NCBI GenBank assembly: GCA_013314815.1
Contig: JABUEY010000021.1
Location: 1-40,536, forward strand
From: Syntrophobacteraceae bacterium
GTDB lineage: Bacteria; Desulfobacterota; Syntrophobacteria; Syntrophobacterales; Syntrophobacteraceae
Direction: 5' to 3'
DNA length: 40,536 nucleotides
This document shows, piece after piece, positions 1 to 40,536 of the stretch. Positions within the stretch are counted from its first letter, which is position 1. Each line of letters begins with the position of its first letter. Below the pieces are notes generated by a model. It did not search any database. It had not been told where the DNA came from and saw only the letters and a list, made by a program, of their open reading frames with translations. A program made the position numbers and the translations under genes.

Positions 1-533
1 AGCCATAGCCCTTTTCCTCCTGCTCTCAGGGCTACACTATACCACATAACCTTCCGATTTGCCTATTTTTTATTCCTATTAAACCATAAAAATCCACTCC
101 CAGGCCCTACAATTACGACACAGTCTCCTTCGCGGGAATGACGTTGTGGAGGCAATGACGTTTCTGTGGGACCGACGTTGTTGCGGGTGCATCCCACCTT
201 TGTTTGAAAGCTGTCCCGCTGCGCGTTTTGTGAGAAGAACCTCATAATAGATGACTTTTGATCTTTCCTGCATGTTCGATCTTGAATTTCCGGCCGGACC
301 GTGGTGTGATGAAAAAAACGCTGAATGCACGTCTGAAGACCTCGAACTTCCACTGTTCCCTTCCCGCGCCACGACCGATTGCCGCCGAACATCCCAGCTG
401 GAAATCAAGCTGTCAGGGACTGGAGTGATTGGACGGAATGGCGGACGGGTGCGGGCTGGACAGCTGATTGGAGGAACTTGACAGCAGGCCCGGCAGGAGG
501 GATGAGGCCGGAGTGTCGAAGAGGGGGGCGGAA
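1..533. other. Intergenic region with a repeat fragment
   Basis: No convincing gene was found here; the open frames lack ribosome binding sites and family motifs. Positions 120-225 hold a fragment of the dispersed repeat family: the stretch at 174-192 is the reverse complement of the piece at 8374-8392 and 21067-21085, and GCGGGAATGACGTTGTGG lies nearby at 132-149. The rest, including the run up to the GalT-like start at 534, shows nothing recognisable apart from a Shine-Dalgarno-like GAGGGGGGCGG just before position 534. Confidence 0.5.
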
Positions 534-1583
534 ATGGCTGTAATCCACTTTGAAAGATGGCATCAGAAGGCCCGGTTTCACAACCCGTTGAAGGGGGGCA
601 TCCTGGATACTCAGGACATCGAGGTGCGCCTGGACCCGCTGACGGGTCATCAGAGCATGTACAGTTCGGCTCTTGAAGGGAAGACGTCGATCCTCTTTCC
701 GGAAACCGACTACGATTACCTGAGCCGCCGTGCCGAAGAAACCCGGGCTCAATGCTTCATGTGCGACGGCAGGTGGAACAGTACGACACCCCGGTACAGC
801 GATGCCCTCCTCCCCGGCGGGAGGCTTGTGAAGGGGGAAACGGTGCTCTTCCCGAACCTTTTCCCCCTTGCGGCGTACCACGCGGTGGTGATGCTGGGGG
901 AATCCCACCGCCGTCTTCTGAATGAATTTACTCCGTCACTTGTCCGCGATGCCTTCTGCTCCTCGGTGGAATTCTTCCGAAGATGCTACGAATCCGATTC
1001 GACCATGAGGTATTTCACTTTAAACGCCAATTTTTTACTCCCGGCGGGGGCGAGTGTCATCCACCCGCACTTCCAGATTATCGGATCTCCATTCCCGGCA
1101 ACGCACCAGCGCCTTCTGCTGGAGAAAAGTCTGGCCTATTATGAGGACAAAGGATCGTGCTACTGGATCGACCTGGTCGAGTCGGAAAGGGCCTTGAAGA
1201 ATCGTTGCATCGCCCGGACAGGCGACCTGGAATGGCTTGCGGCCTTTTCTCCGCTTGGAGTCAACGAAATCGACGCGGTATGGCTCAATGCCACTCACCT
1301 GCTGGAATGGACCGAAGACGATTTCACCCACCTCGCTGACGGCCTGTGCAGAGTGCTGCGCGCCTATCACGACATGAAATTCTCGACGTTTAATTTCGCC
1401 GTTTTCAGCGGTCCGACTCACCGCTCCAGTCCCGAGTTCCGCTGCGTCATGAGGCTGGTGAACAGGCAGAACATGGTGAATCACCACCGCACGGACGACT
1501 ACTACTTTCAGAAGCTTCTGAAAAACGAGATCATCGTGAACCCGCCCGAGCAACTGGCCGAGTTCGTGCGGGGTTACTTCTGA
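534..1583 (+). CDS. GalT-like (HIT superfamily) nucleotidyltransferase
   Basis: This 349-residue protein resembles galactose-1-phosphate uridylyltransferase and related HIT-superfamily transferases, which move a nucleotidyl group between a sugar phosphate and a nucleotide sugar through a uridylyl-histidine intermediate. The sequence shows a CxxC pair (C74, C77) in the place of the GalT zinc ligands and the HPHFQ motif at 177-181, matching the catalytic His-x-His-x-Gln of the family. The start at 534 was chosen over an upstream start at 468 because GAGGGGGGCGG lies just before it and the upstream residues look non-coding. The gene stands alone; the next gene, enolase, has its own promoter. The exact sugar substrate cannot be read from the sequence, and nucleotide-sugar phosphorylase activity is also possible. 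Confidence 0.75.
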   Translation: MAVIHFERWHQKARFHNPLKGGILDTQDIEVRLDPLTGHQSMYSSALEGKTSILFPETDYDYLSRRAEETRAQCFMCDGRWNSTTPRYSDALLPGGRLVKGETVLFPNLFPLAAYHAVVMLGESHRRLLNEFTPSLVRDAFCSSVEFFRRCYESDSTMRYFTLNANFLLPAGASVIHPHFQIIGSPFPATHQRLLLEKSLAYYEDKGSCYWIDLVESERALKNRCIARTGDLEWLAAFSPLGVNEIDAVWLNATHLLEWTEDDFTHLADGLCRVLRAYHDMKFSTFNFAVFSGPTHRSSPEFRCVMRLVNRQNMVNHHRTDDYYFQKLLKNEIIVNPPEQLAEFVRGYF

Positions 1584-1677
1584 CCGGTTCAAGACAGCTC
1601 TTCTCGCAAGGAGGGATCGATGCGGTCCTGTGTCGTGATCATGAAGGGACCGGAATCGCTACTCGTGAAAATCAATC

Positions 1678-1706
1678 TTGAAAGGCATTTCGAGAGATGA
1701 TATGAG
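1678..1706 (+). promoter_or_regulatory. Sigma70-like promoter of the enolase operon
   Basis: TTGAAA at 1678-1683 and TATGAG at 1701-1706 are separated by 17 bases and lie just before the fluoride aptamer, so transcription would start at the 5' edge of the riboswitch. Same architecture as the other two fluoride riboswitches in this window. Confidence 0.55.
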
Positions 1707-1718
1707 ATAAACGCGGAA

Positions 1719-1790
1719 GTGGTGATAGAGTCCACCTGAAACCGCCGATCAAGGCTGATGACTCTTACCGGGGCTCGAGATCCCGGTAGG
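1719..1790 (+). promoter_or_regulatory. Fluoride riboswitch (crcB motif) upstream of enolase
   Basis: The RNA matches the crcB fluoride aptamer: GGTGATAGAGTCCACC at 1721-1736, AAACCGCC at 1739-1746 and GGCTGATGACTCTTACC at 1753-1769. AGAGTC in the first block pairs with GACTCT in the last, as the aptamer fold requires. A hairpin of TACCGGG with CCCGGTA follows at once, and then a strong terminator-like stem. Fluoride inhibits enolase by binding with Mg and phosphate, and eno is a known target of this riboswitch class, so context and sequence agree. Fluoride is expected to turn the gene on by preventing termination. Confidence 0.9.
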
Positions 1791-1809
1791 GCCGTCGACA
1801 ACCTTTGTG

Positions 1810-1846
1810 AAGCTCCTGCCGGGCAGAACCGGAAGGAGCTTTTTTT
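1810..1846 (+). terminator. Rho-independent terminator of the enolase fluoride riboswitch
   Basis: AAGCTCCT pairs perfectly with AGGAGCTT, with an inner CCGG/CCGG stem, followed by a run of seven T. It lies 20 bases after the aptamer and about 310 bases before the enolase start, as expected of a transcription-attenuating expression platform. The stretch from 1847 to the enolase ribosome binding site shows nothing else recognisable. Confidence 0.85.
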
Positions 1847-2155
1847 GTGCCCGTTCTTCGCTTTTATTCCTTCCACGCCTCTATTGTGAAGTGCAGCAAA
1901 CCAAAGCTCAGTCTTTGTGGCCTCTTTTCCATGGAATGGAGGAGGAGATGACCCTCTTCTGTTGTCCGGTTTGCTGGGGGCTGGGGGCTGCAGTGCCGGC
2001 ACTGGGTCAAATCCGCACCCCGGACCCGTTAAATGTTTGAAAACCCTGGAATGGCATTGTTCGAAGATCCTACGGGATGATGTGCGCAGGGCGGTTGCTG
2101 AAGCGAAACAATCCGATGAGTCACATCATGCGAGAGGAGAGGAAAGGGAGAGGTT

Positions 2156-3439
2156 ATGAAACGCAGAATCGTATCGGTGCGCGCGATGCAAATCCTGGAT
2201 TCACGAGGCAATCCTACACTCAAGGCGTACGTGACCCTGGACAACGGGATTACCGGTTCGGCGTCGGTGCCGTCTGGCGCGTCGACAGGCGAAAACGAGG
2301 CCATGGAACTGCGTGACGGTGATCGCCGGAGATACGGCGGCAAAGGAGTGGCCAAGGCGGTAGAGAATGTCAAGGATGTCATTGCTCGAAAACTTCTGTT
2401 CATGGATCCGACCAGGCAGGCGCAGATCGATCACATGATGATGGAACTTGACGGCACGACGGATAAGAGCAATCTGGGTGCCAACGCCATCCTTTCCGTT
2501 TCGATGGCAGTGGCGAGAGCAGCGGCCGAAGCATGCGGGATTCCTCTTTATGCCTACCTGGGAGGATCGGGACCGGTGCGGATTCCCGTACCGATGATGA
2601 ACATTCTCAACGGCGGCAAGCATGCCGACAACAGCGTCGACTTTCAGGAGTTCATGATTGTGCCGATTGGGGCTCCGACTTTCGCCGAAGCCTTGCGCTA
2701 TGGCGCCGAGACATTTCATGCCTTGAGGGATGCTTTGAAAGCGAAGGGCTATTCGACCAGTGTCGGCGACGAAGGCGGATTTGCTCCCGACCTGAAAAGC
2801 AACGAAGAAGCCTGCGAACTCATTGTCGAGGCGATCAGGGCTGCGGGCTATGAGCCGGGCAAGGACATTGCGATCGCCCTCGATCCCGCAGCCACCTCTT
2901 TTTTCCGGGATGGGTTCTACCATCTCGAGAGATCGGGCCGAGGGAAGAAATCTTCTTCCGAGATGACGGAGCTTTACAAGGCCTGGATGAGGGAATTCCC
3001 TATTGTGTCCATTGAAGACGGACTCGACGAAATGGATTGGGACGGTTTTCGTGATATGACTTCGACTTTGGGTGAAAATGTACAGATTGTTGGAGACGAT
3101 ATCTATGTGACCAACTGCAGATTCATAGAACGGGGCATAAGAGAAAGAACGACCAACGCCGTCTTGATCAAGCTGAACCAGATCGGCACGATTACGGAAA
3201 CGATGGAGGCCGTAAACCTGTGCCGGATGGCAGGGTGGGGATTCGTCGTATCGCACAGGTCCGGTGAGACGGAAGACAGCTTCATCGCCGACTTTGCCGT
3301 TGCCATGGGAGGTGGACAGATCAAGAGCGGCTCTGTTTGCCGCAGCGAGCGAGTTGCCAAGTACAATCGCCTGCTCGAGATCGAGGCGGAGGAGGAAAGG
3401 TCTGTGTTCCACTGGCAACCGACGGCGGTCACTCCATGA
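2156..3439 (+). CDS. eno: Enolase (phosphopyruvate hydratase)
   Basis: Enolase interconverts 2-phosphoglycerate and phosphoenolpyruvate in cytoplasmic glycolysis and gluconeogenesis. The 427-residue length is typical. Recognisable parts are SGASTG at 40-45, the substrate loop residue H156, E165 (QEF), GDEGGF at 204-209, metal ligands D243, E287 (SIEDGL) and D314 (GDDIYVTN), the catalytic base K339 in the signature [18 protein letters not shown] at 366-374 and K390 (QIKSGS). All catalytic residues are present, so it should be active. A purine-rich site, GGGAGAGG, lies just before the ATG. The gene follows a fluoride riboswitch, which fits because fluoride plus phosphate is a strong enolase inhibitor; riboswitch-driven overproduction would offset the poison. 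The stop overlaps the next start (ATGA). Confidence 0.97.
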
Positions 3440-3870
3440 AGACGAGGTTATTTCCGGACTTGAGCGACAATCACAGGCGCAGTCTGTCCACCACGCTCGC
3501 CCTGGTGGACGAGGCCCTGTGCGAGTTTGAACAATGGGCAAGAGGACGCGAACAACAGTCCGTCTTCTATTGCGAAACCAATTCGCTGGATGAAGGCCAG
3601 CGCAGGGAAATCCTTATCCAGATTGAAAGGATAAGGGAAGTTTTCGCCGAGTTGAAGGATTCGCTCAACCTGCGGGCAAGCACGCGAGACGCCGCCAATT
3701 CCATATGGGGACAGTGTTCCTGCCTATGGGTGAATTTCGAGGAGATGAAAGGCAGGCACTTGAAAAGATACGGGAACCTCCCAGCGGATTTTGATGAGTA
3801 CATAGACCCGAAAGCATCCCTGATGATCGGAATGCTCGACCGGATCCTTGCGGCGGTCAAGAGGAAATGA
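3436..3870 (+). CDS. Hypothetical protein co-transcribed with enolase
   Basis: A 144-residue, mostly helical, highly charged protein of no family I recognise. The ATG at 3436 overlaps the enolase stop by four bases (ATGA), which implies translational coupling and makes this start preferable to the in-frame start at 3337 inside enolase. It has no signal peptide or membrane segment and only two visible sites of note: a C-x-C pair (QCSCLW) at about residues 95-100, and another Cys near residue 52. Because it is coupled to a riboswitch-controlled enolase, it should also be induced by fluoride, but its role cannot be inferred. Confidence 0.7.
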
Positions 3871-4565
3871 ACCTGCTTATCAGGAGAAGGTTCTCGCCAT
3901 TCAGCGAGGTGAATTCGTCGGGGTTCTCGGACCGAATGGAGCCGGGGAAAGCTCGCTCCTCATGGCCCTTGGCGGAATTCTGCCGATTCGATACGGCCGG
4001 ATCGAGATCGAAGGAAACGATCTCCAAAGATTAAGAATCAAAGAGCGTGGACGTCTCATGGCGTTTGTCATCCAGGATGCCGAGGTTCGTCTTCGGTTCT
4101 TGTGCGGGGAAGTGGTGAGATTGGGACGTTAGGCTCATCAAAAGCGGTGGCAGCTGGACGGCGTACTGGATGAAGCGGTGGTGAGACACAGCCTGGAGAT
4201 CACGAAAACCGAGACTCTGGTGAGTCGCTTTATCACCGAAGTGAGTGGTGGTGAGAAGCAAAGCGTCATTATGGCCAGAACCCTTTGCCCAACAGACTCC
4301 GATAGTGCTCCTGCATGGAGCTTCCTCAACGATGGATATCAGCCGAAAACTTGAAATATCTCGGTTGCTCGAACGAATGAACCGCGAAGAAAACCTGACA
4401 ATTTTGGGCGCCTTGCATGATGTGAATCTCGCCGCATTCTTTTGCCGCAGGCTGATCTTTCTCAAAGACGGTCATATCGCAGATGACGGTGATACGGACG
4501 AAGTATTGACTGAAATAAACCTTAAGGAAGTGTGTCGGGCTGAGGCACTCATACGGGAGGTTGAG
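3868..4565 (+). pseudogene. Decayed FecE/BtuD-type ABC transporter ATPase
   Basis: The remains of an ATP-binding subunit of an iron-siderophore/cobalamin-type ABC importer. The Walker A reads GPNGAGESS with the essential Lys changed to Glu. An in-frame TAG at 4130-4132 interrupts the frame after EVVRLGR, yet the same frame continues with a recognisable signature, SGGEKQSVIMARTL, at about 4237-4280. A frameshift near 4285 then moves the reading to another frame, where Walker B, normally LLLDEPTS, reads VLLHGASS, followed by a normal H-loop region (ALHDVNLAA). The N-terminus is missing and no permease or binding-protein gene is nearby. Loss of Lys, the Asp-Glu pair, a stop and a frameshift make it clearly non-functional. 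Confidence 0.88.
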
Positions 4566-4677
4566 AGCATAGGGAAGCGGCAGTGGCCTTTCTTCCCTGA
4601 TTCGAAAGCCGGGATGAGAGTATTCCCTGACGAATATTTCCGTCTCCGAGAAATCGCAACCTTCACACAGGTGTTTT

Positions 4678-7296
4678 ATGAAGGACTCTGGAACGAGCCA
4701 TGTGAGTGAAAGCATGGACTTCTCCGGTGCAGATGAAGCGATCTCAGCTGGTCTTGCCCTGAGGCGTTACACGACCAGGAAGCAACAGATAGCTTCGGAA
4801 ATTCGCCGCCTGATGAATCTGTCAAGAGGCTCCTTCCGAGAGAAATGGAACGAGGACCTCCACCAGCTCATGGTGAAACTGGCCGAAGACCGTTTCGTGC
4901 TCTCGGTGGCCGGGCAGTTTAACCGCGGCAAGAGTTCCTTGATGAACGCAATCATAGGACGCGACGTCTTGCCGACCGGCGTGCTGCCCGTGACGTCGGT
5001 TGTGACGATCCTCAAATATGGCACGGTGGACAGGTTGCTGGTTCATCTGGACGGGCGTCGACTTCCTCTTGAGGTACCGCTTTTGACTCTTGCACAGTAT
5101 GTGACTCAAGAGGGTAATCCCGGCAACGAGAAAAAGGTTCTTCGCGCCGTGGTGGAAACTCCCTCACCTCTTCTGCGCAGGGGGATCGAGTTCGTGGATA
5201 CTCCGGGTGTCGGTTCTGCTGTCGACTCCAACACTCTGACGACGTTGGAGTTCCTGCCCCAGAGTGATGCGGTCATTTTTGTCATGAGCGCGGAGGCTCC
5301 CTGCACCAACGCTGAGTGCGAGTTCTTGGACCGTGTTCGATCTCACGTCAGGAAGATATTCTTCGTGCTAAACAAGATCGACCTTCTTTGTGAACAGGAA
5401 AAAGAGAGTGTAGTGCAGTCCGTGGAAAGAACTCTTCGCAACCGACTGCATGATGAAAGCATCCGTATCTTCCCCGTGTCTTCGCTGAAGAGTTTCAGAA
5501 CCTCATCGAACGTGGACGCCCCGGGGCGCGACGACGGGGGTTTGAGAGAGCTGGAAGGCACGCTCTCGGCCTTCATCACTGGAGACAAGGCAGAAGTTTT
5601 TCTGACGTCCGTTTTGGACAGATCGCTCATCTTCGTGAAGGGGATGATGGGCGAGACATGGGCGGAAAAGACTACTTCACGCACCCAACCGGTCGGTTCC
5701 GAAGGACCGTCAGCCCAGTTGAAAGAACAGCTGAACCGGATGCACATCGAACGCAAACGCCTCTTCCAAGAGTTCCGAAATCACATCCACGAATGGCTCG
5801 AGATGAGTGTGTCCAAGGAAGTGAGAGCGTTCTTGGGTGATGAGATTCATGCGCTCCTGGAGAATATGACGCAACTGATGCAGGCTTCCAGGTGGGAATC
5901 GTCTCATCGTCTCGTCCGACACTTTACTCGGCAAGTAATCGATCATTTTCGCGAGAACCTCATCCCTCTTGTCGAAATCCAAACGGAACGTCTTAATGAA
6001 GAGCTGCACGAAATGATCAGGCGACAATGCCTGATCTTTGCGGGTCATATCGAGAAAGTACGGCTGGCATGCGGGGACTTTCCGAGGACTGAAGATCCAG
6101 GGAAAGCGGCAGGTGAACGTGAATATGAATGTCGCGTTCATCGCATTCCGGTACCCCCCAATCTCTCTATTGGAGACTGGAGTCCGCAGATACCCTTGTG
6201 GCAGAGGGTTCTTCCCGTCCGAGCAGCAGGGAAAGGGTTGAGAAGGCGCCTCAGCAGGAGCCTTATCGAATATGTCGAGGGTTATGAAAATCGCTTTCTG
6301 GAAGTCTTCGTTTCAAATGTGAACGACATCCTGAGATCCGTCCAAGACTGGGTCTACAGTCAGGTAACGTTGTTTGAATCTCGGACTCTCAACTCGATAA
6401 AAAGTGAACCCGATCGGGATCCCGAGAAGGTCCGGGAGGATAGAATAACGGATGTGGATGCAAAGATTGCGAAGCTGAAGGATTCTGAAATCAGATTGAG
6501 GAATCTCCGCAGAGATATCCTTGGCTTACACCAGCCGGAAGATGGCCGCGAACATCTGTTACTGGATCCGGTCAGGCAGGAGAGGGAATTGGCTGATGTT
6601 GGTTTGGAGCTCATCAAGCTGGAAGGCAACAGAATTATTCAGGATCTTCGAAGTAGAGGATGCTCGGCGTGCAACCGCGTCAGCGAAGCTGTCATGGATT
6701 ATCTCGCGTCTTGGCAGCATGCGCTTGTTTCGGATGAAAACGCGCGCCTGCGTCACGCCGCTGATCACGGTTTTTGTCCGTTGCATACATGGCAATTGTA
6801 CGCCATGACCAGCCCTCACTGTATATGCGTGGGATATCCGAAACTGATGGAACACCTATCGAAAGAGCTGGTTCGAATCTCCCGGGTTCTCCCGGATGAG
6901 CCGGATGCTGTTCTCTCGCTTGTCCCCGATGGGAAGACCTGCCGAATCTGTCGTCATGTCAAAGAAATGGAAATAAATTATCTTAATGCACTTTCGGGGA
7001 TTCTTGATGACTGTCATGGGAGGCAGGTTTATTCGGTGTCCGACGGGTTGTGCCTGAAACATCTTGGCATGATTCTAACACTGAAGCCTTCCGACGATGT
7101 CAAGCGGTTCTTGGTGGCTGAAGCATCCCGGTGTCTTTCGGAGATCGCCGAGGATATGCAAAACAGTTCCCTGAAATACGATGCCCTGCGTCGAGACCTG
7201 CGAAACGAGCACGAGGAAAACGCGCACCTGCGGGGTATTGTGCGAATTGTGGGTTCAAGGGCGGTGAGCATGCCGTGGAGGATGGAGGAGGGATAG
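4678..7296 (+). CDS. Dynamin-like GTPase with two C-terminal CxxC...CxxH modules
   Basis: An 872-residue large GTPase of the bacterial dynamin-like group, which bind GTP and remodel or tether membranes. The N-terminal domain has the P-loop GQFNRGKSS at 79-87, a switch I Thr near 106, DTPG at 174-177 and NKID at 232-235. The middle (about 340-660) is long, helical and charged, as in the stalk of these proteins. The C-terminus adds two similar modules: C662xxC665 with C700PLH703, and C755xxC758 with C792LKH795, probably metal-binding. A helical tail follows. The start at 4678 is the first ATG after the decayed ABC gene; MDFSG at 4714 is an alternative. Bacterial dynamins often occur as pairs; here there is only one. 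The protein converges on a HEAT-like gene. Confidence 0.85.
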   Translation: MKDSGTSHVSESMDFSGADEAISAGLALRRYTTRKQQIASEIRRLMNLSRGSFREKWNEDLHQLMVKLAEDRFVLSVAGQFNRGKSSLMNAIIGRDVLPTGVLPVTSVVTILKYGTVDRLLVHLDGRRLPLEVPLLTLAQYVTQEGNPGNEKKVLRAVVETPSPLLRRGIEFVDTPGVGSAVDSNTLTTLEFLPQSDAVIFVMSAEAPCTNAECEFLDRVRSHVRKIFFVLNKIDLLCEQEKESVVQSVERTLRNRLHDESIRIFPVSSLKSFRTSSNVDAPGRDDGGLRELEGTLSAFITGDKAEVFLTSVLDRSLIFVKGMMGETWAEKTTSRTQPVGSEGPSAQLKEQLNRMHIERKRLFQEFRNHIHEWLEMSVSKEVRAFLGDEIHALLENMTQLMQASRWESSHRLVRHFTRQVIDHFRENLIPLVEIQTERLNEELHEMIRRQCLIFAGHIEKVRLACGDFPRTEDPGKAAGEREYECRVHRIPVPPNLSIGDWSPQIPLWQRVLPVRAAGKGLRRRLSRSLIEYVEGYENRFLEVFVSNVNDILRSVQDWVYSQVTLFESRTLNSIKSEPDRDPEKVREDRITDVDAKIAKLKDSEIRLRNLRRDILGLHQPEDGREHLLLDPVRQERELADVGLELIKLEGNRIIQDLRSRGCSACNRVSEAVMDYLASWQHALVSDENARLRHAADHGFCPLHTWQLYAMTSPHCICVGYPKLMEHLSKELVRISRVLPDEPDAVLSLVPDGKTCRICRHVKEMEINYLNALSGILDDCHGRQVYSVSDGLCLKHLGMILTLKPSDDVKRFLVAEASRCLSEIAEDMQNSSLKYDALRRDLRNEHEENAHLRGIVRIVGSRAVSMPWRMEEG

Positions 7297-7386
7297 TTCT
7301 TCTCTTCGCGCATGCGCCTGGTCGACGTCTCCTCGGCCGTCCCCATCATCGCCCGCATGGTTCGAGAGGTGCCCCGAATCAGGCCT

Positions 7387-8334
7387 TTATGTTCGTTCGT
7401 ATCGATTCGCTATCCTCAACAAAGCTCTCAGTCGAAGATCTACCGAGCGGATGTCTTCCGGCTGCTTCATTCGACTGGAGATTTCCGCTGCGATGAGTTC
7501 GGCAGCTTCATCCTGCAGCGCAACGAGAGTATCCTCGACTCCTTCCTGAAGATACCATGAGACACGGGAGACGAGTTCGATCAGTCTCGAAGCCATCAGA
7601 TTCCTGTCCTCTTTCGAAGCGAACTCTGTTCCCAACCCCGCAATACCTGCCGCGATTTCATCATCCGGATCGCGTATCAGGGCTCTCAGTCTCCGCCAAT
7701 GTTCGGCTGAAATCCCGATTCGTTTCAAGATCCGGACCGCACTTCTACGACGTCCGAGGCTGGAAGGGCTTTCCAGTGTCGAGTGGGGGGAGAAAGCCAC
7801 CCTGGCGGCGGAAACCGACAGCGCGTCGCAAGCGATTCCGCCCAGCTTCATGAATGCTTCCTCCGCGGCGGGACGGTAGAAATCGTCTTCGATGGCACGC
7901 TCGAAATACTGCATGCTGTCCGCGCGCATGTATTCTGCCAGGGCATCGATAAGGCCGATCAACATGCGCCGTTCAGAAAGGTTCAGGAGCAGCCGATACA
8001 TTTCTTCACTGGGCCAGGTGGACAGGAAACGGGCGGCTGAACTCTCCACCGCCTCTTCCCCAAAACGATCTTCGGGGTCGTCAATCTCTCTTTCCTGAAG
8101 CAGGTACGCGATCAGGACCTCTTTGGCGCCCAGGCGTGCCAGTGCTTCCACCGCGTGAAGTCGAGGCTGGAATATCTTGGACGGTTTTCCTTCCATGAGG
8201 AAAGCCTGCAAGACTTCAACGGCAGGCGCCCCGAGTTCGACCAGGCTGTCGACTGCCTTTTCGATCCTGTACAGAGAGCACAGCTCTTCAATAAGGTATC
8301 GAGCTTTCTCTGTTTGCCCACTACAGTTCTTCAT
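7387..8334 (-). CDS. HEAT-repeat-like protein
   Basis: A 315-residue protein made of repeated helix pairs with the pattern of HEAT/armadillo scaffolds, for example 'AVDSLVELGAPAVEVL', 'AVEALARLGAKEVLIAYL' and 'AVRILKRIGISAEHW'. Such proteins usually bind other proteins and have no catalytic role. No signal peptide or membrane segment is seen. The start at 8334 (MKNCSG) is preferred; the longer frame to 8364 runs into a copy of the dispersed intergenic repeat. The gene converges on the dynamin-like gene with a 90-base gap, and the two may be functionally unrelated. Confidence 0.7.
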   Translation of the reverse strand: MKNCSGQTEKARYLIEELCSLYRIEKAVDSLVELGAPAVEVLQAFLMEGKPSKIFQPRLHAVEALARLGAKEVLIAYLLQEREIDDPEDRFGEEAVESSAARFLSTWPSEEMYRLLLNLSERRMLIGLIDALAEYMRADSMQYFERAIEDDFYRPAAEEAFMKLGGIACDALSVSAARVAFSPHSTLESPSSLGRRRSAVRILKRIGISAEHWRRLRALIRDPDDEIAAGIAGLGTEFASKEDRNLMASRLIELVSRVSWYLQEGVEDTLVALQDEAAELIAAEISSRMKQPEDIRSVDLRLRALLRIANRYERT

Positions 8335-8340
8335 AAAACG

Positions 8341-8485
8341 CGTACCCGGACAGTTGTCGCTCAAAAGTGAAATACACCCGCAACAACGTCATTTGGCATC
8401 ACAACGTTGTGATGCCATCGATTTTTTGCGTGAAAAGCACCGGAGGTAATTAGTGATGAGAAAATGCCGGATGAACCCCTTTTAC
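8341..8485. repeat. Dispersed repeat, copy A
   Basis: This copy contains GTACCCGGACAGTTGTCG (shared with copy B at 11803), the piece ACACCCGCAACAACGTCAT (8374-8392; shared with the copy at 21067), GTTGTGATGCCATCGA, the segment GCGTGAAAAGCACCGGAGGTA at 8427-8448 (shared with copy B), and GCCGGATGAACC near 8467. It fills most of the space between the HEAT-like gene and meaB. Confidence 0.75.
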
Positions 8486-8537
8486 TCCTTATCGGGTGTC
8501 CAAGGAAATCGGAGACCCGATCACTTCCCGCCGGAAG

Positions 8538-9515
8538 TTACTCGTTCAGGGACTGCCTGGAGTCTGCCGGGATCCAGCGGTTCAAGATGTCGCGAACCAT
8601 GCCGTACGGTTCCTGCACATGATGCAGGATATCCGTCACGCAAGCGTCCAGCTGCCCGTTTTCCTCCAGTTTTCTCCTGATCAGTCGAAACAGTTCGTTA
8701 TGGATCATCCTCAGAAGGGATCTCTGTATGCGATCTCTTCTCCTTTCCACGATTCTGCCGGTATTTTCCAGAAAATCCCCGTGATGGATGATGGCTTTCC
8801 ACAGGTCATCGATGCCTGTGTCATCCACTGCCGCCGTCTTGACCACGCATGCAGTCCAGTCGTTTCTCCTTATATTGCGGTCCTGCTCTATCCGCACGCA
8901 TATTTCGGCGTGGAGCTGGTCCGTTCCCTGACGATCAGCCTTATTTAACACATAGATGTCAGCAATCTCCAAGATGCCCGCCTTCATGGTCTGTATGGCA
9001 TCACCCAGGCCGGGGGCGAGTACGAGACATACGGTGTCCGCGATGTCCATGATATCGAGTTCGTCCTGGCCGACCCCGACGGTCTCGATGATGATCACGT
9101 CCTTGCCGGAGGCGTCCAGGATCTTGACCACGTCTGCCGTAGCATTTGCAGTGCCTCCAAGGCAGCCGCGTGTCGCCATGCTCCTGATGTACACTCCGGG
9201 ATCCACGTTGTGCTGGCTCATGCGTATCCTGTCCCCCAGCAGCGCACCTCCGGAGAAGGGGCTGGATGGGTCAATCGCAACAATGCCGACTGTAAGTCCT
9301 TTTTGGCGGATTTTGTGAGTCAGGCGATCGGTAAGAGTGCTCTTCCCGACCCCGTGGGCTCCGGTGATACCGATGATCCGGGCTCCACCCGTGTGAGGAT
9401 GGAGCCTTTCCATCAAGGGGCCTGCCCTTTGGTCTTCATCTTCCAGCCATGTAATCAGGCGGGCAACCGCTGCATCCGAGCCTTCCAGAATTTCTTTCAC
9501 ATAATCTCTTTCCAT
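8538..9515 (-). CDS. meaB: Methylmalonyl-CoA mutase-associated GTPase MeaB
   Basis: MeaB is a G3E-family P-loop GTPase that loads and protects adenosylcobalamin-dependent methylmalonyl-CoA mutase. The protein shows the P-loop GAHGVGKST, the family motif AIDPSSPFSGGALLGDRIRM, the ATRGCLGG stretch, ETVGVGQDE and the NKAD guanine-binding motif, all in the usual order. The start at 9515 (MERDYVKE) is chosen over a TTG at 9569 because AGGAAGGA lies upstream; this gives 325 residues, the usual size. No mutase gene is in the window. It lies 83 bases after the UspA gene on the same strand and may share its transcript. Such a mutase is expected in propionate-metabolising syntrophs and sulfate reducers. 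Confidence 0.93.
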   Translation of the reverse strand: MERDYVKEILEGSDAAVARLITWLEDEDQRAGPLMERLHPHTGGARIIGITGAHGVGKSTLTDRLTHKIRQKGLTVGIVAIDPSSPFSGGALLGDRIRMSQHNVDPGVYIRSMATRGCLGGTANATADVVKILDASGKDVIIIETVGVGQDELDIMDIADTVCLVLAPGLGDAIQTMKAGILEIADIYVLNKADRQGTDQLHAEICVRIEQDRNIRRNDWTACVVKTAAVDDTGIDDLWKAIIHHGDFLENTGRIVERRRDRIQRSLLRMIHNELFRLIRRKLEENGQLDACVTDILHHVQEPYGMVRDILNRWIPADSRQSLNE

Positions 9516-9598
9516 GTCTCGGTCCTTCCTTCCTGATGCCCGAACCTGCTCATGATCATTGCTGGGCAATTCCAGATGAGCAGATGCTTCTTTCTTTG

Positions 9599-10516
9599 TT
9601 ACTTAACGACCAGGACCGGTTTTTCACTGTATTCGACAACCCTCTGTGAGACACTTCCCCACAGGATTCCTTCAATAAACCCCCTTCCATGTGACCCCAT
9701 GACAATAAGTGAAACGTCCTCTTCGGAAGCTGTTTCCAGGATCACTTTCGTCGGTTTTCCCTGTATTACGCGAGTCTTCACTCGAAAACCCTCCTCGGCG
9801 AATTCCCGCTTCATGACCTCCAGCTTTTCCTTGTTCCTTTCCACCAGGTCTTGCCGAGTCTTTTCCCATAACGACCTGGGTATATCATCGTACGGCAGAT
9901 CCTCGACGATGTGCAGCAGGACCAGTTCTGAAGCACCTGCCTTATGCAGCAGCCGGATTGTTTGCCTTGCACGTTCCGCGCAGGCCGACCAGTCTGTCGG
10001 GTAAAGAATCCTGCTGAACATATCGACACAAAAATGTTCGCACACCTCTCCTTCAATTTCCTGGAGAGTATGGTACTTGGCCACCAGCACCGGGACCTTC
10101 GATTTGCGAATGATCCTGTCCGTTGTCGAACCGACGAAGAGTTCCCCCAGTATGTCCCTTTTCTGCCTGCCGGCTATGATGAGTGTGGAGTCAGTGTCTG
10201 TGGCGGCTTTCATGATTTCGGGAATGAGCTGCCCGATGGTAACTCGAGTCCTTACCCTGATGCCTCGAGAGAGAAGATACTCGGCAAAGGATTCAAGCTG
10301 CCTAGCCGCAGCTTCGCGCAGAGTCTCGACCTTGACTCGAGCAGGTTCCAGTATGTCGGGATATCCTTTGTCAAACGTGGCATAGGGCCCATCGGTTTCG
10401 ATCACGTGCAGCAGGATGATTTCCTCGAGCCCCGAAGGCTTCAAACAGCTGACCGCGTGAAGAATCGGCATCGAGAATTCTTCAAATGCTGTCGGGTAGA
10501 GTATCCTTTCAAACAT
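9599..10516 (-). CDS. Tandem universal stress protein (two UspA domains)
   Basis: A 305-residue cytoplasmic protein of two UspA domains. Domain one is about residues 1-150 and ends with LFVGSTTDRIIRKSKVPVLVAK; domain two begins at about 168 (MFSRILYPTDWS) and holds the full ATP-binding pattern G-x2-G-x9-GS (GSHGRGFIEGILWGSVSQ). Domain one lacks the first glycine pair of that pattern (AGRQKRD), so only the second domain is likely to bind ATP. The gene starts 9 bases after the PiT permease gene, so the two are co-transcribed. No direct function can be given beyond stress-linked nucleotide binding. Confidence 0.9.
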   Translation of the reverse strand: MFERILYPTAFEEFSMPILHAVSCLKPSGLEEIILLHVIETDGPYATFDKGYPDILEPARVKVETLREAAARQLESFAEYLLSRGIRVRTRVTIGQLIPEIMKAATDTDSTLIIAGRQKRDILGELFVGSTTDRIIRKSKVPVLVAKYHTLQEIEGEVCEHFCVDMFSRILYPTDWSACAERARQTIRLLHKAGASELVLLHIVEDLPYDDIPRSLWEKTRQDLVERNKEKLEVMKREFAEEGFRVKTRVIQGKPTKVILETASEEDVSLIVMGSHGRGFIEGILWGSVSQRVVEYSEKPVLVVK

Positions 10517-10525
10517 GGTTTCCCC

Positions 10526-11497
10526 CTAGTGGACTTTGAGCAGAAACGAAAAGACATGGTACAGGAGAAAGGAGACAATCCCCGCAAGGATCGGCGTGAA
10601 GAACCAGGAAATTACGATCTCTTTCAAGGCCTTGAGGTCAAGGGTCTTGAGGCCTCGGGCTCCTCCCGCTCCTGCAACTCCTCCGATAAGCGCCTGATTC
10701 ATAGAAGTCGGGTAACCCAGAAAGGCAGCCGTATGAGCGGTGACACTCTGAGCCACCTTCGCCCCGACTCCCATGCTGAGATCCAGGTGCACAATGCCTT
10801 TGCCCACTTTTTCAAGAATGGGGCGTCCCCAGGTGAGTGCGCCGACGGCCATGACGATTCCGCCCACAAACCCCGCTTTCATGGGTGTCAGGATCTTCAG
10901 CCCGAAGAAGACTCCGACGGCGTTGCCGGTATTGTTCGCTCCCAGGGTGTATGCAGCATAGCAGCATGCCGCGACAAGCGCATAGCCGAGTATTCTGCTC
11001 GATTTTTCCGATCTTCCCTTCATTACCTTATCGGTGAGACGAGTGAAGATAAATCCCAGCAGGGCACTCATGATGGGGGTACCTATCCAGGTGACAAAGA
11101 GGAAGACGATGGTGGTGGTCCAGAAAACGGGGGCACCCATGGCGAGGGCGGAACCGACAACAGAAAAGCACGCGAGCTGTGAAGTGGAAACGGGCCACTT
11201 CATCCATGTGTTGCCGGCCGTGACCAGGGCGGCGGTGAACATCATGACCATAGCGCCCAGAGGCGTCATGTCCTCGCCCCGTATAATCCCTGTTCCAACG
11301 GTCTTGACAACGTTGTGACTCTCAAAAGTGGCCCCCAGGACAACGAATACGGCAATCAGAATAGTTGCCGTCAAGGGACTCTTGATCACCCCGGACCCGT
11401 AGGCCATGCCCATCGTGGCTCCCGTATAGTGAGACCCTATGGTCCAGCCGAAGAACAGGCCCGAAAGTACCATCCCGACCAAAAGAAAATTCTCCAT
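10526..11497 (-). CDS. PiT-family inorganic phosphate (or sulfate) permease
   Basis: A 323-residue integral membrane protein with about ten hydrophobic segments and the PiT-family pattern: a first half with GATFESHNVVKTVGTGI and a second half with GANNTGNAVG. PiT carriers are cation-coupled importers of phosphate; some homologues in this lineage move sulfate. The ATG at 11497 follows GGAAGGAG with good spacing, so the in-frame extension to 11578, which runs into the AT-rich promoter region, is unlikely. The gene is first of a likely operon with the tandem UspA protein, and its promoter carries a perfect palindrome, so it is probably repressor-controlled. Confidence 0.9.
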   Translation of the reverse strand: MENFLLVGMVLSGLFFGWTIGSHYTGATMGMAYGSGVIKSPLTATILIAVFVVLGATFESHNVVKTVGTGIIRGEDMTPLGAMVMMFTAALVTAGNTWMKWPVSTSQLACFSVVGSALAMGAPVFWTTTIVFLFVTWIGTPIMSALLGFIFTRLTDKVMKGRSEKSSRILGYALVAACCYAAYTLGANNTGNAVGVFFGLKILTPMKAGFVGGIVMAVGALTWGRPILEKVGKGIVHLDLSMGVGAKVAQSVTAHTAAFLGYPTSMNQALIGGVAGAGGARGLKTLDLKALKEIVISWFFTPILAGIVSFLLYHVFSFLLKVH

Positions 11498-11558
11498 TCC
11501 ATGCTCCTTCCGTTCGAATGATCCCAAAGATAGTTCCCGCTTTTGAATAAGGATTACA

Positions 11559-11683
11559 TTTTGATTCTGAAAAATCAAGAAAAAAAATGTAATAGATATT
11601 ACATTATAATCACAGAAATCAGGGACAGTCCAAAAAAAACAACGGATGGGGATAAGTGATATAATAAGTTGTATTTATTATAT
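11559..11683 (-). promoter_or_regulatory. Promoter/operator region of the PiT operon
   Basis: This AT-rich stretch has three inverted repeats: TTGATT-N6-AATCAA at 11560-11577, AATGTAAT-N4-ATTACATT at 11586-11605, and ATATAATAA-N7-TTATTATAT at 11659-11683. Read on the minus strand, TATAAT at about 11603-11608 directly precedes and partly overlaps the 8-base-arm palindrome, so a bound regulator could block a promoter there. TTGGAC about 19 bases upstream is a weak -35. The cognate regulator is not encoded in the window. Confidence 0.55.
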
Positions 11684-11783
11684 AAATTGGGTAGATGGGA
11701 CGATATGCAGGGTAAACTGTCAGTCATGAAGAAGCGGGATTTAAGAGTATACTGGCGCCAGCTTTGACTTCCCCTTCTGTTCC

Positions 11784-11942
11784 AGGTTCATCCGGCAAAC
11801 CCGTACCCGGACAGTTGTCGCGCAAGGTTGGAATGCATCTGTGACATTCGAGGAAATGACCTCCCGATGCCATCGACCTTCTTGGCCAATGGCACCGAAT
11901 GCGTGAAAAGCACCGGAGGTAGTCGTTTTCCGGATGAACCTC
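11784..11942. repeat. Dispersed repeat, copy B, with terminal inverted repeats
   Basis: The element begins with AGGTTCATCCGGCAAAC (11784-11800) and ends with GTTTTCCGGATGAACCT-like sequence (11925-11941), which are near-perfect inverted copies of one another. Between them it carries GTACCCGGACAGTTGTCG and GCGTGAAAAGCACCGGAGGTA, shared with copy A. About 158 bases long and without coding capacity, it resembles a miniature inverted-repeat element. Confidence 0.75.
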
Positions 11943-11957
11943 CATTTCATGGTGCAA

Positions 11958-12920
11958 TCAGGGAGACCACCTTTCACAGGCCAGTCTATGCGCTGATGCA
12001 TACCGCTGAAGGCAAGCCGCCAAGTCCCGGGCTGAATGATCCTCATCGGGATCAAAAGGGACATCCACATAAAGCGCACAGCGGTTCCGCACGCATTCCA
12101 CCCGCAATCGACTTTGTGAATCTCCCCACGTTTGTCCGTCGATGATTGTTGCAGACCTGACGATTTCAAGGGGAATACAGGAGATATTTACAGCAAAGTT
12201 CAGCATGCCGTGCCTCAGCGGTGGTTCGGTCACGGCGTACAATATGCCACGGTTTGTCAGCGCCATCGCTCCCGCCGGGCGCAGGCAGACCGGAGTCCGT
12301 CGGAATCGCCGCTTTTTCATGATCCAGGTTTCCGTTGAGGAAATCCATCGACAAGGGCTTTCCCCGGCGAGGATCAGTGCTTCGATTCCCTTTCTTGCTT
12401 CGACCGGGATGTTGTTCCAGCGGTCGGCCTTCCGCAAGTTGCTGTCCGGGGCCGATGGAGGAAGGTGGTGTGCGAGGCTGCGATAGCTCCGGGCAGCCTG
12501 GCAGAACAGGTCCCTTCCCGTGGTTGATTTGTAGAGAATGCAGATGGAATCCGGGTTTTTCTCTGTTGAGAAACGGATTACGAACCAGCCTTGCAGCAGG
12601 GCATTGCCCGACTCTACAGCAAGTACGGAATGGAAGGGAATGGAGTGAACCGTGGGGATGCCATCCCGCGTATGATGGTTTCTGGAGATGATGAACCTGC
12701 GGTCCGTGACGGCAAGGGCGTGTGAAGCGGGCTGCGAGGTGATGCCGAAATGAGCCCTTTCGCCTTCCCACATCGGGGAATAGAGAAGGTAAAGCAGTCT
12801 TTCATCGGATCCCATGGCGGCTTCAATGAGTTCGCCGTGGGATCCGAAGAGTTCACGAGGGTGGGCCGCTCTGAAAACAAAGGATTCCCTGCCGCTGGAC
12901 GGCCATATTCGGTCTTTCAT
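11958..12920 (-). CDS. Putative PH-like protein in the fluoride-responsive antiporter operon
   Basis: A 320-residue soluble protein not assigned to a named family. Two stretches resemble bacterial PH-like domains: HALAVTDRRFIISRN followed by SIPFHSVLAVESGNALLQG (about 67-112), and GAMALTNRGILYAV followed by ISCIPLEIVRSATIIDG (about 217-261). Both show the pattern 'lalTdrr-ii' then 'ipl-ei--v' seen in such domains. No signal peptide or membrane segment is visible. The gene starts 31 bases after the UspA stop, so it is the third gene of the riboswitch-led antiporter operon and is probably induced by fluoride. The PH assignment rests on pattern only. Confidence 0.6.
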   Translation of the reverse strand: MKDRIWPSSGRESFVFRAAHPRELFGSHGELIEAAMGSDERLLYLLYSPMWEGERAHFGITSQPASHALAVTDRRFIISRNHHTRDGIPTVHSIPFHSVLAVESGNALLQGWFVIRFSTEKNPDSICILYKSTTGRDLFCQAARSYRSLAHHLPPSAPDSNLRKADRWNNIPVEARKGIEALILAGESPCRWISSTETWIMKKRRFRRTPVCLRPAGAMALTNRGILYAVTEPPLRHGMLNFAVNISCIPLEIVRSATIIDGQTWGDSQSRLRVECVRNRCALYVDVPFDPDEDHSARDLAACLQRYASAHRLACERWSP

Positions 12921-12951
12921 AGTGCAAGCCCTGGGAGGAGGCTGTCGAGTG

Positions 12952-13371
12952 CTAGCGAACCACGACCACGCTGCACTGCGCGTAGTTCATGACTCGCCTT
13001 GCGATGGAGCCCAACCGCCATCTCTGGAGGAAGCTGCCTCCGCCCCTGTGACCCATGACGATCATGTCCACGTCTTCCTCGTTGGCGAGGAGCACGATCT
13101 GCTCGGCGGGGTGACCGATTCTCACTTCGAAACGAGGTGATATCCCGAGGGAAGCCGCTCTTTCCAGCAGTCCGCCTGCCTGCTTCGCATAGTATTCCGA
13201 GGCCGCTTCGAGTACAGCCCCCATTTCGACAGCTATCGGAGGTTCGGGGGGGCGTGCGACGGAGATGACGAGGACCTGTGCGGAATACTTGGAAGCGATG
13301 TCGAGGGCCAGTGTGAAGGCCTTGTCGGATTCTTGGGAACCGTCAAAAGCAACGAGTATTTTCTTGATCAT
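12952..13371 (-). CDS. Universal stress protein UspA
   Basis: A 139-residue single-domain UspA protein. It begins MIKKILVAFDGSQESDKAF, the usual nucleotide-binding N-terminus, and ends with the ATP-binding pattern G-x2-G-x9-GS (GHRGGGSFLQRWRLGSIARR). Its ATG at 13371 overlaps the antiporter stop (ATGA), so translation is coupled. The longer open frame that extends upstream within the antiporter gene is a shadow. UspA genes are a known class under fluoride riboswitch control, and here the operon begins with such a riboswitch. It may bind ATP and regulate or protect the antiporter, which is inference. Confidence 0.93.
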   Translation of the reverse strand: MIKKILVAFDGSQESDKAFTLALDIASKYSAQVLVISVARPPEPPIAVEMGAVLEAASEYYAKQAGGLLERAASLGISPRFEVRIGHPAEQIVLLANEEDVDMIVMGHRGGGSFLQRWRLGSIARRVMNYAQCSVVVVR

Positions 13372-14597
13372 GGCCGGTCTCCATGAGGTGTCGGCGTGGC
13401 GGAGTTTTTGCCATGCCTGTTCAAAGTTGGGTTCGCCTTCTCTTCGGGTGCCTTCATCAGCAGGTGCCGCGGCAGGTAATAGGCGTTCGCGATGATCGTG
13501 GGGACCACGGCGCTGGCAATTACAGAAGCAACCAGGAGGGAATACTGGGTTCTGTCTATGATGTTGTTGGATAAGCCGAACAGCGCGGAGATACTTCCAA
13601 AGGTCAGGCCGGTCGACATCAGCAAGGTTGTGTACATTCCTTCTTTGCCGGGACTCTTGAAAACCAGCGTCGCGGGGTAAACCGCGGCGAATTTTGCGAC
13701 CATCTTGCCCAGGAGCAGCACGAGAAAAGTAACAGGCGCGCCGATCAACGCCGGAACGGATACGTACGAACCGGCTCTTATGAAGTAGAAAGGAGTCAGG
13801 AGCCCGAAAGTGACGGTTCTCAGCCTGCGGATGAGCACATGATCTTTTCCGACGCTTCCGGCAAGCACCATTCCGATGATATAAGCAGGCAGGACAGGCT
13901 CGCTTCCGGCCCAGGCCGCCAAAGCGCCCATGCTGAAAAGGAGCAGGAGCAGGAACTTGGCCTCGGTTTCCGACGGCCTTCCACCGTAGCGCCTGAAAAA
14001 CCCGGGAGTGACATAAGGGAGAGCGATGAAGACGGCTACGCTCACCGCGAGAAAAACGACTGTTCTTATTGTGAAGGGAGAAAAGATCAGGCCCAGAGCG
14101 AGAACGGTCCCCAAGTCGGTAATGAAGCAGGCAGCCAGGATGGTTTTCCCGTAGGTGGTTGTGTTCAGGCGGAATTCGAGCATGACGGCATAGACCACTG
14201 CCACAGATGTGGTGGACAGAGCCACACCGGCCAGCCAACTCGCCCGTGGATCCCAGCCGAGGACGTAATAGGCGATGGCTGCACATCCAAGAAACGGAGA
14301 AAGGAAGCTTGCCAGGCCGATCACGGTGGTTTCCTTCCATTTCATCTTGAAGATATCGGGATTCAGTTCCGCGCCGGCAAGAAAAGTCAGCATTAGGGCT
14401 CCCGTTCCGGCAAGGAACTTGACCCAGGGTTCATCCAGCCCGACAAGTGCGCCTCCCACGAGTATGCCGAGAAAAAGCTGTGCAGCGGTGCCCACGACGA
14501 TTTCGGAAAGAGCGGTTGCGATCCTGAACCAGATGGATATCAGGGTTGCAGTCAATGCAAGCGCAAGCCATACGGCTGCTGGAAACCATGTTTCCAT
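13368..14597 (-). CDS. CPA2-family Na+(K+)/H+ antiporter
   Basis: A 409-residue membrane protein with about 12-13 hydrophobic segments, of the monovalent cation:proton antiporter-2 group (NapA/GerN/Kef-like). Family features include GILVGGALVGL, a LAGAELNP segment, LSTTSVAVVYAV and FITDLGTVLALGLIF. The ion-binding position, DD in NapA and ND in electroneutral relatives, reads TD here. It has no C-terminal TrkA domain; instead a short basic tail ends the protein and the UspA gene begins in the same ATGA. Cation/proton antiporters are among the genes known to follow fluoride riboswitches. Here the riboswitch precedes it directly, so it is expected to be induced by fluoride; the transported ion is unknown. 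Confidence 0.9.
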   Translation of the reverse strand: METWFPAAVWLALALTATLISIWFRIATALSEIVVGTAAQLFLGILVGGALVGLDEPWVKFLAGTGALMLTFLAGAELNPDIFKMKWKETTVIGLASFLSPFLGCAAIAYYVLGWDPRASWLAGVALSTTSVAVVYAVMLEFRLNTTTYGKTILAACFITDLGTVLALGLIFSPFTIRTVVFLAVSVAVFIALPYVTPGFFRRYGGRPSETEAKFLLLLLFSMGALAAWAGSEPVLPAYIIGMVLAGSVGKDHVLIRRLRTVTFGLLTPFYFIRAGSYVSVPALIGAPVTFLVLLLGKMVAKFAAVYPATLVFKSPGKEGMYTTLLMSTGLTFGSISALFGLSNNIIDRTQYSLLVASVIASAVVPTIIANAYYLPRHLLMKAPEEKANPTLNRHGKNSATPTPHGDRP

Positions 14598-14879
14598 CTT
14601 CTTTCGACTCCCTTTTCAACCGACTCGACCTGTATAAGACCCGGCAGGGTGCATCGGGCGCCGCATGTTCGCTGAAGACGATCTCGACAGCCTTTCTTTT
14701 GATACTCCGAAGTTCAGTCCATGGTTCGCATTGGAAGGCAGTCGGCAGCAAACAGGAAAAAGCCGCGAAGAAAAGGGAATCTGCGTTCACTTCCGTGTGA
14801 GGGTATGCTCCAGGCATTGAATCAACGACGATGCAAATGGACACTGGTCTTGATGGTTGAAAGCATGAATGTTCGACCA

Positions 14880-14916
14880 AGAAAAAAGCCCCACCGGAAC
14901 CATTTCCGGAGGAGCT
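14880..14916 (-). terminator. Terminator of the antiporter fluoride riboswitch
   Basis: Read on the minus strand, AGCTCCTCCGGAA and TTCCGGTGGGGCT form a stem followed by six or more T (TTTTTTC). It lies between the fluoride aptamer and the antiporter start, so it is the attenuating terminator of the operon. Confidence 0.8.
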
Positions 14917-14938
14917 CTCGACTCCGACACCAGGGAAT

Positions 14939-15016
14939 ACTCCTACGCCGGGCCTCGGGCCCCAGTAGGAGTCATCAACCCTGCCGGGTATTTCCCGGTG
15001 GACTCCATCACCGCAA
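14939..15016 (-). promoter_or_regulatory. Fluoride riboswitch (crcB motif) upstream of the antiporter operon
   Basis: On the minus strand the RNA reads GGTGATGGAGTCCACC then GTTGATGACTCCTAC; GGAGTC pairs with GACTCC as in the fluoride aptamer. ACTCCTAC also pairs perfectly with GTAGGAGT 18 bases on, giving a second hairpin that could compete with the aptamer. A strong terminator follows. The downstream genes (antiporter, UspA) are known members of the fluoride-riboswitch gene set. Confidence 0.88.
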
Positions 15017-15046
15017 GTTGTGCGGGTGACTGACCAGACAGCGGGG

Positions 15047-15075
15047 TATTTAGCACACCCTGGAATCCGGTTCAA
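15047..15075 (-). promoter_or_regulatory. Sigma70-like promoter of the antiporter operon
   Basis: On the minus strand TTGAAC (15075-15070) and TAAATA (15052-15047) are 17 bases apart, directly before the fluoride aptamer. It is back-to-back with the MutS-like operon promoter, about 340 bases away. Confidence 0.55.
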
Positions 15076-15412
15076 TGATTTTTCCGACTCCTTGCACAGC
15101 GACTCGAAACCCCGCCGGATGTTCGGCAAAGATCGAGCATCCTCGAGAGTACCCTCCTCCATCAAGGCCCGGGAGTATGCTCGGAGGCGTCGCACGTTTC
15201 AACATGCATCACTAACTGGTCCCATGGCCCGGTGTATAATTCGATGGCGCCTTGTGTGCTCTTCCGTGTCGGGCGGAAGCATTGTCCGTGCATGAGGATG
15301 GAGTCTTTCGAATGGGTACGACTCGAGGTTACGAAACCCCCTGTCTCCCAAAATGTCGCTCGGATACGCAGAAAAGATCGAGAATCTTTATCGCATAGCT
15401 GTGCGGCTCCGG

Positions 15413-15442
15413 TTGACTGCATGGACTGAAAGAGTGTATATA
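15413..15442 (+). promoter_or_regulatory. Sigma70-like promoter of the MutS-like operon
   Basis: TTGACT at 15413-15418 and TATATA at 15437-15442, 18 bases apart, lie just before the third fluoride aptamer. The space between this promoter and the divergent antiporter promoter (15076-15412) shows no gene. Confidence 0.6.
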
Positions 15443-15444
15443 GC

Positions 15445-15522
15445 AGGCGGTGATGGAGTCCACCGAATGTCGCCTGCATGGCTGATGACTCCTATCCGGG
15501 CAATGAACCTGAGGGTAGGAGT
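15445..15522 (+). promoter_or_regulatory. Fluoride riboswitch (crcB motif) upstream of the MutS-like pair
   Basis: The RNA contains GGCGGTGATGGAGTCCACC at 15446-15464 and GGCTGATGACTCCTATCC at 15480-15497; GGAGTC pairs with GACTCC as in the fluoride aptamer. A loop with GTCGCC stands for the usual AACCGCC, so the pseudoknot arm is less canonical than in the two other copies. CCTA(T)CC pairs with GGTAGGA to form the next hairpin. MutS-like genes have been reported after crcB motifs in other bacteria. Confidence 0.82.
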
Positions 15523-15541
15523 GCGACGGTGCGCAGGTCGA

Positions 15542-15572
15542 CCTCCTGCCGGAAGAGGAGGAGCACTTTTAT
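15542..15572 (+). terminator. Terminator-like hairpin after the MutS riboswitch
   Basis: CCTCCT and AGGAGG form a stem with an 8-base loop, followed by AGCACTTTTA. The T-run is short, so termination may be weaker than at the other two riboswitches. The following 280 bases to the MutS-like start at 15855 show no recognisable gene. Confidence 0.5.
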
Positions 15573-15854
15573 GGGCCACGTCACCCGAAATACCCATTCG
15601 CGCCCCATTCCGGGGACATCCCAACCGAGTGCTTTTGGACACCGGATTCGTCGATCGGTGTCATCCTTCTTGCCTTTCTCCAAGAGCTCTCATCAGCCTG
15701 CGTCCGTTATGAAACCGTCAACTGTTCAAAAGGCGGACGGCGGCGAACGATCTTTCATGATGTTCTTCAATCCGATGGGACTCCGCCTCCCCTTGTGTTC
15801 CCTTGCGGGATTTCGACTGATCGGCATATTCATACTGGATGTGAGGTGTTTTCA

Positions 15855-17390
15855 ATGACCTTCCAAAGCATACTGTTCGGAAAAAACATTGACAAATTGC
15901 GAACAAATCCACCTGAAGCACCACCCTTTTTTGCTGATTTGAATCTTGATCAGATTGTGGACGCCATCACCGAAGGCAAACAGGAATACAATCTGAAACC
16001 TTTCTTTTATGTCACCCTGAAAGACATCGATTCAATTATCTATAGACATGAAATAATGAAGGATCTTGAAAATTCAATACTATTAAAAGCTATAGAATCA
16101 TTCTCCCAAAAAATGCATTTAGTGCGCCAAAATCTATCTAACATAAAGGAAATTTACTATATAAAACAGAAACAAAGATGGCTGTTGGACACTGTATATA
16201 TATACTGTGAAGCTGTAACTTGCCTACAAACTGATTTAAGTGGTATTGATATAAAATCTAAAGGGTTGCTTTCATTTATCCAGTATTTGACAAAATATGT
16301 AGAGTCAAATAGTTTCATATCCATTTGTTCAGAAACTAAAAACCTTAAGGACGCGTTATCCAATATTAAATACACTATATACATCAAAAATGGAAGTTTC
16401 ACTGTTTCTAAATATGATTCTGAAATAGATTATAATACCGATGTTGAAAAAACCTTTGCCAATTTTAAACATAAATCTGGCAAAAGCTATCGGATCAATT
16501 TCTACAATTCCACGAACATGAACCACATCGAGGCCAAAATTCTAGATTTTGTATCTCAATTGTATCCTGAATTATTTTATGATCTTGTCGATTATTGTGC
16601 AAGATACAATAATTTTATAGATAAGACCATAGCTGAATTTGACAGGGAAATTCAATTTTTTGTGGCTTACCTTGAATATACAGAAAGATTCAAGGAAATG
16701 GGATTGACTTTTTGCTATCCTCATATTTCCAATACCTGTAAAGATATTTATGCATCCGAGGCGTTCGATTTGTCTCTCGCCAATAAACTCATCAGCACAA
16801 ATTCGTCCGTCGTCTGCAATGACTTTTACCTCAAAGACGAAGAGCGCATATTCGTGGTGTCCGGTCCAAACCAAGGTGGCAAAACAACCTTTGCTCGTAC
16901 CTTCGGACAGATGCATTATCTGGCGAGCTTGGGCTGCCCAGTGCCAGGAAGAGCGGCCAAACTTTTTCTTTTCGACAGATTATTTACACATTTTGAAAGA
17001 GAAGAAAACATCAAGACCCTCCGTGGCAAACTGCAAGACGAACTGGCTAGAATTCACGACATACTGAATATTGCTACACCAAATAGCATAATTATAATGA
17101 ACGAAATTTTTACTTCAACAACACTAAAAGATGCAGTTGTCTTGAGTAAAAGAATAATTGAAAAAATCATAGAAATTGACTTGCTGTGCGTATGGGTTAC
17201 ATTTATAGATGAACTGGCATCATTAGGAAATCAAGTTGTTAGCATGGTTAGCACTATCGTGCCTGAAAATCCAAGTAAACGAACATATAAGATTATAAGA
17301 AAACCTGCCGATGGACTTTCCTATGCGATGTCCATTGCTGAAAAGTACAGAGTAACCTATTTGCATATAAAGGATAGAATGAGACTATGA
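15855..17390 (+). CDS. MutS-like ATPase, first of a pair
   Basis: A 511-residue protein with a C-terminal MutS domain V ATPase and a helical part resembling the MutS core and clamp, but without the N-terminal mismatch-binding domain. Walker A is GPNQGGKTTF (about 337-346), with a FTHFEREE segment downstream. The Walker B reads IIIMNEIFTST: Asn replaces the usual Asp of the DE pair, while the catalytic Glu stays. No Smr endonuclease domain follows, so it is not MutS2. The start at 15855 has GTGAGGTG upstream. The stop overlaps the next gene (ATGA). Much of the gene is AT-rich with many ATA and AAT codons, unlike the neighbours, which suggests transfer. It follows a fluoride riboswitch; its role in fluoride response is unknown. 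Confidence 0.85.
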   Translation: MTFQSILFGKNIDKLRTNPPEAPPFFADLNLDQIVDAITEGKQEYNLKPFFYVTLKDIDSIIYRHEIMKDLENSILLKAIESFSQKMHLVRQNLSNIKEIYYIKQKQRWLLDTVYIYCEAVTCLQTDLSGIDIKSKGLLSFIQYLTKYVESNSFISICSETKNLKDALSNIKYTIYIKNGSFTVSKYDSEIDYNTDVEKTFANFKHKSGKSYRINFYNSTNMNHIEAKILDFVSQLYPELFYDLVDYCARYNNFIDKTIAEFDREIQFFVAYLEYTERFKEMGLTFCYPHISNTCKDIYASEAFDLSLANKLISTNSSVVCNDFYLKDEERIFVVSGPNQGGKTTFARTFGQMHYLASLGCPVPGRAAKLFLFDRLFTHFEREENIKTLRGKLQDELARIHDILNIATPNSIIIMNEIFTSTTLKDAVVLSKRIIEKIIEIDLLCVWVTFIDELASLGNQVVSMVSTIVPENPSKRTYKIIRKPADGLSYAMSIAEKYRVTYLHIKDRMRL

Positions 17391-18889
17391 AAGTAAGACT
17401 TATGTACAAGGATTTAGACTTTGACATTAAGCAATCATTGCCATCAAATGAACAAGTCTTACTGAATGACCTTGAATTAGCGACACTTTTTGACGCCATG
17501 GCGGCCAACGACAACTTTCTATACGAAGTAGCAAAAATATCGATATTATCAAGTATAAAAAACGATATTGATACTATTTGTTATCGCCAAGATATTTTAA
17601 AGGATTCTATAAGAAACGATTTTATCATTATCCAAATTTACAATATTGCTGTTGAAGCAATTGAAAAAGCAAAAAAGAACTATTGGAGCTTTTCGAGTCG
17701 ATATCCATCAACAATATTAAATGGATCAATAGCTGTTCTTCAAATTTTTATGACAAGCCTTAAGGAATTGAAACATCTTGCAGATGATTACGCTGAGAGA
17801 TTTGAGTCAGAGGGTTTCAAGACTTTCTTTTCGATGATCCAACGAGAAATGAGTGCAGAATATTTTGCCAGTGTTCACAATCACCTGAAGAATCTGAAAT
17901 TTCGCAGCGGTGTATTGATCAGCGCTGAACTGGGTGAGGGCAACAAGGGTACCCATTACGTCCTCCGTAAACAAAAAACCACGAAACAAGGTTGGATCAG
18001 GCGGTTGTTTTCAAGGAAGTCAGCAGGTTACACTTACCGTATCCATCCTCGCGATGAAAGCGGAGCGAAGGCCTTGTCGGAGTTGAGAAACAGGGGCATC
18101 AATCTCGTCGCTGATGCCCTCGCTCAATCCGTCGATCATATCCATCGTTTTTTCGACTTGTTAAGGACCGAGCTGGCCTTTTATATCGGTTGTCTGAATC
18201 TGTACGGCCAGCTTGTTCAGATGGGAGCACCAGTATGTTTTCCCCTTCCCGCAGCTGCCTGCAGACGCATCCATTCCGCCCGCGGATTGTACGATGCCTG
18301 CCTGGCTCTCACCATGCGACAAAGAATTGTGGGTAACGACGTGAATGCAGACAATAAGAATCTGGTAATCATCACGGGAGCGAACCAGGGTGGAAAGTCG
18401 ACCTTCTTGCGGAGCATAGGTTTGTCACAGTTGATGATGCAAGCGGGGATGTTCGTAGCTGCCGAATCCTTCTCTTCCAACTTGTGCAACGGCCTTTTTA
18501 CACACTTCAAGCGGGAGGAAGACGCTGCCATGGAAAGTGGAAAACTTGATGAGGAGCTTGGCAGAATGAGTGATATTCTGGACAAGATCACATCGAGCTC
18601 TGTGCTGCTTTTCAACGAATCTTTCGCAGCCACAAACGAAAGAGAGGGCTCCGAAATAGCAAGGCAGATCGTATGCGCGTTGTCTGAAGAACGCGTCAAG
18701 ATCTTTTTTGTTACGCATCTGTATGAATTCGCTCATAGTTTTGAGGACACGAAAATGGGAAATGTGATCTTTCTGCGAGCCGAAAGGAAAGACGATGGAG
18801 CGCGAACCTTCAGATTGACCGAAGGAAAGCCATTGCAGACCAGTTACGGGGAGGACCTTTACAATGAGATCTTCCTTGGCCGTAGATAG
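17387..18889 (+). CDS. MutS-like ATPase, second of a pair
   Basis: A 500-residue paralogue of the preceding protein, and probably its heterodimer partner since the two genes overlap by four bases. It shares a motif near residue 60 (NDIDTICYRQDILKD; DIDSIIYRHEIMKD in the partner), the Walker A GANQGGKSTFLRSIG (about 330-344), the FTHFKREED segment, and a Walker B LLFNESFAATNE with Asn in place of Asp. FFVTHLYEFAH matches the MutS ATHYHEL region. The mismatch-binding domain and Smr domain are absent. The first 500 bases are AT-rich, while the rest approaches the GC content of the neighbours, so the gene is a composition mosaic. Its function is not known. Confidence 0.85.
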   Translation: MKVRLMYKDLDFDIKQSLPSNEQVLLNDLELATLFDAMAANDNFLYEVAKISILSSIKNDIDTICYRQDILKDSIRNDFIIIQIYNIAVEAIEKAKKNYWSFSSRYPSTILNGSIAVLQIFMTSLKELKHLADDYAERFESEGFKTFFSMIQREMSAEYFASVHNHLKNLKFRSGVLISAELGEGNKGTHYVLRKQKTTKQGWIRRLFSRKSAGYTYRIHPRDESGAKALSELRNRGINLVADALAQSVDHIHRFFDLLRTELAFYIGCLNLYGQLVQMGAPVCFPLPAAACRRIHSARGLYDACLALTMRQRIVGNDVNADNKNLVIITGANQGGKSTFLRSIGLSQLMMQAGMFVAAESFSSNLCNGLFTHFKREEDAAMESGKLDEELGRMSDILDKITSSSVLLFNESFAATNEREGSEIARQIVCALSEERVKIFFVTHLYEFAHSFEDTKMGNVIFLRAERKDDGARTFRLTEGKPLQTSYGEDLYNEIFLGRR

Positions 18890-18914
18890 ACCACCGGCTT
18901 GCTGCGCACCCGCC

Positions 18915-18941
18915 GGCAGCTTTGCTGCCACCCTTTCTTTC
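18915..18941 (+). terminator. Candidate terminator of the MutS-like operon
   Basis: GGCAGC-TTT-GCTGCC forms a perfect 6-base stem with a 3-base loop 25 bases after the last MutS-like stop, followed by ACCCTTTCTTTC. The T-run is interrupted, so confidence is moderate. Confidence 0.45.
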
Positions 18942-19054
18942 GCTCCAACGGCCATGGAGAGAGTTACTGGCTGGGAGACTCAGCCTCGGGAATACCCGTG
19001 CTCTGGAAAAATTAACGAGGATGCTCACGCTCCCGGCGCGCTTACATGTCGTGG

Positions 19055-19158
19055 CACAACAAACCTCGTTTGTCATCGCTTCGCGGCAACGGCGTTGTGA
19101 TGCCCTCGGTCCTTTGCTCGAAAAGAACCGGGGTACTCGTTTGCCGGATGAACCTTTT
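19055..19158. repeat. Dispersed repeat, copy C
   Basis: Contains GTTGTGATGCC (19094-19104), CGAAAAGAACCGGGGTACTCGT (two bases off the GAAAAGCACCGGAGGTA segment of copies A and B) and GTTTGCCGGATGAACCT, the same end sequence as copy B. It fills the gap between the MutS-like operon and the MFS gene. Confidence 0.7.
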
Positions 19159-19163
19159 TCACC

Positions 19164-20327
19164 CTATGCGGGGCACGCCTTGGGCTTCAAACCGGGGACC
19201 ACTAAAAACATCCCCAGTGCGGCAAGAATGCCGACCGCGCCCCCGAAATAAAAGGGCGCGGAAGGGCCCACGAAGGTCCAGAGCAATCCTCCGATAACGG
19301 ATGCGGGGAAAAGGCCTATGCCCACCAGGGAGGCATGAATTCCCAACAGGGTCGCCCGGCTTTCGACGGGACACAATTCCGCGACCAGGGCCTTTTCCAC
19401 TCCTTCCGTCAGGCCGCTGTACAGGCCGTAAACGGCGAACAGCCCCCAAACATGGATCGTGGAACCGGCCATCGAAAAGCCCAGGTAGACGAGGCCGTAG
19501 AAGAGGTAGCCTGATACCAGCAGTGTCCGCCTGCCTATCCTGTCGGACAGCCTTCCTGCAGGGTAGGCGCTCACGGCGTACACAACATTGAAGAAAAGAT
19601 ATGCGAGAATCACGTCGGCAGGCTGAAAGCCGAGGTCGTGAGCCCGAAGGAGGAGGAACTGGTTGGAGGAGTTCCCGAGGGTAAAGAGGAAAACCACGGC
19701 AAGAAAGGCCTTGAGATCGGGACTGAGTCTTTTCCAGCCCGTCAGGAACCTGACCTTGCCAGATCCTCTCAGGTTCCTTTTCTCTTTCACCAGGAACAGG
19801 AGGCCGACGCCGGCGACTCCCGGGATGATCGACAGGAGGAATATTCGAGTGTAGTCTCCCGAATAATGTGTGAAAAGAAAATAGGCCATGGTGATGCCCA
19901 CAACCGCCCCCAGCGTATCCAGCGCTCGATGCAGGCCGAAAGATCGCCCCAGTTGCCCGATTGCGGAAGCATCGGCAATCAGTGCATCCCTGGGAGCCGT
20001 CCGGATGCCCTTGCCGAACCTGTCCACCACGCGACCCACGAGCACCCATGACCAGGAAGTGGAAAGGTACAGGAAGAGCTTGCCGACCGTTGCCGAACCG
20101 TAACCCAGAATGGCGAGCGGTTTGCGCCTGCGGATCCGGTCAGACGTGTAACCGGAGAAGGTCTTGAGAAGGCTCGCAAGGCTCTCGGCGATGCCCTCGA
20201 TCACTCCGACGATGGCGGGCGCCGCGCCAAGGCCCGCGGTGAGGTATAAGGGGAGGAGGGGATAGACCATCTCGCTGCTGATGTCGGTGAAGAAACTGAC
20301 GAGGCCCAGAAGAATGACGGTGTTCAT
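19164..20327 (-). CDS. Major facilitator superfamily transporter
   Basis: A 387-residue membrane protein with about 12 hydrophobic segments. It begins MNTVILLGLVSFFTDISSEMVYPLLPLYL, typical of one MFS branch, and contains the loop 2-3 motif SDRIRRRKPLAILG and its second-half copy GRLSDRIGRRTLLVSG. The start at 20327 has GGGAGGCG at a normal distance; the longer frame to 20408 is not supported. The substrate cannot be told from the sequence. The gene lies 93 bases after the ChrB-N-like gene on the same strand and may be co-transcribed with it. Confidence 0.88.
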   Translation of the reverse strand: MNTVILLGLVSFFTDISSEMVYPLLPLYLTAGLGAAPAIVGVIEGIAESLASLLKTFSGYTSDRIRRRKPLAILGYGSATVGKLFLYLSTSWSWVLVGRVVDRFGKGIRTAPRDALIADASAIGQLGRSFGLHRALDTLGAVVGITMAYFLFTHYSGDYTRIFLLSIIPGVAGVGLLFLVKEKRNLRGSGKVRFLTGWKRLSPDLKAFLAVVFLFTLGNSSNQFLLLRAHDLGFQPADVILAYLFFNVVYAVSAYPAGRLSDRIGRRTLLVSGYLFYGLVYLGFSMAGSTIHVWGLFAVYGLYSGLTEGVEKALVAELCPVESRATLLGIHASLVGIGLFPASVIGGLLWTFVGPSAPFYFGGAVGILAALGMFLVVPGLKPKACPA

Positions 20328-20420
20328 GAGTTCGCCTCCCGGAACAACTGCTTGATGAGATGAAGTGCCGTCGGGTTCCCGGATACCCGACCGAATCCAG
20401 GCTGTCATGCGCCATGAAAA

Positions 20421-20948
20421 TCAGCGGGACTTCTGAAACTCGTAGACCCTCGAGGCGAAATCCTCGAACACCTTTTCACATTGCTTGATCTTTTCCATGG
20501 CGGTCTTTCGAAGCGGAGCGCCCAGAAAATCCCTCTTTTCAATCTTTTTCTGCCACTGCTTCAGTTTCTCGAGTTCGTCTTCGTTCTCTTCCACCTCCGC
20601 GAAGATGAGGTTTTCGTTACGGATTTCGTTCTCAATTTCCTTGAGAAAATCGTCGCACTTCTTGATGAGTTCCTGGTAGTCCTCGTTGCGCGACTGCAGG
20701 AAAGCGCCGGTGATCTGCTCTTCCTGAGTGCGATCCAGAGCCTTCCCGTCCAGCAATAAGCTTTCCCCCTTGAATTCCTCGATATCCTTCATGAGTCTCT
20801 TCAGTTCGTTTACACGCTCGGGCGAGTAGGGAAGCACCCAGAGGGATTGGTAGTTCACGGCTCCAAGCTTCTTCAGCCGCCGCCAGATGTAGACTCTGGG
20901 CCTGGATGGTTTCGCAGGCAGGGAATAGGAGAAAAATATCCATTTCAT
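20421..20948 (-). CDS. ChrB N-terminal-like protein
   Basis: A 175-residue soluble protein matching the N-terminal domain of ChrB-type proteins, from its opening FFSYSLPAKPSRPRVYIWRR through LKKLGAVNYQSLWVLP. ChrB proteins are linked to chromate-resistance operons, where they act in regulation, but this one lacks the C-terminal chromate-resistance domain, and no chrA chromate transporter is in the window. The C-terminal half is helical and highly charged, probably coiled coil. The ATG at 20948 is chosen because the conserved region begins there; no strong ribosome binding site is visible. The link to chromate is therefore weak and the role may be different. Confidence 0.75.
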   Translation of the reverse strand: MKWIFFSYSLPAKPSRPRVYIWRRLKKLGAVNYQSLWVLPYSPERVNELKRLMKDIEEFKGESLLLDGKALDRTQEEQITGAFLQSRNEDYQELIKKCDDFLKEIENEIRNENLIFAEVEENEDELEKLKQWQKKIEKRDFLGAPLRKTAMEKIKQCEKVFEDFASRVYEFQKSR

Positions 20949-21039
20949 GTGACGGATATTACAGTTTTGATACTGATAATTCAAGGCAAATAGCGTACTG
21001 TTTATTTCATAAACAACGTTCTTCCGACAAACGCCTGTT

Positions 21040-21144
21040 CGAACGCTTATCGCACAAAGGCGAATACACCCGCAACAACGTCATGCGGCATCACAAGGCC
21101 ATTCCCGTCAATCTCACAACGTCATTCCTGCGAAGGCGAAAATG
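21040..21144. repeat. Dispersed repeat, copy F, ending in a palindrome
   Basis: Includes GAATACACCCGCAACAACGTC (21062 on), continuing to CATCACAA as in copy A (8369-8404), and ends with TCATT...AATGA around CCTGCGAAGGCG, a short palindrome like the GCGGGAATGACG piece at 132-143. The group II intron remnant begins directly after the palindrome. Confidence 0.7.
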
Positions 21145-21780
21145 AGTGCGCCTGGGAGCAGGTGCGATCTGAGAGGTGCAAGTCCTCTCGCGGGAGGTGC
21201 CCAATCCCGATAGATGAAGGTAACTGCGTCGTCGCGAGGCGGGGTGGGGAGCAAGCGGAGGCGAACTTGCAGTCCGTAGGATGACGAACACGATTGGGCC
21301 GAACGTTAGATAGTCGATTCCCGCGCGGTTCAGATTTGAAAGGAATCAGGCGGTTGAGACGAAGGGAATGTCTGCACCGGGTGCGTTGAAAGACCGGGCG
21401 TACTTCATTCTTGACAAAGATCCATTGTTTCAGGGCTTCTTACAGAAGTCCTCGGGATTTCGACCGAATACGTCCTGCCCTTACGGAAGCAAACAAGGGC
21501 GTAAAGGCGGTTCAATCATGGCTGAAAGGCATGGTGCCCGGGGAGAGCTTGTCAAATTGCAAAAGAGTTGTGTGGAATAAGTATGCCGGTTTCAATCGGA
21601 GCAGTGAATGCTGCAAGGTATCAAGGGACCGGTAAGTTTCGAGTGGTCAGTAAAACCCATGTGCTCTGAATGATGTTCTGGCCTTCGCGAATTACCGTGT
21701 GGCTGTGCGGAATGGGAGGCTAGGGAAAAGGCCGTTCTGCAGGAGTCTTTGCCAGGCACGAAGGGGATGTTGAGCAACCC
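21145..21780 (+). mobile_element. Decayed group II intron with a reverse-transcriptase remnant
   Basis: The start GTGCGCC at 21145 is followed by domain I-type RNA features (GAGAGGTGCAAGTCCTCTC and GAAGGTAACTGCGTCGTCGCG) that resemble group II intron 5' regions. Further on, the frame near 21405-21480 reads ILDKDPLFQ and SSGFRPNTSC, the RT motif whose usual form is SYGFRPNRSC. After a frameshift, another frame reads EANKGVKAVQSWLK, as expected downstream in the RT domain. The frames are broken, the RT active-site region is missing, and no domain V hairpin was found, so this is a dead, internally deleted and probably 3'-truncated copy. It sits right after a palindrome, as class C introns do. 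Confidence 0.75.
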
Positions 21781-21807
21781 TGCCTTTCAGGCTTCCGCTT
21801 TCCTTTC

Positions 21808-22077
21808 CTATTCCACGAATTCCCAGTTGCTTTCGAACGTGTTGTCATGCAGGGTATGGGCATAGCCCACCATTTCTCCTATTCCCTGCAGAACGTCCGG
21901 CCGGATCTTCCAGTAGGCGAGGTAAATGGCCGGAACAAGACGGTCTTCGGGCATATGCTGCCAGATCTCCCGCTTCTCGATCACTCTCCATAACGACCCG
22001 TCCTTTCGGCTCCGGACCGTGTCGCCTACCCTCGGCAGTTTCTTCTCCCTGATGACGTCATCGTGTGTTTCTCTCAT
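21808..22077 (-). CDS. Small hypothetical protein (89 residues)
   Basis: A soluble, acidic-to-neutral 89-residue protein of unrecognised family. Its start at 22077 is well supported by GGGGAGGT upstream. The N-terminal half (PRVGDTVRSRKDGSLWRVIEKREIW) suggests a small beta-barrel of the kind that opens with 'vGd-v--r-dgs-w-V', but no catalytic residues are visible. The C-terminal half has several aromatic residues. A promoter is seen about 160-180 bases upstream. Neighbours give no hint of function. Confidence 0.7.
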   Translation of the reverse strand: MRETHDDVIREKKLPRVGDTVRSRKDGSLWRVIEKREIWQHMPEDRLVPAIYLAYWKIRPDVLQGIGEMVGYAHTLHDNTFESNWEFVE

Positions 22078-22231
22078 GAGCTACCTCCCCGGGTACTGAG
22101 TTGATGCAGGTTGAAAGACGCCCGCACGAGTAAAATGAAAGGCATTGTCCTGATGCCTGCCTTTCCATAACCGGGTCGGAGGCTTCCTGCCGCACTGCGG
22201 CGCTCCCTTCCGGCCCCCTTCCACCAGTTTC

Positions 22232-22259
22232 ATTCTAGCCGAAGAGATGTCGGATTCAA
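22232..22259 (-). promoter_or_regulatory. Candidate promoter of the 89-residue gene
   Basis: On the minus strand TTGAAT (22259-22254) and TAGAAT (22237-22232) are 16 bases apart, about 155 bases before the start at 22077. The region 22260-22700 on either strand shows no convincing gene; the open frames there overlap and lack ribosome binding sites. Confidence 0.4.
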
Positions 22260-22704
22260 TCTTTAAATCTCGTTTTCATGTGATTTATAACATCGGCCGA
22301 TCCATCACCTTCTTTTTTCGAAAGCTGGCAAGTGGCTGCGGGTGCGTTGAAATGTCGCGCGCCAGGCTGCCTCGCGTACAGCCTGTGACGAACCGCAACG
22401 ATGGCTTTGACTCCGCTACCCGATGCCAGCACGAAAGATCGGCCGTGCCCACGAAAGGATCTTCGCGGGATCACAACCGCTTGCGTCGACGTCCGGTCGC
22501 CCCTCCGCGCGGATGGCATCACTTGCCGGTGTAACGGACAAAAGAAGAGGCTTCACTCGTGGGATCTGCTCGGGCACCAGGGCCGGAGCCTCGTGTGTTG
22601 CTCAGTAAGGCCCTGGTATGTCTTGGAGATCGAGGGTTTTCCGGTGGATCCGGATTTCTCCCAGGCAAGGCTGATTCCGGTATAAAAATTAAAGTGGGTC
22701 GATC

Positions 22705-22733
22705 TTGATTCTCTGAACTGTGGTTCTTAAATA
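22705..22733 (+). promoter_or_regulatory. Candidate promoter of the 58-residue gene
   Basis: TTGATT at 22705-22710 and TAAATA at 22728-22733 are 17 bases apart and lie 68 bases before the start at 22801. Confidence 0.5.
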
Positions 22734-22800
22734 GGATCCATAAAGTCAGTCTCCGTAACTTCCAATCTAGAAACCACAAGTCAACAGGATGGAGGGTACC

Positions 22801-22977
22801 ATGAGTGATGTGAATGAACCAAAAGGACGGACTCCCTTCGTGTGGGTGAAGGACAAGGCGGGAAATGAGTTCATCTGTCCTGTCGAGGCGCTCAAGGATC
22901 CGAAGAAGGCCTCCGATGAGGAACTGAAGAACTGTATTGACGACGCAAAGAGCCCTCAGCCTTTTGCCGGTGGCTAG
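22801..22977 (+). CDS. Small hypothetical protein (58 residues)
   Basis: A 58-residue acidic soluble protein of unknown function. The ATG at 22801 follows GGAGGGT at a normal distance. The sequence alternates a short beta-like start (PFVWVKDKAGNEFICPVEAL) with a helical acidic end (ASDEELKNCIDDAKS), and has two Cys. Its own promoter and a downstream hairpin make it a free-standing gene. I do not know the family. Confidence 0.7.
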   Translation: MSDVNEPKGRTPFVWVKDKAGNEFICPVEALKDPKKASDEELKNCIDDAKSPQPFAGG

Positions 22978-22986
22978 AGTATCCAC

Positions 22987-23019
22987 GGCCGGAACGCGCC
23001 TTGTCGGGTGTTCCGGCTG
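22987..23019 (+). terminator. Hairpin after the 58-residue gene
   Basis: GCCGGAAC and GTTCCGGC form an 8-base perfect stem shortly after the stop at 22977. There is no proper T-run, so it may be a weak terminator or an RNA-end protecting hairpin. Confidence 0.45.
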
Positions 23020-23202
23020 AAAATCATTCCATCCCCTCCCCCGCTTTTTCACTGTCGAAGCGATTTAAAGACTCTCGGATCTCGAAATTCAAGTCGATCC
23101 AACAAACTTCCATGATCCGTGGGCTCACAACCAAATGTAAAACCGCACAATAGACTTTGAATCAGCTGATCTCTTAAAAAACGGGCCAAACAGTTCCGAC
23201 GT

Positions 23203-23272
23203 TTTCTCATCAACAGAGTACCTCCGGTGCCTTGGATGCAAGAGATCGATGGCATCACAGCGTCATTGGGTA
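23203..23272. repeat. Dispersed repeat, copy E (inverted)
   Basis: In inverted orientation it carries TACCTCCGGTGC (reverse complement of GCACCGGAGGTA) and TCGATGGCATCACA (reverse complement of TGTGATGCCATCGA), both shared with copy A. The following region 23273-23540 has no supported gene. Confidence 0.65.
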
Positions 23273-23545
23273 TCACCCCGACAAAAGGAAGATGCCGGCT
23301 CAGGATGTTGTCGCAGTCTGCCCGAATGCGGGGCAGGAAGACTTCCCGGGTGGGATGTCTGGACAGTTCGATGCAGTGTTCGGACTTTGTTTGAAAAGTC
23401 TTTCGATGAAACCCGGATTCATGCGTGCCCGGTGTCCGCTGAGGGGCGGGAATCCCTGGCGGAGTTTTGCCGGAAGGGAAGAGGTGCGCGAGTTTGCGCC
23501 GTCCGGCAGGGCATGATCGAGGCCGGCTGGAGCGGGCGGGACTGG

Positions 23546-23574
23546 TTGAAACGTTTGGACAAAACGTTTATAGT
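23546..23574 (+). promoter_or_regulatory. Promoter with two AAACGTTT sites upstream of the ClpX-like gene
   Basis: TTGAAA at 23546-23551 and TATAGT at 23569-23574 are 17 bases apart. Between and overlapping them lie two copies of the palindrome AAACGTTT (23549-23556 and 23562-23569) separated by 5 bases, a layout expected of a repressor operator inside the promoter. Confidence 0.6.
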
Positions 23575-23637
23575 ATTTTTAGTTATGTTCGGGCCAACCA
23601 TTTGCTTTCAACTGGGATACTTAGGTAGGATAATGCA

Positions 23638-25422
23638 ATGGCTGACGATATCCCTGCGTTTCCCGACCAGGAACAGCTGGAGAAGGAACTCAGCGAGTAT
23701 CTTTCCAGGAAATACGGCCAAAGGATCAAGGTGATTTCCCCGATGACGACGCGTCAACACAAAGATTCCCAGGATGCGCAGAAGAAGCCTGACGGCCTGG
23801 ACAGGATCAGGTTCGATATGAAGCCTGAGGAGCTTCTCCGATATCTCGACCAGTATGTCGTGAGGCAGGACGAGGCGAAGGCCGTCCTTGCCACCAAGAT
23901 CTGCACGCACTACAACCGGGCGAAATTCCTTCGCAGGCGGGCTCGCTACGGGGATGAAGAAGCGGTCGGGCGGGTGAAGAACAACATTCTGCTGATAGGC
24001 CCCACGGGAGTCGGAAAGACGTATCTTGTCAAGCTGATCGCCAACAAGCTTGGAGTGCCTTTCGTGAAGGGGGACGCGACCAAGTTCAGCGAGACCGGGT
24101 ACGTGGGCGGGGACGTGGAAGATCTGGTCAGGGAACTGGTGGCCGAGGCCAATGACGACATTGAACTTGCGGAGCATGGAATCATTTATGTCGACGAGGT
24201 GGACAAGATCGCTTCGTCCCATCATTTTATCGGTCCGGACGTCTCGAGAACGGGTGTTCAGAGGGCTCTTCTGAAACCGATGGAGGAAACGGAGGTGGAT
24301 CTCAAGGTGCCCCACGATCCCGTTTCCCAGATCCAGGCCATCGAACAGTACCGGAAGACGGGGAAGCGTGAAAAGCGTACCGTAAACACCAGGAATATCC
24401 TGTTCATCATGAGCGGTGCGTTCAATGGGCTGGCTCCGATAGTCAAGAGGCGGATGCAGAAGCAGGGCCTCGGTTTCGGCGCGGAGGTGCGGAGCAGGGA
24501 GGACGATTTCAGGTTTCTTAAGCATATCAAGGCGGAGGACCTTATTGAATACGGATTCGAGAGCGAATTCATCGGGCGTCTCCCTGTCGTTGCTGTCCTG
24601 GATCCTCTCGAGGTGGAAGATCTCTACCAGATACTCAAGAATGCAAGAAATCCCATCATCCAGGGGAAGAAGGAAGACTTCAGGAGCTACGGAATCGATA
24701 TCAAGTTCAGGGACGACGCTTTGCACCTCGTGGCGGAACGGGCCTACAGTGAAAAGACGGGCGCCAGGGGCCTGGTGAGTGTTATCGAAAAGGTGCTCCT
24801 TTCCTATGAAATGACCCTGCCGAGTTCCGCGGTTCGTTATGCGGTGATTACCGGCGATGTGGTTCGTGATCCACAGGGGGAACTGCGACGGTTGATCGAG
24901 CACCCGAACGACCCGGAGATGATCGAGGCGTACGAAGAGATCATCGGAGAGGAAAAGGAGAGGATCCGGGAGGAGGTGATGGCCCGGAGGAGGGAATACG
25001 TCGAGAACTACCCCGCGGTGTTCAGCCCCGATCGGATTGAACTCATCATTGAACACCACATGAAGACGGATTTCCCCCTGGAGGGTATTTTTGATGAGGT
25101 CATTTTGCTCTATAATCAGGTTCGTGTGTTCGAGACGGACTTCTATGAAAAGCACGGGTACAAGATCAATTTCGACGAGGAAGCCATAAACGAGATCATC
25201 AGGGAGGCGTTGGAGGAAGACACTTCCGCTTCTGCCATATGCAGCAAGATATCGAGCGACTACGACTACGGATTCAAGCTCATTTCGGACCGCAGCGGGC
25301 AGACTCGCTTCATTCTTCCCAGGAAGGCCGTTGTGGAGCATGTTACGTACCTGGATGAACTGATCCGGGAGAACTATCGCCAGTATCCGATCGGCCCTTC
25401 GGAAATGCAGAAGGAACGATAG
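23638..25422 (+). CDS. ClpX-like AAA+ unfoldase lacking the zinc-binding domain
   Basis: A 594-residue AAA+ protein closest to ClpX, the ATPase that unfolds proteins for ClpP. It shows Walker A GPTGVGKT (121-128), the pore loop GYVGGDVEDLVR (154-165), Walker B IIYVDEVDK (182-190), an LGF tripeptide (278-280) where ClpX carries the ClpP-contacting IGF loop, the arginine finger in EFIGRLPV (R314) and a sensor-2 GARGL. The N-terminal zinc domain of ClpX is replaced by about 50 different residues, and about 170 residues extend the C-terminus. It starts at 23638 after TAGGTAGGATA and ends 10 bases before ahbC, so it is likely the first gene of the heme operon. A role in turnover or maturation of a heme-pathway enzyme is inference. 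Confidence 0.85.
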   Translation: MADDIPAFPDQEQLEKELSEYLSRKYGQRIKVISPMTTRQHKDSQDAQKKPDGLDRIRFDMKPEELLRYLDQYVVRQDEAKAVLATKICTHYNRAKFLRRRARYGDEEAVGRVKNNILLIGPTGVGKTYLVKLIANKLGVPFVKGDATKFSETGYVGGDVEDLVRELVAEANDDIELAEHGIIYVDEVDKIASSHHFIGPDVSRTGVQRALLKPMEETEVDLKVPHDPVSQIQAIEQYRKTGKREKRTVNTRNILFIMSGAFNGLAPIVKRRMQKQGLGFGAEVRSREDDFRFLKHIKAEDLIEYGFESEFIGRLPVVAVLDPLEVEDLYQILKNARNPIIQGKKEDFRSYGIDIKFRDDALHLVAERAYSEKTGARGLVSVIEKVLLSYEMTLPSSAVRYAVITGDVVRDPQGELRRLIEHPNDPEMIEAYEEIIGEEKERIREEVMARRREYVENYPAVFSPDRIELIIEHHMKTDFPLEGIFDEVILLYNQVRVFETDFYEKHGYKINFDEEAINEIIREALEEDTSASAICSKISSDYDYGFKLISDRSGQTRFILPRKAVVEHVTYLDELIRENYRQYPIGPSEMQKER

Positions 25423-25432
25423 AAAGGAAAAC

Positions 25433-26611
25433 ATGATCGGCATATCCAAGCTGTATTGCGGTACCGTTGAACCTTCCGACGCTCTGCGCTACGGAAGACA
25501 CAGCGGCCTGCTCCCCTCTCATCTGCTCCAGTTTTCCCGGGACAAGAAGCCCGTGGTCGTGTGGAATGTCACTCGCCGGTGCAATCTGAAGTGCGTTCAT
25601 TGTTACGCTCACGCAAAGGACGAGATATTTCCGGACGAGCTTTCCAGCCGGGAGGGGAAGGCGCTGCTCGATGACCTGGCCCGCTTCGGCTGTCCGGTGG
25701 TGCTTTTCTCGGGCGGCGAACCGCTTATGCGCGCCGACCTGATCGATCTTGCGGCCTATGCAGTGGATCGAGGCATGAGGGCTGTCATCTCGACCAACGG
25801 AACGCTGATCACTGCATCTGTGGCCGAGGAACTCAGAAAGGTCGGCCTGTCCTACGTGGGCATCAGCCTGGACGGCCTCAACGAAGTCAATGACCGCTTT
25901 CGCGGAGTAAAGGGTGCCTTCGCAAAGGCGATCGAGGGCATTTCGGCCTGCCGGGAAGCGGGCATCAAGGTGGGGCTCCGCTTCACCATGAATCGTATGA
26001 ACGCAGCAGAAATTCCCGCCGTCTTCGATCTGCTCGAAGAAATGAACATCCCCCGGGTCTGCTTCTATCACCTGGTATATGCGGGGAGGGGCAGCAAACT
26101 CATGAACGAAGACCTTTCCCACGAGGAAACCCGCCGTGCTGTGGATTATATCATCGACCGCACCGACGACCTCCACCGGCGGGGGAAATCCAAGGAGGTT
26201 CTCACCGTGGACAACCATGCCGACGGTCCTTATGTCTACCTGAGGATGCTGCGGGAAGGATCCCCCAGGGCCGGCGATGTCCTCGATCTTCTGAAGATGA
26301 ACGAGGGGAACAATTCGGGGCGCGGCATCGGATGTATCAGCTGGGATGGCCAGGTCCATGCCGACCAGTTCTGGAGGCACTATTCCTTCGGAAACGTGAG
26401 ACAAAGACCCTTCAGTGAAATCTGGACCGACCTGTCCAACCCGCTCATGAAACAGCTCAAGGACAAAAAGCTTTACGTAAAGGGCCGCTGCACCTCCTGC
26501 CGCTGGCTGGATATCTGCGGAGGCAACTTCCGGGTGCGCGCGGAAGCCGCCACGGGCGATCTCTGGAGCCCGGATCCGGCGTGCTACCTCACGGATGATG
26601 AAATCGCCTGA
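25433..26611 (+). CDS. ahbC: Radical SAM protein AhbC (alternative heme biosynthesis)
   Basis: AhbC removes the two acetate side chains of 12,18-didecarboxysiroheme to give Fe-coproporphyrin III, in the siroheme-dependent heme route used by sulfate reducers and archaea. The 392-residue protein begins MIGISKLYCGTVEPSD, a family-like N-terminus. It has the radical SAM cluster motif CxxxCxxC at C50, C54 and C57, the SAM-binding GGEPLMR, and a C-terminal set of Cys (CTSC, LDICGG and the late PAC) for auxiliary clusters. It is 10 bases from the ClpX-like gene and followed after about 170 bases by hemB. The ahbA/ahbB siroheme decarboxylase genes are not in the window. NirJ1-like heme d1 paralogues are the alternative assignment. 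Confidence 0.88.
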   Translation: MIGISKLYCGTVEPSDALRYGRHSGLLPSHLLQFSRDKKPVVVWNVTRRCNLKCVHCYAHAKDEIFPDELSSREGKALLDDLARFGCPVVLFSGGEPLMRADLIDLAAYAVDRGMRAVISTNGTLITASVAEELRKVGLSYVGISLDGLNEVNDRFRGVKGAFAKAIEGISACREAGIKVGLRFTMNRMNAAEIPAVFDLLEEMNIPRVCFYHLVYAGRGSKLMNEDLSHEETRRAVDYIIDRTDDLHRRGKSKEVLTVDNHADGPYVYLRMLREGSPRAGDVLDLLKMNEGNNSGRGIGCISWDGQVHADQFWRHYSFGNVRQRPFSEIWTDLSNPLMKQLKDKKLYVKGRCTSCRWLDICGGNFRVRAEAATGDLWSPDPACYLTDDEIA

Positions 26612-26781
26612 GAGCTGGGAGATCGACTCCATGCCCGAAAGCGGCCGGGTGTTCCCACTCATGAAATATCCCACCTCTGCGACAGCACCTCCGGAGGGCC
26701 GTTTCATTTACCCGGGCTTGCGCCGGCGTTCGCCCTGCACCGGAGATCGCACTTCAACCAGACAGACAGGAGTGAACGTTC

Positions 26782-27756
26782 ATGGACTTTCCTGAGTATC
26801 GGCCCAGGCGGTTCAGGCGGACGGAGAATCTGCGCCGCATGGTGAGGGAGACCGTCCTTTCGGTGGACCAGCTGGTCTATCCTCTGTTCGTACTTCCCGG
26901 CAAGAATCTGAAGAATCCCGTGAAATCGATGCCCGGAGTATTCCAGTACTCCGTGGACCGGTTCCTTGATGAGTTGAAAGGCGTGGTTCAGCTGAATATC
27001 CCTGCCATACTGCTTTTCGGCCTGCCTTCGGAAAAGGACGAACGGGGCAGCGAGGCGTATTCTCAAAGCGGCGCCGTGCAGGAAGCGGTTCGAGCTGCAA
27101 AAGACCGATACCCGGAGCTCGTGGTCATCACGGACGTGTGCCTGTGTGAATACACGAGCCACGGGCACTGCGGCCTCCTGCACGGGCAGGAAGTGGACAA
27201 CGACTCCACGCTGGAAATACTGGCCAGGGTTGCGGTGTCCCACGCACGAGCCGGAGCGGACGTGGTGGCTCCATCGGACATGATGGACGGCCGGGTGGGA
27301 GCGATCCGACGGGCACTCGACGGAAGCGGCTTCGACCAGGCAGGCATCATGGCCTATTCCGCCAAGTACTGTTCCGCTTTCTACGGACCTTTCCGCGACG
27401 CCGCGGATTCTGCGCCTCAATTCGGCGACCGCCGCTCGTACCAGATGGATTCGGCCAATTCCGACGAAGCCCTGCGCGAGGTTGCCCTGGACATTGGAGA
27501 AGGTGCAGATATCGTTATGGTGAAGCCCGCCCTGGCCTACCTGGACGTGATTCGGCGGGTGAAAGACCAGTTCGATCGCCCGGTGGCCGCGTACAATGTG
27601 AGCGGCGAGTATTCCATGGTCAAGGCCGCCGCCGCTCAGGGTTGGCTCGACGAAAAACGCGTCATGATGGAAATACTCACAGGCATCAGGCGCGCAGGCG
27701 CGGACATGATTCTGACCTATTTCGCCAAAGAAGCGGCTGATGTGCTCCAATCCTGA
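26782..27756 (+). CDS. hemB: Delta-aminolevulinic acid dehydratase (porphobilinogen synthase)
   Basis: HemB condenses two molecules of 5-aminolevulinate to porphobilinogen, an early step of tetrapyrrole synthesis. The 324-residue length is usual. The zinc-ligand Cys cluster [14 protein letters not shown] holds C120, C122 and C130, so this is a zinc-type enzyme. The Schiff-base lysines are K195 ([15 protein letters not shown]) and K248 ([10 protein letters not shown]). GACAGGAG before the ATG is the ribosome binding site. It sits between ahbC and ahbD, as in other sulfate-reducer heme clusters. Confidence 0.97.
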
Positions 27757-27810
27757 TGGTTCGGCCGAAGATGTCCGCGGCGTCTCAGGAACAGATAACA
27801 GAAGGATCTT

Positions 27811-28935
27811 ATGAACCCTCATTCAGCCTCGACCAGACATCCCGTTCATGCTCCCGGCCCGGAACCTTCCCGGCATCGCGAAGCAAACCTTCGGCTGGTG
27901 GCGTGGGAAGTGACCCGCACATGCAACCTGGCATGCGTGCATTGCCGTGCGGCGGCCCAGGATCGTCCTTATGAAAATGAGCTCACAACGGACGAATGCT
28001 TCCACCTGCTCGATGACATCGAAACCTTTGCGAAGCCCATTGTCATTCTGACGGGGGGAGAACCTCTGCTGAGGCCGGACATCTTCGACATTGCCGCATA
28101 CGGGAACAGCAAAGGATTTCGGATGACCATGGCAGTCAACGGGACCCTGCTGACGGCCGAGAAGGCAAGAAGGATGATGGATGCCGGAATACAGCGCATC
28201 AGCATCAGCATCGACGGGTCCGATGCCGCGTCCCATGACGCCTTTCGCATGGTCCAGGGGGCATTCGACGGGGCACTGAGAGGTGTTGCTCATGCGAAAG
28301 AAGCAGGGCTCGAGTTCCAGATCAATACCACCATCACGAAGCAGAACCTGGACGATTTCCCCGCAATCCATGAACTGGTGGTATCCCTGGGAGCAGCTGC
28401 CCATCACATCTTTCTGCTGGTGCCCATGGGGCGGGGTAAGGATCTCGATCAACAGGGAATCAGCGCGGGGGATTACGAAAAGGTCCTGCACTGGTTCTAT
28501 GAACAGAAGGAAAAGGTCCCGCTTCAACTCAAAGCGACCTGTGCTCCGCATTACTATCGCATACTTCGGCAGCGCGCCAGAGAGGAGGGCAGGAAGGTCG
28601 ATTTTCATACCTTCGGACTCGATGCCATGACCAGAGGCTGCCTGGGAGGCACGGGCTTCGCCTTCATATCCCACGTCGGGCAGGTCCAGCCCTGTGGATA
28701 CCTGGAACTGAACTGCGGCAATGTGAGGGAGCGATCCTTCAGGGAAATCTGGGAGAAATCATCTATATTCAACGAATTGAGGGATTTTGAGAAATACAGG
28801 GGCAAATGCGGCCGGTGCGAATATATTCGTGTGTGTGGAGGCTGCCGTGCGCGTGCCTACGAAAGCACGGGGGACTACCTGGCCCCGGAGCCGCTTTGTC
28901 TGTATGAGCCCGGGGCCGGGAAGCAACCGGGGTGA
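27811..28935 (+). CDS. ahbD: Radical SAM heme synthase AhbD
   Basis: AhbD converts Fe-coproporphyrin III to heme b by oxidative decarboxylation of two propionates. The 374-residue protein has the radical SAM motif CxxxCxxC at C38, C42 and C45, GGEPLLR for SAM binding, and a C-terminal SPASM-like set (CGRCEYIRVCGGCRARAYES then PEPLC) for auxiliary iron-sulfur clusters. AGAAGGA precedes the ATG. It follows hemB by 55 bases and ends 4 bases before the convergent DUF1573 gene. It is distinguished from ahbC by sequence and by its position after hemB. Confidence 0.88.
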   Translation: MNPHSASTRHPVHAPGPEPSRHREANLRLVAWEVTRTCNLACVHCRAAAQDRPYENELTTDECFHLLDDIETFAKPIVILTGGEPLLRPDIFDIAAYGNSKGFRMTMAVNGTLLTAEKARRMMDAGIQRISISIDGSDAASHDAFRMVQGAFDGALRGVAHAKEAGLEFQINTTITKQNLDDFPAIHELVVSLGAAAHHIFLLVPMGRGKDLDQQGISAGDYEKVLHWFYEQKEKVPLQLKATCAPHYYRILRQRAREEGRKVDFHTFGLDAMTRGCLGGTGFAFISHVGQVQPCGYLELNCGNVRERSFREIWEKSSIFNELRDFEKYRGKCGRCEYIRVCGGCRARAYESTGDYLAPEPLCLYEPGAGKQPG

Positions 28936-28939
28936 CCGG

Positions 28940-30019
28940 TTACTTCCCCCGTGTTTCCTGCTGAGTTTTCGTTTTTTCGACTGAATTAAAGATGTGAATC
29001 TGGACTTCCTGGGCATCCTGAGGGTTGGTGTCGGTCTCGATGACCAGAGTCATCTGCTGCCGGGCGCCCGCCGGGATGTTCTCAATCTTGGGGATGACGT
29101 CCAGACTGTAGCCGGGTTCCTTGGGCAGAGGCTGCTGGACGATGTCGACCAGGTGCTCGTCGTAGGTGAGCCTGGTGATCTTGAACGGCTTGCCCCGGTT
29201 GCTCACCACCATCACCTTGCCCTGGCGTTCGGGCTGCTGTGGGGCGAGTTTTCCCACCAGAACGGTCTGAGGCTTGACGGCAATATCCCCTTCAATGAAC
29301 CCACTCACTCTCACGACGATTTCCGGTTTTTGAGGAACGTCGGTGAGGCACTTGACAAAGCCGCTGTAGCTGCCCTGTCTTACACGGTTCGAGATCTTCA
29401 GGCGATAATGCCTGCCGTCCTGAACCGTTTCCAGGCTGTAGGCGATCTTGTCTTCCAGGTTGCTTTCGACTTTCTGAATCTTGAAGGCCTGCGACGTGCT
29501 TACCATATCGACTGTGCTTTCACCGACCTGTTCGATGGTACCTCGAAAGGTGATGCCGCTCGACGGGCGCACGTCAATCAACGATCTGACCGTCCCCTGC
29601 ATGGTGATGACCAGTCGAGGTTTCTGCGGGTCATTGTTGAACACGCTGGCGCTTTTCTTGACGCTTCCCTGAAATCCTTTCAGGTCGATTTTCAGCTTGA
29701 TTTTTCCCTCGCCACCGGGAGGGATTGCCCGATCGAAATGGGCAACCGTGCAGCCTCAACCAGGGCGCACCTGGTCGATTTCCAGCGTCCCTTTTCCAGT
29801 GTTCTTTACCGCGAATTCATGTTCGACCATTGCTCCCTCGACCACTTCACCGAAATCGAAAACCGTTTCCGAAATCTGGATGGATGGATTTCCGTTTGTG
29901 CCGGACGAGGACGCCGAATCCGCCGGCGAACTTCTTGCCGCACAAGCCGGGTCTGGAGCGGAGCCGAGCCCCATGCACAGGGTTGCGATGACAAACATTC
30001 TGATCAAGGATCGGTGCAT
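28940..30019 (-). CDS. DUF1573 protein with in-frame UGA (candidate selenoprotein)
   Basis: Read through a single in-frame TGA at 29758-29756, the gene encodes 359 residues. The start MHRSLIRMF at 30019 has GGAG upstream and opens a signal peptide ending near PACA, so the product is exported. A DUF1573 domain follows: FDFGEVVEGAMVEHEFAVKN, then VRPG-UGA-GCTVAHFD, where the family has PGCGCT. So UGA (codon 88) takes the place of the first Cys of the CGC motif. Downstream the frame stays open without any other lesion for 271 codons. A hairpin at 29747-29722 begins 8 bases after the UGA. A C-terminal region of immunoglobulin-like segments follows. It may be a selenoprotein; a nonsense mutation or sequencing error is the alternative. 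Confidence 0.7.
29722..29747 (-). promoter_or_regulatory. Hairpin 3' of the in-frame UGA (SECIS candidate)
   Basis: On the minus strand GGTTGCCC pairs with GGGCAATCC with one bulged T, and the 9-base loop ATTTCGATC can fold further as AT-TTCG-AT. It begins 8 bases after the UGA and its loop is 16-18 bases from it, within the range of bacterial SECIS elements. The loop lacks a G in its first two positions, which the known consensus wants, so support is partial. The stem also encodes the conserved TVAHFD residues, so it could arise from coding constraint. Confidence 0.4.
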
Positions 30020-30184
30020 ATGCTGTTGTTCTCCGTCTGGTGTAGCCATAACTTTCTTAGAAGTCGCTGACACTTACAAGGGGCGAACCCGCGCCGGCGC
30101 GTTGATCTCAATAACGCTTCCCCTCGAAAACGTCAAGGCCAAAAAAAGCGGATCAGGGGTGACGTTGCCCGGTCGAGAGGTGCC

Positions 30185-31510
30185 TCATCTGCCGGGCAGA
30201 TCGACGAGTTCCCCTGAAGGCACCACTTCGATTCCTTCACGGTGAAAACGGTCAGCGCTGCGGGACAGGACTTTGAGTGTGCATTCATACGGGTGGCCGA
30301 TGGCTATGGCGCTGCCATGGATCTTCGCCCTCCTGATGAGTTGATTGAGCTGGGACCGGACAAACTCCTCGGTCTGGGTGTGATCCAGGAAGATATCTCT
30401 TTGCGCGGCGGGGACTTTCAGCTTCCGCGCCAGAGTATACCCGGTGCTCTTGTGGGTTGTCCGGCTGTCCACGAAGAAAAGCTTTCTTTCGTGAAGTTCG
30501 GCAAGAAGAATGGTCATGGAGGATGATTCCTGGGTGAAACGAGAACCCATGTGATTGTTTACTCCCGAAAAATACGGGCTGACGTCAAGAGCCGAATGAA
30601 GGGTTTTCCTGATTTTATCCCTGGACATGGAAACGAGCAAAGCTCCTGTCCCGGGGTTGATTTTCGGGTATCCATGAGGTTCCATGGGCAGATGGAGCAG
30701 AACTTCGCGCCGGGCCGCATGGGCCATCTGCGCTATTTCCCTGCTGTGCGGTTCGTTCGGAAGCACGGAAAAGGTGATGGAGAGGGGGATTTCCAGGAAT
30801 TTCCGTGCCATCTCCACGCTTTGTCCGAAATCGTCGATGATAATCGCAACCCTGCCCACGGGAGGCACTCTGGCAGGAGGCGTGGGAGGCTTGTCCGGCT
30901 TTGTTGCGACGGAATTCGAGGGCTTGTTGAGGGCAAGCAGCGTCTTTTCCTGGGGGGGCTGCGGTCCTGCATTGTCCGCGTCGGAGGGGATGTCCCTCGA
31001 AACAATCTTGGGAGGCGGTTCGATGAGAGGCCTGCCCGGAGCGGCCGGCACCCGGTCTTCCGGCCTGTGGTTCAAGGGCGGCGGGGCAGGTGCGGCTGCA
31101 GGTGGGGAAGGGTCTCTTCGGTCAGGGGCTGTTTCTTTGGCGGAAGGTCTGGTGGACGCTGGAGGTGTGCCACGCGATTCAGGTGGAGCGGCAACGGGCG
31201 GAACCGCATTGCTCCGAGGCACCTCGACGGCGGATGGCGCCTCTTTCCCGACTGCGGCCTTTTCACTCCCTGTGGAACCACTCCAGTAAAGCAGCCCCCC
31301 CAGCACGGTAAGCGCAAGCAGCCACGCCGCCAGCATCGGCAGAAAGAGGCTCCTGGAGACCCCCCCGAGGAACCCGCCCTCTTTCTTTTTCCTGGTGGAG
31401 CTTCGTGAAGCGTTACCGGATCTTCTCGACGGAAGCCTCGTTGCCTGGCCTGATGCGCCGGATCCGCGCCTCGAAGAGCGTTTCCGCCCCGGGGTTACCT
31501 CTGGAGCCAT
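30185..31510 (-). CDS. Divergent polysaccharide deacetylase family protein
   Basis: A 441-residue protein with a short basic cytoplasmic N-terminus, one membrane segment at about 54-75, a proline/alanine-rich spacer up to about 215, and a C-terminal divergent polysaccharide deacetylase (YibQ-like) domain beginning VGRVAIIIDDFGQ. The domain holds HLPMEPHGYPKINPGTGALLVSMS, VNNHMGSRFTQ and VDSRTTHKSTGY, which match this family. The metal-binding triad of true deacetylases is altered, so enzymatic activity is uncertain. It lies 22 bases after the CtpA-type protease gene, a common pairing in Proteobacteria, and probably acts in the periplasm on cell-wall material. Confidence 0.85.
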   Translation of the reverse strand: MAPEVTPGRKRSSRRGSGASGQATRLPSRRSGNASRSSTRKKKEGGFLGGVSRSLFLPMLAAWLLALTVLGGLLYWSGSTGSEKAAVGKEAPSAVEVPRSNAVPPVAAPPESRGTPPASTRPSAKETAPDRRDPSPPAAAPAPPPLNHRPEDRVPAAPGRPLIEPPPKIVSRDIPSDADNAGPQPPQEKTLLALNKPSNSVATKPDKPPTPPARVPPVGRVAIIIDDFGQSVEMARKFLEIPLSITFSVLPNEPHSREIAQMAHAARREVLLHLPMEPHGYPKINPGTGALLVSMSRDKIRKTLHSALDVSPYFSGVNNHMGSRFTQESSSMTILLAELHERKLFFVDSRTTHKSTGYTLARKLKVPAAQRDIFLDHTQTEEFVRSQLNQLIRRAKIHGSAIAIGHPYECTLKVLSRSADRFHREGIEVVPSGELVDLPGR

Positions 31511-31532
31511 ATCTGCCGTAAGCTTTCAAGAA

Positions 31533-32846
31533 TCAGTTGAACTGCATCTGAGCCATGATCTTGTAGCTCTTCAGCAGCTCCAGTGCACGCCTGAGTTGAT
31601 TGTCCTGTTCGAGCATACGGGCCTCTTCCTGGCCCCGATCCTGCTTGGATGCGCCCGATTCGGGCTTATGATTCTCCATGTGCCGCGGAAGATCCTTCTC
31701 CCTCATGCGTTTGACTTCCTCCACCGGCTGATCTTCAGGCTTCGCCGGGGTTTCGCGTTTCACCAGGATATCGGGTTCTATGCCCTTGGCCTGGATGGAT
31801 CGGCCGGAGGGAGTGTAATAAAGCGATGTGGTAAGGCGCAGTGCGGAACCGTCGCTGAGCGGTATCACTGTCTGCACGGAGCCCTTGCCGAAGGTGGGTT
31901 CACCAAGAATGATCGCCCTCTTGTGATCCTGCAGCGCCCCCGCCACGATCTCGGATGCGCTGGCACTGCCCGAATTGACCAGGGCAACGATGGGATAGCT
32001 TCGAGGCTTGTTGTTTCTGCGTGCCTCGAAGCGCATCTTCTGGCTTTCGAGTCTTCCTCCGGTGTACACGATGAGACCTTCGTCCAGGAACTCGTCACTC
32101 ACCTCGACCGCCTGTTCCAGCAGACCTCCCGGGTCATTGCGCAGGTCGAGTATCAGGCCCTGCATCGGCTTGTTTTCAGTTTCGAGGTGATCGAGGGCCT
32201 TGCGGAGGTCCCCCGCAGTGCTGCTCTGAAAGCTGCTGATGCGCACGTAGCCGAACCCGGGCTCCAACGTACGATACTTCACGCTCTGAATGGAAATAAT
32301 ATCCCGCACCAGTTCGAATTCCAGCGGCTTTCGTTCTCCTTTGCGTATGATGGTGAGCTTGACCTTCGTACCTTTGGGACCGCGCATCTTCTGGACGGCG
32401 TCCATAAGGGACATGTCCTGTGTCGTCTGATCGTCGATTTTAATGATCTGGTCGTTGGCCAATAAGCCCGCCTTGTCGGCCGGAGTATCCTCGAGGGGGG
32501 CGACCACTGTCAGGATATTGTCGCGAATCGTGATTTCGATGCCCAGGCCGCCGAATTTGCCCCGGGTCTCGATCTGGAGTTCCTTGTAATCCTCGGGCTT
32601 CAGAAAGGAAGAATGGGGGTCGAGTTCGCGAAGCATTCCGCTGATGGCTCCGTACATCATCTTCTTGTGGTCCACCGGTTCCACGTAGTTTTCCTGAACG
32701 ATATTCAAGACGTCGCTAAACAACTTCAGGTACTGGTAAATATCCGGATTTTCGACGTTGCTCTTGGCTCTCAGGCCGGAGTACCCGAAAAACAACACCG
32801 CGAGAACAGAAAGCAAAACGATGAGCCTGGTCCTTTTCTTAACCAT
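31533..32846 (-). CDS. S41 C-terminal processing peptidase
   Basis: A 437-residue exported serine protease of the CtpA/Prc group. It starts MVKKRTRLIVLLSVLAVLFFGYSGLRA, an uncleaved or cleaved signal segment, then a PDZ domain (about 90-170, GGLGIEITIRDN...), and the S41 catalytic core with the Ser in NSGSASASEIVAGALQDHKR (S in GSASASE, with the paired Lys in FGKGSVQT). A coiled, acidic tail ends the protein. The start at 32846 is chosen for GAGGAAT upstream, over the longer frame to 32900. It processes or degrades periplasmic proteins. It is first in a likely operon with the divergent deacetylase. Confidence 0.93.
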   Translation of the reverse strand: MVKKRTRLIVLLSVLAVLFFGYSGLRAKSNVENPDIYQYLKLFSDVLNIVQENYVEPVDHKKMMYGAISGMLRELDPHSSFLKPEDYKELQIETRGKFGGLGIEITIRDNILTVVAPLEDTPADKAGLLANDQIIKIDDQTTQDMSLMDAVQKMRGPKGTKVKLTIIRKGERKPLEFELVRDIISIQSVKYRTLEPGFGYVRISSFQSSTAGDLRKALDHLETENKPMQGLILDLRNDPGGLLEQAVEVSDEFLDEGLIVYTGGRLESQKMRFEARRNNKPRSYPIVALVNSGSASASEIVAGALQDHKRAIILGEPTFGKGSVQTVIPLSDGSALRLTTSLYYTPSGRSIQAKGIEPDILVKRETPAKPEDQPVEEVKRMREKDLPRHMENHKPESGASKQDRGQEEARMLEQDNQLRRALELLKSYKIMAQMQFN

Positions 32847-33249
32847 AGGAAATTCCTCGTACATTAAATTAATCCAGGGCCGGCCGTTCCTTGAGATCAA
32901 GCGGTTTTTCAGGATGCTTCATGTCAAAATACAGCTCCCTGACCGATACTCCACTCTCTCTGACGGTGGCGACCTTTTCCCACTTGCCGCCCTTTCTCCG
33001 TGTTTCTCCCACACCTGCTCGGCCCCGGTCATTCAGACCTCGTCAGCTCTCCGAGCAGCCGATGATCGTCCTGCTCCGTACTCCCTTAACCAGCCGTAAA
33101 AAAGATCGGCGTCTCTCTCATGAACGGCGGTGGTGGGTTGTCCTTCCCAAGCCGTGACGAGTATGTTGTTACTATATAACATATTGCCTGAAGTGGCATA
33201 TGGTTTCATTCCATTATTTTGAGCATTTTCAGTTCGATTCCACGCAACA

Positions 33250-33640
33250 GGTAGACCTCGAGGTTCTTCATGACGGACAACGGGGACAACAGGAGCCGGC
33301 TGGAGGCGTCTCTATTGGGGAATGAAGGCAGAAACCCAGCCGAGGAATCCAATGCAGGCCCCCGGGTACACGGCCGGCATGGCATGATCGATGGGACGGC
33401 AGGCGACCGCCCTCAGAATCCTGCGAAAAAGCCCCGGGAAGAATACCATACCGGCCGTGAGTCCCGGCAGGAAGGCTTACAGAGGACTCCTTCCGGTGAT
33501 GGCCCATACAATCGGGGCCGGCGCCAACCAGGCTGGAATGGAGAAATCGTGCCGGGAACACGAAGCGAGCATCAGAGAGCCGTTTATCACGGCGGCAGGT
33601 AGAGAGAAGGGCGAGTTCAATGAAAGATCCCATTTTCTGC
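33250..33640 (-). pseudogene. Possible remnant of an apolipoprotein N-acyltransferase (Lnt) gene
   Basis: On the minus strand one frame reads IPAWLAPAPIVWAITGRSPL, a stop, then AFLPGLTAGMVFFPGLFRRIL, like the N-terminal membrane segments of Lnt (WLAP-PLL-ALRGRSP---AFLLGWLAGLVFF-GL). A later piece, PGACIGFLGWVSAFIP, could be the next segment. The frames are broken by stops and the catalytic nitrilase domain is absent. Similarity is by pattern only and the match is short. The region 32847-33249 shows nothing recognisable apart from an AT-rich stretch near 33165-33185. Confidence 0.35.
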
Positions 33641-33666
33641 TATGCGACGAATCTTCCAATGGACCG

Positions 33667-34065
33667 TTACGGGTTGGCACCCGTGAGAAGTGGCTGACCA
33701 CCCTGAGTCGTCCCTTTCGCTAAGGGCATTTGCACTCTGAACTTGTGGCAATCGTTGCAGAAGAACTCAGGCTCTTTGTGGCCCTTGTGGCACACTGTGC
33801 ATTCCTTGTCGCCCACGTGCGTATAGTGGGGATTGGGCTTTTTCTCAGCAGAAGCCCTGCCGAGCTGTTCATAAGAACCACCGTGGCACTTCAGGCATGT
33901 GTCCATTTTCGGAGCCTTGGAGCGCACCTTTTCAACGTGGCAATGGGTGCACTCCAAACCGTCTTGAGCGTGACGATCGGCGAGGTTGTCGGCAGCTACA
34001 ACGCTCGTGGCAAGTGCAAGGCCCGAAAACAACAAAACAATCGCCAAGAGGGTCTTTTTCGTCAT
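33667..34065 (-). CDS. Tetraheme cytochrome c subunit of a flavocytochrome c
   Basis: A 132-residue exported cytochrome with four CxxCH heme motifs (CTHCH, CLKCH, CTVCH, CNDCH) and extra His such as HYTH for axial ligands. The signal peptide is TKKTLLAIVLLFSGLALATSVVAA. It matches the N-terminal heme domain of Shewanella-type flavocytochrome c, here a separate polypeptide. The second of two adjacent ATGs is preferred for spacing from AGGAGG. It follows the flavin subunit gene by 15 bases and should pass electrons to it in the periplasm. Confidence 0.92.
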   Translation of the reverse strand: MTKKTLLAIVLLFSGLALATSVVAADNLADRHAQDGLECTHCHVEKVRSKAPKMDTCLKCHGGSYEQLGRASAEKKPNPHYTHVGDKECTVCHKGHKEPEFFCNDCHKFRVQMPLAKGTTQGGQPLLTGANP

Positions 34066-34083
34066 CATTCCTCCTCGGGTTCT

Positions 34084-35574
34084 TCAGGCCTTCTTGCCCT
34101 TCTTGCAGGCTTGAGCAATGTGGCAAGCCGCAATCCGGCCAAAGACAGTAGCGCCGCCCAATTGGGTGCCGCCGAGGTAGTCGCCGAAGAACAAACCACC
34201 CGCGGCGTTGCCCGCAGCGTAAAGGCCCTTAATGGGCTCGTCTTCCAGATTGACCACTTGAGCTTTAATGTTGATCTTCGGGCCACCGAAGGTGGCAGTC
34301 ATGCCACTCTCAAACGGAAAGGCATAGAACGGCCCCTTGTCCATTGCGTGAGGATCCTTGAAGGTGCACGGGGGATTCAAGTCCTCCAGCTTGTTGTTCC
34401 TCAACGCCTCATTGTAACTATTGACGGTGGTTACAACGGCTTCCACGGGCAACCCCGCCTTCCTGGCCAAGCCTTCAACGGTGTCGTCCTGGAAGAACGG
34501 TGAATTCATGTCCGTACACTTGTCAGCCATCTTCTTGACGGCAGGCCAGTTGCTGTCGACCAATTGGTAGGCCTTGTTTTCCGGAGTCAAATGCGGCAAG
34601 GCACGCGCTTTGGCCACATAGGTATTGACTTCGTCGATGATGCGCCTGCCGCGCAAATCCACAATGATGCCATAACCGCTGTTCAACGCCTCTTCAGGGT
34701 TCAGGTGCGTCGCCGAGACGATCGGACCACAGTGGAATTGGTCCATGTGAACCAATTTTGCAAAAAGAGGCTTGGTGAGGGTGATGTTTTCTCCCGTAAC
34801 ATACGAAGAGCCACGCAAAGGTAAACGCGACATGACTCCACCCAGGTAGCCGCAGAGCATTTCTCTGTTAGCAGAGAAGCCACCCGTGGTGATCACCACA
34901 CCGCCGCGAGCCTTGAAGTCCGCCAAACCGTCTTCGGTCAAAGCGCGCACCCCGGTCACCGCCAGCCTCTTGTTAGTAATGAGTTCAACGGCCTTGGTGT
35001 GGTAGAGAATGGGGATGTTGCGCTTCTTGCAGGCCGCCAGCAATAGACGAATCAACATGCCACCACCCGTGATCGAACCGCCTTCGACCCAATGCAGACG
35101 GCTCAAGAGCGGATAGGGCAACCGGCTCAACGTGCGGAACTTCACGCCGATGGTGTCCTGCAACCAGTCGACGTCTTGGCCGATATGTTCGACGTAGGTG
35201 CGAGTCAAAGCCGGGTCGGCCTTGTCAGTAGAAACCTTCATCATGTCGGCAAAGAGGTCATCCTTGCTCTCGGCGACGCCTTCTTGCTTTTGAATGCGCG
35301 TGCCACAAGCGGCTACACCACCCATAGCGTATATGGAGTTACCAGCAGGCAAATCCATCTTTTCGAGAACGACGGGCTTAATGCCTTGGTCGTAAGCTTC
35401 GACAGCGGCCACCAGACCGGCCGTGCCAGCGCCTAAAATGATGGCGTCGTAATCATTGGCGGCAGGGGCAGTGGCGGCTGCCTGTGCAGTCGTCGAGACT
35501 GGGCCCACCGCACCAGCGGCAACGGCCGTGAGGCAGGTTTTCATCATACCACGGCGAGTGATCTGTTGACCCAT
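34084..35574 (-). CDS. Tat-exported FAD subunit of a flavocytochrome c (fumarate-reductase family)
   Basis: A 496-residue flavoprotein of the FAD-binding-2 family. The twin-arginine motif TRRGMMKT (6-13) and a hydrophobic stretch up to AQA give Tat export with folded cofactor. FAD binding is shown by GAGTAG (48-53) and the C-terminal GLYAAGNAAGG. The family's fumarate reductases need residues absent here: TTR, HHTMGG and GANRLGG read NTY, TATFGG and DYLGGTQLGG. So the substrate is probably not fumarate; related enzymes reduce urocanate, methacrylate or other unsaturated acids. It pairs with the tetraheme subunit downstream. The ribosome binding site is weak (AAAGGAAC). The true substrate is unknown. 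Confidence 0.85.
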   Translation of the reverse strand: MGQQITRRGMMKTCLTAVAAGAVGPVSTTAQAAATAPAANDYDAIILGAGTAGLVAAVEAYDQGIKPVVLEKMDLPAGNSIYAMGGVAACGTRIQKQEGVAESKDDLFADMMKVSTDKADPALTRTYVEHIGQDVDWLQDTIGVKFRTLSRLPYPLLSRLHWVEGGSITGGGMLIRLLLAACKKRNIPILYHTKAVELITNKRLAVTGVRALTEDGLADFKARGGVVITTGGFSANREMLCGYLGGVMSRLPLRGSSYVTGENITLTKPLFAKLVHMDQFHCGPIVSATHLNPEEALNSGYGIIVDLRGRRIIDEVNTYVAKARALPHLTPENKAYQLVDSNWPAVKKMADKCTDMNSPFFQDDTVEGLARKAGLPVEAVVTTVNSYNEALRNNKLEDLNPPCTFKDPHAMDKGPFYAFPFESGMTATFGGPKINIKAQVVNLEDEPIKGLYAAGNAAGGLFFGDYLGGTQLGGATVFGRIAACHIAQACKKGKKA

Positions 35575-35713
35575 GTGGTTGTTCCTTTCGCGTCTTTCAT
35601 GCCCCGATCAGTGCCCCCGCGGGATGATCCTCTTTGCGCGACGGACTGGAGACTGCGGCTGCGGTTTGTTGCATGATGAAATCGATCGTCTCGGTGCCTT
35701 CATGGGAAGCCGG

Positions 35714-36634
35714 TCAGAACTTCGACCGACCGGGGCCCGGTTTGCGGGCGGGCATCGTCCCGCCTTTCTTCTCCCACAGGAAAAAGTCCCGGAAACATCT
35801 ACGCAAATTGCTATATATTCCCTTCCTGCTGTTGATCAAGTAGATACGATGCCGGATATGAAAGATTTCATCCACCAGCCGTTCCACATGCTCCTCCTCC
35901 CTGGATTCCCTCTGCTCGAAAGCCTCCTCGAACAGAGGAACGATCTTGTCCCGCATTCTTAGTTCCGTGTCGACCAGGAATGCTGCGATATGGGGCTGGA
36001 GATCCGTCAACCGGTTCAGGAAAGCGGAGACGGCTGGCAGCTCGACTCCCCTGGGCGGTGAGGATTTGACCTCCAGGTAAACGAGGTGCCCTCCGAGCAG
36101 GGCAATCACATCATAGTCTCCCCCGTGAAGGGTCTTCTGAAGGCGCACTCCGAAGAGTGCCGGCGACATGAATTCACGCTGGAATATTTCGCATACGTAC
36201 CACTCCAGTGTAGGCCCGAAGCTGGAAATGTGCCGAAGAAGCAATCGATAGCTCCTGTCTTCACGTGTCTCCACGATTCCCATGTCCGCCAGGGACTTGA
36301 GGTAGGAACGAACTGTCTTCAGTGAGCAGTAGCGGGCCAGCCTGGCATGATCATCGCCTTCCTGAAACTGGATGAGATCCCTGAGGAAGAGGCGGAAGGA
36401 ATATCTCTGCATGAGTCTGTAGAGGCGGGTTCCGTGTTCATTGTTCATGTCCTGGGGAAGAAGGACATGAGAACGGTCTCCATGGGCGTGGACGGGTAGA
36501 CCTCTCTGCCGGAGCATCGCTTCGACGGGATGCTCCCGGTCGGTCAACAGCCGCCTGAGTTCATGCACTTCCTCTCTGAGCCGGAACAGATCGGCTTTTA
36601 GAGACTCCACATCTTTCTTGAGGCTCGGGGTCAT
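35714..36634 (-). CDS. Predicted PD-(D/E)XK nuclease-like protein with wHTH
   Basis: A 306-residue soluble protein of unknown role. An N-terminal coiled coil (about 1-35) precedes a helical part and a likely winged helix (about 95-135: LARYCSLKTVRSYLKSLADMGIVETR). The C-terminal half resembles a PD-(D/E)XK fold: LEWYVCEIFQ as the first helix with a Glu, GGDYDVIAL (D173, D175), then HLVYLEVKSS (E188, K190), which is the D...ExK spacing of this nuclease fold. The ATG at 36634 is preferred over a GTG at 36715, which lacks a ribosome binding site. It may act on nucleic acid in repair or defence, or be a structural member of the fold; this rests on motifs. Confidence 0.6.
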   Translation of the reverse strand: MTPSLKKDVESLKADLFRLREEVHELRRLLTDREHPVEAMLRQRGLPVHAHGDRSHVLLPQDMNNEHGTRLYRLMQRYSFRLFLRDLIQFQEGDDHARLARYCSLKTVRSYLKSLADMGIVETREDRSYRLLLRHISSFGPTLEWYVCEIFQREFMSPALFGVRLQKTLHGGDYDVIALLGGHLVYLEVKSSPPRGVELPAVSAFLNRLTDLQPHIAAFLVDTELRMRDKIVPLFEEAFEQRESREEEHVERLVDEIFHIRHRIYLINSRKGIYSNLRRCFRDFFLWEKKGGTMPARKPGPGRSKF

Positions 36635-36744
36635 GTCCAATATCCTGTCTCCGGGTCTTGTGGATGTTCGACGCAGAGCCGTAGAATGCCGCTTCCGCCC
36701 GCTGCGGATTTCCACAAGTCAACATTATAATACCACAAATCAGA

Positions 36745-37995
36745 TCAGATCAATCGACCCCAGTACATGGCATGACGGCTCATGCCGATTTGCATGTCGG
36801 GCTGAATGCACTCACTGCCCCTGACTATAAAAGGGCAGTACAGGAGGCGGGTGTGGACGGGCGAGATGGCCATTTCGGTGAGGAGGCCGAGGGTTCGTGG
36901 AGCGGGAACGGCCATGGACGCAAGAATAACCCGAAGGCTTTCCACGGCTTGTGCGCGCGGAAGAGTCACCGGGTACAGGGCTGAACGCGGCAGTGCCCTG
37001 TGGGGAACGGGATGAAGGCCGCGAGAGGTCATGGATCTTGCCAGGCGCAGGAAATGCCGGGGCTGGATTTTGAAGGCGGGTACAATAAAACGGCAGACGT
37101 CTTCTTCCCGCGCTTTGTATCCGAATCCCGGTATTCCGGCAAGGCGGAACGGTACCGCTCCGGATACCGGCTTGATTCCGTCCAGTTTTGCCCGGATCTT
37201 CCAGAAGGGAAGGAAGATGTCTTCATCTTCAGTGTGAGGCATGGTCAGGAAGTCCACTTCCTTGAATTGTTCTCCGGCGCACTCCCATGCCGATCCACAG
37301 TTCCTGCAGGTGAGAACCAGGCTGTCCGGCTCTCCCTCGAGATCCCAGCCGCAGTTGGGGCAAAGTGTGGGAACAAACCCGACTGTCCAGCGGGAACCTC
37401 GATGCGGAGGGAGGCAACCCGACAATGCGTCGGCCGGACCGGCCAGCGGCCGGTCGAACAGAGCGTCGTGCAGGAAACCGCCGCGCGAAGCAACCGGGAA
37501 GTAGATCATGGAAATCGTCTGCCCGATGAACCATTCAGAGGAACCCGGGCGGTGGACTCTGGAACCATGGCGGATGGGCGTTGCACCTTCTATCGAAACA
37601 CCGTCGGAAGAGATCCCGGGTTCAAGAAAACTTCCCGTGGAATCTGAGGCGGCAAACCGGAGGGGAAAGACCTGGGGCCTGCTTCCAAGAGTACTGGGAA
37701 GGGACGGCACATTCAGCGCAACAGCGGTCGAGTCGATGATCTTGTGGAAAATGTGGTTTGTCCGAAGTGAGAAGGCCATTCCTTTCAGCCTCCAGTAGGG
37801 GACATACTGGATGTCTTCAGAACAGGATTCTCCGGGGGCGAGGTAATACCTGGGATGGCCGGGGCAGGTCAGGTAGAGCCTTACGCGGCAATACGAACAC
37901 GCCAGGATGCGATCCGTCTCGTCGAGAACGACGGGGGCACCGCACTGGGGGCATTCATGCCGGATCTTCCATGATGGGTTAACGGATCTTCTCAC
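36745..37995 (-). CDS. Zinc-ribbon protein coupled to the SPFH gene
   Basis: About 416 residues, with two CxxC zinc ribbons: CPQCGAPVVL...CSYC near the N-terminus and CPNCGWDLEGEP...CRNC in the middle. The rest is of no known family; it has repeated 'VPYWRLKG' and 'LPFWKIRAKLDG' segments, a motif seen twice that may mark a duplicated domain. No ATG lies near the first ribbon, so a GTG at 37995, overlapping the SPFH gene end by 17 bases, is proposed. The overlap suggests that the two proteins are made together and act in one complex. Function unknown. Confidence 0.65.
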   Translation of the reverse strand: MRRSVNPSWKIRHECPQCGAPVVLDETDRILACSYCRVRLYLTCPGHPRYYLAPGESCSEDIQYVPYWRLKGMAFSLRTNHIFHKIIDSTAVALNVPSLPSTLGSRPQVFPLRFAASDSTGSFLEPGISSDGVSIEGATPIRHGSRVHRPGSSEWFIGQTISMIYFPVASRGGFLHDALFDRPLAGPADALSGCLPPHRGSRWTVGFVPTLCPNCGWDLEGEPDSLVLTCRNCGSAWECAGEQFKEVDFLTMPHTEDEDIFLPFWKIRAKLDGIKPVSGAVPFRLAGIPGFGYKAREEDVCRFIVPAFKIQPRHFLRLARSMTSRGLHPVPHRALPRSALYPVTLPRAQAVESLRVILASMAVPAPRTLGLLTEMAISPVHTRLLYCPFIVRGSECIQPDMQIGMSRHAMYWGRLI

Positions 37996-39097
37996 CGCAC
38001 CGGTTACAGTAGATCGAGTCCGAAAGGTTTTCCGCACCGCAGTGCGGGCAGCCGGCCGGTTCCCGTTTCCGGTCTGCCGGATGGCCGCAGCGAGGGCAAT
38101 ATGCCGCACTGGGAGGAAGATTCTTGCTGCACTGCGTGCACCGATGAAATACGAGCAGTTGGTGGCCGCAATGAGGGCAGAACCTCGCATCGGCAGGCAC
38201 GGTTTTCGAGCAGTCCGGACAGCCGGAGACGGCATTCGATGCGGATTCCTGGTTCGCAAGCAGCCCCGGGAGCATGGCGGGCATAATCATTCCAAGCCCC
38301 ATTCCGAGTCCGGTCCCCGATTCGCCCTGGGATTCGGAAGCCTTTTCGAAGGCCATGGCGGTTTTCATCCTGATGAGCCTGTTCAGATCGTCGAACACAG
38401 CCAGCCGGCTCTTGTCGTCGATTGCCTTTTGAACCTCGGGAGGCGGGGTGACCGAGTTGATGTAAAGATGGGAGAGACAGAGGCCGAAGTGGCTGAAATC
38501 CTTTTGAAGTGCAGCCATCAGCCCTTCGGACAGCAGGTCGTATCTTCCGGGGAGTTCGAACACGGAATCGAGCTTCTCCCCCATGAGGTCGTTGAATCGG
38601 GAAACGATCACCCGGTTCAGGTACTCCTCGATTTCTTCCGTGGTATAAATCCCCTGGGTACCCACGAGGCTGTTGACGAACAGTACGGGCTGGATAACCC
38701 TGACATTGAACATGCCGAACGCCCTCAGCCGAATGAGCCCCAGTTGGGAGTCCTTGAAGGCCACGGGGTCCCTGGTGCCCCATTTGAGGTTCGGAAATAC
38801 CTTCATGTTCACGAAATAGACTTCCGCCCGCAGAGGGCTGGTGAACCCCCAGGGAAGACTGAGTATCTTGTTCAAAACAGGGATGTTGGCCGTCGTCAGT
38901 GTGTGCCTGCCGACTCCGAAGGCGTCATAAGCCCTGCCCCCGTAAAAGAAAACAGCCGCCTGGCTTTCTCTGACAATGAGCTGCGCGCCGATCTTGATTT
39001 CACCCGACCCCGATCCCGGGATCCTTTGAACCATGGCTCTGCCCGAATCGTCGAACCATTCAATGACTTCAAGAAAGACCACGTTGTTCGTTCCCAT
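37979..39097 (-). CDS. SPFH-domain protein with C-terminal zinc ribbons
   Basis: A 372-residue protein: an SPFH (band 7-like) domain (about 20-250), a glycine/methionine-rich linker (GTGLGMGLGMIMPAMLPGLL), then a series of CxxC zinc-ribbon pairs (CPDC...CPHC, CTQC...CPRC, CPHC...CNRC). SPFH proteins form membrane-linked rings; the YdjI/virion-core-like branch often carries such ribbons. No membrane anchor is evident. The gene overlaps the zinc-ribbon gene downstream, and both carry treble or ribbon-type Cys pairs, which points to one functional module. Role unknown. Confidence 0.85.
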   Translation of the reverse strand: MGTNNVVFLEVIEWFDDSGRAMVQRIPGSGSGEIKIGAQLIVRESQAAVFFYGGRAYDAFGVGRHTLTTANIPVLNKILSLPWGFTSPLRAEVYFVNMKVFPNLKWGTRDPVAFKDSQLGLIRLRAFGMFNVRVIQPVLFVNSLVGTQGIYTTEEIEEYLNRVIVSRFNDLMGEKLDSVFELPGRYDLLSEGLMAALQKDFSHFGLCLSHLYINSVTPPPEVQKAIDDKSRLAVFDDLNRLIRMKTAMAFEKASESQGESGTGLGMGLGMIMPAMLPGLLANQESASNAVSGCPDCSKTVPADARFCPHCGHQLLVFHRCTQCSKNLPPSAAYCPRCGHPADRKREPAGCPHCGAENLSDSIYCNRCGEKIR

Positions 39098-39224
39098 GGA
39101 ACCGGTCCCGCCTTTTATTGTTTCCTGCCAGAAAAAAAGACTCCCGTGCTCATGACAAAGTAACGGTCGACAGGAAATTTATCTTTAACGGCTTCGATGA
39201 ATGAAGGGATCTCTGGCAGGTTCA

Positions 39225-39280
39225 AACGGTCCGGATGCACGAAAACCACCGGAGGTACTCGTTTGCGGGATCAACCTCAA
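39225..39280. repeat. Dispersed repeat, copy D (partial)
   Basis: Contains CGAAAACCACCGGAGGTACTCG and GTTTGCGGGATCAACCT, close to the ends of copies A-C. It overlaps the last bases of the CoA-transferase gene, so the repeat seems to supply or border its stop codon. Confidence 0.6.
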
Positions 39281-40536
39281 TAAATCAGGCACACCTGGGC
39301 GGGCACATCGAGGTTGATGCGGATCTCGTAAACGCCGTCCACAAAAGTGCTTTCCACAACATAGCCGAGCTTCTGAAAGACCCCGAAAACCCTTTCGTTT
39401 CCCTCGGAAAAATACGCGTTCAGCCTCCTCACGCCCCTTTCCTTCGTTTTCTCCACCAAGTGGTGCACCAGGAATGTCGCTATGCCTTCCCTGCCGTAAT
39501 CGGGGTGAACGGCAAAGTCGACTTCCGCGCCTGTGGCTTCCTCGTCCAGTACACACCGGGCGATGGCGATGATCCGTTCCGATCCCATTTCCCCCGCCAG
39601 CCCCACGATGGTCATTTCACGCTGATAGTCGATGTTCACCATGCGCTGCACGTCGTAGTGAGGGAAGACCTTCATGGAGGAAAGAAATCGGATGTACGAT
39701 TCGTTTTTGGGCAGAGAGTAGAAGAATTCCTTGAGAGGCCTTTCATCAGTAGGTTTGACCGCTCTGAAGAAAATGCTTGTATATCCGTCAAATATCTGGG
39801 CGAGCTCCCAGTCGGCCGGATAAACCGCCTTGGTGATGGCGACGCCGGGTACGTACTGCTTGATGTATCGCAGTTCGTAGGCGGCCTGCATGAGTTCCTC
39901 GCGAAAATCCGGGTGCGCAATGCCGATGAGTGCCAGTGCCCGCTCCCGGATGCTCTTGCCATGCAGCTGCGCAGTCCCGTACTCGGTGACCACGTACTGG
40001 ACGCCTCCTCGAGTCGTCACCACACCGGCACCCTCCGTGAGAACAGGGACGATCCTCGACTTCTCGCCGTCCAGGGTCGTCGCGGGAAGAACCATGATGG
40101 CCTTGCCTCTTCTCGATCCTCTCGCCCCGCGCAGAAAGTCTATCGCTCCCCCCACCCCACTGTAGATTTCGTAGCCGAGTGAATCGGAACAGACCTGCCC
40201 CGTGAGGTCCACTTCGAGGCCCGAGTTGATGGACACCATCTTTTCATTCTGAGAGATAACAAGATAATTATTTGTATATTCAATAGGATAAAATGCAACC
40301 ATCGGATTGTTGTCGACAAAGTCGTAGAGTTCCCGGGATCCGAAACAGAAGCTGGTGACAATCTTGCCGGGATGAAGCGTTTTACGCGCGTTGGTGATGA
40401 CCCCCTTTTTTACCAGGTGGAGGTAGGCGTCTGTGAGCATATCGGCATGGACGCCCAGGTTCATCTTGTCCTCGAGAGCATAAAGCGCCGCCGTGGAGAT
40501 GCTTCCCACTCCGGCCCGGATGGTCGACCCGTCCTC
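39277..40536 (-). CDS. Acetyl-CoA hydrolase/CoA-transferase fused to a GNAT domain (partial)
   Basis: This gene runs off the right edge of the window, so its N-terminus is missing; the frame stays open to the last base. The visible part starts with EDGSTIRAGVGSISTAAL, followed by the C-terminal lobe of acetyl-CoA hydrolase/transferase-family proteins (FGSRELYDFVDNNP, INSGLEVDLTGQVCSDS, GGAIDFLRGARGSRRGKAIMVLPATT, VTEYGTAQLHGKSIRERA). A GNAT acetyltransferase domain follows (from about 'FFRAVKPTDERPL' to 'NAYFSEGNERVFGVFQKLGY'). Such fusions join CoA-ester turnover with protein acetylation. Product could be a CoA-transferase for acetate, propionate or a similar acid; which one cannot be told. 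Confidence 0.85.
   Translation of the reverse strand, partial: EDGSTIRAGVGSISTAALYALEDKMNLGVHADMLTDAYLHLVKKGVITNARKTLHPGKIVTSFCFGSRELYDFVDNNPMVAFYPIEYTNNYLVISQNEKMVSINSGLEVDLTGQVCSDSLGYEIYSGVGGAIDFLRGARGSRRGKAIMVLPATTLDGEKSRIVPVLTEGAGVVTTRGGVQYVVTEYGTAQLHGKSIRERALALIGIAHPDFREELMQAAYELRYIKQYVPGVAITKAVYPADWELAQIFDGYTSIFFRAVKPTDERPLKEFFYSLPKNESYIRFLSSMKVFPHYDVQRMVNIDYQREMTIVGLAGEMGSERIIAIARCVLDEEATGAEVDFAVHPDYGREGIATFLVHHLVEKTKERGVRRLNAYFSEGNERVFGVFQKLGYVVESTFVDGVYEIRINLDVPAQVCLIY

Follow-up and report, generated by a model that had tools for sequence, protein, structure and literature searches.

The window, that is, the whole stretch of 40,536 nucleotides analysed here (contig JABUEY010000021.1 of a Syntrophobacteraceae bacterium), carries on its minus strand a gene of the DUF1573 family preceded by genes for a divergent polysaccharide deacetylase and a peptidase (Table 1). 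The open reading frame runs from ATG to TAA with a single in-frame TGA, around which the read-through protein reads ...VRPG-U-GCTVAHFDRAIPPGGEG..., the UGA replacing the first Cys of the CGC motif to give UGC. PF07610 (DUF1573) matched this protein with 79 bits (cut-off 26) over positions 1-98 of its 98, corresponding to residues 47-144, and the NCBIfam model NF041425, "OS_HP2 family (seleno)protein", matched it with 116 bits (cut-off 100). Since the DUF1573 match covers the whole profile and spans the TGA, the reading frame is intact on both sides of it. The open reading frame and the column alignment thus confirmed two statements of the preliminary description, namely that a lone in-frame UGA occupies the position of the first motif Cys and that the remainder of the gene is intact.

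Table 1. Coordinates of the DUF1573 gene, its elements and its upstream neighbours in the window.
Feature	Position	Strand	Remarks
Very probable DUF1573/OS_HP2 selenoprotein gene	28940..30019	-	359 residues, Sec at 88, Cys at 90
In-frame UGA, proposed selenocysteine codon (codon 88)	29756..29758	-	
Cys90 codon, proposed redox partner of Sec88	29750..29752	-	bond putative
DUF1573 domain, first of three Ig-like domains	29588..29881	-	
SECIS hairpin	29723..29747	-	arms 29747-29740 / 29730-29723, loop 29739-29731; based on covariation
YibQ-type divergent polysaccharide deacetylase, next gene upstream in the conserved row	30185..31510	-	
S41 peptidase of CtpA type, opening the conserved row	31533..32900	-	

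The same description knew of no report of DUF1573 as a selenoprotein family, and this remark does not hold: the family has been listed since 2007 as OS_HP2 and has its own model, NF041425. OS_HP2 is credited in later papers to Zhang & Gladyshev 2007, with the delta symbiont of Olavius algarvensis as its source. The Global Ocean Sampling survey of 2008 gives OS_HP2 (pfam07610) with the motif UxC and 2 Sec and 354 Cys sequences (PMC2398784), and two reviews list a DUF1573 domain-containing protein with the motif UGC from Zhang & Gladyshev 2007 (PMC9312934; PMC13188914). Because OS_HP2/pfam07610 stands in these published tables, the window gene belongs to an already known selenoprotein family. 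It shares with OS_HP2 the domain, the motif, the Sec position and a score above the cut-off of NF041425, with no essential difference. In contrast, the short paralogues of the same genome scored below this cut-off (74-82 bits against 100), and two of them lack the second motif Cys. The Cys-containing members of PF07610 have the same domain and the same alignment column but CGC in place of UGC.

Throughout the whole genome, PF07610 recovered five DUF1573 genes, each with exactly one in-frame TGA, and all five TGA codons fell in a single alignment column. The corresponding motifs are PGUGC in the window gene and in L002, PGUGL in L003, PGUGS in L004 and VGUGC in L005. The recurrence of one TGA in the same column of all five genes indicates that the TGA of the window gene is not due to chance. 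We then considered 60 genomes, this one included, of which 47 carry the family; most DUF1573 copies in these 47 genomes have one TGA. The Sec column was placed by profile search of the loci, leaving out seven further rows that correspond to other Ig repeats, and the resulting 74 copies, drawn from this genome and its relatives, had TGA there in 57 cases, TGC or TGT in 14, and ACA, TCA and TGG in one each. The exchange of Sec and Cys between homologues, which had been proposed as a check, was thus found. Short copies additional to these 74 had TGA in the motif in 17 of 17 cases. One long-form copy (L028, genome G003, site 1612, minus strand) has ACA (Thr) at the Sec column and keeps a complete hairpin; its genome nonetheless has selA and tRNA-Sec. 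We therefore rejected a loss of the Sec machinery in the genus where Thr and Ser occupy this column, and the change there must have another cause.

The preliminary description placed the start of a stem-loop 8 bases past the UGA, which is true of the window gene through one extra pair, 29747 with 29723 (+9:+33). The conserved stem pairs 29746-29740 with 29730-29724, i.e., +10 to +16 with +26 to +32 after the UGA, and encloses a loop of 9 bases located 17-25 bases after the UGA. Folded as a single sequence, the window hairpin was no more stable than shuffled sequences (z -0.5), and since single-sequence folding (z about 0) gave no support we relied on pair counts across relatives. Across all 51 Sec copies of canonical spacing, 86% of the stem cells were paired, against only 28-52% in the same copies when the partner was slid by -6 to +9 columns. 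The pair +12:+30 was formed in 82% versus 41% expected, and this pairing cannot be explained by protein constraint because both bases are third-codon positions. When the two codons were Val (GTN) and Ala (GCN), +12:+30 paired in 24 of 24 copies (C-G 9, G-C 8, U-A 5, U-G 1, A-U 1), with a permutation p of about 1e-5 from permutations that ignore kinship between copies; common descent alone would nevertheless hardly account for several different pair types at a single synonymous site across many genera. For 39 of the 51 Sec sequences, 90% of positions were paired with two-sided changes in 5 of the 7 pairs, and the covariation score was reached by none of 500 shuffles. RNAalifold predicted the same stem unaided. 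Compensatory changes at synonymous positions were thus present in the homologues, where the hairpin had been suggested as a check. Pairing is incomplete in some copies, and in most Cys copies the hairpin is absent or partial. Some copies without Sec retain much of the stem, as expected if they descended from Sec copies.

The genome also encodes the machinery for selenocysteine. We found selB (382 bits), selA (511 bits, interrupted by a contig end), two selD genes and a tRNA-Sec with a UCA anticodon (selC), that is, all four of the components whose presence was to be verified. Among the 60 genomes, selA was present in 59, and the sole genome without it, G059, has a Cys copy of DUF1573. One of the two selD genes (G000:C33:38009-38932; L019:1501-2424) itself contains an in-frame TGA, like the known Sec-containing SelD, and the other has none. 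Separately, contig C208 (L007:1020-1108, L015:1483-3450) carries a second SelB-like gene downstream of a tRNA, with an FlpD gene between them. This tRNA has a GCA anticodon, U73 and an acceptor stem of 8 bp, and its T stem seems to contain an A bulge; the arrangement fits the selC*/selB* pairs reported for Syntrophobacterales and Desulfobacterales (PMC7609411).

The TGA could in principle have arisen from a Cys codon by random nonsense mutation in a decaying pseudogene, or be a sequencing error, as TGA is one base away from TGC and TGT and the assembly is a 245-contig draft; this explanation is refuted because five paralogues, like 57 of 74 copies across many genera, have this TGA and because the accompanying hairpin is kept by compensatory changes, and we regard it as extremely improbable. 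A reassignment of TGA in this genome, for example to Trp, would account for the open frame alone, and we give it a still smaller, practically negligible probability: TGA is the stop of seven of the nine window neighbours checked and lies in frame within none of the nine, which excludes a reassigned code in the window, and the residue that substitutes for TGA in relatives is Cys, not Trp. Reading of the UGA as Cys by the SelB-like factor of C208 and its tRNA-Sec-like cysteine tRNA would make the product an ordinary Cys protein. The genome does possess such a tRNA and a second SelB, and selC* tRNAs with a UCA anticodon occur in some Desulfobacterales (PMC7609411), but the GCA anticodon of the C208 tRNA pairs with UGC and UGU rather than UGA, and a true tRNA-Sec (UCA) and a canonical selB are present, so that this reading, too, is very improbable. 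The in-frame UGA of the window gene almost certainly encodes selenocysteine, judging from the sequences compared. The candidate selenoprotein of the preliminary description is supported by the column, the covarying hairpin and the Sec machinery, and nothing that this description named as a refutation came to light. The best overall explanation, which we hold to be very probable, is that the window gene is an OS_HP2/DUF1573 selenoprotein of the known family whose UGA is read as Sec.

An AlphaFold2 model of the window protein, built with 28 homologues (mean pLDDT 88.9), exhibited an N-terminal helix and a low-confidence stretch followed by all-beta Ig-like domains. Judged by eye, model and sequence suggest a signal peptide, and the protein is probably exported. 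In the model, Sec88 falls in the turn that joins strands 79-86 and 90-95 of the first Ig-like domain. With the model as query, Foldseek retrieved arrays of Ig (HYDIN-type among others) or cadherin domains with low sequence identity, and PF22544 (HYDIN/ASH-type Ig) also matched the window protein. Profile and structure thus agree on a shared Ig fold, but the likeness does not extend beyond the fold: the solved HYDIN/ASH-type arrays found are structural cilia proteins about 10-16% identical to the window protein. Searching solved structures by sequence yielded a single hit, which fell short of significance (2qsv, E 0.079).

The position of the Cys that accompanies Sec separated the copies by length. 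Where 90 or more residues follow Sec, a Cys was found at +2 in 42 of 42 Sec copies and at +22 to +33 in none. In the 27 short single-domain Sec copies without a Cys at +2, a Cys was found at +27 or +28 in 27 of 27, although the short copies of one lineage are related and these are not 27 independent events. Four of the remaining short Sec copies have both the +2 and the +27/28 Cys, and one has only the former. The short Sec copies with a Cys at +27/28 are L003-L005, L064-L069, L078, L085-L088 and L106-L122, most of them without the +2 Cys; L108 and L109, with Ala at +1, were counted by eye among the short copies. Strand order in the model would place +28 in the turn that follows strand 104-112 and would bring this turn and the Sec turn to one end of the domain. 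A partner Cys that is mobile and yet present in every Sec copy examined supports a Sec-Cys pair. We lean slightly towards the existence of two classes of DUF1573 selenoproteins, with the same Sec and a partner Cys at +2 in the long, three-domain form or at +27/28 in many single-domain forms. This shift of the partner Cys in single-domain paralogues is possibly new. The published selenoprotein tables, in the parts available, give only the UGC/UxC motif for DUF1573, and the accessible portions of the DUF1573 literature did not mention five Sec paralogues in a single genome, SECIS covariation, the gene row described below or a moved partner Cys.

We know of no function or enzyme activity for DUF1573. 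In the working that we propose, the ribosome would read UGA codon 88 as Sec by means of SelB, tRNA-Sec(UCA) and the downstream hairpin, and Sec88, two residues before Cys90, would most likely form a reversible selenenylsulfide with it. The Sec-Cys pair may then serve redox chemistry (or metal handling) in the cell envelope, where CtpA and YibQ would be its neighbours. This proposed redox role is drawn from the pattern of residues and the model. It is possible, if rather unlikely, that Sec is inserted and the UGC site binds a metal, such as Hg or Cu, without selenenylsulfide cycling; a Sec and a Cys near each other would suit a soft metal, and the want of a known enzyme activity is in keeping with this, but most Sec families consist of redox proteins (PMC9312934). 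The moved partner Cys fits metal binding and redox alike.

The gene order ctpA-yibQ-DUF1573 (long form) was recovered in nine of 11 loci read from relatives and in two families of the taxonomic order, and frequently faces the haem genes ahbC-hemB-ahbD, whose ahb members we name by the radical SAM/SPASM domains encoded next to hemB. Both CtpA and YibQ belong to the cell envelope, in agreement with export of the DUF1573 protein, and the conserved row suggests an envelope role for the long form. Elsewhere in the window, a 333-residue open reading frame (35714-36715, minus strand) had no Pfam match, and two other genomes have relatives of it, at 64-77% identity, close to this gene row; phage records compared with the window region gave no match.

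Under standard annotation, the UGA would truncate the window gene and likewise each of its four paralogues. The conserved order ctpA-yibQ-DUF1573 provides a first lead on the site of action of the protein. A fixed Sec with a movable partner Cys would point to an Ig domain bearing a site, probably extracytoplasmic, for thiol/selenol redox chemistry or metal binding, and if the two classes are real, the geometry of a Sec-Cys active site would have been rearranged within one family.
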